Part shown: piece after piece, positions 1-64,000 of the stretch
How positions within the stretch are numbered: the stretch's first letter is position 1
How the letters are laid out: every line of letters begins with the position of its first letter
NCBI RefSeq assembly: GCF_016907795.1
Contig: NZ_JAFBCR010000001.1
Location: 2,356,001 to 2,420,000 of the forward strand
Length of the DNA stretch: 64,000 bases
Origin: Kocuria palustris
GTDB lineage: Bacteria; Actinomycetota; Actinomycetes; Actinomycetales; Micrococcaceae
Reading direction: 5' to 3'
The notes under the pieces: model-generated
Told to the model about the DNA's origin: nothing
Databases searched by the model: none
Seen by the model: only the letters and a program-made list of their open reading frames with translations
Program-made: the position numbers and the translations under genes

Positions 1-1737
1 TGCCGCGGTGTGCTCGACGAATGCCTGCGCATCGGCGGCGGAGGCATAGGACATCCGGTCGTGAAGGCGCTGCCGCCAGGTGACCTGCTGGCCGGTCTCG
101 CGAACTCGGCTGGTGAGCAGGGCGGGCAGAGCTGCCTGCCTCGAGTCGAGGTTGATCTGCTCCGTGCGCAGCATCTTCCAGAGCCCCGCCATCACGATCC
201 AGACGATCAGCGACAGCGGCAGTCCCACGACCACTGTGGCTGCCTGCAGCGTGTAGACGCCGTCGATGAACAGCATGACCAGCGTCAGCACGCCGGTGAT
301 GACCGCCCAGACGATGCGCAGCCACGGAGGGCCGTCGGAGTCCGTGTCCGTCGTCTTGGAGGACATGTTCGCCAGGACGAGAGATCCTGAGTCGGCGGAG
401 GTCACATAGAAGAACAGCCCGGTCAGCAGCGCCAGCGGAATCGTGAAGAAGGCCCCGGGGTGCTGCTCGAGCAGGTTGAAGAATCCGGATTCGGGCAGGG
501 TCATCGTCAAGTCGAGGAAGTCCTGATCCTCGGCATTCATCAAGGTGGCGTTGCCGAAGATCGAGACCCACAGCAGGATGAATGCGAAGGGGATGAGCAG
601 CACGCCGAAGACGAACTGCCGCAGGGTCCGGCCGCGGGAGATGCGGGCCAGGAAGAGGCTGACGAACGGCATCCAGGCGATCCACCAGGCCCAGAAGAAC
701 AGGGTCCAGTCCGCCATCCACTGATCGGCGGGGTAGGCGGCTGTCCCGTCGGTGTAGGCGAACGTGTTCATCAGCATTCCCGGGAAGCGGGAGAAGAAGT
801 CGCCGATGTTCTGCACCAGGGCGTTGAGCAGCTCATGCGTGCGGCCCGTGAAGAGGATCCACAGCATCAGGGTGACTGCCAGCAGAACGTTCAGCTCGGA
901 GAGGCGACGAATCCCCTTGTCCACGCCGGAGACCGTGGAGGCGACGGTGATGACCACGGCGACGGCCATGAGAGCGACCTGCACGCCCACGGTCGTCGGG
1001 ACGCCGAAGATCGCCGCGAGCCCATAGTTCAGGAAGACCACGCCGATGCCCAGCGACACCGAGATGCCGAAGATCGTGCCGATCACGGCGCCGATCTCTG
1101 CGGCGTGGCCGACACCGCCGTGGATGCGCTTGCCGAAGATGGGTGCCAGAGCCGAGCGGATGCTCAGCGGGAGGTGATAGCGATAGGACACGAGGCCGAC
1201 GACCATGCCCATCAGCGCGTAGAGCGCCCAGCCGGGAATGCCGTACTGGAAGATCGTCCACAGCGGAGCCATCCTGGCGGCTTCATCGGACATCGGCGCG
1301 ACATCCGGGGGAGTGAGGAGATTCGTGGCCGGTCCGGAGATCCCGAAGAACATGAGATCCACGCCGATGCCGGCAGCGAAGAGCATCGCCGTCCACGTGA
1401 AGAGGTTGTACTTGGGCCTGGAGTGGTCCGGGCCCATCCTCGTCTGCCCCACGCGCGAGAGCGCGACCACGATGACGAAGACCACGACGACCGTGACGGT
1501 CAGCACGTAGTACCAGCCGAAGTTCTCGGCGATCCAGGCCATCGACCCGAAGATTGCGGTCTCGGCTGCCGAGGGCCAGATGGCGGCCCAGGCCACGAAG
1601 GCGACGATGATGGCGGAGGCCCCGATGAAGACGGGCCAGTTGACGGCGGAGTGACGGGGACTGTCCTGTTCGACGGCCTTGCGTCTGAATGCGTCGTCGG
1701 CGGTGTCGTGCGGCGGCGGTGCGGTGGAGCCTGCCAT
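1..1737 (-). CDS. BCCT family choline/betaine transporter, BetT-like (C-terminus cut by window edge)
   Basis: Inner-membrane carrier for choline or another quaternary amine, probably in osmoprotection. 579 residues are visible with no stop before the window edge. A hydrophilic N-terminus of about 25 residues precedes the membrane segments. The BCCT signature is near residues 340-375 (WTLFFWAWWIAWMPFVSLFL, followed by ARISRGRT). The glycine-rich stretch near residue 120 reads AAGIGVDLMFFG. The Asp there is typical of proton-coupled BetT-type carriers, whereas Na-coupled BetP has GMGIG, so BetT is the nearest relative; substrate is inferred. The start ATG at 1735-1737 has a GGAAGGA ribosome binding site 6 nt upstream. 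The gene diverges from ferritin across a regulatory gap. Confidence 0.9.
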   Translation of the reverse strand, partial: MAGSTAPPPHDTADDAFRRKAVEQDSPRHSAVNWPVFIGASAIIVAFVAWAAIWPSAAETAIFGSMAWIAENFGWYYVLTVTVVVVFVIVVALSRVGQTRMGPDHSRPKYNLFTWTAMLFAAGIGVDLMFFGISGPATNLLTPPDVAPMSDEAARMAPLWTIFQYGIPGWALYALMGMVVGLVSYRYHLPLSIRSALAPIFGKRIHGGVGHAAEIGAVIGTIFGISVSLGIGVVFLNYGLAAIFGVPTTVGVQVALMAVAVVITVASTVSGVDKGIRRLSELNVLLAVTLMLWILFTGRTHELLNALVQNIGDFFSRFPGMLMNTFAYTDGTAAYPADQWMADWTLFFWAWWIAWMPFVSLFLARISRGRTLRQFVFGVLLIPFAFILLWVSIFGNATLMNAEDQDFLDLTMTLPESGFFNLLEQHPGAFFTIPLALLTGLFFYVTSADSGSLVLANMSSKTTDTDSDGPPWLRIVWAVITGVLTLVMLFIDGVYTLQAATVVVGLPLSLIVWIVMAGLWKMLRTEQINLDSRQAALPALLTSRVRETGQQVTWRQRLHDRMSYASAADAQAFVEHTAA

Positions 1738-2036
1738 GAGAGTTCCTTCCTGGAGGACGAGTGCTTTCAGGCGTGCAGACGGCTGCTCACCTCCGGACAC
1801 GGTGCGCCGGGGGAATCAGCCGCCCCATTCACCATAGGGAGCCTCGATGCGGAACTCACTTCGACGAGCCGGGAGCCTGACGCTTGGTGCGACGCCGGTG
1901 CGCATCCTCGAGAACATGGGAATAGGGATGCCTCACTGAGCTGAGGCTCACCACGGGAAGCTGAGCCTCAGCTCAGCAATGCGTTTCACAGCGCATGATC
2001 TAGCTTTCTGAAGCCACCTCTCCTATAGTCCTTATT
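1738..2036. other. Intergenic regulatory region between BCCT carrier and ferritin
   Basis: A 299-bp divergent gap with no credible coding sequence. It holds the ribosome binding site of the BCCT gene, a long inverted repeat (1936-1976) and the ferritin -10 box TATAGT at 2024-2029. That box ends 7 nt before the ferritin ATG. Confidence 0.6.
1936..1976. promoter_or_regulatory. 15-bp perfect inverted repeat upstream of ferritin
   Basis: Left arm CTGAGCTGAGGCTCA (1936-1950) is the exact reverse complement of the right arm at 1962-1976, across an 11-nt spacer. No gene ends here and no T-tract follows, so an operator or a structured leader of the divergent BCCT transcript is more likely than a terminator. 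It lies about 50 bp upstream of the ferritin -10 box. It does not look like an IdeR iron box. The binding protein is unknown. Confidence 0.55.
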
Positions 2037-2549
2037 ATGAAGATTTCACAGCAGATGGAAGCCAAGTTCAACGATCAGATCACTCTCGAGTTCGAGGCCT
2101 CGCTGGTCTACCGCCAGCTGGCTGTCGAGGCCGAGCGCATGGACCTCGTGGGCATGGCCGCGTGGTTCCGCCACCAGGCCGATGAGGAGATCGTCCACGC
2201 CAACAAGTTCATCGACCATGTCGATGCCCGTGACGGCCACGTCCAGATCGGCAGCCTGAACGCCCCGGCGCAGTTCGCCGACCCGTCCGCTCTGGATCTC
2301 TTCGAGGCCGCCTTCAAGCACGAGCAGAAGGTCTCGGAGGCCATCCAGAACCTCTACCGCGCTGCTGAGGAGGCCGGCGACTTCGATTCCCGCCCCATCC
2401 TCAACTGGTTCACCTCGGAGCAGATCGAGGAGGAGTCGACGGTCGACGAGATCATCGGCCGCATCCGCCTCGTCGGCGACGACGGCTCGGGCCTGCTGCG
2501 CATGGACTCCGAGCTGGGTGCCCGCCCGGCCACGACCACCGAGGCCTGA
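2037..2549 (+). CDS. Ferritin (non-heme, FtnA-like)
   Basis: Iron-storage ferritin of 170 residues that oxidises Fe(II) and stores the mineral inside a 24-subunit cytoplasmic shell. The ferroxidase ligands align with E. coli FtnA: E18, E51, H54, E96, Q129 and E132. The order and spacing (E..HANK helix, then SEQIEEE) are those of bacterial ferritins, not bacterioferritin, and no haem-ligating Met is evident. The start ATG lies 7 nt after a TATAGT -10 box with no Shine-Dalgarno sequence, so the mRNA is probably leaderless. The long inverted repeat upstream may regulate it. A strong hairpin shared with the converging enoyl-CoA hydratase follows. Confidence 0.93.
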   Translation: MKISQQMEAKFNDQITLEFEASLVYRQLAVEAERMDLVGMAAWFRHQADEEIVHANKFIDHVDARDGHVQIGSLNAPAQFADPSALDLFEAAFKHEQKVSEAIQNLYRAAEEAGDFDSRPILNWFTSEQIEEESTVDEIIGRIRLVGDDGSGLLRMDSELGARPATTTEA

Positions 2550-2583
2550 TCCGAAGCATCGCTTCGCCGGTCGCGGCATGATG

Positions 2584-2616
2584 AAGCCCGCCGCCCCTGT
2601 CGGGGACGGCGGGCTT
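2584..2616. terminator. Bidirectional terminator hairpin
   Basis: AAGCCCGCCG (2584-2593) pairs with CGGCGGGCTT (2607-2616), with an inner CCCC/GGGG extension. It sits between the converging ferritin and enoyl-CoA hydratase genes, with T residues on one side and A residues on the other. Confidence 0.8.
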
Positions 2617-2650
2617 CGTCGTTCTCCGACCGCTGGGCGAGCGCCGCAGC

Positions 2651-3439
2651 TCAGCGGTGCTTGAACTCCGGGTCGCGCTTCTCGATGAACGCGGCCATGC
2701 CCTCCTTCTGGTCCTCCGTGGCGAACAGGCCGTGGAACAGCCTCCGCTCGGCGACCAGCCCCTGTGACAGCGGGGTCTCCAGGGCTGTGTGCACCGCCTC
2801 CTTGGCGGCCATGGTCGCGATCAGCGACTTCGAGGCGATGGTCTGCGCGATCTCCAGGGAGTTGTCCTGGAACTCGTCGGCGGGGATCACGCGCGAGACG
2901 AGCCCGGCGCGCTCCGCTTCCTGCGCATCCATCTGGCGCCCGGTGAGGACCATGTCCATGGCCTTGGGGCGCCCGATCGCCCGCGTCAGGCGCTGCGACC
3001 CGCCCATGCCGGGCAGCACGCCCAGGTTGATCTCCGGCTGGCCGAACCTGGCGGTCTCGGAGGCGATCAGCAGATCGCAGAGCATGGCCAGCTCGCAGCC
3101 GCCGCCCAAGGCGTAGCCGCTCACGGCGGCGATGGTGGGGGTGCGGATCTCGGCCAGGCCCTGCCAGCCGGCGAACCAGTCGGTGGCGAACATCTCGGCG
3201 AAGCCGCGATCGGCCATCTCCTTGATGTCGGCTCCCGCGGCGAAGGCCTTGTCCGAGCCGGTCAGCAGGATCGCGCCGATCCCGTGGTCGGCATCGAAGG
3301 CTCGGGCGGCGTGCAGGACGTCGGCCAGTACCTGCGAATTCAGGGCGTTCAGGGCCTTGGGGCGGTTCAGGGTGATGATCCCGACCCGCCCGCGGGTCTC
3401 GACGAGGATGGTGTCGTAGGTCTGCTCGGTCTCGGTCAT
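2651..3439 (-). CDS. Enoyl-CoA hydratase (crotonase family)
   Basis: A 262-residue crotonase-fold enzyme that adds water across the double bond of trans-2-enoyl-CoA in fatty-acid beta-oxidation. The two catalytic glutamates of true hydratases are present: E116 ([11 protein letters not shown]) and E136 (FGQPEINLG). The oxyanion-hole region is [11 protein letters not shown], residues 65-75. Length and motifs match EchA8/short-chain hydratases. The ATG at 3437-3439 is 6 nt from a TAGACT -10 box (3446-3451), so the mRNA is probably leaderless. The acyl-CoA dehydrogenase at 20.1 kb is a possible but unlinked pathway partner. Confidence 0.93.
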
Positions 3440-3544
3440 GGAGCGAGTCTACGAGTCGTGCCGTCTGTGCGTGGGCCGGGTCACACGCGAGCACCCCGCG
3501 ATAGGTTTGTCCTCAGACCCGGCGCAGACCCCGCGGTGGCCCCC

Positions 3545-4384
3545 ATGCCGCTGCAGCACATCGTCGCCCCGCTCGGTCTCCTTCCGTCGTCCCGACGACA
3601 GCCTGCAAGCCGTGGCCGGCATCGGCCCCCGGCTGTGGGATCGGCTCTGGGATCTTCCCCGCACCAAGGGCCTGCATCCGTTCCAGGAGATCCAGGGCGC
3701 GCGCCACCGGGCGCCGTCCACGCCGGGCGATCTGCTCCTGCATCTGCGGGCCAAGAACATGGACGTGTGCTGCGAGCTCGCGAGCATGGTGAGGGATCGG
3801 CTGCGCGGTCACGCCGAGGTGGTCGACGAGACCCACGGCTTCAAGTTCTTCGACGAGCGCGACCTGCTCGGCTACGTCGACGGCTCCGAGAATCCGGAGG
3901 GCCAGACGGCCCAGGACTGGGTGAGCATCGACTCCGCCGATGATCCGGACTACGCGGGGGCCGGCTACGTCATCGTGCAGAAGTACCTCCACGACATGCA
4001 GGCGTGGAACGCGCTGAGCGTCGAGCAGCAGGACGATGCGATCGGGCGCACCAAGGCCGAGGACATCGAGCTGCCCGAGGAGCGCAAGCCCCAGGACTCC
4101 CACGTGCACCTGAACTCGATCACGGACGACGACGCCGCGATCTCAAGATCGTGCGCGACAACCGCCCGTTCGGCTCGATCGGCGACGATGAGCACGGCAC
4201 CTACTTCATCGGCTACTCCAGGGACCCGGCGATCATCGAGCGCATGCTGCGCAACATGTTCGTGGGGGAGCCGGAGGGCACCACGGACCGCATCCTGGAC
4301 TTCTCCACGGCCACCATCGGCTCGCTGTTCTTCGTGCCCACCGCTGCATTCCTGGACGACGATCACCCGGCCGCCGCTCGCTGA
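3545..4384 (+). pseudogene. Dyp-type peroxidase (YfeX-like), broken by two frame disruptions
   Basis: Remnant of a haem-dependent dye-decolorising peroxidase. Conserved stretches include VAGIGPRLWDRL, GLHPFQEIQGARH, the distal G-x-x-D-G motif in LLGYVDGSENPEGQTA, a proximal-His region DSHVHLNSI, and KIVRDNRPFGSIG to the end. They lie in different frames. The N-terminus MPLQHIVAPLG (3545) is out of frame with the part starting near 3591, with about 35 family residues missing between them. A second shift near 4128-4145 separates LNSITDDD from DLKIVRDN. A protein started from the ATG at 3438 would stay open to 4430 but lose the C-terminus. Either a true pseudogene or sequence errors; two independent lesions favour decay. 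Confidence 0.82.
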
Positions 4385-4453
4385 CCCGCAGCCACAGACC
4401 CGGCACAGCTTCGGGCGGTCCTCGGCATAGCGAGCCCGCTCAGACTCGGGGGC

Positions 4454-5725
4454 ATGAACAGCACCGACAACAGCGCAGCCCAGACCATCACCACCGCCGA
4501 CCACTCCAACGGGCCCGCCTCTCGCTGGAGCCGCCTGAGGGTGGGAGCCGCCGGGATCAGCGTCGCCGCCCTGCTGGCCACGACCGCCTGCGGCACCGTC
4601 GGCCAGGCCTCGGACACGTCCTCCGACAGCGCTGCGAACAGCGTCTCGACCGCGGCGGAGGCCAGCGCCGATCCGACCTCGACAGAGGAGACCGCGACCG
4701 ATTCGTCGTCCGCCGACAGCTCCGCCGAGGTCCAGCTCCTGGCTCAGGCCTCCGCGGACACCCTGGACGAGGATCAGCTGGCCGAGCTGAACCAGGACTA
4801 CAGCTACGCCAATGCGACCAACTGGTCGAACTTCCCCCAGCAGCTGCTCCAGAACGGCATGGGCGGCGGCCCCGGCGGGGACTCGGCCTCGTCGTCGGGT
4901 CGGGTGGGACTGCAGATCTCGACCCTGGACGACGAGCAGCGAGCGGCTCTGGAGGAGCTGATGGCCGCCGCGCTCGGAGGGGAGGACGACGAGGGCTACG
5001 ACGAGGTCATGTCCATCCTGGCCGCCGACGACTATCTGGCTGAGAACTACGGAGGCACGGACTACGGCTCGGAGAACTACTACATGGCCTTCCTGGGCGA
5101 GGTCACCGACAGCGGCACCTGGGAGCTGCAGTTCGGCGGGCACCACCTCGCGGTGTCCAACACCTACACCGACGGTGAGCTGGTCAGTGCGACCCCGTCC
5201 TTCCGCGGCACGGAGCCCACGGGAGAGTTCACGTTCGACGGCGAGACCTACGACCCGCTGTCCCAGGAGACGGACGCGCTCTCCGCGCTGGCGGAGTCCC
5301 TGACCGAGGAGCAGTTGGCCGAGGCCGCCACCGATCAGTCCGACCTGCTGCTCGGCCCGGGCCAGGACGGCGAGTTCCCCGAGGAGGAGGGCGTGAAGGT
5401 CTCGGAGCTGTCCGAGGAGCAGCAGCAGCTAGTGCTCGAGGCGATCGCGACCTACGTCGACGACCTGCCGGAGGACGAGGCGGCCGAGTACATGGAGAAG
5501 TACGAGTCGCAGCTCGAAGACACCTACGTCCTGTTCTCGGGGAGCACCGACTTCTCTCAGGCCGGCGACTACATCCGCATCGACGGCCCCAGCGTGTGGA
5601 TCGAGCTCGCCATGCAGAACGGCGTGGCCACCTCCGAGCCGCACATCCATTCGGTGTGGCGAGATTCCGAGACCGACTACGCCGGGCTCACCGAGGAGTC
5701 CTCGAGCGCCGACTCCACGGAGTGA
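4454..5725 (+). CDS. DUF3500 family lipoprotein
   Basis: A 423-residue exported protein. Residues 1-46 form a lipoprotein-like signal: Arg-rich n-region, hydrophobic stretch VGAAGISVAALLATT, then C46 in a weak lipobox. A Ser/Thr/Asp/Glu-rich linker follows (47-95). The rest matches DUF3500, with the family hallmarks WELQFGGHHLAVSNTY, TPSFRGTEP and a late HIHSVWRD. The family has no established biochemical role. The protein is strongly acidic. It starts at ATG 4454 and is followed by a very strong hairpin shared with the converging HD gene. Members often occur as single-gene units in actinobacteria and proteobacteria, so context gives no function. Confidence 0.82.
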   Translation: MNSTDNSAAQTITTADHSNGPASRWSRLRVGAAGISVAALLATTACGTVGQASDTSSDSAANSVSTAAEASADPTSTEETATDSSSADSSAEVQLLAQASADTLDEDQLAELNQDYSYANATNWSNFPQQLLQNGMGGGPGGDSASSSGRVGLQISTLDDEQRAALEELMAAALGGEDDEGYDEVMSILAADDYLAENYGGTDYGSENYYMAFLGEVTDSGTWELQFGGHHLAVSNTYTDGELVSATPSFRGTEPTGEFTFDGETYDPLSQETDALSALAESLTEEQLAEAATDQSDLLLGPGQDGEFPEEEGVKVSELSEEQQQLVLEAIATYVDDLPEDEAAEYMEKYESQLEDTYVLFSGSTDFSQAGDYIRIDGPSVWIELAMQNGVATSEPHIHSVWRDSETDYAGLTEESSSADSTE

Positions 5726-5762
5726 GCATCCCGACCGGCTCAATCGGTCGACGGTGACCTAC

Positions 5763-5806
5763 GACGACGGATCCCCGGCGCGTTGCTGCGCCGGGGATCC
5801 GTCGTC
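5763..5806. terminator. 19-bp perfect hairpin, bidirectional terminator
   Basis: The arms 5763-5781 and 5788-5806 are perfect reverse complements (GACGACGGATCCCCGGCGC) around a 6-nt loop. The hairpin lies between converging genes. Confidence 0.85.
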
Positions 5807-5830
5807 ATGCGGTTCAGGTGAAGCGAGCGA

Positions 5831-6469
5831 TCACTCGGGCCAGTCGGAGCCGCGGATCTCGTCGACGAAGTTGCCGCGCTCGAAGCCCGGCATCTGATCG
5901 GCCAGGACATCGGCCTTCACGTTGCCGAACGTGGTCTGCGGGCGGTGGAACAAGCCCTGCGCGAAGGACTCGATGATGCCCTCCTTGAAGCGCGGGCGGG
6001 GGTGCACGGAGGTGATCTCCTCGCGCTGGGCGTCGGTGAGCTCGTGGTAGTCCACGCCCATCACGTCGAGCTCCACGCCGCGGGTCACCAGCTCGACGAG
6101 CGGGGACATGTGCAGCGGGACCATGGGGGTCGTGTGCAGCGCGATCGAGGCCCAGGCCTCCTCGGCGTCGTGCTGGCTGTAGCCGTGGCCGGTGAGGAAG
6201 TCCCGCACGACGTTCGCGGCGTCGATCTCGAAGCGCATGTCGTCGGAGCGGTACTTCTCGGTCAGCCCGAGATCGTGGAACATCGCGGAGATGTAGAGCA
6301 GCTCGTCGTCGAATCCGCGGCCCAGGGCGTGCCCGCGCAGGGAGCCGAAGACGAACACGCGACGGCTGTGGTGATACAGCAGATCGGACTCGACGTCGCG
6401 GACCAGCTCAGTGGCCTCCCGGGCGACGGCGCTGTCGGGAATGGTGATGCCGGCGATGATCTCGGGCAT
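5831..6469 (-). CDS. HD-domain hydrolase, cyanamide-hydratase-like
   Basis: A 212-residue cytoplasmic HD-superfamily protein. Metal-binding candidates are H33/H34 (LYHHSRRVFVFG), H65-D66 (MFHDLGL) and H112 (IALHTT), matching the H...HD...H order of HD enzymes. The Y-H-x-S-R-R-V-x-x-F-G opening resembles the cyanamide hydratase/Ddi2-type subgroup, but the substrate is unknown. The ATG at 6467-6469 is preferred because a GAAAGGA site lies 9 nt upstream, whereas the ATG at 6476-6478 overlaps it. The gene diverges from a GlxA-type regulator 102 bp away, which may control it. Confidence 0.8.
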   Translation of the reverse strand: MPEIIAGITIPDSAVAREATELVRDVESDLLYHHSRRVFVFGSLRGHALGRGFDDELLYISAMFHDLGLTEKYRSDDMRFEIDAANVVRDFLTGHGYSQHDAEEAWASIALHTTPMVPLHMSPLVELVTRGVELDVMGVDYHELTDAQREEITSVHPRPRFKEGIIESFAQGLFHRPQTTFGNVKADVLADQMPGFERGNFVDEIRGSDWPE

Positions 6470-6571
6470 GGGATCCATCCTTTCGGTGCGGTGAAGATGC
6501 TGATATCCACCCTGGTCCGCCGCATAGGATCGGGCCATGTTCCATCAGCCTGTATCCCCTCGGAATCGGAC

Positions 6572-7543
6572 ATGACCGCCGACGGTGCGCCTCCGATGCG
6601 CCGCGTGGACATCGTGGTGTTCGACGGCATGACCCTGCTGGATGCCACAGGTCCGCTGGAGGTCCTGCGCGTCGCCGATCCGTCCGGGGAGCTGTACTGC
6701 ACGCGTCTGGTCTCCGCCGCCGGCGGCCGGGTGCGCTCGTCGGCGGGGCTCGAGGTTCTCACGGAGTCGCCCAGCGCAGAAGGCGCTGCGGACACGGTGA
6801 TCGTCGTCGGCGGGGACCGGCTGGTCGCCGAGCCGATCGAGGACGAGCTGCTGCAGCTGGCGGGGGACCTGTCTCAGAGCGCCCGCCGGGTGGCGTCGGT
6901 CTGCACGGGAGCGTTCGTGCTGGCCCGGCTCGGACTGCTCGACGGACGCCGCGTGACCACTCATTGGCGCCATGCGCAGGCGCTGGCGGACCGGTTCCCC
7001 CTGCTCGACGTCCAGCCCGACGTCATCCACGTGCGTGATGGACGCATCGCGACCTCGGCGGGCATCTCCGCGGGACTGGACCTCACCCTGGCTCTGGTCG
7101 AGGAGGATCTGGGGGCGGCTGCGGCGCGTGAGGCCGCCCGCGAGCTCGTGGTGTTCATGCAGCGCTCGGGCGGACAGGCGCAGTTCTCCTCCGCCCTGCG
7201 ACAGGCGACCGTGGGCGATGCGGGGCTCCAGACGGTGATGGGCGAGGTGCTCGAGCATCCGGAGCGCAGTCACTCCGTGGCGTCCATGGCCGAGCGCCTG
7301 GGGGTGAGCTCTCGGCAGCTGCACCGGCTGGTGAGGGCGCAGACAGGCTTGTCGCCCATGCAGTGGCTCGAGGCCGCGCGGGTCGACGCCGCCCGCGAGA
7401 TCATCCACAGCGACATGCCGCTGACGTCAGTGGCCAGGCGAGCTGGATTCGGGTCGGACGAGACGATGCGCCGCGCCTTCCTGCGGCAGCTCGGGGTGAC
7501 GCCGAGCGGCTTCCGCGAGCGCTTCACCAGCACGGGCCCCTAG
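6572..7543 (+). CDS. GlxA family transcriptional regulator (DJ-1/PfpI plus AraC HTH)
   Basis: A 323-residue DNA-binding regulator. Residues 10-185 form a DJ-1/PfpI class-I amidotransferase-like sensor domain, with C111 in SVCTGAFVLARLGLLDG at the nucleophile-elbow position followed by TTHW. Residues about 225-320 form an AraC/XylS double helix-turn-helix (SVASMAERLGVSSRQLHRLV and PLTSVARRAGFGSDETMRRAF). Such proteins usually act on nearby divergent genes; here the HD hydrolase at 5831-6469 is the obvious candidate target. ATG 6572 is chosen; a second ATG at 6596 is possible. The effector is unknown. Confidence 0.9.
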   Translation: MTADGAPPMRRVDIVVFDGMTLLDATGPLEVLRVADPSGELYCTRLVSAAGGRVRSSAGLEVLTESPSAEGAADTVIVVGGDRLVAEPIEDELLQLAGDLSQSARRVASVCTGAFVLARLGLLDGRRVTTHWRHAQALADRFPLLDVQPDVIHVRDGRIATSAGISAGLDLTLALVEEDLGAAAAREAARELVVFMQRSGGQAQFSSALRQATVGDAGLQTVMGEVLEHPERSHSVASMAERLGVSSRQLHRLVRAQTGLSPMQWLEAARVDAAREIIHSDMPLTSVARRAGFGSDETMRRAFLRQLGVTPSGFRERFTSTGP

Positions 7544-7554
7544 GCGTGGGGTGA

Positions 7555-7585
7555 GCAGGGGCGGCTGGTCCCCGGCGCCGCCTGC
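7555..7585. terminator. Weak hairpin between converging genes
   Basis: GCAGGGGCGGC (7555-7565) pairs with GCCGCCTGC (7577-7585) with a two-base bulge. It is the only structure seen between the regulator and the converging small gene. Confidence 0.35.
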
Positions 7586-7586
7586 T

Positions 7587-7970
7587 TCAGCCGGTCGGCA
7601 GGCCCAGCGCTCGCAGCGTCTCCAGGACGTTCTCGCGGTCGCCGACGACGAACCTGCGGGTGGTGTCGTCCTGCAGCTCGATCTCCAGGCCCTTGAGCGC
7701 CTGCTGGGAGAAGGTGCGCACGACGCGGATCGTCTCAGCGGGAGCCCACCACTGCCCGCCGGGAAGGTTCATGGAGTGCGGTTCGAAGCTCACGCCGTTC
7801 GGCCAGATCAGCAGGTGGCCTCCTTCGGCCAGGTACCCGAATCCGCCGGTGATCAGCTGGACCGGGTTCCAGGCCAGCACCTTGCCGAGGCCATCGGTCT
7901 CATCGGCAGGGCGCAGGTGGTTGGCACTGAGCCTCAGCAGCGGCTGCGGCGGATTCGGAGGAGCAGTCAT
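7587..7970 (-). CDS. Conserved hypothetical protein, 127 aa
   Basis: Family not recognised. 127 residues, no signal peptide or membrane segment. It is rich in beta-prone, Trp-containing stretches (LLIWPNGVSFEPHSM, GGQWWAPAETIRVVRTF, LEIELQDDTTRRFVVGD), a pattern seen in small PH-like barrels. That resemblance is only suggestive. The ATG at 7968-7970 is 7 nt from a TACCCT -10 box with no ribosome binding site, so the mRNA is probably leaderless. Low hydrophobicity and a run of actinobacterial codon usage support a real gene. Confidence 0.65.
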   Translation of the reverse strand: MTAPPNPPQPLLRLSANHLRPADETDGLGKVLAWNPVQLITGGFGYLAEGGHLLIWPNGVSFEPHSMNLPGGQWWAPAETIRVVRTFSQQALKGLEIELQDDTTRRFVVGDRENVLETLRALGLPTG

Positions 7971-8024
7971 GGACAGCAGGGTAGGGGAGGGCTCGGCCGG
8001 ATGCGGGGCCCAGGGCCGGAGACG

Positions 8025-8066
8025 ACGAGACCCGCACCGCCCTGAGGGGGACGGCGCGGGTCTCGT
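8025..8066 (-). terminator. Terminator of the secreted-protein gene
   Basis: ACGAGACCCGC (8025-8035) pairs with GCGGGTCTCGT (8056-8066), about 20 bp past the stop of the upstream minus-strand gene. Confidence 0.7.
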
Positions 8067-8086
8067 GCGCTGAGGACGTCAGCCGA

Positions 8087-8542
8087 TCACTGCACTGGCA
8101 CGACGGGTGCGTCCTCCTCGCCGGGCAGCGGAGCCGTGGCGGTGAAGCCGGGCAGCTGGACGGAGTCGGTGACCTCCTGGCCGTCCTCCACGTAGTTCGC
8201 ACCCACGAAGTACGAGCCCGGAGACATGTACAGCGGCACCTCGGCCTGGCCGTTCTCATCCAGCGGCACCAGCGGACCCGTGGGCACCCCGTGGAAGGTG
8301 ATCTGGACGTAGTCCTGCACGGTCGGATCGGCCTGCGGGAAGGTCACGACCGCAGCCAGATCCTGGCGGTAGTCGCCGTTGGTGGTCGGCTGGCCGTCAG
8401 CGGTGATGACTCCGGTGCCGGTCTGCTCGGCGGCGGGGGCGGACTCCTGGGCCGGGGCGGCGTTGGCTGCCGCGGCCGAGCCGGCCACTGCCGCAGCGGC
8501 CAGCATGGGGACGGCCAGGGTTCGGCGGATGCTCTTGCGCAT
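8087..8542 (-). CDS. Small secreted protein, 151 aa
   Basis: Exported protein of unknown function. Residues 1-28 form a Sec signal peptide (MRKSIRRTL, then an Ala-rich core, with predicted cleavage after AANA). The mature part of about 120 residues is acidic and Pro-rich. It reads like a single beta-sandwich-type domain: VVTFPQADPTVQDYVQITFHG, PLVPLDENGQAEVPLYM, SPGSYFVGANYVEDG. It contains no cysteine and no sortase motif. The ATG at 8540-8542 follows a GGAGG site. It stands alone with its own terminator. A surface or extracellular structural role is a guess. Confidence 0.75.
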   Translation of the reverse strand: MRKSIRRTLAVPMLAAAAVAGSAAAANAAPAQESAPAAEQTGTGVITADGQPTTNGDYRQDLAAVVTFPQADPTVQDYVQITFHGVPTGPLVPLDENGQAEVPLYMSPGSYFVGANYVEDGQEVTDSVQLPGFTATAPLPGEEDAPVVPVQ

Positions 8543-8735
8543 ATCTCACACCTCCGTGCGATCAGGCGGCCCCACTTCTTCCAGTGCTTCCTCGGGACCG
8601 CCGGGGGAGTCCCCACCATAGGGAGACGAACCTGAATGTCTGGGCCCTCAACCTGGGAATCCGATCACCTTCCGATAACAATCAGGTGCTTGCAGCCGCA
8701 TAATCCGCGCCCTTTCGAGGTCATAGCCTGGGGCC

Positions 8736-9317
8736 ATGGGATTCACACGGGTGCAGCTGGAGGAGCACTACGGACGGGAGGTCCCGGACCTGCTGCCCGA
8801 CCCTCTGCGGCTGCTGTTCGTGGGCATCAATCCGAGCCTGCGCTCCGCGGCCACCGGCGCGCACTTCAGCGGCCCGGGCAATCGCTTCTATCCGGCGCTG
8901 CATCGCGCGGGGATCACCCGGCACCTCATCGAAGCGTCCGACGGATTCAGCGACGACGACCTGGCGGAGCTGACCTCGCGCGGGATCGGCATCACGAACC
9001 TCTGGCCGCTGGCCACGGCTCGCGCCGATGAGCTGACCCGCGAGCAGCTGCGCACAGGGCAGGACCGGCTGGCCGCGACCGTCGCAGGGCACCGCCCGGC
9101 CGTCGTGGCCGTCGTCGGGATCACCGCCTACCGAGTCGCCTTCGGGCAGCCCAAGGCGGACACAGGTGAGCAGGACAGCCCCTGGGAAGTGACGCGGCTG
9201 TTCGTCGCGCCCAATCCGAGCGGATTGAACGCCCATTCGTCGTTGGAGGATCTGGCAAGGGCCTACGGCGAGATCGCCAGGGCTGCGGGAATCGACCTGC
9301 AGCCCGCGGACGACTGA
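8736..9317 (+). CDS. mug: G/U mismatch-specific DNA glycosylase
   Basis: A 193-residue uracil-DNA-glycosylase-superfamily enzyme (Mug/TDG type) that removes U or T, and often ethenocytosine, mispaired with G in base-excision repair. Family motifs are visible: FVGINPSLRSAATG (residues 28-41, catalytic-pocket loop with the Mug-type Asn), GPGNRFYPAL (46-55) and VAPNPSGLNAHSS near residue 160 (DNA-intercalation loop). Length is slightly above E. coli Mug (168). The start ATG is 6 nt from a TAGCCT -10 box (8724-8729), so it is probably leaderless. It converges with the Nramp-like gene. Confidence 0.93.
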   Translation: MGFTRVQLEEHYGREVPDLLPDPLRLLFVGINPSLRSAATGAHFSGPGNRFYPALHRAGITRHLIEASDGFSDDDLAELTSRGIGITNLWPLATARADELTREQLRTGQDRLAATVAGHRPAVVAVVGITAYRVAFGQPKADTGEQDSPWEVTRLFVAPNPSGLNAHSSLEDLARAYGEIARAAGIDLQPADD

Positions 9318-9363
9318 CGATACGGGCGCTGTCCGGCGCTCGTCACCGGGCCGAGCGGGGCGC

Positions 9364-10674
9364 TCAGGCCAGCAGTCCGCCGACGGACTCCACGACCTGC
9401 ATGGCGGCCAGGAAGCCGAAGAGCAGGAAGCACGCCGAGAGCAGGACGTTGGCCGGTGCGCGATTGCGCAGCGTCTCGTGGATCCCACGGCGGTTGAGCA
9501 GCACCAGAAGGGCGATGGCCAGCACCGGCAGGATGAAGGCGCTGATCGCCGCGTAGATGAGCACGAGCGTCACCGGCCGGCCGGTGCCCATGATGGCCAG
9601 GGCGCAGATCGTCAGGTAGATCAGGGCGATGCGGAACTCGGGCGCCTTGGAGGACATGTCCAGCCCCGGGGCGTCCTGATGGGGGTAGCGGCGCAGCACG
9701 CGCAGGCAGTCGGCGGTCACGTAGGCGATGCCCGAGAAGCCGCCGAGCACGCTCGTGTAGACCACCGCCAGGAAGCTGAGCAGGAAGACGAGACGCACGA
9801 AGCCGCCCAGGGAGGCCCCGAGTGAGTCCGCCATGGCGAACATGGCGCCGTTGTCCGAGATGGTGAAGCCCTGGCCGTAGAGCAGGAACGCCCCGACCAT
9901 CGTCATGGCCACCGCGAACACGAAGACCACGCCGTAGCTGATGAGCAGATCCGTGCGGATCGTGGCCTTCCACTGCACGCCGCGCCAGGCCTTCTCCCGG
10001 ATCCAGAACGAGTAGGCAAGGATCCCGGTGGCTCCGCCCACGCCGCCGATCAGCGACAGGACGGTGATCAGGGACCCGCCGGGCATGACGGGCACGAGGG
10101 TCTGCGTGGCGATCTCCTGAGCCTCCTGACCCTGGGCCGTGGTGATCGCCAGAGCGACGATGCCGAAGAACATCAGGATGCCGAAGCCCATCATGACCTT
10201 CTCGACGAACCCGTAGCGCCCGACCCACAGCATGACCATGGCCGAGGCCAGCACGACGATCGCGGTGGGCCAGAACGGCAGCCCGGGGATGAGGCTCTGC
10301 AGGATCATGGCGCACACCGAAACCACGCTGGCGCCGAAGAACAGCCCCACGAGCAGCTCGGCCACGAGGAACACCACTGGGAAGAGGCGCCCGCCGGCGG
10401 TGGACATGTGCGACATCAGCGAGCGGTCGCCGCTCATCTGCACGCGGGCCACGGCCTCCGAGAGCACGAACTTGAGCAGGATGCCGACCGTGAACACCCA
10501 GATCAGGGCCAGCCCGTGCTCGGCGCCCGAGTTCAGTGTGGTGATCATGTCCGAGGCGCCGACACTCGACAGCGCCAGGACGATCCCCGGCCCGATCAGG
10601 CGCAGCCTCCCTCGGGTGGTGCGGGGAGCCTGCAGGGGCTCATGCGGTGCGGCGGCTGAGGGCGGGATGGTCAT
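9364..10674 (-). CDS. Nramp-superfamily transporter with non-canonical metal-site motifs
   Basis: A 436-residue integral membrane protein of about 11 segments with the Nramp fold pattern. Family hallmarks include LIGPGIVLALSSVGASD in the first helix and TGILAYSFWIREKAWRG in the sixth. Canonical Mn/Fe carriers have D-P-G-N in helix 1 and M-P-H in helix 6. Here helix 1 reads ASDMIT (residues 40-45) and helix 6 reads GGATGILAYSFW (213-224), so both metal-binding motifs are absent. The substrate cannot be assigned as Mn(II), and the protein may carry another ion or a non-metal. The promoter is probably the TAGGGT near 10712, which leaves a short leader. Confidence 0.85.
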   Translation of the reverse strand: MTIPPSAAAPHEPLQAPRTTRGRLRLIGPGIVLALSSVGASDMITTLNSGAEHGLALIWVFTVGILLKFVLSEAVARVQMSGDRSLMSHMSTAGGRLFPVVFLVAELLVGLFFGASVVSVCAMILQSLIPGLPFWPTAIVVLASAMVMLWVGRYGFVEKVMMGFGILMFFGIVALAITTAQGQEAQEIATQTLVPVMPGGSLITVLSLIGGVGGATGILAYSFWIREKAWRGVQWKATIRTDLLISYGVVFVFAVAMTMVGAFLLYGQGFTISDNGAMFAMADSLGASLGGFVRLVFLLSFLAVVYTSVLGGFSGIAYVTADCLRVLRRYPHQDAPGLDMSSKAPEFRIALIYLTICALAIMGTGRPVTLVLIYAAISAFILPVLAIALLVLLNRRGIHETLRNRAPANVLLSACFLLFGFLAAMQVVESVGGLLA

Positions 10675-10774
10675 GGCGCTGTCCTGGGCATCGGCGTCGA
10701 GGGCCTTCTCACCCTAGGGGTCCGTGGCCTCGTGCACCGTTCGGGTGTCGTCACCCGCGGCTATCGTCGATCCC

Positions 10775-11572
10775 ATGTCCGCACTGTCTGAAGCCGCCGA
10801 GTCCGTCACGATCTCCACCGTGGGCGATGGCCCCGTCGTCGTCGCGTTCCTGCACGGGCTGATGGGGCGCGGCAAGAACTTCACGCGCTTCGCCAAGGAC
10901 CTCTCGGCCCAGTGCACGAGCCTGCTGGTGGACCTGCCGAACCACGGGACCTCGGGGTGGACCGAGGAGTTCTCCTACGAGGACATGGCGGACACGGTCG
11001 CAGAGGCCCTGCGTGCCAAGGCCGGCGACCGGAAGATCATGCTCGTGGGCCACTCCATGGGCGGCAAGGTCGCCATGCTGATCGCCCTGCGCCACCCGGA
11101 GCTGATCGAGCGGCTCATGGTCGTGGACATCTCGCCGGGGCGCTCCTGGGAGGACGGCGGCGTGTTCCCGCACCTGCTGGGCAGCCTGCGGGAGCTGGAC
11201 CTGGCGAACGTGAAGAACCGCGGCGACGCCGATGCCAAGCTGGCTGAGGCCATCCCCAAGGACTCGGTGCGCCTCTTCCTGCTGCAGAATCTGCGCTACT
11301 CGGACGGCGCCTGGGGGTGGCAGCCGAACCTCGAGCTGCTGTATCAGTCCCTGGAGGAGATCGGCGGCTTCCCCGTCACGAACCAGAGCTTCGACGGCCC
11401 CGTGCTGTGGGTGGCCGGCTCGGAGTCCGGCTACGTCAGCGAGGCCCAGCTGCCGCTGATGTCCCAGCTCTTCCCGCGCGTCGAGCTGCGCACGGTCCAG
11501 GGCGCGGGCCACTGGGTGCATTCGGAGAAGCCGGAGGAGTTCGAGCACCTGCTGCACGAGCTGATCGACTGA
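10775..11572 (+). CDS. Alpha/beta-fold hydrolase (YbfF-like)
   Basis: A 265-residue cytoplasmic alpha/beta hydrolase. The nucleophile elbow is GHSMGGK with S94, the HG oxyanion motif is FLHGLMGRGKNF (residues 26-37), and the catalytic histidine is H246 in GAGHWVHSEKP. The segment VDLPNHGTSGW is typical of the YbfF/bromoperoxidase-like esterase group. The substrate is unknown. The ATG at 10775 is 7 nt from a TATCGT box and lacks a ribosome binding site, so it is probably leaderless. The macrodomain gene follows 39 bp downstream with its own leaderless promoter, so the two need not be co-transcribed. Confidence 0.88.
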   Translation: MSALSEAAESVTISTVGDGPVVVAFLHGLMGRGKNFTRFAKDLSAQCTSLLVDLPNHGTSGWTEEFSYEDMADTVAEALRAKAGDRKIMLVGHSMGGKVAMLIALRHPELIERLMVVDISPGRSWEDGGVFPHLLGSLRELDLANVKNRGDADAKLAEAIPKDSVRLFLLQNLRYSDGAWGWQPNLELLYQSLEEIGGFPVTNQSFDGPVLWVAGSESGYVSEAQLPLMSQLFPRVELRTVQGAGHWVHSEKPEEFEHLLHELID

Positions 11573-11611
11573 GCAGGGTCCGCACCCGGCGCTGCGCGTA
11601 GGCTCGACGTC

Positions 11612-12142
11612 ATGGAGCTTCGTATTCAGCCAGGCGACATCACCACCATCGACGTCGATGCCGTCGTCAACGCGGCGAACTCGTCCCTGATGGGCGGCGG
11701 GGGAGTGGACGGCGCGATCCACCGCGCCGGCGGCCCGTCGATCCTCCAGGAGTGCAAGCAGCTGCGCGCCGATCAGCTGCCGGACGGCCTCCCCGCGGGC
11801 CAGGCCGTGGCCACGACGGCCGGGGAGATGCCCGCGCGCTGGGTCATCCACACCGTGGGGCCCACCTACGCCAAGACCATCGACAAGTCCGAGACGCTGG
11901 CCTCCTGCTATCGGGAGTCCCTGCGCGTCGCCGCCGAGATCGGCGCGCGCACCGTGGCGTTCCCCGCGATCTCCGCCGGCGTCTACGGCTGGCCCATGGA
12001 CGACGCCGCCCGCATCGCCGTCGAGACGTCCGAGGCGATGCGGGCGGAGGTGGGGCAGCAGATCGACGAGGTCGTCTTCGTGCCCTTCGGAGAGTCCGCG
12101 CAGCAGGCCTTCCGCACCGCGCTCTCGAACCTGGCGGACTGA
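11612..12142 (+). CDS. O-acetyl-ADP-ribose deacetylase (macrodomain protein)
   Basis: A single-domain MacroD/YmdB-type protein of 176 residues that binds ADP-ribose and hydrolyses O-acetyl-ADP-ribose or ADP-ribosyl-Glu/Asp. It shows all signature segments: PGDITTIDVDAVVNAANSSL (7-26), GGGGVDGAIHRAGG (28-41), the TVGPTY strand, and FPAISAGVYGWP near residue 125. The start ATG is 7 nt from TAGGCT (11599-11604), so it is probably leaderless. Its stop is one base from the stop of the converging brnQ gene, and no terminator is evident in that gap. Confidence 0.93.
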   Translation: MELRIQPGDITTIDVDAVVNAANSSLMGGGGVDGAIHRAGGPSILQECKQLRADQLPDGLPAGQAVATTAGEMPARWVIHTVGPTYAKTIDKSETLASCYRESLRVAAEIGARTVAFPAISAGVYGWPMDDAARIAVETSEAMRAEVGQQIDEVVFVPFGESAQQAFRTALSNLAD

Positions 12143-12143
12143 C

Positions 12144-13580
12144 TCAGGAGGCGGCGTCGACCCGCTCCTGAGCGGCCTCCTGCGACTCGCCGCCCACCGG
12201 AACGGGGTCGGAGGCCCCGCGGGCCAGGTCCACGACGAACCCGACGACGGCCGCGACGACCGTGGGCACGACCCAGCCCATGCCCTGCGCGTGCAGAGGC
12301 GTCCAGCCGATCAGCGTCTCGATCGGGTCGGCGCCCACACCCAGATCGCTCAGCGTCATGAGCGCGGCCCACACAATGGCCACCGCCAGGGCCAGGCGGA
12401 ACGTCAGGTTCAGGCGCCGGCGCGTGAGCGGCTCGATCAGGGTGAGCAGGATCAGCGTGATGCCTGCCGGGTAGAGGAAGCCGACGATCGGCCCGGCGAT
12501 GGCCAGCACCGTCTCCAGCCCGGCGGTGGAGACCAGGAACGCGATGACCGTGAACAGGATCGCCCACACCCGGTAGGACAGGGCCGGGACCAGCTTGTGG
12601 AAGAACTCCGAGGTGGCCCCGATCAGCCCCACGGAGGTGGTCAGGCAGGCCAGCACGACGATCAGCCCGAACACCACGGCCCCGGGTCCGCCCAGCACCT
12701 GGACGGCGGCCTCGGCCAGGAGCGCGGCGCCGTCGGGGTGGGCCTGGCCCTCGGGCATCCGCAGCCCCACGATCGCCAGGCCGATGTAGACGGCGGCCAG
12801 CAGGACGCCGGCGATCACGCCGGCCAGGCTGACTCCGCGCACGATCGCGGGGCCGTCGGAGACGCCCTTGGCCCGGAGGCTGGCCACCACGATGATCCCG
12901 AAGGCCAGACCGGCCAGCGAGTCCATGGTGTTGTAACCCTCCAGGAAGCCCGTGACGTACGGGGCGGAGGCGTACTCCTCGGTGGGGCCGTGGCCGGGGG
13001 CGCTCAGACGCAGCACAGCCATCGTGATCAGCACCACGAGCAGGATCAGCAGCGCCGGGGTCAGGAAGCGTCCGAGCCGGTCCACGATCCCGCTGGGGTC
13101 GAAGGCCAGCAGCAGCGAGATCCCGAAGAACACGGCGCTGAACGCCACGGCGATCCACAGGGACTCCTCGCCCAGGTAGGGGGCGACGGCCGTCTCGTAG
13201 CTCACCGACCCTGTGCGCGGCAGAGCGTAGAACGCGCCGATCGACAGGTACACGAGCACGGTGAACACGACGCCGAAGACCCGCCCGCCGCGGTTGGCCA
13301 GATCCTGCAGATCGCGTCCGGTGACGGCGATGGCCAGGATGGCCAGGACCGGCAGCAGGACGCCGGTGCTCAGGAAGCCGAGCAGGGCCGGTGTCGTGCT
13401 GGAGCCCGCCTGAGCGCCGAGCATCGGCGGGAAGATCAGATTCCCGGCGCCGAAGAACATCGAGAAGAGCATCAGGGAGGCGACCAGCACGGCGCCGGAG
13501 CGACGGCCGCTCGATGCGGTCTCTGTGCTCTCCGGCGGCGGTGCGGTGGCGTGGGAGGAAGGGGTGCTCGAAGGGGACAT
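12144..13580 (-). CDS. brnQ: Branched-chain amino acid carrier (LIVCS family)
   Basis: A 478-residue inner-membrane carrier with about 12 helices that imports Leu, Ile and Val with Na+ or H+. The N-terminal signature SLMLFSMFFGAGNLIFPPMLG (residues 35-55) is diagnostic for BrnQ/BraB. A conserved GFLEGYNTMDSLAGLAFG occurs mid-protein. Hydrophilic tails of about 30 residues lie at both ends. It diverges from the arylamine N-acetyltransferase gene and converges with the macrodomain gene at a one-base gap. No T-box or attenuator was recognised upstream. Confidence 0.93.
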   Translation of the reverse strand: MSPSSTPSSHATAPPPESTETASSGRRSGAVLVASLMLFSMFFGAGNLIFPPMLGAQAGSSTTPALLGFLSTGVLLPVLAILAIAVTGRDLQDLANRGGRVFGVVFTVLVYLSIGAFYALPRTGSVSYETAVAPYLGEESLWIAVAFSAVFFGISLLLAFDPSGIVDRLGRFLTPALLILLVVLITMAVLRLSAPGHGPTEEYASAPYVTGFLEGYNTMDSLAGLAFGIIVVASLRAKGVSDGPAIVRGVSLAGVIAGVLLAAVYIGLAIVGLRMPEGQAHPDGAALLAEAAVQVLGGPGAVVFGLIVVLACLTTSVGLIGATSEFFHKLVPALSYRVWAILFTVIAFLVSTAGLETVLAIAGPIVGFLYPAGITLILLTLIEPLTRRRLNLTFRLALAVAIVWAALMTLSDLGVGADPIETLIGWTPLHAQGMGWVVPTVVAAVVGFVVDLARGASDPVPVGGESQEAAQERVDAAS

Positions 13581-13666
13581 CCGTCCATCATTCCAGCCGG
13601 AGGGCGTCGGAGGAGCCAGCGCGGACCGGGGAGCCCCGTCTGGCCTAGGCTCGGCTCAGGGCCGAC

Positions 13667-13690
13667 GCGCGCCGACGAGCGTCGGCGCGC
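13667..13690 (+). promoter_or_regulatory. 5'-leader hairpin upstream of arylamine NAT
   Basis: GCGCGCCGAC (13667-13676) and GTCGGCGCGC (13681-13690) form a perfect 10-bp stem with a 4-nt GAGC loop. It ends about 7 nt before the AAAGGAG ribosome binding site. Its closeness to the site could dampen translation, but that is inference. Confidence 0.5.
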
Positions 13691-13708
13691 GGCTCGTAAA
13701 GGAGCACC

Positions 13709-14564
13709 ATGCCCGCCGACCTCACCGGATCCTCGTGGCGCACCGAGGACTTCGACATCCCCGCCTATCTGCAGCGGATCGGCATCGAACCCGGCCCCGC
13801 GAGCCTCGAGCTGCTCGAGGCCGTGCACCAGGCGCACGTGCGCACGCTGCCGTTCACGAACGTCGACATCCTGCTGGGCACCTACCCCGGTGCGGCGCCG
13901 GCGGCCGTGCAGCGGCAGCTGATCGAACGACGCCGCGGTGGTTACTGCTTCGCCCACGGGCAGCTGATGGCCGCGGCCCTCGAGCACCTGGGATTCGAGG
14001 TCACGCGCCACCTGGGCCGCGTGGGCTCCCCGGATCGGGCGCGCACGCACACCTCGCTCGAGGTCCGGCTCGACGACGGCGCCTGGTTCGCCGATCCCGG
14101 CTTCGGCTTCAGCATCCGCGGCCCCATGCCCCTTCGCGACGGCGCGGTGCGCGACGAGGGCGGCCGGCTCTTCGAGCTGAGCCTGGTGGGGGGTGGGGGG
14201 GGCGTCCACGGGCTGGGCGCTGCACCGCGACGGCGAGTTCCAGCACGTCTCCGACAGACTGCCCGTGCGCCCGGTCGACATGCACACCGGGGACCAGATC
14301 ACCTCCGGCGGCCTCGCCCCTGGCCCGTTCACCGTGATGCTGATGGCCAACCGCTGGACGGATGAGGGCCACGTCTCCATCACGGACACCACCCGGGTGG
14401 TGCGCGCCGACGGGAAGCCGACGCAGCACCAGGAGATCACTGCGCGCGAGGCCGTCGACGCCGCCATCGAGCTCGGGATCGAGCTGGACTCCTCCGAGCG
14501 GGAGGCGCTTCATGACGTGCTGGTCGGGCTGCGGCGTCGGCGGGAGGCCGAGCACTCGAGCTGA
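13709..14564 (+). pseudogene. Arylamine N-acetyltransferase, frameshifted at a poly-G tract
   Basis: Cytoplasmic acetyl-CoA-dependent N-acetyltransferase of arylamines and hydrazines. The catalytic triad is intact: C80 (RRGGYCFAHG), H114 (RTHTSLEV) and D129 (WFADPGFG). The reading frame changes at 14188-14202, where six G, one T and eight G occur in a row. The first frame runs to 14365 in unrelated residues. The proper C-terminal domain (GWALHRDGEFQHVS to the stop at 14564) lies in the next frame. Removing one G restores a protein of about 284 residues, the normal family size. Causes could be a sequencing error, a real mutation, or slippage-based switching. An AAAGGAG site precedes the ATG. 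Confidence 0.85.
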
Positions 14565-14568
14565 GGAC

Positions 14569-15168
14569 TCAGCCGAACCGGCGGTGGGCGGCACGCAGGG
14601 TCTCCAGCAGCTGCGTCGGTCCGTCGCCGATCTGCGCGGGGATGGCTCCGCGGCCCGACTCGATCTGCGTGGCGCGCTCGGCCCAGCTGGGGCGGTGCGC
14701 CGGATCGTCCAGGGCGGCGCGCTGCTCGTCGATCCGTCGGGCCGCTGCCGGGCGCAGCGTGTAGAGAACGTGCCCGGCCGCCCCGGGCAGCGACCCGTGG
14801 GCCGGGGCGAAGGCGATGATCTCGTCCCAGCGCAGCCGGTGCAGAGTGGACCAGGTGCCTTCCGGCCTGTGCTCGAGCATCAGGGACTCGTCCGTGAGGA
14901 TCAGCTGGAGGCCGCAGCGGCGGATGCCCAGAGCGCGTCGCACCGCGTGGCACCCGAGGACCACGAGCACGGCACCGAGCCACAGTCCGGGCCGCAGGAA
15001 GATCTGTGTGACGGACTCCAGCCCGCGCCCGGCCAGCGCGCACAGCAGCGCCCCGACGGCCGAGACCATCAGACCGCCCAGAAGCCTCAGGGCGGTGCGG
15101 CGAGGGTTCGAGGGGATGATCAGCAGCCCGTCCTCCTCGAGGATCGCGAGCTGCTCCGTGCTGTGCAT
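14569..15168 (-). CDS. PH-like domain membrane protein, 199 aa
   Basis: Function unknown. Residues about 28-50 and 58-78 form two membrane helices. The C-terminal 110 residues carry a bacterial PH-like barrel pattern (LQLILTDESLMLEHR, LHRLRWDEIIAFAP, HVLYTLRP). The ATG at 15166-15168 is 6 nt from a TACGCT -10 box, so it is probably leaderless. Its neighbour at 15229-15810 has the same plan (two membrane helices, then a PH-like domain) and is transcribed away from it across 60 bp. The two may be related or cooperate at the membrane. Confidence 0.7.
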   Translation of the reverse strand: MHSTEQLAILEEDGLLIIPSNPRRTALRLLGGLMVSAVGALLCALAGRGLESVTQIFLRPGLWLGAVLVVLGCHAVRRALGIRRCGLQLILTDESLMLEHRPEGTWSTLHRLRWDEIIAFAPAHGSLPGAAGHVLYTLRPAAARRIDEQRAALDDPAHRPSWAERATQIESGRGAIPAQIGDGPTQLLETLRAAHRRFG

Positions 15169-15228
15169 GGGGCCAGCGTAGGCATCGCACGCATGGCAGG
15201 GTGGAATTTGCTGAGGTAAACTCGGACT

Positions 15229-15810
15229 ATGGCATCCGCACAGAGGGACCAAGGCAGCGTCGACGGGGGCTTCGTGTTCTACTCCGCGCGCTGCCATGTC
15301 CTGTTCCGGGTGCTCGCGGCGCTGTGCATCGGCATGCTCCTCGTACTGGCGGGCATCGTGCCGACCATCGTGCTGGCCAACGGGAGCTGGCGAACGGGCA
15401 TCGTCCTGGTCGCTGTGATGGTGCTGCCGACAGTGGGGCTGTGCACGCTGCTGTGGATGTCGCAGCTGTGGCGCTTCACCGTCACCTCGCGTGGCCTGGT
15501 CGTGCGCAGGATGGGGCGCACTCGCCAGATTCCCTGGCCGGCGGTGGACCATCTCGAGGTCGACAGGAGCTTCTACTGGTCAGGCGCCGTGGTAGTGGTC
15601 CTGCGCGACGGTCGACGGCTGCGCTCGAACGGCACTTCCACGCGAATGACCATGCACCGCGGGGAGCCGATCGTGATCGACTTCCACGGCTGGCATGCCC
15701 CAGCCCGTCCGTTCCACGTGGCCGCGGAGATCCACCAGCGGTACCTGGCCGGTGAGTTCGACCGCGAGCTCGCCGCCAGCGGTCTCACCGGGTCCGCGCT
15801 GCCTCGCTGA
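15229..15810 (+). CDS. PH-like domain membrane protein, 193 aa
   Basis: Function unknown. Two membrane helices (about residues 24-50 and 56-78) are followed by a PH-like segment (LWRFTVTSRGLVVRRMGR, IPWPAVDHLEV, AVVVVLRDGRRL). This pattern is common in small actinobacterial PH-domain proteins. The ATG at 15229 is 6 nt from TAAACT (15217-15222), so it is probably leaderless. It is divergent from a similarly built protein, which suggests a paired role. Its last 26 bases overlap the antisense end of the hutG remnant. Confidence 0.75.
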   Translation: MASAQRDQGSVDGGFVFYSARCHVLFRVLAALCIGMLLVLAGIVPTIVLANGSWRTGIVLVAVMVLPTVGLCTLLWMSQLWRFTVTSRGLVVRRMGRTRQIPWPAVDHLEVDRSFYWSGAVVVVLRDGRRLRSNGTSTRMTMHRGEPIVIDFHGWHAPARPFHVAAEIHQRYLAGEFDRELAASGLTGSALPR

Positions 15811-16006
15811 GGATCGTGTGGATCAGCCGCGCGGCGGTGCGCGCCGTGCGGGAGTCCACGTCGAAGGCAGGATTCAGCTCGACCACGTCCGCGTGGCGCA
15901 GCTTGCCGGATGCCGCTGCCGCCTGGCAGGCCGCCAGGATCACATGCGCGGGCACGCCGAGCCCGGCCGGGGCGCTGACTCCGGGAGCCACCGAGGCCGG
16001 GAGCAC
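15785..16006 (-). pseudogene. hutG: 3' remnant of formimidoylglutamase/arginase-family gene (hutG-like)
   Basis: Only the last 73 or so residues of an arginase-fold ureohydrolase remain, from VLPASVAPGVSAPAGLGVP through ELNPAFDVDSRTARTAARLI to the stop. In HutG this block carries the final part of the active-site region (the family sequence D-x-D-V-L-P-A-S begins just before it). Upstream of residue VLPAS the frame continues with unrelated sequence, and the metal-binding HGGG and DAHxD motifs are missing. No other hut genes are nearby. It looks like a deletion scar, with the 10-bp inverted repeat at 16021-16057 directly behind the junction. Confidence 0.75.
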
Positions 16007-16020
16007 CCTCCGAAGGTTCC

Positions 16021-16057
16021 GATCGCACAACATTGCAGTCGATAATATTGTGCGATC
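16021..16057. promoter_or_regulatory. 10-bp perfect inverted repeat upstream of multicopper oxidase
   Basis: GATCGCACAA (16021-16030) and TTGTGCGATC (16048-16057) are exact reverse complements 17 nt apart. The AT-rich centre contains a TAATAT-like stretch. It lies 60 bp before the oxidase ATG and has no T-tract, so it is a candidate operator. Because it abuts the hutG remnant, it could alternatively be a leftover of a mobile-element end. Confidence 0.5.
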
Positions 16058-16116
16058 ATGAATCACGAAGAAGGGTGAGAAGCGCACGCCGCTCACCTCG
16101 CCGAAGGGACACTGCC

Positions 16117-18339
16117 ATGTCCGATCGATCCGCCTCTGCCGACCGCCCCGCCGCCGACTCCTCCGCACCAGCTCCTGATCCTGCCGCGACTCTGCCCGAG
16201 CCGGGCACCCTCGAGTACGCGTTCCTGGCCGCCACCGGCTCGGCTCCGCCCCTGAGGGACGTGGAGCCGGGCCCGCAGGCACCTGCTCCGGAGGCTACTC
16301 CCCCGGAGGCCGTCCGCCCCGAGACCGCCCGGCCGGCGCCCTCCCGGGCCGGCGGCCCCGTGCCGTCGAACCTGATCCTGAAGAAGTTCGTCGACCGGCT
16401 CCCGATCCCGCCGGTGCTGCGGGCCTCGCGGCGTCCGTCGGGGCGCGGTCTGGAGATCCGCGCGGACGTGGTGCGGACCAGGCTGCATGCCGAGCTGCCG
16501 GAGACCGAGATCTGGGGATGGGAGGGCTCCTGCCCGGGGCCCACGATCGAGGTCGAGCGCGACCAGGCCCTCGAGATCGACTGGGTCAACAGCCTGGGCG
16601 ACCGCAAGGGCGCCCCGGCTGCGCTGCCCTACGACGTCGTGCGCGTCCCGCAGCGGTCGGAACCTGGGCTCCCGTTCAACGGCGACCTCACCGAAGCCGT
16701 GAGCCCCGGCGGCTGGTCGGCATCGCGCGGCAGCGGACCGAGGGCCTTTCCTGCCCTGCCCGGCACCGAGCAGCTGCGCGGCTGGATCTCCGTCCATGTC
16801 CACGGCGCGCTGACCAACGGCCATGACGACGGCTGGGCGCACAACGTCCTGGCCTTGGGCGATACCGCCCGTACCCGCTATCCGAACCGGCAGAGCGCCC
16901 GGACTATGTGGTACCACGACCATGCCATGGCCGTGACTCGCTTCAACGTGTACGCGGGACTGGCCGGGTTCTGGCTGATCCGCGACAGGAACGAGCGCTC
17001 CCTGGGGCTTCCCGACGGGGAGCGCGAGATCCCGCTGATGATCGGGGACCGCAATCTCGAGACGTCTCCTGCGGGCCGTGGGCCAGGGGGCCTCACCGGA
17101 CGGATGCTCTACAAGCAGGCGGGATTCACCTTCACGCCCGGCGGGCAGCCCGGGGAGGTCCCGATCGTCGGGCCGTACAGCCTGGTCAACGGGAGGATCT
17201 GGCCCTTCGTCGACGTCGAGCCGCGCTGGCATCGACTGCGGCTGCTCAATGCCTCGAACTCCCGGGTCCTGCGGCTCGCGCTGCACGACCCGCGCCGCGA
17301 TCCGGCAAGGACGGAAGGCTCCCGGGATGCCCAGTGGGCCTCGGGCGATGCGCAGGTGCGGGCGGCGCGCAAGGCCGCCTCGCGGCTGAGCGGGCGCCTG
17401 GTCGTGATCGGTGCGGATGCCGGACTGCTGCCGGCCCCTCACCGGCCTTTCGGCGACACGGTCGTGCTCGGGCCCGGCGAGCGGCTGGACGTGCTCGTGG
17501 ACCTGCGCGGGCTCGACGAGACGCCCGTCGAGCTGCGCAACGAGGACGGCGTGCTGCACGCCGTGCCTGGCGACGCTGAGGCGTCGATCCTGCAGCTGCG
17601 CGTGGGCCGCGCTCGCGGGCGCGGCCGCGAGACGTGGGAGCCGCCGGCGGTGCTCGACCGCTCGTTCCGAAGGTATGAGCACCTGGAGGGAGGGCGTCTG
17701 CGAGCCGGCCACGAGATCGTGGAGCACCACGAGCACCTCTGGGTCGGGGTCATCCCGCCAGGACCGGCCGGCGGGGTGCACCCGGAGATGTGGGAGCTGG
17801 CGGAGATCCCGGCGGGCGAGACTCTGCCGGAGCGCGAGCTCATCCAGGTCGTGGAGCACGGCGGAGCGGTCCGCTCGCTGCGCCCGGTGGCCAAGCTCTT
17901 CGACGACGCCACGACGATCCGGCTGAACCGCGGGGACTGGGCCGTGTGGCACTTCCTGCACCTGGGCGGACCGGCGCATCCGATGCACATCCACATGGCC
18001 GACTTCCAGGCCATCGGCCGCCGCCGGATCGACCCGGCCTCGTGGGATCCGGTGCGGGCGCGCACCACGGCCCCGCTGGTGGGAAGGCCCGTGCCGCCGG
18101 AGGAGTTCGACGACCTGGTGCGCGCGCCCAAGGACACGTGGACCATGAACGCCGGCGAGTGGCTCAGCGTGGCCGGGCACTTCGAGGGGGCCTCTGGCAG
18201 CTTCATGTACCACTGCCACATCCTGGATCACGAGGATCACACGATGATGCGCCCCTTCACGGTCCTGCCGCGGGACATCATGACCTTCCACGCCGGTCAC
18301 GGATCGTCCGGGCACGACGGCGGGCACCACCCGCACTGA
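16117..18339 (+). CDS. Multicopper oxidase, CotA/phenoxazinone-synthase-like
   Basis: A 740-residue laccase-type oxidase that couples one-electron oxidation of phenols, bilirubin-like pigments or metal ions to O2 reduction. All four copper motifs are present: H227-V-H-G, W265-Y-H-D-H-A-M, H621-P-M-H-I-H, and H699-C-H-I-L-D-H-E-D with C700 (type-1 Cu) and axial M710. The order and flanks (TMWYHDHAMAVTRFNVYAGLAGFW) match spore-coat CotA. Oddities are a disordered Pro/Ala/Glu-rich N-terminus of about 85 residues, no Sec or Tat signal, and a His/Gly-rich C-terminal tail (HAGHGSSGHDGGHHPH). It is followed by a strong terminator. An inverted repeat lies upstream. Confidence 0.92.
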   Translation: MSDRSASADRPAADSSAPAPDPAATLPEPGTLEYAFLAATGSAPPLRDVEPGPQAPAPEATPPEAVRPETARPAPSRAGGPVPSNLILKKFVDRLPIPPVLRASRRPSGRGLEIRADVVRTRLHAELPETEIWGWEGSCPGPTIEVERDQALEIDWVNSLGDRKGAPAALPYDVVRVPQRSEPGLPFNGDLTEAVSPGGWSASRGSGPRAFPALPGTEQLRGWISVHVHGALTNGHDDGWAHNVLALGDTARTRYPNRQSARTMWYHDHAMAVTRFNVYAGLAGFWLIRDRNERSLGLPDGEREIPLMIGDRNLETSPAGRGPGGLTGRMLYKQAGFTFTPGGQPGEVPIVGPYSLVNGRIWPFVDVEPRWHRLRLLNASNSRVLRLALHDPRRDPARTEGSRDAQWASGDAQVRAARKAASRLSGRLVVIGADAGLLPAPHRPFGDTVVLGPGERLDVLVDLRGLDETPVELRNEDGVLHAVPGDAEASILQLRVGRARGRGRETWEPPAVLDRSFRRYEHLEGGRLRAGHEIVEHHEHLWVGVIPPGPAGGVHPEMWELAEIPAGETLPERELIQVVEHGGAVRSLRPVAKLFDDATTIRLNRGDWAVWHFLHLGGPAHPMHIHMADFQAIGRRRIDPASWDPVRARTTAPLVGRPVPPEEFDDLVRAPKDTWTMNAGEWLSVAGHFEGASGSFMYHCHILDHEDHTMMRPFTVLPRDIMTFHAGHGSSGHDGGHHPH

Positions 18340-18344
18340 GCGCG

Positions 18345-18389
18345 GCGACGGGTGCGGGCGGCCCCGGCGGTCCGGCCCGCACCCGTCGC
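18345..18389 (+). terminator. 15-bp perfect terminator hairpin
   Basis: GCGACGGGTGCGGGC (18345-18359) pairs exactly with 18375-18389 around a 15-nt loop, 5 bp after the multicopper oxidase stop. Confidence 0.8.
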
Positions 18390-18406
18390 GGTTCATAATC
18401 GTGGTC

Positions 18407-19111
18407 ATGAGCGATTCGATGAGCACCCCGCAGCCGCACAGCCACTCCCACGACCATGACCACGGCGGCGGAGAGGACCTCGAGCTGCTGCGCCACGGGA
18501 ACACCGCCGAGGCATGGGATGCGATCTACTCGCCCGCCGAGCGTCGCTGGAGCGGCCAGCCGAACCAGGCGCTCGTGGCCGAGGTCGCAGACCTCGAGCC
18601 CGGCACCGCGCTCGACGTCGGCTGCGGAGAGGGTGCCGACACCGTCTGGCTCGCCCAACAGGGGTGGCAGGTCACCGGCCTGGACATCTCCGGGGTGGCC
18701 CTCGAGCACGCCCGCGCCGCGGCGGAGGCCGCCGGTGTGCAGGCCGAGTGGATCCACTCCGGGCTCGACGACGTCGAGCTGCCCGAGGATGGCTTCGACC
18801 TCGTCTCGGTGTTCTACCCGGCCCTGCCGTCGCAGCCTGAGGGCGTGAACCTCATCGCGCTGCTCGGCGCAGTCGCCCCGGGAGGCACGCTGCTGTTCGT
18901 CGGCCACGCGGACATCGACCCCGAGGAAGCCCGGGCTCGCGGCTTCGATCCGGAGGACTACCTCTCGATCGACGATCTGGAGGCTGCGCTGCAGCGCTCC
19001 TCGCGCTGGGAGATCGCCGTCCGCGAGCGTCGTCCCCGCCATGTGGAGGGCGGCGCCGGCGGTGGCCACACGCACGACGAGATCCTGAAGGCGGTGCGCT
19101 CGGCGGACTGA
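18407..19111 (+). CDS. Class I SAM-dependent methyltransferase with His-rich N-terminus
   Basis: A 234-residue methyltransferase. Motif I is ALDVGCGEGADTVWLA (around residues 65-80), followed by VTGLDISGVALEHARAAAE (motif II). The acceptor is unknown; the sequence resembles the UbiE/MerR-associated small-molecule group. The N-terminus is unusual: HSHSHDHDHGGG at residues 12-23, a metal-binding-type stretch. The upstream multicopper oxidase also carries a His-rich tail. ATG 18407 is 7 nt from a CATAAT box, so it is probably leaderless. The TetR gene follows 31 bp downstream. Confidence 0.87.
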   Translation: MSDSMSTPQPHSHSHDHDHGGGEDLELLRHGNTAEAWDAIYSPAERRWSGQPNQALVAEVADLEPGTALDVGCGEGADTVWLAQQGWQVTGLDISGVALEHARAAAEAAGVQAEWIHSGLDDVELPEDGFDLVSVFYPALPSQPEGVNLIALLGAVAPGGTLLFVGHADIDPEEARARGFDPEDYLSIDDLEAALQRSSRWEIAVRERRPRHVEGGAGGGHTHDEILKAVRSAD

Positions 19112-19142
19112 TCCTCGGCGGGGCTGGTAGCGTCCCGAGGCC

Positions 19143-20054
19143 ATGGACCCCGCGCAGCAGCAGCCCGTGAACGAGACCTCTGCGGCAGGAGGGCGCTCGC
19201 GCCCAGTCGCCCCGTCGTCGAAGCCCTCAGTCGATCCCGTACGCGCTGCGGAACCCGCCGAGGACGACCTGCGCACCCAGTCGGTGCGCTGGGCCGTCGA
19301 GCTGTTCGAGCGCGAAGGGTTCGAAGCCACGAGCGTGGCGGACATCGCCGCCGCGGCGGGCATCTCCCGAGCCACCTTCTTCCGTCAGGTGGGTGGCAAG
19401 GAGGACGCGGTCTTCGCCGATCACCCCCCGCTGCTCGAGCGCATCGAGGCTTGGATGCTCCAGCGGCTCGCGGAGGACGGCGCCGATCCGCACGCGGTCG
19501 TGTGCGAGGCCTCCCTGCAGGTCCTGTCCCACCTGGCTCGAGACCTTCCGGCGGCCCGGCGACGCTACGGCGTGGTCCGCTCCGTGGCGGCTCTGCGCGA
19601 GCGCGAGATCGTCACCGAGCGGCGCTACGAGCGGCTGTTCGTCCAGACCCTGCGCGCCCACCTGCCGCAGGCGGATTCCCTGGGCACCGTGGTCTTCGCC
19701 GCCGCCGTGACCGCGGCGCACAATCACGCGCTGCGCTCTCTGCTGCGCGATGAGCATGCCCAGCAGCCGCAAGCCGTCGACGCGGCCGTCGAGTCGCTGC
19801 GCGCAGCCCTCAAGGATCTGCGCGCCCGGCTGGCGACCGGCTCGGCGGGGCTCGGCGGCGAAACCGGCGAAGACGGCGATGGCCACGGCGGTCCGGGCGC
19901 GCACGGCGGTCCAGGCGTGCTCGATGGAGGCAGTCGGGCGGACAGCTCTGCGGCGGATGCGGTGACGGTCGTGGTGGCCACGGCGCCGTCGTCGTCGGAC
20001 TCCGGGGTCGATGTCGACGCTGTCGTCGAGAAGGTGCGCAGAGCTCTGAGCTGA
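19143..20054 (+). CDS. TetR family transcriptional regulator
   Basis: A 303-residue repressor-type protein. A disordered tail (1-40) precedes a TetR helix-turn-helix at about 45-92 (TSVADIAAAAGISRATFFRQVGGKEDAV). An all-helical ligand/dimer domain runs to about 235. A Gly/His/Ser-rich linker and a short acidic C-terminal segment follow, so it is about 100 residues longer than usual. The stop is 3 bp before a perfect 14-bp inverted repeat that covers the promoter of the acyl-CoA dehydrogenase. This makes that gene the likely target, with an acyl-CoA or related acid as a plausible inducer (inference). Confidence 0.9.
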   Translation: MDPAQQQPVNETSAAGGRSRPVAPSSKPSVDPVRAAEPAEDDLRTQSVRWAVELFEREGFEATSVADIAAAAGISRATFFRQVGGKEDAVFADHPPLLERIEAWMLQRLAEDGADPHAVVCEASLQVLSHLARDLPAARRRYGVVRSVAALREREIVTERRYERLFVQTLRAHLPQADSLGTVVFAAAVTAAHNHALRSLLRDEHAQQPQAVDAAVESLRAALKDLRARLATGSAGLGGETGEDGDGHGGPGAHGGPGVLDGGSRADSSAADAVTVVVATAPSSSDSGVDVDAVVEKVRRALS

Positions 20055-20057
20055 TGT

Positions 20058-20092
20058 GATACTGCGTCTCATTCCATTTGAGACGCAGTATC
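20058..20092. promoter_or_regulatory. TetR-type operator upstream of acyl-CoA dehydrogenase
   Basis: GATACTGCGTCTCA (20058-20071) and its exact reverse complement (20079-20092) flank a 7-nt spacer. The site ends 2 bp before the -10 box TAGAGT (20095-20100), so it covers the -35/spacer region. The ATG follows 6 nt after the -10. A bound dimer here would block transcription. Confidence 0.75.
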
Positions 20093-20106
20093 GCTAGAGT
20101 GGGGCC

Positions 20107-21351
20107 ATGACTGAGACCCCGCTTCCCGGCACCACCGAGCCCGAGTACTCGGTGACCCACGCCCTGGACATCGACTACTACAGCCTCTTCACGCAGATCC
20201 CGGAGGCCGACCGCGAGCTCTTGGAACGGGCTCGGGAGGTGGGCACCGGGCTGCAGGAGCGCATGGCCGCGGCGTGGGACGCCCACGAGTACCCGCTCGA
20301 GGCTGTTGCCGCGCTGGGGGCCGCCGACCTGTTCGTCGACGGGCTCGAGCACCCCCTGCTGAGCGAGATGTCCCCGCTGGGGGCCGGGCTCGTGAACATG
20401 GAGCTCTCCCGCATCGACGGCTCGCTCGGCACCATCGTGGCGGTGCAGGGCGGTCTGGCCCTGCGCAGCCTGATCCTGCACGGCAGCCCCGAGCAGCAGC
20501 AGCGCTGGGCGAAGCCGCTGGCTTCAGGCGAGGTCTTCGGCGCCTTCGCGCTCACCGAACCGGATCACGGCTCGGACTCCGCGCAGCTGGAGACCGTCGC
20601 CGAGCGCACGGCCGAGGGATGGACGCTGCGCGGGGCCAAGAAGTGGATCGGCAACGGGGCCGCCGGCGGGATCAGCTTCGTGTGGGCGCGCGTAGTCGAC
20701 GATTCCGTGCCCGAGGGCGTGCCCGGGGCCACCGGCTCGGTGCGCTGCTTCCTGATCCCGCAGGAGACGCTCGGCTACCGCGCCGAGGTCATCAAGGGCA
20801 AGGGCGCTCTGCGCGCGATCGACCAGGCGCTGATCCGCCTGGAGGATGTGAAGGTCCCCGCAGATGCCGTGCTGCCCGGCTCCACGAGCTTCCGCGACGC
20901 CTCGCGCGTGCTCTACGCGACCCGCTCCGGGGTGGCCTGGTCCGCGCTGGGCCACGCGACCGGCTGCTTCGAGTCCGCGCTGTCCTACGCCAAGCAGCGA
21001 CGCCAGTTCGGCAAGCCCCTGGCTGAGCACCAGCTCGTGCAGGAGCGGCTGACCCGCATGCTGTCCATGCTCACGTCCATGCAGCTGTACTGCTCCCAGC
21101 TCGCCGCCTCCGAGGCCGGAGGGCATCTGCGGCCCACTCAGGCCTCGCTGGCGAAATACCACAACACCCGCACGGCCCGCGCGATCGCCGCCGAGGCCCG
21201 CGACCTCATGGGCGGCAACGGCATCCTGATCGACAACGGGGTCATGCGCCACCTGGCGGACATCGAGGCGATCCACACCTACGAGGGCACCGAGTCGGTG
21301 CAGGCGCTGCTGATCGGCCGAGACCTGACGGGCTTCAGCGCGTTCGCCTGA
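20107..21351 (+). CDS. Acyl-CoA dehydrogenase family protein
   Basis: A 414-residue FAD enzyme that forms the alpha-beta double bond of an acyl-CoA. The FAD/substrate segment is FGAFALTEPDHGSDSAQLET (near 140-160). The C-terminal helical bundle carries R-R-Q-F-G-K-P. The catalytic base is E393 in HTYEGTESVQALLIGRDLTG. The overall layout and the TYEGT ending resemble the glutaryl-CoA dehydrogenase branch, but chain specificity is not settled. The start is leaderless behind TAGAGT. The TetR gene and operator immediately upstream point to substrate-induced control. Confidence 0.92.
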   Translation: MTETPLPGTTEPEYSVTHALDIDYYSLFTQIPEADRELLERAREVGTGLQERMAAAWDAHEYPLEAVAALGAADLFVDGLEHPLLSEMSPLGAGLVNMELSRIDGSLGTIVAVQGGLALRSLILHGSPEQQQRWAKPLASGEVFGAFALTEPDHGSDSAQLETVAERTAEGWTLRGAKKWIGNGAAGGISFVWARVVDDSVPEGVPGATGSVRCFLIPQETLGYRAEVIKGKGALRAIDQALIRLEDVKVPADAVLPGSTSFRDASRVLYATRSGVAWSALGHATGCFESALSYAKQRRQFGKPLAEHQLVQERLTRMLSMLTSMQLYCSQLAASEAGGHLRPTQASLAKYHNTRTARAIAAEARDLMGGNGILIDNGVMRHLADIEAIHTYEGTESVQALLIGRDLTGFSAFA

Positions 21352-21381
21352 GCGCAGGCGTCGTCGTCGGGTTCGAGCGCT

Positions 21382-22521
21382 TCAGCTGTTGAGCCCGCGG
21401 GCGGCGACCTTCCACGAGCCCAGCACGGCCCCGCCGTCGATCACCGTGACGGAGCCGATGAGGTTCAGGGTCAGGCACACGTGGTTGGGGATCACGCGCA
21501 GCTGCTCTCCCATGGCCGGCAGCGCGTCCTCGGACGGGAAGACGACGGTCGCGTGGTGCTCGGACAGCGCCGTGATCCGCGCCCGCGGGTGGTTCGGCAG
21601 GCGCCCGTACCCGGTGGCCCACGCCGGGCGGTCGCTGCCGAGGACCTTCGAGCCCGCGTCCAGCACGATCCGGCGCAGCGACGGTCCGTCGTCCTCCGCT
21701 TCCTCGTGGTCGTGGCGGGAGATGACGGTGGCCGTGACCGACAGGGACACGTCCTGGATGCCGATGCGCCCGAGCTCGAGCTGCTGGGCGTCGCCGAAGA
21801 CGTAGACGCCCGGGCGGATCTCCTGCGCCGCCGTGGGCTCCTCCACCTCGGCGGTGGGGCTCGAGCCGCCGCTGACGTGCACGATCTCGTGGCCGGCCTC
21901 GCGCAGCTCTCGGGCAGTGCCTGCAAGGATCGCGCTCTCCTGGGTTGCCGCCGAGGACTGCTCGCCCGGTGCGTAGCTGTGCCCCGGGAAGGTGAAGAGG
22001 CCGTCCAGTCGCACGCCCAGCTCCCGGGCGCGCTGCGCGATCGGCAGGGCGTCGTCGGGCAGCACGCCGCTGCGGTGGTGGCCGCTGTCCAGCTCCAGGG
22101 ACACCGAGAGCGGCGCATCGCCCAGCTCGCGGGCGATCTGCTCGACGGCCTCAACCGAATCCGTGCCGATGCGCAGCCGCGTCTTCTCCGCCAGCAGCTT
22201 CAGCCGCACGGCCTTGCGCATGTCGACCCACAGGGGATAGGCGATGAACAGGTCCTCGATGCCGGCACCGGCGAAGACCTCCGCCTCGCCGATCGTGGCC
22301 ACGGTCAGGCCCACCGCACCGGCGTCGATCTGCCGGCGGGCGATCTCCGGGATCTTGTGCGTCTTGGCATGCGGGCGCAGCATCAGGCCGCGTCGAACCG
22401 CCGAGTCGGCCACCCGAGCGATATTGGCATCCAGGATCCGACGATCCACCACCACCGCAGGCGTGGACAGAGGAAGATCCGGCAGGTGCTGGGCGGGGAA
22501 GTCAGCATGAGCTTCGGTCAT
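21382..22521 (-). CDS. PLP- and metal-dependent D-threonine aldolase / D-serine dehydratase-like enzyme
   Basis: A 379-residue fold-type III PLP enzyme (alanine racemase N-terminal barrel plus DSD1-type C-terminal domain). The PLP lysine is K53 in MLRPHAKTHKIPEIA. The metal ligands are H347 and C349 in IPNHVCLTLNL, near the C-terminus. It acts on a D-beta-hydroxy amino acid (cleaving to glycine plus aldehyde, or deaminating D-serine); which reaction is not clear from sequence. The start ATG (22519-22521) is 6 nt from TAGGGT (22528-22533), so it is probably leaderless. It converges with the acyl-CoA dehydrogenase. Confidence 0.87.
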   Translation of the reverse strand: MTEAHADFPAQHLPDLPLSTPAVVVDRRILDANIARVADSAVRRGLMLRPHAKTHKIPEIARRQIDAGAVGLTVATIGEAEVFAGAGIEDLFIAYPLWVDMRKAVRLKLLAEKTRLRIGTDSVEAVEQIARELGDAPLSVSLELDSGHHRSGVLPDDALPIAQRARELGVRLDGLFTFPGHSYAPGEQSSAATQESAILAGTARELREAGHEIVHVSGGSSPTAEVEEPTAAQEIRPGVYVFGDAQQLELGRIGIQDVSLSVTATVISRHDHEEAEDDGPSLRRIVLDAGSKVLGSDRPAWATGYGRLPNHPRARITALSEHHATVVFPSEDALPAMGEQLRVIPNHVCLTLNLIGSVTVIDGGAVLGSWKVAARGLNS

Positions 22522-22932
22522 GGCCCGACCCTATCTGCGTGCGCCCGGGCCCTGAGCCCCCACCCGACTGCCCGAATCCGCCCAGCATCGCCATCGACGG
22601 GCTGATGCAGCCCCTCCCGCCATCGAGTGGCCTCGCGGCGTGCTCCCATCTTCCACAGGGCGCCGTCGAGCAGCTTCCCTTGATCCCTCGAGTGGCCGAA
22701 TCCGAACCGCACCGCCACCGACAGGCCGAGTCGTCACCGGTTCCGGCGGCTTGCGGTGAGGAAGCGGCCACCGGATCCAGGAGCGGTGGGCAATCGGCCA
22801 GTCGCTGGAAGGGGAGCGGCGATGCGGCCGCTCGGACATCTACGCGACATCAGCCGGGTCTAGGATCTGCTCGACGGCCGCAGGGCCGCCCGTGCGTCGC
22901 AGCCGCGGCGCCGCTGCCCCACAGGAGCCTCG
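22522..22932. other. Intergenic region carrying repeat copy A
   Basis: A 411-bp divergent gap with no credible gene. It contains the leaderless promoter of the PLP enzyme at its left end. A four-unit palindromic repeat occupies 22689-22804, with degenerate extra units near 22624 and 22814. An AGGAG site precedes the AI-2E family gene at the right end. Confidence 0.6.
22689..22804. repeat. Four-unit palindromic repeat element, copy A (116 bp)
   Basis: Units of 21 nt follow the pattern CGAGTGGCC-N6-TCACCG. Direct units lie at 22689-22709 and 22719-22739 (start to start 30 bp). After a 14-nt centre, inverted units lie at 22754-22774 and 22784-22804 (again 30 bp). The 9-nt linkers between units differ. 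A weaker fifth unit in the same register lies at 22814-22834 (inverted; only its CGAGCGGCC half matches). The same architecture occurs at 51646-51761 and 53363-53477. Confidence 0.85.
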
Positions 22933-24507
22933 ATGTCCCCGGCTGAGCCGCACGGAACCCGCAAGACCGACCGCTCGACGCTCGGTGAGCCCGGAACAGC
23001 GTCGTCTGTGCGGTCGAACTCGAGTGCCGGATCACCTGAATCCACAGGACCCACGGCCACGGATCATCCGGCCGATGAGCCCGCCGGTCTCGCGGATCTG
23101 CTGGACGAGCAGCCGGTCCAGGAATCCCCGGAGACGGGGGTGCCTGCCGAGGACCGCACCACCCTGACCCCGGTCGAGGCCTTCGAGGCCGCACGCGACG
23201 GATCCCCTGATGACGGACAGCCACAGGGACAGGAAGAGGTGACCGGGCCGACCCTCGACACAGCCGCTTCGATGCGCGGGGGCGAGGCCGGGTCGCGTCG
23301 TCTGGTGCTGATGCTGGTCGGGGTGGCGGCGGCACTGCTGGCTCTGGAGGGGATCAGCCGCTACGCCAGCTTCATCGCCCCGGTCTTCTTCGCGCTGAAC
23401 ATGGTGATCATCGTCCACCCCCTGCACGCCTGGCTCGTGCGAAGGCTGCGGTGGCCGGTCTGGCTGGCCGCAATCACCGCTCTGGCAGTGGTGCTGATCG
23501 CGCTGCTGGCCTTCTTCTACTCCATGGGATGGGCGATCTTCGCGCTGCTGACGGCATTGCCCGGCTACTCCGGAGAGTTCGCCGCGCTGGGCGATGACCT
23601 CATGCAGTGGCTCGCGCAGTTCGGCGTGACGACCGAGACCATGGCGGCCAACATCGAAGCCAATGTGCCCGACATCGTGGGCTTCTCGACGGAATGGCTG
23701 CTCGATGTGGCCTCGAACGTGTCCGGAGTGGCCACCATGCTGGCGATCGTCATCACCGCGATCTTCTTCCTCACCCTGGACTCCATGACCATCCGCCGGC
23801 GGATGGGCGTGATCCTGCTGCAGAAGCCCCTGGTGGGCCGCGCGCTGCTCAGCTTCGCCGCCGGGGTGCGCAGGTATTGGATCGTCACGACGGTCTTCGG
23901 GCTGATCGTGGCGCTCATGGACCTGGGCTACCTGTGGGCCCTGGGGATCCCGCTGGCCGGTGTCTGGGCGGTGCTGGCCTTCGTGACGAACTACATCCCC
24001 AACATCGGGTTCGTCATCGGCATGATCCCGCCGACCATGATGGGCCTGCTCGAGGGCGGCTGGCTCGATGCGCTGGCCGTGATCCTGGGCTTCAGCGTGA
24101 TCAACCTGGTCATGCAGTCGTTCATCCAGCCCAAGTTCACCGGCGACGCCGTGGGAGTCACCCCGATGGTCTCGTTCGTCTCCGTGCTGCTGTGGTCGCT
24201 CGTGCTCGGCCCGCTGGGGGCGCTGCTCGCCCTGCCGGCCACGCTGCTGGTCAAGGCCCTGCTCGTGGATCCCAACCCAGACGTGCGCTTCGTCAACGCG
24301 CTGATCGCCTCCTCGCCGGAGGACGGGCTGTCGTCGGCGGCTGCCGAGCAGGCCCGTGCCTCCCGCGGCGCCCTGGCCCGTTGGATCAGCGGGACCACCC
24401 GACGCCGGCGCCGCCCCGCACCGGTGGCGGGTCGCAGCACAGCGGAGGCGAGCGACTCGACGCAGGCCTCGGAGGCGCCCGCAGCCTTGGCAGACGAGCG
24501 CTCCTGA
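22933..24507 (+). CDS. AI-2E family transporter (UPF0118 membrane protein)
   Basis: A 524-residue integral membrane protein of the TqsA/YdiK/PerM family, which exports small molecules or exchanges ions; its substrate here is unknown. A disordered acidic N-terminus (1-120, rich in Glu, Pro and Thr) precedes about 8 membrane helices. The family core is seen in RRYWIVTTVFGLIVALMDLG, FVTNYIPNIGFVIGMIPP and QSFIQPKFTGDAVGVTPMVS. A basic tail follows residue 440. An AGGAG site supports ATG 22933. The N-terminal extension is long compared with enterobacterial members. Confidence 0.9.
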   Translation: MSPAEPHGTRKTDRSTLGEPGTASSVRSNSSAGSPESTGPTATDHPADEPAGLADLLDEQPVQESPETGVPAEDRTTLTPVEAFEAARDGSPDDGQPQGQEEVTGPTLDTAASMRGGEAGSRRLVLMLVGVAAALLALEGISRYASFIAPVFFALNMVIIVHPLHAWLVRRLRWPVWLAAITALAVVLIALLAFFYSMGWAIFALLTALPGYSGEFAALGDDLMQWLAQFGVTTETMAANIEANVPDIVGFSTEWLLDVASNVSGVATMLAIVITAIFFLTLDSMTIRRRMGVILLQKPLVGRALLSFAAGVRRYWIVTTVFGLIVALMDLGYLWALGIPLAGVWAVLAFVTNYIPNIGFVIGMIPPTMMGLLEGGWLDALAVILGFSVINLVMQSFIQPKFTGDAVGVTPMVSFVSVLLWSLVLGPLGALLALPATLLVKALLVDPNPDVRFVNALIASSPEDGLSSAAAEQARASRGALARWISGTTRRRRRPAPVAGRSTAEASDSTQASEAPAALADERS

Positions 24508-24607
24508 CCCGTCACGGAAGCTTCCCGCGTCAGCGACGTTCGGGGTCTCACTCCACTGAGTCCGACAATTTGAGGGACGCGTCATCTTTTTCCCGTACCG
24601 TGGAAGC

Positions 24608-25408
24608 ATGAACTCGCAGATTTCCCTGCAGACCAGTCCGTTCACCGCCGTAGGCGACCTTCCTCTGCATCCGCTCGTGGTGCATCTTCCGGTCGTGGTG
24701 CTGCCGCTGACGGCCATCCTGCTGATCGTCGCGGCGGTGGTGCCAGCCGTGCGCCGACGCGTCCTGGGCCTGTCCGTGATCGGCGCCGCGCTCGGGCTGG
24801 CCGGGGTCATCCTGGCCCTGATCTCCGGCGACGCCTTCGCCCAGCAGGTCGGCATGCCGCAGCAGCACGCCGACGCCGCGAACCGCCTGCTCGCGGCCTC
24901 GATCGCGCTGTTCGTGCTGACGACGGCCTGGTGGATCAGCCGGGTCCTCGCCGACCGGAAGCAACGCGCCGAGGTCGAGGGCTCGGGCGCAGGTGCGCTG
25001 CCGACGGTCCTGGGCGCGCTGAGCGCTCTGACGGGCGCGGCCGTGCTGATCTTCGCCGTGCAGACCGGTCACACGGGCGCCCAGGCCGCGTGGTCAGGGG
25101 CCATGGCCACGAACGACCCTGGGGGCACCAGCGCCGAGGAGTCGTCCTCGGCCGCCACCGAGTCCGAGGCTGAGACCTACACGATGGATGAGGTTGCCGA
25201 GCACGACGGCGCCGAGTCCTGCTGGGCCGCGATCGACGGCGGCGTCTACGACCTCAGCGACTGGATCGCCCAGCATCCCGGGGGTGAGGGCGCGATCGAG
25301 TCGCTGTGCGGGAGCGACGGCACCGAGGCCTTCACCGGCCAGCACGAGGGCAGCGATCGGGTGGCCGAGCAGCTCGCGGAGTTCAGGATCGGCGAGCTCG
25401 CCGCCTGA
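24608..25408 (+). CDS. DUF2231 membrane protein fused to a cytochrome b5-like haem domain
   Basis: A 266-residue probable membrane redox protein. Residues 18-155 match DUF2231, with the motif LPLHPLVVHLPVVVLPL and four membrane helices (about 25-47, 55-75, 92-113, 133-153). After an acidic Ser/Thr linker, residues 190-262 form a cytochrome b5-like domain with the haem motif H223-P-G-G and a second histidine H246 in FTGQHEG. The b5 domain has two cysteines, C205 and C234. The membrane part retains H21, H26, H87 and H155, which could bind more haem (inference). The start is leaderless behind TACCGT. Confidence 0.85.
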   Translation: MNSQISLQTSPFTAVGDLPLHPLVVHLPVVVLPLTAILLIVAAVVPAVRRRVLGLSVIGAALGLAGVILALISGDAFAQQVGMPQQHADAANRLLAASIALFVLTTAWWISRVLADRKQRAEVEGSGAGALPTVLGALSALTGAAVLIFAVQTGHTGAQAAWSGAMATNDPGGTSAEESSSAATESEAETYTMDEVAEHDGAESCWAAIDGGVYDLSDWIAQHPGGEGAIESLCGSDGTEAFTGQHEGSDRVAEQLAEFRIGELAA

Positions 25409-25476
25409 GCCTGCTGGCGCACTCAGCGCAGTCCGGCCCGCGTCTGCGGCCGAGCCCCGGAGGTCTTGCCGTCCGG

Positions 25477-25499
25477 GGCCGGGAGTCGCAGTCCCGGCC
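25477..25499. terminator. Hairpin between converging genes
   Basis: GGCCGGGA (25477-25484) pairs with TCCCGGCC (25492-25499) around GTCGCAG. A near copy of the loop and arm (GGGACTCGCAGTC) recurs about 30 bp downstream. Confidence 0.55.
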
Positions 25500-25561
25500 T
25501 TCCGTGCTGGACCGGGACTCGCAGTCGCTGCCGTCCGGGATCATCGGAGAGCGCGCTGCGC

Positions 25562-28204
25562 TCAGTCGCCGATCCGGACCTCGGCCGTGCCTGCGACCGC
25601 TGCGAAGCGCTCCGGCGTGGCGGTGAGCAGGATGACCTGAGCCCGGCGTCCGGCCGATTCGAGAGCCGCGGCCAGGCTGGCCAGACGCTCGGGGTCGGAG
25701 TGGCCAAGGGCATCGTCGAAGATCACCGGCACTCCCTCCACCGGATCCACCAGGGTGGCCACGGCCAGGCGCACCAGCACGGCGAGCTGCTCGCGGGCGC
25801 CCGTGGACAGCGACGACTCGTCGATCCAGGTCCCGTGCATGAAGCGGCGGGTGACCTCCAGATCCTCGTCGACCTCGACCCGGAAGCTTAAGCCGAAGAC
25901 GTGGGCCCCCAGCCGCTCCAGCTGCTGGCGGAACGGCTCCGTGTAGCGGCGATGCGCCTCCGCCTGGAAGCGCTCCAGGGTGTCGGCCAGCAGCTTGGCG
26001 GCCGCTGCCCGCCGCAGATGGCTGCTCAGCTCCTGAGCGACCGCGCGGCGCCGGGTGAGCGCGGTGTCGAAATCGGACTGCTTCTGGTCTCGGTCCAATG
26101 CCATCAGAGCACCCCGGGACTGGGCGCGCTGATCGCGGGCCTGATCCAGCACCCGGCGCAGTGCCTCTGGGCGGCGCATGCGCGCCTCGTACTGGCTGCG
26201 CTTGTGCTCGCCGTCCTGGTCCTGCCACTGCCGCTCGAGCTGGGCTGCCTGCTCCTGGGCCCGCGCGAGCTCGTCGATGGCCTCCTGAAGCGAGGCCTCC
26301 ACGGCGTCGTCGGCGATCTGCTCGCGCTCGTGGGCGAGCTGCTGCTCGTCGCGCTGCGCGGACTCCGCCTGCGCGTCCAGCGCGGCCCGCGCGGCACCCA
26401 GCTCCTCCCGCCGGGCTGACAGGGCCGCTTCTGCGCCGGAGACGTCGTCGCGCACGGTCTCCAGCGTGCTGCGGGCGTCCTCGGCGGCCTCCTCCGCCTC
26501 CTGCAGGGCATCTGCGGCTTCCTGCGCCGATCCGGTCATGGCCGGAGGATCTGAGTCCGCGGGCCGCTCCGAATCGGCCAGCAAGGAGGCAAGCCGCTCG
26601 TGCTCGCGGCGCAGCTCGGCCTCGTCGTGCTGGGCGAGCACGCTGCGGCGGCGCTGTACCAGCGCGGTGCGCTCGCGCTGCGCCTCCGTCTGCTCGCGCA
26701 GCAGATCGCGGGCCTCCTGCGGGGAGGCGACCTCCCACCGGACCAGCGCTTGACGCAGGGCCTCCTGAGCGTCGTTCGCGGCCCGGCTGCGGTCCTCGCG
26801 CCCCTTCTCGGGGACCACGCTCACCCGCAGCTGCCCCGGCAGCTCGAGATCGATCTGCTCGGTCACGGCGCGGGTCTGCGCTTGCTGATCGAGCAGCTCG
26901 ATCGACTCGTCGCCCAGGTGCACCGTGCGGGGGCCTCCCAGGGCGGTCACCGTCAGCTCGGCGGAACCGGCTGCGACCTGCGCTCGAGCGGTCGCCAGGG
27001 CCCGCTCGGCGGCATCGATCCGCTCGACGTCGGCGGCGCCGATGGGGGAGTCAGGGGCCTGACCCAGCGCCTCGAGCTGCTGGGCGATCTCCTCGAGCTC
27101 GTGCAGCTGCTGTGCCAGCTCGCTGTGGCGCTGCCGGTGCTGGACCAGGCGCTGGGCGGTGCGCAGCGCGCGGACTCGGCCCCGGGCCTGCTCCTCCGCA
27201 GTGCGAGCGCTCTCGAGCTCGGTGCGGTGCTGCTGCGCTGCTTCCTGCGCGGAGTCGAGCTTGACCTGCAGCGCTTCTGCCTCCGTACGCAGCTGCGCGG
27301 CACGCTGGTGAGCCTCCTGTGCCCGGGTGCGCAGCCGCTCGCGCTGCTCGAGATCGGATCGACGCTGCTCGGTGCGCGATGAAGCCGCCTCCGCCGCCGC
27401 TGCGGCCTGCTCCCTGCGGGTCTGCAGCTGAGTGAGCGCGGCGGCCGAGACTCTGGCCTGCTCGGCGTCCTCCTCCGCTGACGCGAGGGTGCGCTGGGCG
27501 GCGGTCAGCGCGCGCTCGTCCCGCTCCAGGCGCTCTTCGGCTTCCACGAGGCTCGCGAGCTCGGCGTCGGCTCGCTCATGGTCGGCCACGGCCTCACGGT
27601 GCCGGTCGCGCACGGCCTTGGTGGAGGCGTTCTCCTTGCCGCCGGCCGTCCAGTACCGCTCGCGCTCGGCCTGGGCCAGAGCGAGCAGGCTCGAACCGGA
27701 CTCGCTCTGGGCGCTGCCTCCGCTGGCCTGCTCCAGGGCGGACTTCAGCGCCGAGGAGTCGGTGAGCCTCTCCCGGCCCGCGGCCGAGCCCTGCAGCATG
27801 CGCAGCGCCGACCACAGCGTCTGATCGGAGCGCTCGCGCAGGGCCATGACGGTGTCGTGGGCCTCCCGCCCCGAGAGCGTGTCCCCGGCGCGCGGTCCCT
27901 CGAGGAAGCGCAGGGTGGTCTTCTTGGCCTTGAGCCACTGCTTGCGGTACAGCAGGCGGTGGCCCTCCAGGGTGAACTCCGCCTCCACGGCGATCCCCAG
28001 GTCATCGCCCACGGGATCCGCCGCCTTGACGGCCTTGGCCCCGGAGCTGTCCGGGATCTCCAGCAGGAGGTCGAAGGCCTCGATGAGGGACGACTTCCCG
28101 GACTCGTTGCGCCCCTGCAGCACGGTGATCCCTGTGTCCGGGAACTCGACCGTGCGGTCCCGGACTCCCTTGAAGCTGTCGACGGCGATGCGGTGGATCC
28201 TCAT
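25562..28204 (-). CDS. SbcC/YhaN-like AAA ATPase, large subunit
   Basis: An 880-residue SMC/Rad50-like ATPase that, with the adjacent nuclease, would process DNA ends. The Walker A motif is GRNESGKSS (31-39). A long Ala/Glu/Arg/Gln-rich coiled coil fills about 170-720. The ABC signature LSTGAREQLAV (799-809) and Walker B VPVIFDDALGHSD (825-837) are at the C-terminus. No CxxC zinc hook was seen in the coiled coil, which sets it apart from classical Rad50/SbcC and brings it closer to YhaN. Its ATG overlaps the stop of the nuclease gene by 4 bp (translational coupling). Confidence 0.87.
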   Translation of the reverse strand: MRIHRIAVDSFKGVRDRTVEFPDTGITVLQGRNESGKSSLIEAFDLLLEIPDSSGAKAVKAADPVGDDLGIAVEAEFTLEGHRLLYRKQWLKAKKTTLRFLEGPRAGDTLSGREAHDTVMALRERSDQTLWSALRMLQGSAAGRERLTDSSALKSALEQASGGSAQSESGSSLLALAQAERERYWTAGGKENASTKAVRDRHREAVADHERADAELASLVEAEERLERDERALTAAQRTLASAEEDAEQARVSAAALTQLQTRREQAAAAAEAASSRTEQRRSDLEQRERLRTRAQEAHQRAAQLRTEAEALQVKLDSAQEAAQQHRTELESARTAEEQARGRVRALRTAQRLVQHRQRHSELAQQLHELEEIAQQLEALGQAPDSPIGAADVERIDAAERALATARAQVAAGSAELTVTALGGPRTVHLGDESIELLDQQAQTRAVTEQIDLELPGQLRVSVVPEKGREDRSRAANDAQEALRQALVRWEVASPQEARDLLREQTEAQRERTALVQRRRSVLAQHDEAELRREHERLASLLADSERPADSDPPAMTGSAQEAADALQEAEEAAEDARSTLETVRDDVSGAEAALSARREELGAARAALDAQAESAQRDEQQLAHEREQIADDAVEASLQEAIDELARAQEQAAQLERQWQDQDGEHKRSQYEARMRRPEALRRVLDQARDQRAQSRGALMALDRDQKQSDFDTALTRRRAVAQELSSHLRRAAAAKLLADTLERFQAEAHRRYTEPFRQQLERLGAHVFGLSFRVEVDEDLEVTRRFMHGTWIDESSLSTGAREQLAVLVRLAVATLVDPVEGVPVIFDDALGHSDPERLASLAAALESAGRRAQVILLTATPERFAAVAGTAEVRIGD

Positions 28205-29448
28205 GCGCGCTGTCCTCCGCTCAGCCGCACCAGCAGGCGCAGGGCATCCTGGGCGGTCTCGTGCTCAGCAGGCGGCGCCGGCTCGCGGAGCATCTCCTCC
28301 TGCTCGGCCTGCTCGGTGAGCTCATCCGCCGCGATCGGCTCGGGCGACCCGTCCTCAGCGCGCTCCCGCTCGGGCTGCCAGGCCCTCTCCCGAAGCTCCT
28401 CGAGGGTCTGCTGGGCGAAGCCGCCCAGCGAGATCTCCTGCATCTCCTCCTGGCTGGGCAGGATCACGATGTCCGTGTGCCGGTCCCAGGCCTCCAGCGA
28501 CGCGAAGCGCGCCCCCTGGGATTCGAGCAGCTCTTCCAGCTGCGCCGCCTGCCCGACCGTGAGGGCTCCCCGCAGAGCCGTCTTGACCATGGTCCGCTCC
28601 TTGGGCGTCTGAGCATCCAGCTCGGCGGCCAGCGCCTCGAGGTCCTCCGGGCCGTCGAGCTCGCGCTCGATCACCACGTGGCGCCACCGCCCGACCTGGT
28701 GGTCCTGCACCGTGACCTGGGACCCGGCCGGGGCCTGCGAATCGATCTGGACCTCCAGCACCAGGCCCAGACCGGTCTCCCGGAAGCTGGTGGTCTCGTG
28801 GGCCCCCGAGTACTGGATGGCCCCGCGTCCGTCCTGCGGCCAGCGGATGTGGCGATCGCCCAGTGCGACGTAGTGGATCCGCCCGTCCGCCAAGGCTGCC
28901 TCCAGCGGTGCCCGCCTGACGGTGACGGGGGAGGAGGCATCCGGATCCAGCTCCTCCAGCATGCCGTGACCGACGAGCACGCGGACGGTCCCATCTGTCT
29001 CCAGGCCCTCCAGCGCAGGAGCCACGGGATCCGCGTCCGGCTTGCGGGTCCGCCACGGCGCCCCGACCACCTGGACGCCGTCGAGCACCTGGACGGGATC
29101 CGAGTCCCGCAGCAGCACGACGTTGTCCGGGAGGCCGTCGCGCACGGCGGGCGAGTCCCACAGCGAGCCCGTGCCCAGAGGGTCGTGGTTGCCCGGAAGC
29201 AGCAGCACCGGCAGCTCGCAGCGCATGGCCTCCAGCGCCCGGCCCATGTCCTGAGGGCTGAGATTGGCATGGTCGAACACGTCTCCTGCCACGACCACGA
29301 ACGAGCATTCGCGCTCCAGGGCCAGCGCCAGGAGGGTGCGCACGGTGTCCACCCGGTCGGCGGTGAAGCGCGGCTGAGCCTCACCGGCCAGGTAGTGCCG
29401 GGTCATGCCCAGCTGCCAGTCGCTGGTGTGCAGGAAACGAACGGTCAC
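28201..29448 (-). CDS. SbcD/YhaO-like metallophosphoesterase, DNA repair exonuclease subunit
   Basis: A 415-residue calcineurin-like nuclease. Metal motifs are HTSDWQLG (7-14), GDVFDH (55-60), GNHD (86-89) and the later GHGMLEEL, GDRH and SGAHE. The first motif normally reads D-x-H; here it is D10-W-Q12, so one metal ligand is replaced by Gln. The acidic C-terminal region (about 330-400) likely binds the partner ATPase. The start is a GTG at 29446-29448 with a GGAGG site upstream. It is the first gene of a two-gene operon with the SbcC-like ATPase. Confidence 0.87.
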   Translation of the reverse strand: MTVRFLHTSDWQLGMTRHYLAGEAQPRFTADRVDTVRTLLALALERECSFVVVAGDVFDHANLSPQDMGRALEAMRCELPVLLLPGNHDPLGTGSLWDSPAVRDGLPDNVVLLRDSDPVQVLDGVQVVGAPWRTRKPDADPVAPALEGLETDGTVRVLVGHGMLEELDPDASSPVTVRRAPLEAALADGRIHYVALGDRHIRWPQDGRGAIQYSGAHETTSFRETGLGLVLEVQIDSQAPAGSQVTVQDHQVGRWRHVVIERELDGPEDLEALAAELDAQTPKERTMVKTALRGALTVGQAAQLEELLESQGARFASLEAWDRHTDIVILPSQEEMQEISLGGFAQQTLEELRERAWQPERERAEDGSPEPIAADELTEQAEQEEMLREPAPPAEHETAQDALRLLVRLSGGQRA

Positions 29449-29669
29449 TGCGGGCCTCCATCAGGGCGCTCCGGCGGATGCGGGGACGAGAACGGGCCGG
29501 GGAAGCGGACTCCCATGACCCTAGGAAGCGAGTCCGACATCACAAGGTTCTGGTGAAGCCCGATGTCAGGCCGTCAGCGAGGTGATGATCCCGTAGATTG
29601 GGCCCACGGAATGCGCGGCGGCCGTGCGTCCCCTTCCGGTCCCGCCGCCCTGAGAACGAGGAGACCCCC

Positions 29670-30125
29670 ATGTCGCAGAACACCCCTCCCGAGCCGACCT
29701 GGAGCCCGGAGACCAGCCCGGCCGGCGTGTCCGCCTCCGAGGTGCCCGGACAGCAGCCGGAGCAGCCTCGTCCCGCGCAGGAGCCGGCGCCTGCGCCCCA
29801 GCAGGCTCCGCGCCAGGCCCCGCCGACCGATCCCGAGCTCGACGGCCACAGCTCCGGCCCGGGCGCCGGCGTGTGGGCCGCGCTGATCGTGGGCATCCTG
29901 GTGCTGATCGTCCTGCTGATCTTCATCCTCCAGAACATGGAGGACGCCACGATCCACTTCATGTCCTGGACCTCCTCCATGCCCACCGGCGTGGCCATGC
30001 TGCTCGCCGCGATCGCCGGCGCCCTGGTCATGGCCCTGGTCGGCTCGGTGCGACTGTTCGCCGTGAACCGTCGCGTGCGCAAGCTCGAGAAGGAGCGCGA
30101 GCGCATCAAGTCCACGCTGCGCTGA
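29670..30125 (+). CDS. LapA (DUF1049) family membrane protein
   Basis: A 151-residue membrane protein. A Pro/Gln/Glu-rich disordered N-terminus (1-65) is followed by two helices (about 70-90 and 105-127) separated by ATIHFMSWTSSMPTG, then a basic coiled tail (RRVRKLEKERERIK). This is the LapA/LapB-partner architecture, but Gram-positive members have no proven function. ATG 29670 follows a GAGGAG site. A promoter-like TAGATT lies at 29594-29599, leaving a leader of about 65 nt. A 13-bp hairpin follows. Confidence 0.82.
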   Translation: MSQNTPPEPTWSPETSPAGVSASEVPGQQPEQPRPAQEPAPAPQQAPRQAPPTDPELDGHSSGPGAGVWAALIVGILVLIVLLIFILQNMEDATIHFMSWTSSMPTGVAMLLAAIAGALVMALVGSVRLFAVNRRVRKLEKERERIKSTLR

Positions 30126-30156
30126 GCGCGCTGATCGATCCGCGGAGCATCTCCAT

Positions 30157-30193
30157 GACGGCCGCGTCCTCGCCTGTGCGGGACGCGGCCGTC
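30157..30193 (+). terminator. 13-bp perfect hairpin after the LapA-like gene
   Basis: GACGGCCGCGTCC (30157-30169) pairs with GGACGCGGCCGTC (30181-30193) around an 11-nt loop, about 30 bp past the stop. Confidence 0.7.
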
Positions 30194-30234
30194 GTCGTGC
30201 CGAGGCATGCGGCCGTCGTCGGAAGCGGCTCTCC

Positions 30235-31155
30235 GTGAGCGATCGTGCGGACGTCGTCGTCATCGTGCATCCGCTGCGGCGCCATGCCGCTGCGATCGAG
30301 CCCCTGATGCGGCAGCGAGCGGCCGCGGCCGGGCTGCGGGTGCGCTTCGAGGCGACCACCTCGCAGCGCCCCGGCGCGCAGCAGGCCGCCCGGGCCGTGG
30401 CCGACCGCGCGGCTCGGGTGATCGTCGCCGGCGGCGACGGCACCGTCCGCAGCGCCGCCTCGGGCCTGATCGGCTCAGAGGCCGTCCTGGGCATCGTCCC
30501 GACGGGCACCGCCAATCTCTTCGCCCGCAATCTGGGCATCCGTGCTCCGCGCACGGTGCAAGCGCTCGACGCTGCGCTGCGCCATGCGCTCGCAGCTGAC
30601 CCGACTCCTCACGACGTCGGCCTCCTGAGCTGGCGCGACGCCGATCAGCAGCGGCATGACGACGTCTTCCTGGCGGTCGCGGGCCTGGGCGAGGACGCCG
30701 CCGTCGTGGCCGCCACGGACGAGGCGCTCAAATCCCGCACCGGCTGGCCGGCCTACTTGCTGCGCGGTGCCGCCAGGCTGCGCTCGCCCCTGCACACCCT
30801 CGGCATGCGCGTGGACGACGGTCCCGAGCTCGAGCTGCTCGCCTGGTCCGTGCTGATCGGCAGCGCGCCGCGGATCCCGCTGGCCATCCGCGTCTTCCCG
30901 CACGTGCGCACGGACTCCGGGGACCTCGAGCTGCTGCGAGCGGCGCCTCAGTCCCTGCGCGACTGGGCGAGCATCGGCTGGCTCGGGCTGATCCGACGAC
31001 CCCATCGGGCGCGCGCCCTGCATTACGACTGCGCCCTGTCCGTCGAGCTGCGAGCGCGGAGCCCGCTTCTGCTGCAGGCCGACGGCGATCTGCTGGGCCG
31101 CGCTGTCCAGGTCCGGGCCGAGGTCCGCCCCGGGGCGCTGCTCGTGGCGAGCTGA
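30235..31155 (+). CDS. Diacylglycerol/lipid kinase family protein
   Basis: A 306-residue cytoplasmic lipid kinase that would phosphorylate diacylglycerol or a related lipid with ATP. The DAGK catalytic signature is V-A-G-G-D-G-T (64-70), and the nucleotide-binding loop is GIVPTGTANLFARNLGI (86-102). The later AVAGLGEDAAVV and the C-terminal LLQADGD are typical of the DgkB/YegS fold. It starts with GTG at 30235; no earlier in-frame start fits. The ribosome binding site is weak (GGAAG about 10 nt upstream). It lies downstream of a terminator, so it probably has its own promoter. Confidence 0.88.
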   Translation: MSDRADVVVIVHPLRRHAAAIEPLMRQRAAAAGLRVRFEATTSQRPGAQQAARAVADRAARVIVAGGDGTVRSAASGLIGSEAVLGIVPTGTANLFARNLGIRAPRTVQALDAALRHALAADPTPHDVGLLSWRDADQQRHDDVFLAVAGLGEDAAVVAATDEALKSRTGWPAYLLRGAARLRSPLHTLGMRVDDGPELELLAWSVLIGSAPRIPLAIRVFPHVRTDSGDLELLRAAPQSLRDWASIGWLGLIRRPHRARALHYDCALSVELRARSPLLLQADGDLLGRAVQVRAEVRPGALLVAS

Positions 31156-31281
31156 GCGGATCGACGTCCGTCGAGCCGTGGACGGGACTGCCGCGCCGAA
31201 GCGCATGACGGAGCGCAGCCGCACCGATGCCACACTGATCCCGAGAACCAGCACCCGAGCATCACCTCCCAGGAGGACCCC

Positions 31282-31695
31282 ATGGCAGCACGACTGAGCC
31301 CCTTCATCATGTTCTTCGGCGAGAACCACGGACAGGCGGAGACCGCCCTGAGCACGTGGGTCAGCGCATTCCCCGACTCAGAGGTGCTCGAGCTGTCGCG
31401 GTGGTCCGAGGACGACGAGAACGAGGTCGCGGGCACGATCTCCCAGGGCCTGATCCGCGTGGCGGGGACCACCGTGCGGGCCTTCGACAGCGCCTTCGAC
31501 CACGGCTTCCCGCTGACCCCGGCGGTGTCGATGTTCGTCGAGCTCGACACGCAGGACCAGGTCCGCGCCGCGCACGAGATCCTGCTCGACGGCGGCACCG
31601 AGCTCATGCCGCTGGGGGAGTACCCCTTCAGCCCCGCCTTCGTGTGGCTGCAGGACCGCTGGGGCGTGAACTGGCAGATCAGCGCGGCGGGCTGA
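31282..31695 (+). CDS. VOC family protein (PhnB-like)
   Basis: A 137-residue cytoplasmic protein of the glyoxalase/VOC fold, of the subfamily once named 3-demethylubiquinone-9 3-methyltransferase domain. Diagnostic stretches are [36 protein letters not shown], and the C-terminal [20 protein letters not shown]. Members usually lack proven enzymatic activity. An AGGAGG site 6 nt before ATG 31282 decides the start. It ends before a large palindromic terminator shared with icd. Confidence 0.88.
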
Positions 31696-31747
31696 GCTGC
31701 ATCGAGTCATGGGAGGCGCGTGATCCGCCGGAAAGGCCCTGCGACGC

Positions 31748-31787
31748 ACTGCGGCCCCGCTCACCGATCGGTGAGCGGGGCCGCAGT
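31748..31787. terminator. 40-bp perfect palindrome, bidirectional terminator
   Basis: A perfect 20+20-bp palindrome centred between 31767 and 31768, with arm ACTGCGGCCCCGCTCACCGA and no unpaired loop. It lies between the VOC gene and the converging icd gene. Confidence 0.8.
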
Positions 31788-31817
31788 CTGATCCGGTGCA
31801 TCAGCAGAGGCGGGAGA

Positions 31818-34124
<2,307 letters not shown>

Positions 34125-34242
34125 TCACGCTGCCCGGGCGGCAGGCTGGGACGACGGGTCCGCTGTTGCGCGCGGCGCGAACGCCGACGTCAGCGCGTCC
34201 CTGCCTCAGCTTCCGGACAGCTGGAGCGGGTAGAACGGGTCC

Positions 34243-34800
34243 ATGCTCTGGAGATGGCTCGTCAATTCGCTCGCGGTGGCCCTGGCCACCGCCCTGGTGC
34301 CCGGCATCCACCTGAACACCGCGACCCTCGGCACCCAGATCCTGGTGATCGTGATCGTGGCCGCCGTGCTCGGTGCGTTCAATGCCGTGGTCAAGCCCGT
34401 GCTGCAGCTGCTCAGCGGCTGCCTGATCATCCTGACGTTCGGGCTGTTCCTGATCGTGATCAACGCCGCCATGCTGCTGGCGGTCTCCACCGTCATGGAG
34501 GTCTTCGGCGGCTACTGGGCGGTCGAGTCCTTCTGGCCGGCGGCCGTGCTCGGCTCGCTCGTGATCTCGCTGGTCAGCATGCTCATGGGCGCGTTCGAGC
34601 CCAGGCGGCGCGACGTCGTCGTGGTCGAGCAGCGTCCCGGTGCCGTTCCGGGCCGCGATCCCTACGGCCGCCCCGTGCGCGGCGGCTCGCAGGCCCCGCG
34701 GCGCAGCGGGCCGGACACCTACCAGTACCGCGGCGACGACGGCCGCCTGCACGAGGGCGAGATCTACGACCCGGAGGACCCCACCGGCCGCGGCCGCTGA
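34243..34800 (+). CDS. Phage holin family 4 / YvlD-like membrane protein
   Basis: A 185-residue protein with four membrane helices in the first 120 residues (WLVNSLAVALATALVPGI, ILVIVIVAAVLGAFNAVVKPVLQ, GCLIILTFGLFLIVINAAMLL, AAVLGSLVISLVSMLMGAF). A polar Arg/Gly/Asp-rich tail follows. The VLGAFNAVVKPVL and TFGLFLIVINA motifs are those of the chromosomally encoded YvlD family, called phage holin family 4 in databases. Nothing phage-like surrounds it. ATG 34243 is 6 nt after TAGAAC, so it is probably leaderless. Confidence 0.85.
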   Translation: MLWRWLVNSLAVALATALVPGIHLNTATLGTQILVIVIVAAVLGAFNAVVKPVLQLLSGCLIILTFGLFLIVINAAMLLAVSTVMEVFGGYWAVESFWPAAVLGSLVISLVSMLMGAFEPRRRDVVVVEQRPGAVPGRDPYGRPVRGGSQAPRRSGPDTYQYRGDDGRLHEGEIYDPEDPTGRGR

Positions 34801-34818
34801 GCACTCCGCCTGCTCAGC
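34796..34818. terminator. Compact hairpin spanning two converging stop codons
   Basis: GCTGAGCA (34796-34803) pairs with TGCTCAGC (34811-34818). It overlaps the stop of the holin-like gene and the stop of the zupT-like gene. Confidence 0.5.
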
Positions 34819-35623
34819 CCAGTATCGCCAGGCTCACGGCCATGACCGCCATCCCGGCCACGATGCCGTAGACGCACAGATGGTGCCCGCCGTACTTCTC
34901 GGCCGTGGGCAGCAGCTTGTCCAGCGAGATGAAGACCATGATCCCCGCCACGGCGGCCAGAGAGGCCCCGAACAGGGCATCGGTCAGGAACGGGTGCAGC
35001 AGCAGGAAGCCGATCACCGCGCCCAGCGGCTCCGAGAGCCCGGAGAGGAAGGACAGGCCGATCGCGCGGGCGCGGGAGCCGGTGGCCTGGAAGACGGGCA
35101 CGGCCACGGCGATGCCCTCGGGGATGTTGTGCAGGGCGATCGCCACCGTGATGGCCACGGCCACCGACGGGTCGCCCAGGGCCGCGGCGAAGGTCGCGAA
35201 GCCCTCCGGGAAGTTGTGGATCGCGATGGCCAGGGCGGTCAGCATGCCGGTGCGCAGCAGCCGGGAGTCGGCTGCGGGCGCTGCGAACGCGGCGTCGGGT
35301 TCGGCATCGCCGGGCTGATAGGCGAACTCGTGCGGATTGGCCTGATGCGGCACGAGCCGATCGATCACGGCGATCACCGCGATGCCTGCGAAGAAGCCCC
35401 CGACCATGCCCCAGGTCCCGCGACCGGGACCCCAGGCAGCGCTCAGGAGGTCGCTCGCCTCGGCCAGGATCTCCACGAACGAGACGTAGAGCATCACTCC
35501 CGCGGAGAAGCCCAGGCTCAGCGCCAGGAACGACCCGTTCGTGCGGTTGGTGAGGAAGACGGCCAGACCGCCCAGGCCCGTGGCGAGCCCGGCGATCACC
35601 GTCAGCAGCAGGGCAACGGCCAA
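34814..35623 (-). CDS. zupT: ZIP family divalent metal transporter
   Basis: A 269-residue inner-membrane importer of Zn(II) and other divalent ions (ZupT type), with 8 predicted helices. The two metal-binding helices carry H136-N-F-P-E140-G and H165-N-I-P-E169-G, the ZupT/GufA hallmark. A variable, His- and acid-containing cytoplasmic loop lies at 92-120 (PHQANPHEF). Length matches E. coli ZupT (257). It starts with the ATG at 35621-35623, upstream of the NYN gene stop by about 40 bp, and may be transcribed with that gene. No Zur box was recognised. Confidence 0.92.
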   Translation of the reverse strand: MAVALLLTVIAGLATGLGGLAVFLTNRTNGSFLALSLGFSAGVMLYVSFVEILAEASDLLSAAWGPGRGTWGMVGGFFAGIAVIAVIDRLVPHQANPHEFAYQPGDAEPDAAFAAPAADSRLLRTGMLTALAIAIHNFPEGFATFAAALGDPSVAVAITVAIALHNIPEGIAVAVPVFQATGSRARAIGLSFLSGLSEPLGAVIGFLLLHPFLTDALFGASLAAVAGIMVFISLDKLLPTAEKYGGHHLCVYGIVAGMAVMAVSLAILG

Positions 35624-35660
35624 CGACTCTCCTCAGGCGGTGCGGATCAGCAGCAGCGGA

Positions 35661-36389
35661 TCAGAGGTAGCGCGACGGATCGAAGGCGTCGAGCTCGATG
35701 ATGCGCAGGCGCGGCAGCGGGGCCTTGAAGGCCTCGAAGTCGTCCTCCAGGTCCACGATCTGCAGGCCCTTGTCCTCCATCTCGTGCAGCCCGGCCGAGA
35801 GCAGCTCGCGGAAGCACAGCACGGCCACGCGGCGGCCGTCGTCGAGCAGGGCCTCGATCTCGTCGTGGAAGTCGATGTCGTGGGAAGCCAGGATGACGTC
35901 GCCGTGGCCCTGATTAAGGATCGCCTTGAGCATGCGCTGGATGCCGACGTCGACGACCTTGACCTTGGGCGGGGCGGCCAGGGGGATGACCTGGTAGTCG
36001 AAGCCGCGCAGCGCGGCCACGAAGCTGAAGGGCAGGTGCCCGTTGGAGCCGTTGAGGAAGAACAGGCCATTGGTGTCCTGGCGCCACAGCTTGCGGGCGC
36101 CCTTCATGACCTTCTCCCAGCGCGGCCGCTCCTCCGGCTTGGGCTTTCGCTCGAGCAGGGACATGCCCAGGGTGGCGTCGATGTTCTCGCCGTCGACCAG
36201 CAGGTAGGTGGTGCTGGGGGCGGAGGCCGACGGCTGGACGGTCGGCTCGTCGGCCACGGCGGGCTCTGCCGGGGTGGTGGTCCCCTGGGCGGGCAGGGAG
36301 CCGGCCTCCGGGGTGTCGAGGATGGCCGGCGTGGGCGCGGAGGAGTCGGAGCGGCGCGAGCCGAACTGGGCAGTGTCATGCGGAACCAT
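35661..36389 (-). CDS. NYN domain (PIN-like) ribonuclease
   Basis: A 242-residue protein. A disordered Ser/Pro/Ala-rich N-terminus (1-65) precedes a NYN/LabA-like domain. Acidic active-site residues are in TYLLVDGENIDATLG (about 66-80), the central DTNGLFFLNG, and DVILASHDIDFHDEI (about 175-190), the pattern of metal-dependent PIN-fold RNases. Its RNA target is unknown. The ATG at 36387-36389 is 7 nt from TACCCT and also near an AGGAG. It diverges from the mycothiol isomerase family gene and sits upstream of zupT. Confidence 0.85.
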   Translation of the reverse strand: MVPHDTAQFGSRRSDSSAPTPAILDTPEAGSLPAQGTTTPAEPAVADEPTVQPSASAPSTTYLLVDGENIDATLGMSLLERKPKPEERPRWEKVMKGARKLWRQDTNGLFFLNGSNGHLPFSFVAALRGFDYQVIPLAAPPKVKVVDVGIQRMLKAILNQGHGDVILASHDIDFHDEIEALLDDGRRVAVLCFRELLSAGLHEMEDKGLQIVDLEDDFEAFKAPLPRLRIIELDAFDPSRYL

Positions 36390-36488
36390 GCTCCTGAGGG
36401 TACGGGAGGTTCCTGGCGCGCAGGGGAGCTCGGGTGCCGCCGCGGCCTCCATGTGTTGCGCCTTACACGAGGCCGATAGCCTGAGCGC

Positions 36489-37214
36489 ATGAGCGCCATC
36501 CATCCCGTCCTGAACCCCGCCCGCGTCCGCTCGGACCTCTCCCGCCTGGGGCGGGAGTCCGAGCAGTACCTGTCCACCGTCGAGTCCTTCCATGACGGCG
36601 AGTTCGACAAGCCGTCCCACTGCGAGGGCTGGAATCGCGCCATGGTCATCGCCCACGTGGCGGTCGCGGCCCGTCGCTTCAAGCGCCTGCTGGAGTGGGC
36701 GGAGACCGGTGAGGAGCAGAAGCTCTTCGAGTCCAGGCAGGAGCGCACCGAGGCCATCGAGCAGCTGGCCGCCAAGCCGCGCGAGGAGCTCAAGGCCGAG
36801 TCCCGCGCCGCGCTGGAGGCCTTCATCGCCGACGCCGAGGTCCTGACCGGTGAGCTGAAGGCCGAGGAGGTCGGCATCGGCCCCAAGCGCTTCCCGGCCA
36901 CCTCCATCCCCGCCGTGCTGATCGCGGAGGTCGTGGTCCACCACGCCGATCTGGACACCCAGTGGGAGGTCGAGGAGGCCGATCCCGACTCCCTGCTCAA
37001 CGCCGTGACCGCCGGAGTGCTGAACCTGTCCGTGAAGGACTCTCCGGGCTTGACCATCGTCACCGACGAGGGCGACGAGTGGGTCGTCGGCGACGGCTCC
37101 CTGCGCGTGGAGGGCGACCGCGAGGGCATCCTCGACTGGCTCTCGCGCGGGCGCACCGAGGGCATCTACCTGCCCGAGGGCGTCGACGAGGCCCCGCAGC
37201 TGCCGGCCTGGTGA
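36489..37214 (+). CDS. Maleylpyruvate isomerase family, mycothiol-dependent enzyme
   Basis: A 241-residue DinB-like four-helix bundle plus C-terminal SCP2-like domain, the layout of mycothiol-dependent maleylpyruvate isomerase and related mycothiol S-transferases. Metal ligands are expected in GWNRAMVIAHVAVAARR (H56), a mid-bundle acid, and VVVHHADLD near residue 155. The reaction here is not known. The start ATG is 6 nt from TAGCCT (36477-36482), so it is probably leaderless. Mycothiol production is independently supported by mshB at 55.6 kb. Confidence 0.88.
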   Translation: MSAIHPVLNPARVRSDLSRLGRESEQYLSTVESFHDGEFDKPSHCEGWNRAMVIAHVAVAARRFKRLLEWAETGEEQKLFESRQERTEAIEQLAAKPREELKAESRAALEAFIADAEVLTGELKAEEVGIGPKRFPATSIPAVLIAEVVVHHADLDTQWEVEEADPDSLLNAVTAGVLNLSVKDSPGLTIVTDEGDEWVVGDGSLRVEGDREGILDWLSRGRTEGIYLPEGVDEAPQLPAW

Positions 37215-37257
37215 GCCGACCCGGCGCAGAAGCTGCCGGAAGACCCGACTGCACGAC

Positions 37258-37293
37258 GAGGGTGCCCGCACCATGACCGGTGCGGGCGCCCTC
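37258..37293. terminator. 15-bp hairpin between converging genes
   Basis: GAGGGTGCCCGCACC (37258-37272) pairs with 37279-37293 with a single G-T wobble, around a 6-nt loop. It serves the mycothiol enzyme gene and the converging GNAT gene. Confidence 0.8.
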
Positions 37294-37331
37294 GCGCACT
37301 GCGTTCCCTGACAGCTTCCGAGTGCGTCGGC

Positions 37332-37679
37332 TCAGGAGCTGCGTCGCTGGCGCGCCTGGACCGCCTCCAGATGGCGCGGGCGGACCGCGACCGCGTGCTG
37401 CGCATAGTCGTCGTGCCTCTTCAGCCAGGCCTTGACGTACGGGCACACCGGCACGATCCGGAAGCCGCGCTCGATCGCGTCGTCCAGGGCGAAGCGCACC
37501 AGCTGGGAGGCCACGCCCTGACCCTCGAAGGTGTCGTCGACCTCGGTGTGGAAGAAGATGCGCTCGGGCTTCTCGGCCTCCGAGGCATCCACCCAGTACG
37601 TCTTGCCGGCGATGGCGTCCCCGGACAGCGCCTCGTAGCGCTGGGGGCCGTCGTCGTTGCGGAAGCTCAGCTCAGTCAT
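37332..37679 (-). CDS. Small GNAT family N-acetyltransferase (YjdJ-like)
   Basis: A 115-residue mini-GNAT of the GCN5-related acetyltransferase 2 group. The acetyl-CoA loop is TFEGQGVASQLVRFALDD (Q-x-x-G-x-A pattern shifted to EGQGVAS), preceded by the strand IFFHTEVDD. The RIVPVCPYVKAWLKRH ending is diagnostic of the YjdJ-type family. The substrate is unknown. Its start overlaps the stop of the upstream AhpD-like gene by 8 bp, so the two are co-translated. Confidence 0.88.
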   Translation of the reverse strand: MTELSFRNDDGPQRYEALSGDAIAGKTYWVDASEAEKPERIFFHTEVDDTFEGQGVASQLVRFALDDAIERGFRIVPVCPYVKAWLKRHDDYAQHAVAVRPRHLEAVQARQRRSS

Positions 37680-38172
37680 GGCGTGCCTCGGCCTTCTTCT
37701 TGCGGTCCAGTGCGCGCTCCTGGACGGGGTACTCGGACAGGATGGAGAGGCGGTTGAAGGTCCCGATGGTGATGGCCGCCCACTGCACCGCCGAGAACTG
37801 GGCGTCGGTCAGCACCTCGCGGGCGGCCTCCAGGCGCGAGCGGCGGGTGACCTGATCGGGCAGCTCGGCGGCGATCTCGGCCACGGTGAGCGCGGCGCAT
37901 TCGACGTCGTCGAACAGCTCGGTCTCCTCCCAAGCGGTCAGCACGGCCAGCTGACGATCCGTGACACCGGCCCGACGCGCCAGCTTCACGTGCATGTCCA
38001 GGCAGAACCCGCAGCCGTTGAGCTGGGAGACTCGCACGTTGATCAGCTCGGCGACGACCCTGGACAGGCCGGCCTCCGCCAGTGAATCGGCCACCTGCCG
38101 GGAGAGGCCGTTGAGGGCCTTCCAGGAGGCGGGATCGGCCTTGTCGAGGTAGAACCGCGGGTCTTCGCTCAT
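37672..38172 (-). CDS. AhpD-like carboxymuconolactone decarboxylase family protein
   Basis: A 166-residue alkylhydroperoxidase-like protein. The redox motif C54-G-F-C57 with H61 in LNGCGFCLDMHVKLARR matches the AhpD core (E-x-x-C-x-x-C-x-x-x-H). It probably reduces peroxides or acts as a thiol redox partner. It is first in a two-gene operon with the GNAT gene. The ATG (38170-38172) is 7 nt from a TATTCT -10 box, with a perfect 14-bp palindrome directly upstream. The operon is therefore likely controlled by a dimeric repressor. Confidence 0.9.
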   Translation of the reverse strand: MSEDPRFYLDKADPASWKALNGLSRQVADSLAEAGLSRVVAELINVRVSQLNGCGFCLDMHVKLARRAGVTDRQLAVLTAWEETELFDDVECAALTVAEIAAELPDQVTRRSRLEAAREVLTDAQFSAVQWAAITIGTFNRLSILSEYPVQERALDRKKKAEARHD

Positions 38173-38488
38173 GCACCCGAGAATAACGTGACATGTCACG
38201 CGCCACAAGAGCCGGCCATGTCCGGCGACACGCCGATGTCTGCCGAGAATGCCGGTCGGAATCAAAGCGTCCGATCCAGGGGCCGAAACCGCTCCAGCGC
38301 TGGACAGTCGGGCTCCGACGGGGCGATCTGGCAGACGGAGCGGGTGGTGGCGCGGGGGTATGCGTGGGAGCGTCCCTGAAATCTTCAGAAATGCTGGATG
38401 CGAGCTGTAGCCTGTCTTACATTCAGGGGTGTCTCGGATCACATCAGCGACGGCAGAGCCCCACCAGCACTCTCCACAGGAGGTCACC
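38173..38488. other. Divergent intergenic region, AhpD-like operon / peptide ABC operon
   Basis: A 316-bp gap without a credible gene. The left end holds the leaderless promoter and palindrome of the AhpD-like gene. Near 38384-38413 lies a plausible promoter for the ABC operon (TTCAGA, 18 nt, TAGCCT), giving a leader of about 70 nt. The middle (38205-38380) shows nothing recognisable. Confidence 0.5.
38187..38200. promoter_or_regulatory. Perfect 14-bp palindrome, candidate operator
   Basis: CGTGACATGTCACG lies one base upstream of the TATTCT -10 box (38180-38185, minus strand) of the AhpD-like gene. A symmetric site overlapping the promoter is a typical repressor position. No regulator gene is adjacent. 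Confidence 0.6.
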
Positions 38489-40120
38489 ATGAACCCTTCC
38501 TTCTCCCGCCGCGGACTGCTGGGCGCCTTCGCCCTCACCTCGGCCTCTGCCCTCGTCCTCACCGCCTGCGGCGGAGGCGGCGGCGAGGACAGCGACGGCC
38601 CCATCACGGCCTTCGGCACCGAGCCCGAGAACCCGCTGGTCCCCACCAACACCACCGAGCAGGGCGGTGGCCGCGTGGTCACCCTGATTTTCGTGGGCCT
38701 GATCAGCTACGACGACAATTCCGAGGCTGTCAACGAGCTGGCCGAGTCCATCGAGGCCAACGACGACAACACCGTGTGGACCATCAAGATCAAGTCCGGC
38801 AAGAAGTTCACCAACGGCGAGGACATCACCGCCCAGAGCTTCGTGGACTCCTGGAACTACGGCGCTGCCGCCAAGAACGCCCAGCAGGGCTCCTACTTCT
38901 TCGAGACCATCAAGGGCTACGACAAGGTCTCCGCCGAGGGCTCGGAGGAGGACGAGATGGAGGGCCTGGTGGCGGTGGACGACACCACCCTGGAGGTCAC
39001 CCTCTCGGGCCCCGACTCCACGTTCGGCAACCGTCTGGGCTACTCCTCCTACGCCCCCATGCCGCCTTCGGCCTTCGACGACATGGAGGCCTTCGGCGAG
39101 AACCCCGTGGGCTGGGGCCCCTACAAGATGGACGGCGAGGGCGCCTGGGTCCACGACCAGGAGATGCGGCTGGTCAAGAACGAGGACTACGACGGCTCCA
39201 CGCCGGCGGCCAACGACGCCGTGACCTTCAAGATCTACCAGACCGCCGAGGCCGGCTACACCGACCTCGTGGGCGGCAACCTCGATCTGCTCGACGTCAT
39301 CCCGCCGTCGAACATCGAGGTCTCCGAGGACGACCTCTCCGGGCGCCTGACCAATCGCGAGTACGCGGGCAACTACACGTTCGGCATCCCGTACTACCTC
39401 GAGGGCTGGTCCGGAGAGGCCGGCAAGCTGCGCCGCCAGGCCATCTCCAAGGCGATCGACCGCGAGGAGCTCATCGAGGTGATCTTCAAGGGCGAGAACA
39501 CTCCCGCGGTGGACTTCACCTCGCCGGTCGTGGCCGGCTACGACGCCGACGCCCTGAAGAACACGGCCAACGCCGAGTTCGACGCCGACGAGGCCAAGAA
39601 GCTGTGGGACCAGGCCGAGGGCATCGAGCCCTACAACGGCAACACGTTCGAGATCGCCTACAACGCAGATGGCGGCCACAAGGAGTGGGTCGACGCTGTC
39701 TGCAACATGATCAAGAACAACCTCGACATCGAGGCTGCGGGCAAGTCGTACCCGACCTTCAAGGAGCTGCGCACCGAGGCCAACGACGGCAAGCTCACCT
39801 CGGCCTTCCGCTCGGGCTGGATGGCGGACTACCCGTCGCTGTACAACTTCCTCTCCGCGCAGTACGCCACGGACGGCTCGTCGAACGACGCCCACTACGA
39901 GAACAAGGCGTTCGACGACAAGCTCAAGGAGGGCCTGGCCGCCAGCTCGGACGACGAGGCGAACAAGGCCTTCCTGGAGGCCGACGACATGCTGCTCGAG
40001 GATCTGCCCGCGATCCCGCTGTACTACCCGAACCGCACCAGCGGCTACAGCGAGGCCGTGGACAACGTGTCGCTGACCTGGAACGGCGAGATCGACTACA
40101 CCAAGGTCACCCGGGCCTGA
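38489..40120 (+). CDS. Peptide ABC transporter substrate-binding lipoprotein
   Basis: A 543-residue extracytoplasmic solute-binding protein (SBP_bac_5, DppA/OppA type). The signal has a twin-arginine-like motif (SRRGLLG) and a lipobox LTAC with C27, so it may be a Tat-exported lipoprotein. The mature domain shows family landmarks: WTIKIKSGKKFTNGEDITAQSFVDSWNYGA, GWGPYKMDGEGAW, LVKNEDYDG, and YPSLYNFLSAQYA near the C-terminus. AGGAGGT lies 5 nt before ATG 38489. It is the first gene of a four-gene importer operon. A strong hairpin separates it from the permeases. Confidence 0.94.
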   Translation: MNPSFSRRGLLGAFALTSASALVLTACGGGGGEDSDGPITAFGTEPENPLVPTNTTEQGGGRVVTLIFVGLISYDDNSEAVNELAESIEANDDNTVWTIKIKSGKKFTNGEDITAQSFVDSWNYGAAAKNAQQGSYFFETIKGYDKVSAEGSEEDEMEGLVAVDDTTLEVTLSGPDSTFGNRLGYSSYAPMPPSAFDDMEAFGENPVGWGPYKMDGEGAWVHDQEMRLVKNEDYDGSTPAANDAVTFKIYQTAEAGYTDLVGGNLDLLDVIPPSNIEVSEDDLSGRLTNREYAGNYTFGIPYYLEGWSGEAGKLRRQAISKAIDREELIEVIFKGENTPAVDFTSPVVAGYDADALKNTANAEFDADEAKKLWDQAEGIEPYNGNTFEIAYNADGGHKEWVDAVCNMIKNNLDIEAAGKSYPTFKELRTEANDGKLTSAFRSGWMADYPSLYNFLSAQYATDGSSNDAHYENKAFDDKLKEGLAASSDDEANKAFLEADDMLLEDLPAIPLYYPNRTSGYSEAVDNVSLTWNGEIDYTKVTRA

Positions 40121-40126
40121 TGCCTC

Positions 40127-40173
40127 GCGACCGGGCCGGAGCCGCTGAGCAGCTCCGGCCCGGTCGCGCTTTT
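40127..40173 (+). terminator. Intercistronic hairpin with T-tract after the binding-protein gene
   Basis: GCGACCGGGCCGGAGC (40127-40142) pairs exactly with 40152-40167 and is followed by GCTTTT. Placed inside an operon, it probably causes partial termination or 3'-end protection, so that the binding protein is made in excess over the permeases. Confidence 0.75.
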
Positions 40174-40266
40174 CCCGCAGCCGCATCGTTCCAGGAGCCT
40201 CTCGCATCATGACTCACCACGCGCCGGCCCTCCGGCATCTCCGTACGACGGGAGGTGCCCGCTGAC

Positions 40267-41193
40267 ATGGCCTGGTACCTCGTCCGCCGCCTCCTCCAGA
40301 TGATCCCGGTCTTCCTGGGAGCCATCTTCCTCGTCTACTTCCTGATGTTCGCCACCTCCGGCGATCCCACCGCCGCCCTGTGCGGCGAGAAGGGGTGCAC
40401 CCCGGGCACCAAGGCCGCGCTCGAGGCCCAGTACAACCTCGACAAGCCCTTCCTGATCCAGTTCCTGCTCTACCTCAAGGGCGTCGTGACCCTGGACCTG
40501 GGCGACAACTTCTCCGGACGCCCGATCATGTCGGTCATCGCCGACACGTTCCCCACCACGATCAAGCTGGCTGCGCTCGCCGTGATCTTCGAGGCGGTCT
40601 TCGGCATCCTCTTCGGCGTGATCGCCGGCCTGCGCAAGGGCACCTGGATCGATTCGACCCTGCTCGTCGTCTCCCTGCTGGTGATCGCGGTGCCGGTGTT
40701 CGTGCTCGCCTTCGTGGCCCAGTACGTGATCGGCATCCACTTCGGGCTGGCCAGACCCACGGTCTCGGGAGGCGCACCGCTCAACGAGCTGATACTTCCA
40801 GCGCTGGTGCTGGGAGCGCTGTCCTTCGCCTACGTGCTGCGGCTGACCCGCAACTCGATCGCCGAGAACCGCGAGTCCGACCACGTCCGCACCGCCACGG
40901 CCAAGGGCCTGCCGCGCCGCCGGGTCATCACTGTGCACGTGCTGCGCAACTCCCTGATCCCGGTCGTGACCTTCCTGGGCGCCGATCTGGGCGCGCTGAT
41001 GGGAGGGGCGATCGTCACCGAGTCAATCTTCAACGTCAACGGCATCGGCAATCAGCTCTACAAGGCGATCAACCTGGGCGACGGCGCCATGGTGGTCTCC
41101 ATCGTGACGCTCGTGGTGGTCATCTTCCTGATCACCAACCTGGTCGTCGATCTGCTCTACGCCGTGCTCGACCCGAGGATCCGATATGCCTGA
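40267..41193 (+). CDS. Peptide ABC transporter permease, DppB-like
   Basis: A 308-residue membrane permease with 6 helices. It begins with the typical MAWYLVRRLLQMIPVFLGAIFLVYFL and carries the EAA loop (RTATAKGLPRRRVITVHVLRNSLIPVV) that docks the ATPase. A GTG at 40255 would overlap the GGGAGG site, so ATG 40267 is preferred. The downstream permease start overlaps its stop by 8 bp. Confidence 0.93.
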   Translation: MAWYLVRRLLQMIPVFLGAIFLVYFLMFATSGDPTAALCGEKGCTPGTKAALEAQYNLDKPFLIQFLLYLKGVVTLDLGDNFSGRPIMSVIADTFPTTIKLAALAVIFEAVFGILFGVIAGLRKGTWIDSTLLVVSLLVIAVPVFVLAFVAQYVIGIHFGLARPTVSGGAPLNELILPALVLGALSFAYVLRLTRNSIAENRESDHVRTATAKGLPRRRVITVHVLRNSLIPVVTFLGADLGALMGGAIVTESIFNVNGIGNQLYKAINLGDGAMVVSIVTLVVVIFLITNLVVDLLYAVLDPRIRYA

Positions 41194-42219
41194 GCAGAAC
41201 CAGAACCAGAACCCGGATTCCCCGCAGGGCTCGGTGCACGAGACCCTGGACCCGTCGCCTCGCGTGATGGGCTCGCACGAGGTCTACCTGCCGGATCACT
41301 TCGTGGCACCGGTGGTGGAGGATCAGGGCCGCGCCGGCATCGAGAACCAGCTCGAGGGCAAGCCCTCGAGCCTGTGGCGCGACGCCTGGTCGACCCTGCG
41401 CCGCAACCCGGTCTTCCTCGTCTCCGCCGTGCTGATGCTCTTCGTGCTGTTCGTGGCCGCGTTCCCCGGGGTGTTCACCTCGGCTGCACCCAACGCCGGG
41501 TGCGAGCTGTCGAACTCCAACGGCGGCCCCGCCCCCGGACATCCGCTGGGCTACACCAACCAGGGCTGCGACATCCTGGCCCGCGTGGTCCACGGAACGG
41601 GCCCCTCGATCATGGTGGGCTTCGGCGCCACCCTCGGCGTCGTGCTCATCGGCGGGCTGCTGGGCGCGCTGGCCGGCTACTTCGGCGGCTGGATCGACGC
41701 GATCATCTCCCGCTTCATGGACATCATCTTCGCGCTGCCGCTGATCCTGGGCGCGATCGTGTTCATGCAGGTCCCGCTCATGCGGGAGAACCGCGGCGTG
41801 ACCACGCTGGCGATCACCCTGGTGATCTTCGGGTGGCCGTCGATCGCGCGCATCACTCGAAGCTCCGTGATCTCGGTGCGCAATGCGGACTTCGTGACCG
41901 CGGCGCGCTCGCTGGGCATGAGCCGGCTCGGCATCCTGTTCAAGCACGTGATCCCCAACGCCGCCGGGCCCGTCATCGTGATCGCCACGATCTCGCTGGG
42001 CACGTTCATCGTGGCCGAGTCCACGCTGTCGTTCCTGGGCATCGGGCTGCCCGCGGAGGCGATCTCCTGGGGCAATGACATCTCGGCGGCGCGGCCTCAG
42101 CTGCGCACCAACCCCGAGACGCTGTTCTGGCCCTCGCTCATGCTCTCCATCACCGTGCTGAGCTTCATCATGATGGGCGACTCGCTGCGCGACGCCCTCG
42201 ACCCCAAGGGGAGGACCAA

Positions 42220-42223
<4 letters not shown>
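41186..42223 (+). CDS. Peptide ABC transporter permease, DppC-like
   Basis: A 345-residue membrane permease. A hydrophilic N-terminus of about 65 residues is followed by the N-terminal helix (NPVFLVSAVLMLFVLFVAAF), a periplasmic segment with ligand HPLGYTNQGCDILARVVHGTGPSIMVG, and five further helices. The EAA loop is VTAARSLGMSRLGILFKHVIPNAAGPVI. It overlaps the upstream permease by 8 bp and the ATPase by 4 bp (ATPase start GTGA), so the operon is tightly coupled. Confidence 0.93.
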
Positions 42224-44001
<1,778 letters not shown>

Positions 44002-44016
44002 GCGCGGTCCCGCACC

Positions 44017-44057
44017 GGGCCCCGTCGTCGTCTCCTTCCGGGACGGCGACGGGGCCC
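44017..44057. terminator. Terminator hairpin after the peptide importer operon
   Basis: GGGCCCCGTCG (44017-44027) pairs with CGACGGGGCCC (44047-44057). It serves the importer operon and the converging response regulator gene. Confidence 0.75.
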
Positions 44058-44071
44058 TTCCGCGTTCCTGC

Positions 44072-44743
44072 TCAGCCCACCAGCCCGAGCTCGTGGGCCA
44101 GCACCACGGCTTGCACGCGGTCGCGAGCTCCTGTCTTGGCGAGCACGCGGGAGACATGTGTCTTCACGGTCGGCTCGGAGAGCACCAGCGCCTCCATGAT
44201 CTCGTGGTTCGACAGCCCGCGGCCCACAAGCCCGAAGACCTCCTGCTCGCGGGGCGTCAGGGCCTGGAGGCGGGGGTCATCGGCCACGGTGCGCTGCGGC
44301 GGGTCGATGAACCGGCGCATCAGGCGCTGTGTGGTCGACGGCGCGATCACGGCGTCGCCGCGGGCGCAGGTGCGCAGGGCGCCGAGCAGCTCCTCCGGCT
44401 CGGCGTCCTTGAGCAGGAAGCCCGAAGCCCCGGCTCGGATGCCCTCGAGCGCGTACTCGTCCAGATCGAAAGTGGTCAGCAGGACCACCGTGACCTGCGG
44501 ATGCTCGGCCAGGATGCGACGGGTGGCCTCCAGGCCGTCCATGCCTGGCATGCGGATGTCCATGAGCAGGACGTCGGGCGCCTCACCGGTCGCGGCCAGG
44601 CGCGCGACGAGGTCCACGGCCGCCTGGCCGTCCCCGGCCTCGCCGCCCACGACGAGGTCGGGCTGCGAGCCGATCAGCATGGCCATGCCGCTGCGGATCA
44701 GGGGCTGGTCGTCGATCAGCAGGATGCGCAGGGGATCGGTCAT
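44072..44743 (-). CDS. NarL/LuxR family response regulator
   Basis: A 223-residue two-component DNA-binding regulator. The receiver domain (5-125) has the acidic pair D11-D12, phospho-acceptor D62 (LLMDIRMPGMDG) and K112-type lysine in FLLKDAEP. The LuxR helix-turn-helix at about 155-215 reads LTPREQEVFGLVGRGLSNHEI, with SEPTVKTHVSRVLAKTGARDRVQA. Its start overlaps the stop of the histidine kinase gene by 4 bp. The likely target is the ABC exporter operon upstream on the same strand (inference from position). Confidence 0.94.
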   Translation of the reverse strand: MTDPLRILLIDDQPLIRSGMAMLIGSQPDLVVGGEAGDGQAAVDLVARLAATGEAPDVLLMDIRMPGMDGLEATRRILAEHPQVTVVLLTTFDLDEYALEGIRAGASGFLLKDAEPEELLGALRTCARGDAVIAPSTTQRLMRRFIDPPQRTVADDPRLQALTPREQEVFGLVGRGLSNHEIMEALVLSEPTVKTHVSRVLAKTGARDRVQAVVLAHELGLVG

Positions 44744-46158
44744 CGGGTGCCCTCCTCGGTGGTCGTGGGGGTGCCGTGCTGCGGGTCGGTGGCCTGCGGA
44801 TCACGTGGAAGATGCGGACCCTTCTCGGCCGGCTGATCCCGTGCGGTCGGCTGGTCTCGTTCGTCCTGCTGGTCGGATGCCTCGGACGAGGCGGCTGGCA
44901 CGTTCCGGGCCTCGGCGGGCAGGCGACCGGCGAGCAGCCATCGTCCGGGCGATGCGGGGTCGGGGCCGGCCTGGATGGTCCCGCCGTAGAGACCGAAGCG
45001 CTCGCGCAGGCCGCGCAGGCCCTGTCCGCCGCCGTCGTGCCCCGGGCGGGGAGGCTCGGGGGACTCCGCGCCCAGGCCGTCGCTGGTGACGCGGACGGTC
45101 AGCTCCGCGCCGTCGTGGCGGAGCTCGACCCTGACCCGGGAGGCATCCGGGGCGTGCTTGAGCGTGTTGGTCAGGCCCTCCTGCACGAGGCGGTAGGACG
45201 CCAAGGAGGGTCCTGAGGCCAGCTCCGGCAGCGGCTCCGGGGAGGTCTCCACATCGATCTGCAGACCGGCGCTGCGCACCGAGTCCACGAGCGCCGGGAG
45301 GTCCTGCACGGTGGGGACCGGAGCGCGCTCGGCCTCCTCGCCTTCGGTGCGCAGCACGCCCAGCAGGCTGCGCATCTCGCTGAGCGACCCGCGAGCGGTC
45401 GTGGCGATCGTGGCCAGGACGTCGGCGGCCACTGAGGGATCGCTGCGCACGGCGTACCGGGCGCCGTCGGCCTGGGCGATCACGACGGACAGCGAGTGGG
45501 CCACCACATCGTGCATCTCCCGGGCGATGCGGGTGCGCTCGTCCTGTGCGGCCAGGCGCACCTCCTGATCGCGCTCGACCTCCAGGCGGTGCGCCCTCTC
45601 GGCGAGGACGTCGGCGCGGTGCGCCTCGGCCTCCCGACGCTGCAGGGTCACACGATGCAGATCGCCGGCCAGGTACGCGGCGACGATGATCAGCATCATC
45701 ATGATCCCCTGGGTGGCGGCGCCGATGGCCCACTCGGTGGTCGTGACCTCGGCGATGCCGAAGGACAGGGGACCGCCCAGGCGCCATCCGGGCCAGCTGG
45801 CGCTGACGATCGCAGCCACCAGCAGGGCCAGCGCCAGCACCGACACACGGGTGCGACGGCGGCAGCGCGAGGCCACGGTGTAGAGCAGCCAGGGCACGCC
45901 GAGCAGGCCGATGCCCAGGGGGAAGACCCCCAGCACCACCGTGGCGATCACGGACAGGAGGGCGAACAGCGCGGCGGATAGGGCGGGGCGCAGGGGCCGC
46001 AGGACCAGCACGGCGATGAGCGCCAGCGAGCAGGCCATCTGCGCCGGCGAGCTCACGGTCACGAGCGTGGTGAAGGCAGCCAGCGCCAGCAGGAACAGGG
46101 CATTGGCCCAGACGGAGTGGGTGCGCAGCCAGTCGGCCACGCGGTGATGCAGCTGCAT
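44740..46158 (-). CDS. Sensor histidine kinase (HisKA_3 / NarX-type)
   Basis: A 472-residue membrane kinase. Five to six membrane helices (about 18-170) and no large extracellular domain suggest an intramembrane-sensing-like input. The dimerisation/phosphoacceptor segment is ERTRIAREMHDVVAHSLSVVIAQADGARYA with H216. The ATPase domain near 300-430 has the C-terminal motif HDGGGQGLRGLRERFGLYGG. The tail (about 435-472) is disordered and Asp/Gln-rich. The start ATG (46156-46158) is preferred because the helices begin just after it. It is co-translated with the response regulator. Confidence 0.93.
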   Translation of the reverse strand: MQLHHRVADWLRTHSVWANALFLLALAAFTTLVTVSSPAQMACSLALIAVLVLRPLRPALSAALFALLSVIATVVLGVFPLGIGLLGVPWLLYTVASRCRRRTRVSVLALALLVAAIVSASWPGWRLGGPLSFGIAEVTTTEWAIGAATQGIMMMLIIVAAYLAGDLHRVTLQRREAEAHRADVLAERAHRLEVERDQEVRLAAQDERTRIAREMHDVVAHSLSVVIAQADGARYAVRSDPSVAADVLATIATTARGSLSEMRSLLGVLRTEGEEAERAPVPTVQDLPALVDSVRSAGLQIDVETSPEPLPELASGPSLASYRLVQEGLTNTLKHAPDASRVRVELRHDGAELTVRVTSDGLGAESPEPPRPGHDGGGQGLRGLRERFGLYGGTIQAGPDPASPGRWLLAGRLPAEARNVPAASSEASDQQDERDQPTARDQPAEKGPHLPRDPQATDPQHGTPTTTEEGTR

Positions 46159-46265
46159 GGGACCTCGGGGGTATCGAGCGGATGGGCATCGCGTCGGCAC
46201 TGGGGCGACGGGCCTCGAGGCGGCCGCGTCGACAGGACAGCGGAGAGCGCTCAGGGCAACGGCCA

Positions 46266-46297
46266 CGGCCGGGACCCGACGGATCGGGCCCCGGCCG
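46266..46297 (-). terminator. Terminator of the ABC exporter operon
   Basis: The arms 46266-46279 and 46284-46297 pair over 14 bp with one mismatch around a CGGA loop. The hairpin lies about 15 bp past the FtsX-like permease stop, so the kinase gene downstream needs its own promoter. Confidence 0.65.
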
Positions 46298-46312
46298 CGG
46301 ACGCGGACCGGA

Positions 46313-48601
46313 TCAGTCCAACGATGCCAGACCCTCCACGGGGGCCACCCGTGTGGCGCGGCGGGCCGGCAGGGCCGAGGACACCAGGGCCACGACGAGC
46401 ACGCCGATCGCCACCGCGAGCAGACCGCCCCACGGGACCGTGATCGCCACGGGGATGGTGTCGGGGACCATCGCGGAGACCACGCCGGTGCCCAGCAGCC
46501 AGCCGGCCACCGCTCCCGCGACGCCGGCCGCGGCGGAGATGACCAGCGCCTCGCGGCGGATCATGGCACCGAGCTGACCGCGTGAGAGCCCCAGGGCCCG
46601 CAGCAGCGAGTTCTCCCGCGTGCGCTCCAGCACCGACAGCGACATTGTGGACGTGATGCCCAGGACGGAGACCGCCACGGCGGCGGCCAGCAGGCCCAGC
46701 GCAACCCAGAGCATCACGTTGAGGATGTCGACCATCATGGCCTTCTGCATGCCGTTCGCCGCGATCTCGTAGGCCTCGGTGTCCGTGAGCTCGGCGATCT
46801 CCTGTGCTGCGGTCGTGGTCTCCGTGGAGCCGATGCCGCGCTCGAGATCCACCTCCACGACGTCGTCCGTCTGCTCGACGGAGACCACCGAGTCGACGTC
46901 CTCGATCTGCTGCAGGGTGTCCTGGTCCACCTGCTGGGAGACGGTGATGTCCACCGGCATGGAGCGGTCCAGGTCATCGAGCACCGACTTCTGCGCCACG
47001 GCGTGGCCGGTGAGCACGGTGGTCACCAGCGTGATGCCGATCAGCAGCGCGGTGGCCGTCGTCGTGGTGCGGGACTTGTGCCGGATCGCGTTCGCGGCTG
47101 CCAGCCGTGACGGGACGCCGCCGGGCAGGATCCGTCCCAGCACGCCGACGATCGCCGGCATCCACAGCCGCGAGGTGAGGATCAGGCCCACGCCCGCGCC
47201 GATCCCGCTCACGACGCCCACGGCGGGGTGGTCGTGCGTGAAGGCGGCCCATGCCAGGGCGATCACCGAGGGGATCAGGACGAGCAGCCCGAACCCGGAG
47301 CGCACCCACGGGATCCGCTCGGCGCGACGGGAGCCTCGCATGCCGTCCAGCGGGGAGGCGCCCATGGCCCGGCGCGCGGGCCCGAGCGAGGCCAGCACGG
47401 TCACCAGGATGCCGATCACCAGGCCCAGGACGATGTCCTTGGGGGCCACGGCGACGTCGATCGGGGCGGTGGCGGGAAGCAGCGGCTCGAGCGCGAAGCC
47501 CGCACCGACCACCGCCGCTACACCGATCGCCGAGGAGACGAGCCCGAGCACGAGCGCCTCGAGCAGCACCGAGCGCTGGATCTGGCCGCCGGTGGCACCC
47601 AGGCAGCGCAGCAGCGCCAGCTCGCGGGCCCGCTGGGCCGTGAGCACTCCGAAGGTCGTGGTGATCACCAGGAAGGCCACCAGCACGGCCAGCATGGCGA
47701 AGGCCAGCAGGAAGGCGGACAGACCGGCGGCGGCGCCTGCCATGTCCTCGAGGGCGTCCTCGGTCTGCTCCTGCGGGGTCTGCACCAGGAAGGCGGTGTC
47801 GCCGGGCAGGGACTCGAGCTGATCCTGGATGTCCGCGCGCACGGTCTCCAGGTCCGCGCCGTCGGCCAGGGCGATCTGGGTGCTGGAGGAGACCGGCAGC
47901 ATGTCGGTGTCGAACGGGGAGATGGTGCTCATGACGTCGGGCGAGACCCAGGCCATGTACATGTCCGCGCCGCTCTCGGCGCCCACGATGCCCGTGACGG
48001 TGACCTCGGCGTCCCCGCCGGACGGGATCATCTGATCCTCAGACATGCCCTGCTCCTCCGCCGACTGCACGGACAGGGTGATCGTGTCGTCGACGCCCAC
48101 GCCGAGGTCTTCGGCGCGCTTGGTGTTCAGCGCGATCTCGTTCTCGCCCTGGGGCATGGAGCCCTCGTCGAGCTCCCAGGGGAAGATCTGGGGATCCTCC
48201 GGCGCGGTGCCGATGTAGAGGACCGGGGAGGAGCTGTCGTTCGATTCGACGTCGACGGCGGTGCCGGTCGGGGCCCACACCGTCTCCACGCCGTCGATGT
48301 CCTGCAGCTGCTTGATGTCTCCGCTGGAGACGTAGTCAGCCCCGTACAGGGACTCGGGGTCCTCGGGATCGGAGGCCTCGGTCTCCTCGGTCTCTGCATA
48401 GGTGCTGTTCTCCCAGTCCTCGCTCACCACCAGATCCGCGTTGCGGGTCGAGTCGGCGATGGTCGAGACCATCGAGTGCTGCATGGTGGTGCCGAGCATC
48501 AGCGACCCGGTCGCGAAGGCGGCCGAGACGGCGATCGCCAGCAGGATCAGGACGTAGCGGGTCCACTGCAGGCGCAGTCGGCTCAGGACGATGCGGCGCA
48601 T
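46313..48601 (-). CDS. FtsX-like ABC transporter permease (MacB/LolE superfamily)
   Basis: A 762-residue membrane permease of the type VII ABC superfamily. An N-terminal helix (8-30) is followed by an acidic extracellular domain of about 230 residues. Three helices come next (about 266-390), then a second half with the same plan and four more helices, ending with APVEGLASLD. The FtsX motifs A-R-E-L-A-L-L-R-C-L-G-A (mid) and R-E-N-S-L-L-R-A-L-G-L (late) are coupling helices. Substrate could be an antibiotic, peptide or lipoprotein. Its start shares one base with the ATPase stop (TGATG). Confidence 0.92.
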   Translation of the reverse strand: MRRIVLSRLRLQWTRYVLILLAIAVSAAFATGSLMLGTTMQHSMVSTIADSTRNADLVVSEDWENSTYAETEETEASDPEDPESLYGADYVSSGDIKQLQDIDGVETVWAPTGTAVDVESNDSSSPVLYIGTAPEDPQIFPWELDEGSMPQGENEIALNTKRAEDLGVGVDDTITLSVQSAEEQGMSEDQMIPSGGDAEVTVTGIVGAESGADMYMAWVSPDVMSTISPFDTDMLPVSSSTQIALADGADLETVRADIQDQLESLPGDTAFLVQTPQEQTEDALEDMAGAAAGLSAFLLAFAMLAVLVAFLVITTTFGVLTAQRARELALLRCLGATGGQIQRSVLLEALVLGLVSSAIGVAAVVGAGFALEPLLPATAPIDVAVAPKDIVLGLVIGILVTVLASLGPARRAMGASPLDGMRGSRRAERIPWVRSGFGLLVLIPSVIALAWAAFTHDHPAVGVVSGIGAGVGLILTSRLWMPAIVGVLGRILPGGVPSRLAAANAIRHKSRTTTTATALLIGITLVTTVLTGHAVAQKSVLDDLDRSMPVDITVSQQVDQDTLQQIEDVDSVVSVEQTDDVVEVDLERGIGSTETTTAAQEIAELTDTEAYEIAANGMQKAMMVDILNVMLWVALGLLAAAVAVSVLGITSTMSLSVLERTRENSLLRALGLSRGQLGAMIRREALVISAAAGVAGAVAGWLLGTGVVSAMVPDTIPVAITVPWGGLLAVAIGVLVVALVSSALPARRATRVAPVEGLASLD

Positions 48602-49413
48602 CAGCGCACACCCCCTGCCCTGCTGCCGTCGGCGACCGGGCGGCCGGCGCGGGACTCGTCCGAGACGATCGCCCCGTCCTGCACGCGCACGGTGCGGTCC
48701 GCGAAGTCCGCCACACGGGGGTCGTGGGTCACGACGACGACCGTGTGGCCCTGCTGGTGGACGGTGTCGGCCAGCAGCTGCAGGACCTGGGTGGTGGTGT
48801 CGGTGTCCAGGGCTCCGGTGGGCTCGTCGGCGATGATGACGTCCGGGCTCGTGATCAGCGCGCGGGCGATCGCCACGCGCTGCTGCTGACCGCCCGAGAG
48901 CTCGTCGGGGCGGTGGTCCAGGCGCTCGGCGAGGCCCAGGCTGTCGGTGATCCGGGCCAGCAGCTCGGGATCGGGTCGGTGCCCGGCCAGGGTCAGGGGC
49001 AGCTCGATGTTCTGCCGCGCGGTGAGCACGGGGACCAGGTTGAAGGCCTGGAACACGAAGCCCACGTGCTCGCGACGGAACTCGGTGAGCTCCTTGTCGT
49101 TGAGGGAGACGATGTCCCGGCCGCCCACCACGATGGAGGTCTCCGGGCGACGATCGGGGGAGTCCAGACCGGCCAGGCAGTGCACCAGGGTGGACTTGCC
49201 GGAGCCCGAGGGCCCGACGACGGCGGTGAAGGTCCCTCGCTCGATGTCCAGGGAGACGGAGTCCAGGGCGGTGACGGTCAGCTCGCCGTCGCCGTAGGTC
49301 TTGGAGACGTTCCGGGCGGCCACCGCGAGCTCGCGCGGGGGCTGCCAGGGGGTGTGCGGGATGGCTTGGTGGGTGTGGCCGGACGGGGCAGAAGACTCAG
49401 GCGATGTGCTCAT
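48601..49413 (-). CDS. ABC transporter ATP-binding protein (MacB/LolD-like)
   Basis: A 270-residue ATPase partner of the FtsX-like permease. Walker A GPSGSGKST (67-75), Q-loop FVFQAFNLVPVLT, signature LSGGQQQR and Walker B VIIADEPTGALD with the H-loop TVVVVTHD. The sequence DEPTGALDTDTTTQVLQLL is typical of MacB/LolD. A His-containing disordered N-terminus precedes residue 30. Start ATG 49411-49413. With a LuxR-type two-component pair just downstream on the same strand, this resembles envelope-stress or antimicrobial-peptide export modules. Confidence 0.94.
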   Translation of the reverse strand: MSTSPESSAPSGHTHQAIPHTPWQPPRELAVAARNVSKTYGDGELTVTALDSVSLDIERGTFTAVVGPSGSGKSTLVHCLAGLDSPDRRPETSIVVGGRDIVSLNDKELTEFRREHVGFVFQAFNLVPVLTARQNIELPLTLAGHRPDPELLARITDSLGLAERLDHRPDELSGGQQQRVAIARALITSPDVIIADEPTGALDTDTTTQVLQLLADTVHQQGHTVVVVTHDPRVADFADRTVRVQDGAIVSDESRAGRPVADGSRAGGVR

Positions 49414-49569
49414 GGTCCAAGACTGCGCCCTCCAGGCCTGCGGCACATCGGACCGACGGCCTATCCGGGACAGTTGTCAGGTCATCCCGGGGTATGACGG
49501 CCTGTGGCGTCGGTCGTGGTCGCGGGCTCCGGTGCGGCCTCCGGCGGACTGCTGGGTGGCCGTCGTCGT

Positions 49570-50331
49570 TCAGAGCAGCCCGAGCACTCCCTTGACCACG
49601 GCGGCCGCCCCGCCGAGACCGGCGAGGATCAGCGCCAGTGTGCGGGCGCGCTCGGGCGTCACGCGGGACTCGAGGGCGGCGGCGACTCCCACCCCGCCGA
49701 GCACCAGGGCGATCACCGCGGGCAGGACCCACCACGGGGGCAGTCCCTGGTCTCCGGTGGCGCCCATCAGGGACTTGAGCACGACCGACATCAGTCCCAT
49801 GGACATGAAGATCGGCTGCAGCGACGCCGCGAACGCCTTCTGCTCCCAGCGGGTGAGCCGCGAGACGATGACCATGGCCGGGGCGGCCACTCCTGCGGTG
49901 GTGTTCAGCAGGCCGCCGACAGCTCCGGCCACGGGCAGCGCGGCGCGATTCGTGACATGCGGCAGCTCCGGCGTGGCGACGGTGAGCGACAGGGCGATGA
50001 GCACCAGCACGCCGATGCCGATCTGCAGCCAGGAGGCCTCCAGCCACAGCACCAGCAGAGCGCCCAGAACCGCCCCCGGCAGGGCAGCGGCGATCACGAT
50101 CCCCGCGCGGCGCCAGTCCACGCGCTTGCGGACCGAGAGCATGATCGTGAATCCGGAGACGGTGGTGACCGCATTCGTCAGCATCACCCCGGCCACGGGT
50201 CCGAGCAGCAGGGAGAGCACCGGGGTCACCACCAGCCCCACGCCGGTGCCCGAGAGCCGCTGCAGCGCGGAGCCGATCAGGATCGCCGCGGCAGCCAGCA
50301 CCAGAGCGCCCCACGAGAGGTCGCTCAGCAT
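49570..50331 (-). CDS. TauE/SafE family sulfite/organic-anion exporter
   Basis: A 253-residue membrane protein with about 8 helices and the TauE/SafE twofold repeat. Each half carries a conserved Gly/Pro-rich stretch: IGSALQRLSGTGVGLVVTPVLSLLLGP (18-45) and VAGAVGGLLNTTAGVAAPAMVIVS (about 130-155). Substrates of this family are sulfite, sulfoacetate or other small anions; the one here is unknown. ATG 50329-50331. It diverges from the nitronate monooxygenase gene by 81 bp, which suggests but does not prove joint use. Confidence 0.88.
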   Translation of the reverse strand: MLSDLSWGALVLAAAAILIGSALQRLSGTGVGLVVTPVLSLLLGPVAGVMLTNAVTTVSGFTIMLSVRKRVDWRRAGIVIAAALPGAVLGALLVLWLEASWLQIGIGVLVLIALSLTVATPELPHVTNRAALPVAGAVGGLLNTTAGVAAPAMVIVSRLTRWEQKAFAASLQPIFMSMGLMSVVLKSLMGATGDQGLPPWWVLPAVIALVLGGVGVAAALESRVTPERARTLALILAGLGGAAAVVKGVLGLL

Positions 50332-50412
50332 CCTGGCTCCATGGCGTGGCCCCTAGAGTGATTCACGGCACGTTCGATCAGCCACCACGCTACTCGCCTG
50401 AAAGGTCCCCCC

Positions 50413-51513
50413 ATGTCGATGGATGCTCCGGCCGCCCGTCCGTCCGCACTCGATGCCCTCGAGGTGCCGCTGATCGCAGCGCCCATGGCCGGCGGGCCGT
50501 CGAGCCCGGGGCTGGCGATCGCGGTCGCGCGCGCAGGCGGACTGGGGATGCTGGCTGCCGGGTATCAGTCGGCCGAGGCGCTCGCCGAGCAGATCGCGGC
50601 GGTGCGGTCGGGGCTGCGTGACGTCGAGCGTCTGTTCGGCGTCAACGTGTTCGTGGCGGAGTCCTCGCCCACCGATACGCAGCAGCTCGCGGACTTCCGC
50701 TCGCGGTGGGTGCAGGCGGTCGCTGCGCTCGATGCCGAGATGGGGGAGCAGGCCGCGGCGCGCCCGCTTCCCGACTACTCGGACGACGGCTGGGATCAGA
50801 AGATCGCCCTGCTGGTCGAGGATCCGGTGCCTGTCGTGAGCTTCACCTTCGGCCTGCCGCCGGCGGCCACGATCCGGGCGCTGCAGGATGCGGGCACGAC
50901 TGTGCTGCTGTCGGTGTCCTCGTCCGAGGAGGCGGTGGAGGCCGCGGCCTTCGGCCCCGACGCCCTGGTCCTGCAGGGCCCCGACGCCGGCGGGCATCGC
51001 TTCACGCTCGCGCAGGACACTGCGCCGGGGACCACCCCGCTGCCGGAGCTGCTGGAGCAGACGCTGGCGGCGCTGGCGTCGTCCCATCCGCAGCTGCCGG
51101 TCATCGCGGCGGGCGGCATCTCCTTCCGCGCGGAGGCGGCTCGGCTGCTGGAAACGGGGGCCCACGCCGTGCAGGTGGGCACCCTCTTCCTCGCCGCCGA
51201 GGAGGCCGGCACCGGGGCGGTCCATCGGGAGGCAGTGCTGGCTGCGGCGGGCGATCCGTCGTCGGCGCAGACCGTGGTGACGCGCGCGTTCTCCGGTCGC
51301 CCTGCTCGGGCGCTGTCCACGCCGTTCACCGAGGCGATGGCCGAGCACGAGATCGCGGGCTATCCGCAGGTCAACTCGCTGACGTCGCCGATCCGCAAGG
51401 CCGCGGCTGCCGCGGGGAAGCGGGAGCTGGTGCACCTGTGGGCCGGCACGGGCTTCCCCGCGTGCCGAGCCCGCCCCGCCGCCGAGATCGTGGAGTCCTT
51501 CCGGGGCCTGTGA
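50413..51513 (+). CDS. Nitronate monooxygenase (2-nitropropane dioxygenase family)
   Basis: A 366-residue FMN-dependent TIM barrel that oxidises alkyl nitronates (propionate-3-nitronate and related toxins) to carbonyl plus nitrite. Conserved parts are PLIAAPMAGGPSSPGLAIAVARAGGLGMLAAGY (N-terminal FMN loop), GPDAGGHRF (catalytic His region near residue 195), PVIAAGGISF and QVGTLFLAAEEAG. The length fits class I. ATG 50413 follows an AAAGG site. It is followed by an intergenic region with repeat copy B. Confidence 0.9.
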   Translation: MSMDAPAARPSALDALEVPLIAAPMAGGPSSPGLAIAVARAGGLGMLAAGYQSAEALAEQIAAVRSGLRDVERLFGVNVFVAESSPTDTQQLADFRSRWVQAVAALDAEMGEQAAARPLPDYSDDGWDQKIALLVEDPVPVVSFTFGLPPAATIRALQDAGTTVLLSVSSSEEAVEAAAFGPDALVLQGPDAGGHRFTLAQDTAPGTTPLPELLEQTLAALASSHPQLPVIAAGGISFRAEAARLLETGAHAVQVGTLFLAAEEAGTGAVHREAVLAAAGDPSSAQTVVTRAFSGRPARALSTPFTEAMAEHEIAGYPQVNSLTSPIRKAAAAAGKRELVHLWAGTGFPACRARPAAEIVESFRGL

Positions 51514-51812
51514 CCCGCACCGGATCACGTGCATCCTCGGCTGCGTTCTGTCCCGAGCCGTACCGCCGCACGCGTCCCACCGCGACGTCCCACCGCGCCC
51601 CACCGGGCCGCGCCGGCCCCGCCCACCCGACCACCGCCTGCCCCGCGACTGGCCGATTCCTCACCTGTTCCGCCGTGACTGGCCGATCCTTCACCGATTC
51701 GACGTCGAACCGGTGAAGGATCGGCCCCTCGATGCGGGTTCCGTGGGGAATCGGCCACTCGGTAGCGCACCCAATGCCGGTCGACGCAGCCCAGAGACAG
51801 GAGGAACGCTCC
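51514..51812. other. Intergenic region carrying repeat copy B
   Basis: A 299-bp gap. It holds the repeat at 51646-51761, and about 120 bp of C-rich sequence before it with no recognisable gene or terminator. The AGGAGG site of the downstream methyltransferase starts near 51799. Confidence 0.6.
51646..51761. repeat. Four-unit palindromic repeat element, copy B (116 bp)
   Basis: Direct units lie at 51646-51666 and 51676-51696 and inverted units at 51711-51731 and 51741-51761. All are 21 nt and offset by 30 bp within each pair. The 14-nt centre contains the palindrome TTCGACGTCGAA. The second and third units are near-perfect complements (CTGGCCGATCCTTCACCG against its inverse). This is the best-preserved copy. 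Confidence 0.88.
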
Positions 51813-52463
51813 GTGCGTGATCGCGAGACCATCCGAGCGATCTACGACGAGGTGGCACCGGCCTATGCCGCGGCCCTGCCGGATCTGCGAGCTGAGCAGC
51901 CACTCGACCGTGCGCTGCTGCGGGTCCTCGCCGAAGAGGTCCAGGAGGCGGGCGGCGATCGGGTGCTGGACGCCGGGTGCGGGACCGGCCGCATGCTGGG
52001 TCCGCTGCAGGAGCTCGGGCTGAGGGCCGTCGGCATCGATCTCTCCCCGGCAATGCTCGCCGAGGCCCGTTCCGCGATGCCCGGAGCCGAGCTTCATGTG
52101 GCGGATCTCGCGGAGCTGCCCTTCGACGACGCGAGCTTCGACGGCGTCGTGGCCTGGTACTCGCTGATCCACCACGATGTTTCATCGCTGCACGATGCGC
52201 TGGCGGAGCTGGCCCGTGTGACCCGCGACGACGGCAGGCTCCTGACGGCCTTCCATGCGGGCACGGGTCAGGCGCCCGGCGCACGGGCCTACGGGACGGC
52301 GCACACGATGCCCAAGCATCTGCGGGAGCCTGTCGAGATCGCCGAAATGCTGCATCGCACGGGATGGGCGACGACGGCCGCGATCCGACGGGAGCCGGTG
52401 CACGAGCGGCACCCTCAGGGCTTCGTCATGGCGCGTCGTCGCCCGCGACGCAGCGACGACTGA
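51813..52463 (+). CDS. Class I SAM-dependent methyltransferase (UbiE-like)
   Basis: A 216-residue small-molecule methyltransferase. Motif I is VLDAGCGTGRMLGPL (about 51-65), motif II is VGIDLSPAMLAEARSAMPG, motif IV is FDGVVAWYSLIHHD. The acceptor is unknown. It starts with GTG 51813, set by an AGGAGG-type site 7 nt upstream; no suitable ATG fits. It lies between repeat copies B and C together with the broken DUF559 gene, with which it converges at 9 bp. No unusual composition compared with neighbours was seen. Confidence 0.87.
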   Translation: MRDRETIRAIYDEVAPAYAAALPDLRAEQPLDRALLRVLAEEVQEAGGDRVLDAGCGTGRMLGPLQELGLRAVGIDLSPAMLAEARSAMPGAELHVADLAELPFDDASFDGVVAWYSLIHHDVSSLHDALAELARVTRDDGRLLTAFHAGTGQAPGARAYGTAHTMPKHLREPVEIAEMLHRTGWATTAAIRREPVHERHPQGFVMARRRPRRSDD

Positions 52464-52471
52464 GTCGATTC

Positions 52472-53178
52472 TCAGGCCGAGAGGCCTGCAGCAGCACTGG
52501 CCACGAGGGCGACAGCGCGAGGGACCCAGCGCCCGGCGAGGAGCTCCTGCTCCACCAGATCGCGCGCCGTGAGTCGGATCTCCTTCCACCCGTTCTGGGC
52601 CGTGGCACGCTGTCGTCGCACATCCCGTTCGCGCTGGCCCTGCTGATCATGGTGAGTGCCGTCGTGTTGGATGCTGATCCGCAGCACGGGGTCAGCGAGG
52701 TCAGGCAGGACCGGGTATCCGTCGGGGCCGCGCAGCTCGAGGTCGGGTCGGAAGCCTCCGTACCCGTGGTCCTCCAGCATCAGGCCCAGCCGCGTCTCGG
52801 GCTCGGAGTCGACGCCCCGCCCCGCCGCGCTCGCTCCAGGGCTCGCAGCACAGCACGCCGTCCCCTGGTCCCCGCGAGCTCGCTCAGGTCGCGCTCGAGC
52901 AGCTCCAGACTGCGCAGCGCCGGCGGAAGCCCCAGAGCACGGCCGCCGACTGGTGGCTGATGACATGGCCGGGCATGGCTTCGCGCTGTGCCCGGGCGAG
53001 CTGGATCAGTTCGGCTCGGGCGTCTGGCCGAGCGGAGGCCGCCGATGGCCTCAGGGATCGCCAGATCCCCGAGGCCACGCGCTCGCAGCTGCCATGAAGT
53101 GAGGCCGACGGCCATTGCCTCCGGGCGAGCGAAGATGCGCCCTGCAAGGGGCTGGGGAACCTGATGACGCTGCGGCAT
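52472..53178 (-). pseudogene. DUF559 (Vsr-like endonuclease domain) gene, multiply frameshifted
   Basis: Decayed gene of the actinobacterial type with an AbiEi-like N-terminus and a DUF559 PD-(D/E)XK nuclease domain. The N-terminus QPLAGRIFARPEAMAVGLTS, followed by WQLRARGLG, starts near 53178. A middle piece (AMPGHVISHQSAAVLWGF) is in a second frame, LELLERDLSEL and LRALERARRG return to the first, and the nuclease part VDSEPETRLGLMLEDHGY, DLADPVLRISIQHDGTHH and NGWKEIRLTARDL is in a third. At least three frame changes and an internal deletion near 52950-53080 rule out a working protein. In intact homologues the nuclease part carries the catalytic acids. It is flanked by repeats B and C. Confidence 0.8.
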
Positions 53179-53720
53179 GCGCCCAGGGATTACCGAAACG
53201 TCGACGGCGTCCTCCGCGAGCTGTCCGTGTGGAGGCCGAGCCGGGGCGCAGGCGTCGTCCCTCGGTGTGTGTCGCACGCTCAGCTGTTCAGCCGCTGTGC
53301 CGAGGAGACGGATCGCACGGACAGGGAAGCGCCTCCCAAGCCACGCGTTGATCCTGTCGCGTCGAGCGGCCGATCTCTCACCGTTCATGCATCGAGTGGC
53401 CAGAAGCTCACCGTTGCCCGCGGAACCGGTGATGGAACGGCCACTCGGTGGGAGAGGGGGCCAGAAGCGGCCACTCGATGTGCGGGCCGGTGCCGGAGCG
53501 GGTGCCGGCGACGGGCAGAGCGCCGTGCGAGCGCTGCGACGGCGACATCGGCGTGTGAGGTGCGCGACGTCCCGGGGGAGGGGTTGGACTTGCGCGCTAG
53601 ACTCGTCGGCGGACTTCCGCGACCCTTGTCGCGACCCCCGCCGGCTACGGGCCGGAACCGAGCACCGTCCTGGCAGAAGGGGCGGGAGCACGCCATCGTC
53701 TGAAGAGAGACCCCACTCGT
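53179..53720. other. Intergenic region carrying repeat copy C and the typA leader
   Basis: A 542-bp gap with no convincing gene. Repeat copy C is at 53363-53477. A TAGACT box at 53598-53603 could be the typA promoter, giving a leader of about 110 nt. A weak GAAGAGAGA-type site lies before typA. The rest shows nothing recognised. Confidence 0.55.
53363..53477. repeat. Four-unit palindromic repeat element, copy C (115 bp)
   Basis: Direct units at 53363-53383 and 53393-53413 (30 bp apart), a 13-nt centre, and inverted units at 53427-53447 and 53457-53477 (30 bp apart). The fourth unit keeps only the CGAGTGGCC half. Units two and three can form a hairpin with stems CGAGTGGCC/GGCCACTCG and TCACCG/CGGTGA around a symmetric 6-nt internal loop. 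Confidence 0.85.
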
Positions 53721-55614
<1,894 letters not shown>

Positions 55615-55622
<8 letters not shown>

Positions 55623-56592
55623 TCAGCACCACGACACGCCGGCGCCGGGGGAGACCTCGGCGCCGCCGTCGTACCCGGAGCCCGGCACGCTGATCCGCCC
55701 GGATGCCGTGGACTCGCTGCTGCCGCGCGGCACGGCCCCCGAGCAGGCCCGCGTGGTGGCGGTGCACGCGCATCCCGACGACGAGACGCTGGCCTCCGGG
55801 CTGGCCCTGGCCTCGCTGGCCCAGGCCGGGGCGCAGGTCCACCTGATCACCATGACCCGCGGGGAGCGCGGCGAGGTGATGATCCCGGAGTTGGCCCACC
55901 TGGAGGTCGGGCACCCGGACAACCACGACGACGGCACCGCCCTGGGCGCCTATCGCGAGGGCGAGCTGGCCGCGGCCTGCCGTGCCCTGGGCGTGGAGCA
56001 CCACGTCTACGCGGGCCAGTCGCCCGCCCTGGACGCCCAGACGGGCTTCCCGGGCGGCGGGGACCGCTTCATGGACTCCGGCATGTCCTGGAGCCCCGAG
56101 GGCCGGGCCCAGCCCGCCGAGGACGTCTCGCCGAAGGCGCTCACGGCGGCCGGCGTGGATCAGGCCGCCGCCCACGTGGCAGCGGCCCTGCGCGAGATCC
56201 GCCCGCATGCGGTCCTGAGCTATGACGACGACGGCGGCTACGGCCACCCCGATCACGTGCGCACCGCGCGAGTGCTGGTACGAGCGCTCGAGGTGGTCGA
56301 GGACGAGTCCGGCGCTGAGCCGGCCCTGAGGCCTCTGGCCTGGGCGATCGAGGGCCAACCGGATCCGCAGGATGAGCGCCCGCAGGCTGTGGTGCACGCC
56401 GACGAGGCCTCGCGCGCGGCCCGCCACGCGGCCATGCGCGCCCATGCCACCCAGATCGAGACGGGCGATGATCCGGCGGATCCGCGCTACGAGCTCTCGA
56501 ACCGGGTGCCGCAGACCATGCCGCAGGCCGAGACCTTCCGTCTCATCGGGGGCGACGCCGCCAGGCTCGCGCCGCGGGAGCCTGCTCGATGA
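55615..56592 (+). CDS. mshB: N-acetyl-1-D-myo-inositol-2-amino-2-deoxy-alpha-D-glucopyranoside deacetylase
   Basis: A 325-residue zinc deacetylase of the PIG-L/LmbE family that makes GlcN-Ins in mycothiol biosynthesis. The zinc/catalytic motif is A-H-P-D-D-E (52-57). The MshB-specific segments are RFMDSGMSW and DGGYGHPDHVRTARV with the third zinc ligand. The length fits MshB (about 300). It starts with GTG 55615, inside the typA stop region, and its stop overlaps the next gene by 4 bp. This supports a mycothiol-producing organism and matches the mycothiol-dependent isomerase at 36.5 kb. Confidence 0.93.
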
Positions 56593-57155
56593 ACGGCGAA
56601 TGGGATGAGCAGGGCCGCAGACGCGGCCGTTCGTCGGTGGATCAGGCGTCCGTGCCGGTCTCGGCGACCATCGCGATCGTCAGCGGCATGCTGGCGGGCG
56701 TGGTCGGCACGGCGGTGCACGGCAACATCGCCCGCTTCGGCGACGGCGTGTGGATCCCGTGGGGCGCCCCGCTGGCGCTGGCCCTCCTGCTGAGCCTGTC
56801 GGTGTGGTCGGGGACCACCACGCGGCGCATCTGGGCCGCCGCGGTGCCCGGGATCGTGGCCTACGCAGCCGCCTTCGTGCTGGCCTTCGGCCGTCAGGAC
56901 TCGCCGCTCGTGGTCCTGTCGACCACCTCGGCGATCGGGCTGGCCGGGCTGCTGTGGTTCGGCGGCATCCTGGTGGTGACGCTGCTGTCGGTGGTCCTGG
57001 TCGGCCGCTGGTGGCGCCGGCGTCGTGCGGAGGTGCGCCGGGCACTGGCCGCGCACGCGGCGGAGGCCTTCGACGCCGAGCCGCTCGTCAGCCCTGAGGA
57101 CGTCAGCGGGGCCGTCGGCGCGGCACCGGGGGCGGGACCTCGCGGGCGAGCCTGA
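56589..57155 (+). CDS. DUF6113-like integral membrane protein
   Basis: A 188-residue protein with four membrane helices (about 22-45, 56-74, 82-100, 112-138) after a short polar N-terminus, and a basic then acidic cytoplasmic tail. Function unknown. It sits between mshB and fdxA, a position conserved in many actinobacteria. It overlaps mshB by 4 bp, so it is translated with it. Its last 53 bases overlap the antisense 3' end of the small gene at 57103-57381. Confidence 0.75.
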   Translation: MNGEWDEQGRRRGRSSVDQASVPVSATIAIVSGMLAGVVGTAVHGNIARFGDGVWIPWGAPLALALLLSLSVWSGTTTRRIWAAAVPGIVAYAAAFVLAFGRQDSPLVVLSTTSAIGLAGLLWFGGILVVTLLSVVLVGRWWRRRRAEVRRALAAHAAEAFDAEPLVSPEDVSGAVGAAPGAGPRGRA

Positions 57156-57381
57156 CCAGCTCGAGCGGGATCCGCACGGGCCCGCTGCGGGTCTGCAGGG
57201 TCACGGCGGGGGGATCGTCGTGCCGGGAGACGAGCGTGCCGATCGCGTCCGTGCGTCCCTTGCCGGACGGGTCCCCGGTTGGCAGCGCATAGCGCACACT
57301 GAACCGGGTGCCGAGCGCTGCGCCGGCCAAGCGGCTCAGGGCGATGCTCCGTGCGGGGTCCTGCTGAGGCTGGGACGTCAT
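57103..57381 (-). CDS. Short conserved actinobacterial protein, 92 aa
   Basis: Function unknown. A 92-residue protein with a small beta-rich core: LGTRFSVRYALP, TDAIGTLVSRHDDPPAVTLQTRSGPVRIPLELVRLAREVPPP, then a Pro/Arg tail. The pattern (valid RVVVRY, T-D-x-L-G, R-x-G-x-V-x-I-P, V-P-P) resembles the N-terminal module seen ahead of GNAT domains encoded next to fdxA in other actinobacteria. Here no acetyltransferase part follows, so it may be a stand-alone or truncated form. ATG 57379-57381 is 7 nt from TACTGT, so it is probably leaderless. It overlaps the DUF6113-like gene tail to tail. Confidence 0.7.
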   Translation of the reverse strand: MTSQPQQDPARSIALSRLAGAALGTRFSVRYALPTGDPSGKGRTDAIGTLVSRHDDPPAVTLQTRSGPVRIPLELVRLAREVPPPVPRRRPR

Positions 57382-57478
57382 GGGCCTCACAGTATCGGCG
57401 TATGACGCGCGGGGCGGACCACCGGGCGCTCGCCCGTAGAATGGGCGGAGAACTCCGCGAGAAAGGACCGTCGCCACC

Positions 57479-57802
57479 ATGACGTATGTGATCGCTCAGC
57501 CCTGTGTCGATGTCAAGGACAAGGCCTGCGTGGAAGAGTGCCCCGTCGACTGCATCTACGAGGGCGAGCGCAGCCTCTACATCCACCCCGACGAGTGCGT
57601 GGACTGCGGAGCCTGCGAGCCCGTGTGCCCCGTCGAGGCCATCTACTACGAGGACGACACCCCGGACGAGTGGGCCGAGTACTACAAGTACAACGTCGAG
57701 TTCTTCGACGACCTCGGCTCGCCCGGCGGAGCCGCGCGCCTGGGCAACACCGGCAAGGACCACCCGGGCATCGCCGCCCTGCCCCCGCAGAACCAGGACT
57801 GA
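57479..57802 (+). CDS. fdxA: Ferredoxin, 7Fe-8S type
   Basis: A 107-residue cytoplasmic electron carrier with one [3Fe-4S] and one [4Fe-4S] cluster. Cysteines match FdxA: C9, C17 and C50 for the 3Fe cluster; C21, C40, C43 and C46 for the 4Fe cluster; plus C25. The MTYVIAQPCVDVKDKAC start and the DECVDCGACEPVCPVEAI block are diagnostic. A TAGAAT box (57437-57442) and a GAAAGGA site (57461-57467) precede ATG 57479. The dapC gene begins 8 bp after its stop, so the two are co-transcribed. Confidence 0.97.
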   Translation: MTYVIAQPCVDVKDKACVEECPVDCIYEGERSLYIHPDECVDCGACEPVCPVEAIYYEDDTPDEWAEYYKYNVEFFDDLGSPGGAARLGNTGKDHPGIAALPPQNQD

Positions 57803-57809
57803 GCTGGCC

Positions 57810-58973
57810 ATGACGCTGCAGCCCCGCGCCTTCGGCCTGGATCTGCCGGAGTACCCCTGGGAGTCGGTGGCGCCGTACCGGCGGATCGCCGCCGAGCACT
57901 CGGAGGGGACCGTCGATCTGTCGATCGGCACGCCCGTGGACCCCACGCCGCTGGTGGTCCAGGACGCGCTGGCCGCGGCCTCCGACGCCCCCGGCTACCC
58001 GACCACCCACGGCACCCCCGCGCTGCGCGAGGCCATCGCCCGCTGGTACGACCGCCGTCGCGGCGTGCCCGGACTGGACCCCGAGCAGATCATGCCCACG
58101 GTCGGCTCCAAGGAGCTCGTGGCCTGGTTGCCCCTGCTGCTGGGACTGCGCGCCGGGGACGTCGTCGTGCGTCCCTCGGCCGCCTACCCCACCTACGACA
58201 TCGGGGCGCAGCTGGCCGGTGCGGAGCACGTGGCCGCAGAGGACCTGGACGAGCTGCCGCAGGACGTGCTGGAGCGGGTCCGCCTGATCTGGCTGAACTC
58301 GCCGGGCAATCCCACGGGCGCGGTCGCCGACGTCGAGGCCATGCGCGCCACGGTGGAGAGGGCTCGCGAGCTGGGCGCGGTCGTGGCCTCGGACGAGTGC
58401 TATGCCGAGCTGGGCTGGGGCGAGTGGGATCGCGAGGAGGGCGGCCAGGCTGTGCCCTCGGTGCTGGATCCGCGCGTGTCCGGGGGAGACCTCACGGGGC
58501 TGCTGTCCGTCTACTCGCTGTCCAAGCAGTCGAACCTCGCGGGCTACCGCGCGGCCTTCGTGGCCGGCGACGCCCAGATCGTCGCCGGGCTCGTGAATTC
58601 CCGCAAGCACGCGGGCATGATCGTGCCGGCCCCCGTGCAGGCGGCCATGCGCGCCGCGCTCGACGACGACGCCCATGTGGTCGCGCAGAAGGCGCTCTAC
58701 CGGGCTCGTCGGGAGCGTCTGCGCAGCGCCGTCGAGGCCTTCGGGCTGAGCATCGAGCACTCGGAGGCCGGACTCTACCTGTGGTGCCGGCGCGACGGCT
58801 GCTCGGCGCAGGACACCTGGGACCTGGTCCGCGAGTTCGCCGAGCTGGGCATCGTGGTGGGCCCCGGGGTCTTCTACGGCGATGCCGCGGCAGGCTTCAT
58901 CCGGATCGCGCTGACGGCCTCGGACGAGCGGATCGACGCCGCCGTCGCCCGGCTGCAGGCCGCCTCCGGCTGA
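57810..58973 (+). CDS. dapC: Succinyldiaminopimelate transaminase
   Basis: A 387-residue PLP aminotransferase (class I) that converts N-succinyl-2-amino-6-ketopimelate to N-succinyl-LL-diaminopimelate in the succinylase lysine pathway. The PLP lysine is K239 in VYSLSKQSNLAGYRAAF. Other markers are NSPGNPTGA (163-171), the D-E-C-Y segment (SDECYAELGW) and GYPTTHGTPALREAI. The fdxA-dapC order is conserved in actinobacteria, and dapD and dapE follow about 3 kb downstream. ATG 57810 is 8 bp behind fdxA. Confidence 0.93.
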   Translation: MTLQPRAFGLDLPEYPWESVAPYRRIAAEHSEGTVDLSIGTPVDPTPLVVQDALAAASDAPGYPTTHGTPALREAIARWYDRRRGVPGLDPEQIMPTVGSKELVAWLPLLLGLRAGDVVVRPSAAYPTYDIGAQLAGAEHVAAEDLDELPQDVLERVRLIWLNSPGNPTGAVADVEAMRATVERARELGAVVASDECYAELGWGEWDREEGGQAVPSVLDPRVSGGDLTGLLSVYSLSKQSNLAGYRAAFVAGDAQIVAGLVNSRKHAGMIVPAPVQAAMRAALDDDAHVVAQKALYRARRERLRSAVEAFGLSIEHSEAGLYLWCRRDGCSAQDTWDLVREFAELGIVVGPGVFYGDAAAGFIRIALTASDERIDAAVARLQAASG

Positions 58974-59017
58974 GCTGCGGCTCGATCCCGCCGAGGGCTG
59001 GCAGGGCGCGCCCCAGA

Positions 59018-59048
59018 TTGGCGGGGGCAGGCGCCGTGCGAGTAGATT
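59018..59048 (+). promoter_or_regulatory. Probable citrate synthase promoter
   Basis: TTGGCG (59018-59023), 19 nt, then TAGATT (59043-59048). This gives a leader of about 145 nt before the gltA ATG at 59199. Nothing else was recognised in the 225-bp gap. Confidence 0.45.
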
Positions 59049-59198
59049 GGCACTCGATGGCGTGTCTGCACACGCTCCGTGACCTTCCGCCGCGCGACAG
59101 CGACGTCGCCGGCTCCCATGACCCGACGCCCCGGCAGCTGACCGGTGCGCGACGGGACCAGGTGAGCCCCATGGGCTCACAGACTATGGAGGAGACCC

Positions 59199-60497
59199 AT
59201 GACCGAGTCCGGCAAGGACGGCCGCACGGCCCAGCTGAGCATCTCCGAGGGCGCGCCCCTCGAGCTGCCCGTCCTGGGTGCCACCGAGGGCAACGAGGGC
59301 ATCGGGATCGGCGCCCTGCGCAAGGAGACCGGTGCGGTCACCTATGACCCCGGCTTCATGAACACCGCGAACGCGCGTTCGGCGGTCACCTACATCGACG
59401 GCGAGAACGGTGTGCTGCGCTACCGCGGCTACCCGATCGAGCAGCTCGCGGAGCACTCCAACTTCCTGGAGACCGCCTACCTGCTGATCTACGGCGAGCT
59501 GCCCACGCAGGAGCAGTACGAGGACTTCGTGCACCGGGTCACCACCCACACCATGGTCCACGAGGACCTGAAGATGTTCTTCAACGGGTTCCCACGCTCG
59601 GCCCATCCCATGCCGGTGCTGTCCTCGGCGGTCTCGGCGCTGTCCACCTTCTACCACGACTCGCTGGACCCGCATGATCCCGAGCAGGTCGAGATCTCCA
59701 CGATCCGGCTTCTGGCCAAGGTGCCCACGCTGGCCGCCTACGCCTACAAGAAGTCCATCGGCGAGCCCATGCTCTACCCGCGCAACGAGCTGTCCTACGC
59801 GGAGAACTTCCTGCGCATGTGCTTCGGCGTCCCGGCCGAGGACCTCGAGATCGACCCCGCGCTGGCCAAGTCCCTGGATATCCTGCTGATGCTGCACGCG
59901 GATCACGAGCAGAACTGCTCGACCTCCACCGTGCGCCTGGTGGGCTCCTCCGAGGCCAACATGTTCGCCTCGGTCTCCGCGGGCATCAACGCCCTCTACG
60001 GCCCGCTGCACGGCGGCGCCAACGAGGCCGTGCTGGCCATGCTCGACCAGATCCAGAACCAGGGCCTGTCGCCCGAGGACTTCATGGAGAAGGTCAAGAA
60101 CAAGGAAGACGGTGTGAAGCTCATGGGCTTCGGGCACCGCGTCTACAAGAACTACGATCCCCGCGCCAAGATCATCAAGGGCTACGCCCACGACATCCTG
60201 GAGCGCCTGGGCGGCGACAACGAGATGCTCGACATCGCCATGCGCCTGGAGGAGAAGGCCCTGGCGGACGACTACTTCGTGGAGCGCAAGCTCTACCCGA
60301 ACGTCGACTTCTACACCGGCCTCATCTACAAGGCCATGGGCTTCCCGGAGCGCATGTTCACGGTGCTGTTCGCGATCGGGCGCCTGCCGGGCTGGATCGC
60401 CCAGTGGCGCGAGATGGTCCAGGACCCCGAGACCAAGATCGGGCGTCCGCGCCAGCTCTACGTGGGCGAGGGCGCGCGCGACTACCCCACCAAGTGA
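59199..60497 (+). CDS. gltA: Citrate synthase
   Basis: A 432-residue type II citrate synthase that condenses oxaloacetate with acetyl-CoA. Catalytic residues H271 (GPLHGGANEAVL), H313 (MGFGHRVYKNYDPRAK) and D370 (NVDFYTGLIYKAMG) are all present. Length and N-terminal domain (RKETGAVTYDPGFMNTANARSAVTYIDGENGVLRYRG) match bacterial GltA. A GGAGGA site lies upstream of ATG 59199. It stands as its own unit after dapC, with a long leader and two hairpins downstream. Confidence 0.97.
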   Translation: MTESGKDGRTAQLSISEGAPLELPVLGATEGNEGIGIGALRKETGAVTYDPGFMNTANARSAVTYIDGENGVLRYRGYPIEQLAEHSNFLETAYLLIYGELPTQEQYEDFVHRVTTHTMVHEDLKMFFNGFPRSAHPMPVLSSAVSALSTFYHDSLDPHDPEQVEISTIRLLAKVPTLAAYAYKKSIGEPMLYPRNELSYAENFLRMCFGVPAEDLEIDPALAKSLDILLMLHADHEQNCSTSTVRLVGSSEANMFASVSAGINALYGPLHGGANEAVLAMLDQIQNQGLSPEDFMEKVKNKEDGVKLMGFGHRVYKNYDPRAKIIKGYAHDILERLGGDNEMLDIAMRLEEKALADDYFVERKLYPNVDFYTGLIYKAMGFPERMFTVLFAIGRLPGWIAQWREMVQDPETKIGRPRQLYVGEGARDYPTK

Positions 60498-60503
60498 TCG
60501 GAC

Positions 60504-60540
60504 GCGCGGGCCCGGGCTGCTGAGGCTCCCGGGCCCGCGC
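60504..60540 (+). terminator. Terminator after gltA
   Basis: GCGCGGGCCCGGG (60504-60516) pairs with CCCGGGCCCGCGC (60528-60540), 7 bp past the gltA stop. Confidence 0.75.
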
Positions 60541-60562
60541 CGCTCACCGAGCAGGTCCTTGA

Positions 60563-60609
60563 GACGACGGCGGGCCGCCTCCCGAGCTGGGAGGCGGCCC
60601 GCCGTCGTC
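60563..60609. terminator. 21-bp perfect hairpin between gltA and galE
   Basis: The arms 60563-60583 and 60589-60609 are exact reverse complements (GACGACGGCGGGCCGCCTCC plus one more C-G pair) around a GAGCT loop. It lies 33 bp past the galE stop and probably ends galE transcripts as well. Confidence 0.8.
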
Positions 60610-60641
60610 GTGCCCGCTCGCGCGCACCGGGCGGGGTGGCT

Positions 60642-61658
60642 TCAGGAGGCGTAGCCCATGGGGTTGTTCTTCTGCCAGTTCCAGTGGTCGCGGCACATGG
60701 TGTCCATGTCGCGATCGGCGGACCAGCCCAGATCCGCCAGGGCGGAGGCGGGGTCGGCATAGTTGATCGCCACATCGCCGGGGCGGCGGTCGACGATCTC
60801 GTAGGGGATCTCGACCCCGGAGGCCTTCTCGAAGGCCTCGCGGACCTCGAGCACGGAGTAGCCGCGGCCCGTGCCGAGGTTCCAGATCTTGGCGCCGCCG
60901 TTGCATGCCAGCCATTCGAGGGCGCGGACGTGGCCGTCGGCCAGGTCGACCACGTGGATGTAGTCGCGCACGCCGGTGCCGTCCGGGGTGGGGTAGTCGC
61001 CGCCGAAGACCATGAGCTTCTCACGGCGTCCGACCGCCACCTGGGCGACGAACGGCATGAGATTGTTGGGAATGCCCGTGGGGTCCTCGCCGATGATCCC
61101 GGACTCGTGGGCGCCCACCGGGTTGAAGTAGCGCAGCAGCGCCACGTTCCAGCGATCGTCGGAGGCGGCGATGTCCGCGAGGATGTCCTCGATCTGCTCC
61201 TTGGTGCGCCCGTACGGGTTGGTCGCGTCCTTGTCGACCTTCTCGGTCAGGGGCATGGTCTCGACGTCGCCGTAGACGGTCGCGGAGGAGGAGAAGACGA
61301 TGGTGCGGCAGTCGCTGTCCTCCATGGCGTGCAGCAGGTTCAGCGTGCCGCCCACGTTGTTGGAGTAGTACCACAGCGGCTTCTCATTGGACTCGCCCAC
61401 GGCCTTCAGACCGGCGAAGTGGATGACGGCCTCCGGCTTCCACTGCTCGAATACGCGGTGCAGCCCCGGCTGATCGAGCAGGTCGACCTCCTCGAAGCCC
61501 AGCACTTCCCGGCCGGCGAGCTGGTGGACGCGCTCGAGGCTCGTCTTCGACGAGTTGGCCAGGTTGTCGAGCACGATGACGTCGTGCTCGGCCTGGAGCA
61601 GTGCCAGGACGGTGTGCGAGCCGATGTACCCGGTCCCCCCGGTGACAAGGATGCGCAT
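60642..61658 (-). CDS. galE: UDP-glucose 4-epimerase
   Basis: A 338-residue NAD-dependent SDR enzyme that interconverts UDP-glucose and UDP-galactose for cell-wall and glycan precursors. Rossmann motif GGTGYIG (7-13). The active site has S124/S125/T127 and Y149-x-x-x-K153 (NPYGRTKEQIE). GalE landmarks are NVGGTLNLLHAM, RYFNPVGAHESGIIGEDP and RDYIHVVDLADGHV. The length matches E. coli GalE exactly (338). It starts with the ATG at 61656-61658, transcribed opposite to gltA and downstream of dapD, separated from it by a hairpin. Confidence 0.96.
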   Translation of the reverse strand: MRILVTGGTGYIGSHTVLALLQAEHDVIVLDNLANSSKTSLERVHQLAGREVLGFEEVDLLDQPGLHRVFEQWKPEAVIHFAGLKAVGESNEKPLWYYSNNVGGTLNLLHAMEDSDCRTIVFSSSATVYGDVETMPLTEKVDKDATNPYGRTKEQIEDILADIAASDDRWNVALLRYFNPVGAHESGIIGEDPTGIPNNLMPFVAQVAVGRREKLMVFGGDYPTPDGTGVRDYIHVVDLADGHVRALEWLACNGGAKIWNLGTGRGYSVLEVREAFEKASGVEIPYEIVDRRPGDVAINYADPASALADLGWSADRDMDTMCRDHWNWQKNNPMGYAS

Positions 61659-61721
61659 GCGGATGTTTCTCCTTCAGCTGGATGCGTTGCGCCCAGCCCC
61701 CGATGAACAGGGCGCGGTGGA

Positions 61722-61752
61722 GCGCGCCGGAGCCAGCCCGGCTCCGGCGCGC
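61722..61752 (-). terminator. Terminator after dapD
   Basis: GCGCGCCGGAGCC (61722-61734) pairs with GGCTCCGGCGCGC (61740-61752), 5 bp past the dapD stop and upstream of galE on the same strand. Confidence 0.75.
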
Positions 61753-61757
61753 GCAGA

Positions 61758-62738
61758 TCAGTTCTTGTGCAGGGCGTCGTTCAGCTCCACCGTGCGGCCC
61801 CCGCGCGGCAGGGCCTCGACGGCGCCGCTGGTGGAGTTGCGTCGGAAGAGCAGGTTCGACACCCCGGACAAGTCGAGCGCCTTCACGGTGCGGGCCTCCT
61901 GCGGGCTGTCCTCGAGCACCTGCACGCGCGTTCCGGCGGTGAGGTAGAGGCCGGCCTCGACGATGCAGTCATCGCCCAGGGAGATGCCCACGCCGGCATT
62001 GGCGCCGAGCAGCACGCGCTCGCCCAGGCGGATGCGCTGCTTGCCGCCGCCGGAGAGCGTGCCCATGATCGAGGCGCCGCCGCCGATGTCGGTGTGATCC
62101 CCCACGACCACGCCGGCGGAGATGCGGCCCTCGACCATGGCGGAGCCGAGCGTGCCGGCGTTGAAGTTCACGAAGCCCTCATGCATGACGGTGGTGCCCT
62201 CGGCCAGGTGGGCGCCCAGGCGCACGCGGTCGGCGTCGCCGATGCGCACGCCGGAGGGCACGACGTAGTCGACCATGCGCGGGAACTTGTCCACGGATAG
62301 CACGCTGACGTGACCGGTGGAGCGCATGCGCAGGCGGGCCAGGTTCAGCTCCTCGGCCAGCACGGGGCCACGGTCGGTCCAGGCCACGTTGGCCAGCAGG
62401 CCGAACACGCCGTCCAGGTTGATCGAGTGGGGCTGCACCAGGCGGTGGGAGAGCAGGTGCAGGCGCAGGTAGACGTCGGCGGCATCGACCGGAGCGGCAT
62501 CCAGGTCGATCACGCGGTCCACGACCTCGACCGTGACATTGCGATCGGCATCCGGCAGCGCGGAACGGCGGAGGTCGCCATCGAGCGAGCGGTCGGGCTC
62601 CTGGCCCAGGACGGGGGCCGGGTACCAGACGTCCAGGATCGTCCCGGCGCGGGGGCCCTCGGCGACGACGCTGGCCAGGCCGATGCCGGCGGCGTGTCGT
62701 TCGGTGGTGGTGCTGGAGGCAGTGGTCTCGGAAGTCAT
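61758..62738 (-). CDS. dapD: 2,3,4,5-tetrahydropyridine-2,6-dicarboxylate N-succinyltransferase
   Basis: A 326-residue succinyltransferase (first step of the succinylase branch to diaminopimelate). The actinobacterial/gammaproteobacterial long DapD form has an N-terminal alpha/beta part and a left-handed parallel beta-helix. The helix hexapeptides are visible from [25 protein letters not shown] through [26 protein letters not shown]-terminal: [20 protein letters not shown] 62736-62738 is 6 nt from TAGGAT (62745-62750), so it is probably leaderless. It diverges from dapE across only 53 bp. Confidence 0.94.
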
Positions 62739-62791
62739 GGCTCCATCCTACGATCCGGGCGCCGCTCGGGCCCCTGGATAGGGTGGAGGTC

Positions 62792-63916
62792 ATGTCGAGC
62801 TCCGAATCGCCCTCCACCGACCGCACCCCCTCCGGCCTGGACCTGCGCGCCGATCCCGCCGAGCTGACGGCCGCGCTGATCGACGTCGAGTCCGTCTCCG
62901 ATCACGAGACGCCGCTGGCGGACCTGGTCGAGAATGCCCTGCGCGGCCTGGAGCACCTGAGCGTGCATCGCGACGGCGATGCGATCATCGCCCGCACCGA
63001 GCTGGGCCGGGCCGAACGCGTCGTGTTGGCAGGTCACCTGGACACGGTGCCGCTGCCCACCGCCGCGGGTTCGCGCGGGACGGTGCCCTCGAGCTGGGAG
63101 GACCACGACGGCGATCTCACGCTCTACGGCCGCGGCGCCACCGACATGAAGGGCGGGGTGGCCGTGCAGCTCGGCCTGGCAGCCGAGCTCACGGAGCCGA
63201 GCCGGGACATCACCTACGTCTTCTACGACCACGAGGAGGTCGACTCGGCCAAGTCCGGGCTGGCCCGTCTGGAGCGCAGCGTCCCGGACCTGCTGCAGGC
63301 GGACTTCGCGGTGCTGCTCGAGCCCACCGACGGCACGGTCGAGGGCGGCTGCAACGGCACGCTGCGCTTCGTGATCGCCCCGCAGGGACTGGCCGCGCAC
63401 TCGGGCCGGGCCTGGCGCGGGGACAACGCGATCCACAAGCTCGCCGACGTGCTGTCCGTGCTGGCCGACTACGAGCCGGCCACGATCGAGGTCGAGGGGC
63501 TGGCGTACCGGGAGGGGCTCAACGCGATCCGCATCAGCGGGGGCACCGCGGGCAATGTGATCCCGGACGCGGCCTCGGTCGAGATCAACTACCGCTTTGC
63601 CCCGGACAAGACCCTCGAGCAGGCCCAGCAGCACTGCCGGGAGCTGTTCCCGGGCCATGAGCTGGAGTTCGTGGACCTCTCCCCGGCGGCACGCCCCGGG
63701 CTGGACCGGGCGTCCGCGGCGGCTTTCGTGGCAGCCGTCGGGCAGGAGCCCAAGCCCAAATACGGCTGGACCGACGTGGCCCGCTTCTCGGCCATGGGCG
63801 TGCCGGCCGTGAACTTCGGCCCCGGAGACGCCCTGCTGGCCCACACGGACGACGAGCATGTCTCGGCCGAGGCGATCCGTCAGTGCCGCCGGGTCCTGCT
63901 GAGCTGGCTGTCCTAG
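62792..63916 (+). CDS. dapE: Succinyl-diaminopimelate desuccinylase
   Basis: A 374-residue di-zinc peptidase-family-M20 enzyme that removes succinate from N-succinyl-LL-diaminopimelate. Metal-site motifs are LAGHLDTVP, GRGATDMKGG and YDHEEVDSAKSGL, with the lid domain at about 180-290 (SGRAWRGDNAIHKLADV, GTAGNVIPDAASVEINYRFAPD). The ATG at 62792 is preferred over a GTG at 62783. A TAGGGT -10 box (62779-62784) ends 7 nt before it, so the mRNA is probably leaderless. The overlapping dapD/dapE promoters allow joint control of lysine and peptidoglycan precursor supply. Confidence 0.94.
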   Translation: MSSSESPSTDRTPSGLDLRADPAELTAALIDVESVSDHETPLADLVENALRGLEHLSVHRDGDAIIARTELGRAERVVLAGHLDTVPLPTAAGSRGTVPSSWEDHDGDLTLYGRGATDMKGGVAVQLGLAAELTEPSRDITYVFYDHEEVDSAKSGLARLERSVPDLLQADFAVLLEPTDGTVEGGCNGTLRFVIAPQGLAAHSGRAWRGDNAIHKLADVLSVLADYEPATIEVEGLAYREGLNAIRISGGTAGNVIPDAASVEINYRFAPDKTLEQAQQHCRELFPGHELEFVDLSPAARPGLDRASAAAFVAAVGQEPKPKYGWTDVARFSAMGVPAVNFGPGDALLAHTDDEHVSAEAIRQCRRVLLSWLS

Positions 63917-63932
63917 GGCATAGCCTGGGGTC

Positions 63933-64000
63933 ATGAGTCACAGCGACCCCCGCGCCAGCGACCGCCGCGAGTCCGCACAGGACCTCCCGGGCGAGGACCA
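63933..64000 (+). CDS. N-terminus of an unidentified gene cut by the window edge
   Basis: Only 22 residues are visible (MSHSDPRASDRRESAQ and on), hydrophilic and uninformative. The start is supported by TAGCCT (63921-63926) 6 nt before the ATG, the same leaderless arrangement used by dapE and many others here. In many actinobacteria a TIGR00730/LOG-family gene follows dapE; that identity is a guess. Confidence 0.5.
   Translation, partial: MSHSDPRASDRRESAQDLPGED

Follow-up and report, generated by a model that had tools for sequence, protein, structure and literature searches.

A gene of Kocuria palustris joins a DUF2231 membrane domain to a cytochrome b5 domain, and the same pairing occurs across many actinobacteria. 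The gene, which lies in a 64,000-nucleotide stretch of genomic DNA (the window), most likely encodes an outside-facing, membrane-anchored b-type cytochrome, and the recurrence of the pairing suggests a function in electron transfer at the cell surface. The best explanation of the data as a whole is that of an extracytoplasmic anchored b-type cytochrome in which DUF2231 exchanges electrons with the b5 haem, and we give this explanation an even chance of being correct. DUF2231 is a Pfam family without an assigned function, and its fusions to two carriers together with its VIT1, ferric-reductase and flavinylation neighbours make electron exchange a testable hypothesis. If true, surface electron transfer would have an unusual design here, with a b5 tethered on the outside of a Gram-positive cell and in some cases two or three of them in succession; should DUF2231 be an anchor only, what is left is an exported b5 that is anchored in an odd way. 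Literature searched by title returned nothing on this fusion protein, and DUF2231 or PF09990 is named by only two papers of the literature searched (PMC12828279 and PMC3879021 came up).

Architecture and orientation of the fusion protein

The first-pass annotation of this DNA had proposed the fusion and had placed within it H21, H26, H87, H155, an HPGG motif (H223) and H246. The fusion is real, with both domains above the Pfam cut-offs in one 266-aa open reading frame, and the residues are at the positions claimed. The cytochrome b5 match (PF00173) covers the whole profile, 1-74, at E 4.2e-21 with 75.2 bits against a cut-off of 23.7, and the DUF2231 match (PF09990) covers residues 18-168 at E 8.3e-8 with 32.8 bits against a cut-off of 26.4. 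The gene and its parts are as follows:

24608..25408, + strand: DUF2231-cytochrome b5 fusion gene, ATG start, 266 aa, stop included
24659..25111, + strand: DUF2231 domain (PF09990), residues 18-168, four predicted transmembrane helices
24668..24685, + strand: HPLVVH motif, H21 to H26, at the outer end of helix 1, in 80/80 fusions
24866..24868, + strand: H87, first turn of helix 3, in 80/80 fusions and outside the search motifs
25070..25072, + strand: H155 of the GHTGA motif, at the outer end of helix 4, in 76/80 fusions
25112..25180, + strand: flexible linker rich in S/A/E/T, residues 169-191, block pLDDT 53-71, length varying among relatives
25181..25402, + strand: cytochrome b5 domain, residues 192-265, from PF00173 and the model compared with rat b5
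25220..25222, + strand: C205, likely disulfide partner of C234, in 80/80 fusions, aligned with a Cys of 1cxy
25274..25285, + strand: HPGG motif, H223 being the predicted first haem ligand, H223 in 80/80 fusions
25307..25309, + strand: C234, likely disulfide partner of C205, in 80/80 fusions, aligned with a Cys of 1cxy
25343..25345, + strand: H246, predicted second haem ligand, in 80/80 fusions

The Kocuria protein is like DUF2231 (PF09990) in having an HP motif in helix 1 and a histidine in helix 3; what sets it apart is its C-terminal b5 domain. The AlphaFold2 model (pLDDT 88.4, pTM 0.73) consists of four helices, predicted at residues 20-44, 46-81, 85-121 and 131-168, followed by a low-confidence linker and a b5-like part, and the transmembrane part modelled alone reaches a pLDDT of 90.8. 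Across the 80 fusions analysed below, the mean number of Lys plus Arg over Asp plus Glu per protein is 0.1/1.3 in the N-terminus, 2.8/0.2 in loop 1, 1.3/3.0 in loop 2, 3.5/1.2 in loop 3 and 1.0/3.3 in the C-terminal linker. With Arg and Lys in loops 1 and 3 and acids in loop 2 and the linker, the positive-inside rule places both termini outside. The b5 domain is therefore probably located outside the cell, a topology that is read from these charges and with which neighbouring b5 genes with a lipobox-like or signal-peptide-like start agree. Together with the helix ends, this topology would bring H21, H26, H87 and H155 near the outer membrane face, on the side of the b5 domain. H21 and H26 had previously been described as helix-located, which holds in the model, where they lie in the first turns of helix 1, with the refinement that all four DUF2231 histidines would be near the outer face and not mid-membrane.

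The b5 part of the model superimposes on rat b5 (4hil_B) with Z 14.8 and rmsd 1.1 over 78 aligned residues. The best sequence match in the PDB is cytochrome b558 of Ectothiorhodospira vacuolata (1cxy), a prokaryotic b5, at E 1.3e-12, or 2.1e-17 with a profile; its fold matches the model with Z 14.0, rmsd 1.3 and 38% identity, and the 1cxy entry is a stand-alone domain without a DUF2231 anchor. Cysteines occupy the positions of C205 and C234 in 1cxy, where we take them to form a disulfide, whereas two other aligned b5 chains lack them. C205 and C234 are both invariant among the fusions and likely form an extracytoplasmic disulfide. Given the profile match, the fold and the two ligand histidines, we infer that the b5 domain holds a single haem, ligated by two histidines, on the outer side of the membrane.

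A fold search with the whole model is filled by b5 structures and by designed or soluble helical bundles, and a search with the transmembrane part yields just generic four-helix bundles and cytochrome c oxidase subunit III (COX3). With nothing but such bundles and COX3 helices in the list, the fold search was dropped as a functional clue for the transmembrane part. Neither list brings a haem membrane protein to the fore, which does not count against one.

Spread of the fusion and conservation of its residues

A scan of 84,980 species, with one genome per species, yielded 274 relatives, the best 80 of which were taken. Read out, these 80 are fusions, and the named loci come from actinobacteria. 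Hosts among the best 80 include Kocuria, Agrococcus, Micropruina, Propioniciclava, Tessaracoccus and Arsenicicoccus as well as Schaalia, Nanchangia, Kineosporia and many actinobacterial MAGs; a few other MAG labels (Fonsibacter, Bifidobacterium breve) probably reflect misbinning or mislabelling. Thus, the possibility that the fusion is confined to this strain, which had been named as a test of the original proposal, is refuted. In the 2.9 Mb genome of the window, the fusion matches only itself at E 1e-3. Within the genus, 6/27 genomes have the fusion (G000, G001, G004, G007, G018, G026), 4/27 have DUF2231 without b5 (G006, G011, G016, G022) and 17/27 have no match at all at E 1e-3; none of the 27 has both the fusion and a stand-alone DUF2231. 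Profile searches found matches with both domains in 7/396 genomes of the order (G000, G299, G383, G091, G107, G149, G216) and in 16/394 genomes of the class, and a plasmid search returned nothing beyond one weak b5-only match. Stand-alone subfamily-A DUF2231 proteins occur without any fused carrier. A quick tree of the membrane domain (116 rows) groups fusions and stand-alone forms in clusters; it needs five label changes, but its starred branches force only one, so that one fusion origin and several origins are both compatible with it. At one locus (L008 in G062, minus strand) the fusion is decayed, with an in-frame TAG in helix 2 and the frame lost before b5.

The alignment comprises P0001 and 79 loci, i.e. 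80 fusions, and reaches down to 28% identity to the query. Invariant residues are L18, P19, H21, L23, H26, G74, H87, G154, G157 and W162 in the DUF2231 part and C205, Y214, H223, P224, G226, C234, F242 and H246 in the b5 part. At position 75, 59 of the fusions have E and 4 have D. At position 155, the 80 fusions have H in 76, E in 2 and D in 2, while 35 stand-alone relatives of the same subfamily, all of which contain the H21-H26 motif, have H in 14, D in 17 and E in 4. The counts for H21, H26 and H155 are partly ascertained because the loci were found via motifs containing H21/H26 or H155: among the 79 loci, 30 match both motifs, 37 match only the first (H21/H26) and 12 only the second. H87, C205, C234, H223 and H246 lie outside the search motifs, and H155 is kept in 63/67 loci matching the H21/H26 motif.

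This conservation bears on the explanation that DUF2231 is a mere membrane anchor for an exported b5, with the histidines serving folding or an unrelated activity of the parent family. We regard this explanation as unlikely. It would fit with the generic bundles obtained in the fold search, with the export of b5 in forms without DUF2231 (lipoprotein-like or with a signal peptide) and with a gene context that is not conserved between genera; however, an anchor would needlessly have kept H21, H26 and H87 in 80/80 proteins at this level of divergence, and DUF2231 is also fused to Rieske domains and near FRE/ApbE in some genomes.

The same residues could mean that DUF2231 binds a haem b of its own, with H21 or H26 of helix 1 and H87 of helix 3 as ligands, giving a two-haem protein. 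This special case of electron exchange between DUF2231 and b5 seems to us quite improbable. The invariant histidines of helices 1 and 3, close to the same face of the membrane, the fusions to b5 and Rieske domains and the higher frequency of H155 in fusions than in stand-alone relatives (14/35) agree with it, but D or E at position 155 in 21/35 stand-alone relatives argues against that position as a general ligand. The first-pass annotation had taken the fusion as a clue that DUF2231 itself handles electrons or haem. This is borne out in part: the fusion is indeed informative when set beside b5, Rieske, VIT1 and FRE/ApbE, while a part for H155 as an axial haem ligand is argued against by the acidic relatives. 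The exchange of H, D and E at this position appears to fit a metal or proton site better than a haem ligand.

Gene neighbourhoods and Rieske fusions

In the window, the neighbours of the fusion, an AI-2E-type transporter and SbcC/SbcD, look unrelated. Operon partners of the fusion were sought by clustering the open reading frames of the 80 loci and the window and this approach was rejected, as neighbours are conserved within genera only; among them are ackA/pta-like genes in Agrococcus and SbcC-like genes in Kocuria. Response regulators neighbour the fusion at 9 loci.

A gene for the iron transporter VIT1 (PF01988) is no more than 200 bp away from a subfamily-A DUF2231 gene in 4/80 genomes of a first set (G057, G099, G222, G431), against approximately 0.05 pairs expected; in the same set there is a partial VIT1 piece in G136 and a VIT1 gene within 3 kb in G175 and G066. 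In a second set of 80 genomes from other orders, VIT1 is near DUF2231 in G561 (183 bp) and G725 (588 bp), i.e. in two genomes of one family against approximately 0.10 expected, and in 0/14 fusion genomes, several of which are fragmented assemblies. The expected numbers are approximate, since they were computed from hand-compiled per-genome counts and rounded genome sizes, with mean gene counts used in the second set, and because the VIT1 idea came from the loci of the first set, only the second set is a separate test, and a weak one. Among the fusion loci, VIT1 is near in 3/80 (L072, L074, L100), directly downstream of the fusion in L074 and L100. Subfamily-A DUF2231 stands beside VIT1 in L224 (4704-6108), L222, L221 (3930-5231), L223 (3979-5304) and L228, in several of them together with ferric-reductase/ApbE genes and two-component systems, an arrangement for which no description was found in the literature searched.

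Four loci with stand-alone genes combine DUF2231 with ferric-reductase and flavinylation genes: L228 has Ferric_reduct, FMN_bind, ApbE, a two-component system, VIT1 and a peroxidase (Pfam), presumably KatG-like; L229 has Ferric_reduct, ApbE and a two-component system, together with a reading frame that contains an SGATYTS motif; L224 has VIT1, Ferric_reduct and ApbE, together with a short frame whose DNA shows a flavinylation-like motif; and L222 has Ferric_reduct, ApbE and VIT1. ApbE lies 1.4 to 6.4 kb from DUF2231 in these loci (4/80 genomes), distances that were taken post hoc. Peroxidase genes adjoin subfamily-A DUF2231 in L228 (2800-5193, by Pfam) and in L148 (2-1084, by resemblance only).

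These four loci place stand-alone relatives in or beside MsrQ/FRE-like flavinylated clusters of the kind described in the eLife 2021 flavinylation survey (PMC8238504). That survey counts VIT1 in 153 MsrQ-like clusters, for which iron reduction was proposed, and ties VIT1 to flavinylation clusters of both the MsrQ-like and the PepSY-like kind; the name DUF2231 is absent from its main text. Such clusters, which serve extracytosolic electron transfer, encode a ferric-reductase-like protein and ApbE along with FMN_bind and sometimes VIT1, whereas the genome of the window has no match to Ferric_reduct and none to ApbE at E<=1e-8, and the Kocuria fusion has a predicted b5 haem in place of the covalent FMN of these clusters. 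VIT1 is 165 kb from the fusion in this genome. With these absences, the distant VIT1 and the unrelated-looking neighbours, the iron and flavin links stem from relatives and not from this locus.

The VIT1 neighbours raise the possibility that DUF2231 is a redox module for iron or another metal at the outer face, in which the b5 haem would reduce or oxidise a DUF2231-bound metal, with VIT1-type transport where present. Also a special case of electron exchange with b5, this version appears rather unlikely to us. VIT1 adjacency above expectation, the connection of VIT1 to MsrQ-like and PepSY-like clusters drawn in PMC8238504 and the set of His and acidic residues with H/D/E exchange at position 155 are in its favor; nevertheless, the adjacency is limited to few lineages (2/80 in the second set), it concerns only three fusion loci, one of them with VIT1 on the opposite strand, and VIT1 is remote from the fusion in the genome of the window.

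A second carrier is fused to DUF2231 in other proteins. Using a profile built from two DUF2231-Rieske fusions and requiring matches that span both parts, we found DUF2231-Rieske fusions in 39/396 genomes of the order by a single match and, additionally, in G091 in two pieces of one frame. Two DUF2231 subfamilies can be told apart, the b5-fused one with LPxHPxxVH...GHSGA..W and the Rieske-fused one with GHPxHP. A direct profile comparison between them aligned only the HP motif, at a probability of 4%, and was rejected as insignificant; the link between the two subfamilies is thus provided by Pfam alone. For this reason, the GGHL-type histidine in helix 4 of 18/20 Rieske fusions (L201-L220) is not to be equated with H155. 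Where the Rieske fusions have GGHL, GGKL is found in GHPxHP proteins that stand alone, for example L031-L036. The charges of the Rieske fusions are ambiguous by eye with respect to orientation, and in L226 an exported-looking Rieske protein adjoins DUF2231.

Proposed electron exchange and multiplied b5 domains

Genome context and the fusions to two unrelated one-electron carriers support, without proving, that DUF2231 participates in electron exchange. Starting from what was computed, namely the fusion and how widely it occurs, its invariant residues, the joining of DUF2231 to both Rieske and b5 domains and the VIT1 neighbours, we suggest the following scheme for the preferred reading: (i) the b5 domain on its flexible tether would carry a bis-His haem outside the membrane, (ii) the four-helix DUF2231 module would gather its conserved histidines, and in most relatives also acidic residues, at the outer face beside b5, (iii) DUF2231 would most likely be the site of electron entry or exit, by way of a metal ion, a quinol or haem, exchanging electrons with the b5 haem, and (iv) the outcome would be redox chemistry at the outer face, linked to iron in relatives. 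Points against this scheme are the subfamily-A proteins that stand alone with no carrier attached, the scarcity of VIT1 neighbours in the second genome set, the missing Ferric_reduct and ApbE matches, the distant VIT1 and the unrelated-looking neighbours in the genome of the window, the restriction of shared fusion neighbours to single genera and the generic outcome of the fold search. A more far-reaching version, which we consider speculative and probably not correct in full, holds that subfamily-A DUF2231 is a new outer-face electron-exchange module (H21, H26, H87 and H/D/E155, with quinol, haem or metal) that in Actinobacteria is either coupled to flavinylated FRE/FMN_bind/ApbE chains or fused to one to three b5 haems, the Kocuria protein being a self-contained, haem-based alternative for iron-linked extracellular redox.

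In nine of the 80 fusions a single chain contains two or three b5 domains, which is what one would look for in an electron relay. In 6/80 loci (L072, L079, L084, L093, L098, L121) a second b5 motif is found outside the fusion frame. In L072 (Arsenicicoccus piscis), a b5 gene lies 16 bp upstream of the fusion and its product has, by eye, a lipobox-like N-terminus. In L189, L191 and L192, a gene for a b5 protein of ~120 residues with a signal-peptide-like start, again by eye, directly adjoins the fusion gene, and in L190 a b5 with such a start, judged in the same way, is encoded downstream of the fusion. The exported-looking sibling b5 proteins and the multi-b5 chains suggest an exported type of b5 that frequently occurs in more than one copy, which would suit an electron carrier.

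One DUF2231 protein (L094, 4989-6353) comprises three b5 domains on a single chain that ends in an acidic tail, and acidic tails similar to this one are present in L110, L116, L123, L131, L132 and L134. In reduced genomes of 1.3-1.5 Mb (L193-L197, family f44), an exported b5 protein is encoded whose first ~150 residues form an N-terminal part without assignment.

Follow-up and report, generated by a model that had tools for sequence, protein, structure and literature searches.

The window analysed here, a stretch of 64,000 nt from the 2.9-Mb genome of Kocuria palustris (G000:C1:2356001-2420000, where G000 denotes this genome), contains a decayed nuclease gene between two palindromes upstream of typA, a locus that probably represents, in broken form, one of a family of nuclease cassettes bounded by palindromes, RAYT/REP-like in arrangement and built around an unrelated enzyme. 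Relatives of this nuclease are flanked by palindromes that match each other left to right, that occur dispersed through the host genomes, and that co-vary with the nuclease, with cassettes and palindromes present in one sister genome and absent from the other at certain sites; binding, cutting, and spreading of the palindromes by the enzyme are inferred.

The decayed cassette upstream of typA

Ten occurrences of the half-site TGGCCGATYCTTCACC (≤3 mismatches) were detected in the window against 1.2 expected, a count reached in none of 100 shuffles; the repeats are genuine and not a product of chance. Copy B (51646..51761, no strand) is a 116-bp double palindrome forming the cassette boundary on the 3' side of the nuclease gene, in which half-sites (consensus CGAGTGGCCGATTCCTCACC) are arranged as two direct followed by two inverted at a 30-nt pitch. 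Copy C (53362..53477, no strand), the boundary on the 5' side and about 245 bp ahead of typA, is decayed, with 0.69 of its inner-stem pairs retained in this genome; as in B, it has four half-sites of 16-20 nt. A third palindrome of the B/C type, copy A (22688..22804, no strand), is a solitary, dispersed copy elsewhere in the window. Across 18 copies, the consensus of the window-type palindrome begins CGAGCGGCC, and the foot of the repeat is CGAG. At a locus in another genome (L053, G024:C3), the flanking palindromes are made of nested GGGCAGGCTGAGTTCCGG repeats, resembling the four-half-site build of the window copies.

Exactly two genes lie between B and C, as the original prediction had it. 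The first (51813..52463, + strand) encodes a class I SAM-dependent methyltransferase (Methyltransf_25, E = 1e-22), its start being inferred from the ribosome-binding site, and the second (about 52490..53200, - strand) is a decayed DUF559-type nuclease gene with an AbiEi-like N-terminus and a PD-(D/E)XK domain (MTES_1575 REase, E = 1e-4; DUF559, 17.6 bits against a Pfam cut-off of 20.6). In a refinement of the original prediction, the methyltransferase is a passenger; almost all other nuclease units lack such a gene. That the nuclease is dead, as also proposed, was borne out by comparison with an intact 387-aa orthologue, against which it survives as pieces in three frames with residues 148-235 (88 residues) deleted.

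This orthologue is found in the sister genome G033 (K. palustris DE0549; TypA 98% identical), where the gene order is permease, nitronate monooxygenase, repeat array, methyltransferase remnant (C-terminal part only), intact nuclease, palindrome, and typA. The array (G033:C58:41820-41935) is orthologous to copy B, and the counterpart of copy C (G033:C58:43379-43494) is a near-perfect palindrome. A search for an intact DUF559 homologue in a sister strain, suggested with the original prediction, has thus found one, bracketed by the same two repeats; both repeats must therefore predate the split between G000 and G033, with the nuclease having died on the window side. None of the 15 other Kocuria genomes compared has the monooxygenase, methyltransferase, or nuclease gene ahead of typA; the block to which the monooxygenase and methyltransferase genes belong (window 50413-52463; L111-L125) occupies this position only in G000 and G033 among the genomes compared.

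Palindromes flanking relatives of the nuclease

A typical cassette protein is the product of a single gene, is about 330 aa long, and combines an AbiEi-like N-terminal region with a Vsr-like PD-(D/E)XK domain. Matches of family members to REase_MTES_1575 (19/20), described as Vsr-fold (PMC3710099), and to DUF559 (10/20) fall mostly below Pfam cut-offs; this also holds for the nuclease domain of the closest relatives, while flanked relatives passing the DUF559 cut-off include L028 (34 bits) and L029 (31.6 bits). Among solved structures, the family profile comes closest to the restriction enzyme PvuRts1I (E = 7e-4). Residues E276, D308, H325, and D334 (K. palustris protein numbering) are among the invariant positions and fit a PD-(D/E)XK site, their catalytic role being inferred from sequence; a single-sequence AlphaFold model was poor (pLDDT 40) and unusable. 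In the N-terminal half, AbiEi likeness is weak but recurrent (PADLOC AbiEi, 17/23; Pfam AbiEi_4, 5/20). AbiEi antitoxins bind inverted repeats upstream of their own genes (PMC7319586), and by analogy this domain may offer the protein a way of finding its own palindrome. A phage origin of the nuclease was rejected, as no relatives were found in viral contigs; a plasmid search returned only two distant hits, both on Arthrobacter megaplasmids.

The window's own palindrome was not found near DUF559 genes of other genomes: the strict form is present only in G000 and G033 among 27 Kocuria genomes, and a strict scan of GTDB matched only K. palustris and one Rhodobacteraceae metagenome-assembled genome. 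The single window-pattern palindrome in the latter (L073, JAHRYM010000002.1) is probably due to chance or contamination. Absence of the window repeat from other DUF559 genes could have refuted the proposed association; this objection was dropped, since a sequence-blind stem finder revealed that each gene of this family tends to have its own palindrome. In most of the close Kocuria relatives of the nuclease, at least one flank of the gene bears a long palindrome, each of its own sequence, and at 16 of 30 Kocuria loci both flanks do.

A profile built from 20 Kocuria nuclease homologues (A2) matched in 120 of the 198 genomes sampled from the order. Flanks were then scored at 90 loci (L184-L273; all except L184 outside Kocuria), counting stems of score ≥14 within 300 bp. 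Stems stood on both sides of 30 nuclease relatives, on one side of 22, and on neither side of 38; the corresponding numbers for 82 control genes were 1, 11, and 70 (30/90 versus 1/82 for both sides; Fisher p = 8e-9). The controls were ORFs of 250-450 aa taken from 400 kb of sequence, in the same genomes or in related ones; as a weakness, neither their island context nor their isolated position was matched. The palindromes to the left and right of the gene match in 29 of the 30 flanked relatives and do not match those of other genes, with a mean local score of 38 for left-right pairs, whereas comparisons between genes average 8 and have a 99th percentile of 19; in the single control pair, left and right are unrelated (score 10). 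The flanks of TypA served as a further control and yielded one stem of score ≥18 in 79 kb, which belongs to the G033 nuclease. Cassettes have a median span of 1154 bp and a median distance of 6.5 bp from the stop codon to the start of the downstream palindrome.

Two G000 cassettes that appear bare by the stem finder carry matching degenerate copies, scoring above all 300 shuffles, and 30/90 is thus a lower bound. The lack of a palindrome by the strict finder at 38 of the 90 relatives is in part decay and may in part be real absence. No flanking palindrome pair was found at large proteins with a DUF559 domain (L035, L041, L043, L049, L054), such that flanking is not a general property of this domain. 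The link between DUF559 and the repeat, offered originally as speculation, is supported at the level of the nuclease family and its cognate palindrome, and not at that of the one repeat sequence of the window. At L139, L140, and L149 in other Kocuria genomes, distantly related DUF559 genes are flanked by A+T-rich palindromes (TTTAAGGTTCCCTATT...), which differ from the GC-rich types.

Dispersed copies, empty sites, and stem evolution

Cognate palindromes are also dispersed through the genomes. Sites of the window type number about 12 in G000 and about 18 in G033. A second palindrome type has 26 copies in G000, 1 in G030, and 0 in the 25 other Kocuria genomes, among them the sister G033, which lacks both the second-type nuclease and its palindromes. 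Eight palindromes of this second type lie within 10 kb at G000:C1:1555221-1565315 (L384) in a BIME-like cluster, most of them a few bases past stop codons or in tight intergenic gaps. Genome G096, which is not a Kocuria, contains 16 dispersed copies of its resident nuclease's palindrome, and the dispersed copies in G018 and G007 are likewise the resident nuclease's own; reversed-pattern controls gave 0 each time. The dispersed palindromes are intergenic, with 3 of 30 arms inside predicted genes versus 80% coding, and often lie directly past stop codons.

Protein identity correlates with the similarity of the palindromes over 83 units (Mantel r = 0.36, reached in 0 of 2000 permutations). Within Kocuria, a long nuclease homologue (E < 1e-40) is present in 11 of 27 genomes and repeat-model hits in 11, with 10 genomes common to both (hypergeometric probability about 1e-5, calculated by hand and uncorrected for kinship).

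Between the sister genomes, three further G000 cassettes are missing from G033 at collinear loci, where spans of 1456, 1463, and 1319 bp in G000 correspond to empty sites of 99, 19, and 129 bp, with gain or loss undecided in each case. The empty sites sought in the original prediction thus exist for three cassettes, and its reading of the window locus as a degraded mobile unit fits. At least four solitary palindromes of G000 are absent from G033 (gain or loss again undecided), while others are common to both. Target-site duplications could not be read at these G000/G033 junctions, as the intergenic DNA is strongly diverged.

Stems of the window type show two-sided change at ten pairs, with 37 two-sided cells versus 16.5 in shuffles (reached in 0 of 500), which implies either use of the hairpin or copying of one arm from the other; for the second type, covariation between arms did not reach significance (p = 0.14). 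Arm pairing is 0.77 in G000, with its dead copy of the nuclease (n = 12), versus 0.88 in G033, with the intact nuclease (n = 18; p = 0.015). Such lower pairing would be expected once the maker is lost, although only a single pair of genomes was compared.

Possible mechanism, competing explanations, and known systems

On the mechanism that we propose, the nuclease would bind its own palindrome, probably via the AbiEi-like domain, and would nick or cut the DNA there. As the cut DNA was repaired or replicated, new intergenic sites would gain a copy of either the solitary palindrome (a non-autonomous form) or the whole cassette (the autonomous form). The nuclease and its repeat would co-evolve, and death of the nuclease, as in the window, would be followed by decay of its palindromes. 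That the nuclease itself is the spreader remains an inference, there being no binding, cutting, or movement data.

The palindromes could instead be operators or bidirectional terminators, with the AbiEi-like domain autoregulating its gene, the dispersed copies constituting a regulon, and the nuclease taking no part in spread. The binding of AbiEi antitoxins to inverted repeats upstream of their genes (PMC7319586) speaks for operators, and the location of the downstream palindrome right past the stop codon, together with that of many dispersed copies past stops, speaks for terminators; regulation, however, needs neither matching copies on both sides, nor dozens of copies, nor species-limited spread, nor presence/absence of cassettes, and we consider this explanation unlikely, if still tenable. 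It is less plausible again that some other, unidentified element spreads the palindromes and that nuclease cassettes insert preferentially into them, so that each side keeps half a copy or a whole one. Solitary palindromes do outnumber cassettes, and insertion sequences in REPs are known, e.g., ISPpu9 (PMC8450116); against this, each nuclease has its own palindrome type, similarity between types tracks similarity between nucleases, and the sister lacking one nuclease also lacks that nuclease's palindromes. Moreover, no enzyme emerged as a candidate spreader: Y1 transposases (PF01797) were detected in 0 of 27 Kocuria genomes, with five control genomes positive. A RAYT as maker of the palindromes was rejected on the same grounds, the genus being without Y1_Tnp.

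A defence or restriction device, with incoming DNA as the target of the nuclease and the palindromes serving to mark or shield the host chromosome, would suit the presence of AbiEi and DUF559 models in defence libraries (with the PADLOC AbiEi matches given above) and the kinship to PvuRts1I; single-gene units of roughly 1.15 kb nevertheless leave no room for a partner methyltransferase or an AbiEii toxin, self-marking does not explain gene-specific flanking pairs, and we hold out very little prospect for this reading. As for two ordinary REP-like repeats falling by chance near a dead DUF559 gene, a pair of copies 1.5 kb apart in G033 (L071/L072, G033:C60:59075-60655) does enclose a lipoate ligase-like gene and no nuclease, such that close pairs also arise without a cassette, yet the both-side flank test refutes coincidence at the family level and leaves it scarcely credible.

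The cassettes that we take to be spread by their own nuclease resemble RAYT/REP systems, in which the gene lies between two copies, one copy follows the stop codon, gene and repeat evolve congruently, and further copies are dispersed in clusters (PMC2817692). The comparison drawn in the original prediction agrees with the anatomy, i.e., cognate palindromes on both sides of the gene, one often directly past the stop codon, and dispersed, partly clustered intergenic copies like those of REPINs and BIMEs; the likeness extends to compensatory stem changes and to co-evolution of enzyme and repeat. In contrast to RAYTs, (i) the cassette enzyme is a Vsr-like PD-(D/E)XK nuclease with an AbiEi-like N-terminus and not a Y1 HUH (IS200/IS605-like) transposase, (ii) the window-type repeat has the foot CGAG and no GTAG head, and (iii) the cassette palindromes are longer, with stems of 20-40 bp. 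We judge the cassette system to be separate from RAYT/REP and convergent with it.

Other known systems share single features. AbiE type IV toxin-antitoxin systems share the AbiEi-like N-terminal half, from a family that binds inverted repeats; here, however, a C-terminal nuclease is fused on, and the unit, with its one gene, has no room for an AbiEii toxin gene, a point resting on geometry only. Vsr-like homing and free-standing endonucleases, DUF559 proteins, and the MTES_1575 REase belong by profile to the same nuclease family, but the cassettes lie between genes and not inside conserved genes or introns as homing endonucleases do; a cut solitary palindrome could possibly serve as a homing-like entry site for a cassette. 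With regard to insertion sequences and transposons, flanking palindromes and empty sites were seen, with junctions too diverged for a duplication to be read. No earlier report linking DUF559, AbiEi, or MTES_1575 to palindromes was found in open-access full text.

On balance, we lean slightly towards the view that these cassettes constitute an undescribed mobile system of Actinobacteria, evolved independently of RAYT/REP, in which a PD-(D/E)XK nuclease with an AbiEi-like DNA-binding domain would recognise and cut its own palindromes and would spread them together with the palindrome-bounded gene; the nuclease family was found in 120 of the 198 genomes sampled from the order. Were this so, many actinobacterial genes annotated as "DUF559" or "type IV TA AbiEi antitoxin domain" would be repeat-spreading enzymes and not lone antitoxins, and many REP-like palindromes of Actinobacteria genomes would gain a maker. 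The gene-specific palindromes would provide natural, co-evolved pairs for studies of nuclease specificity. The cassettes would also represent an independent route, by a different chemistry, to the REP/RAYT arrangement, thus making palindrome spread testable in a second, unrelated enzyme.
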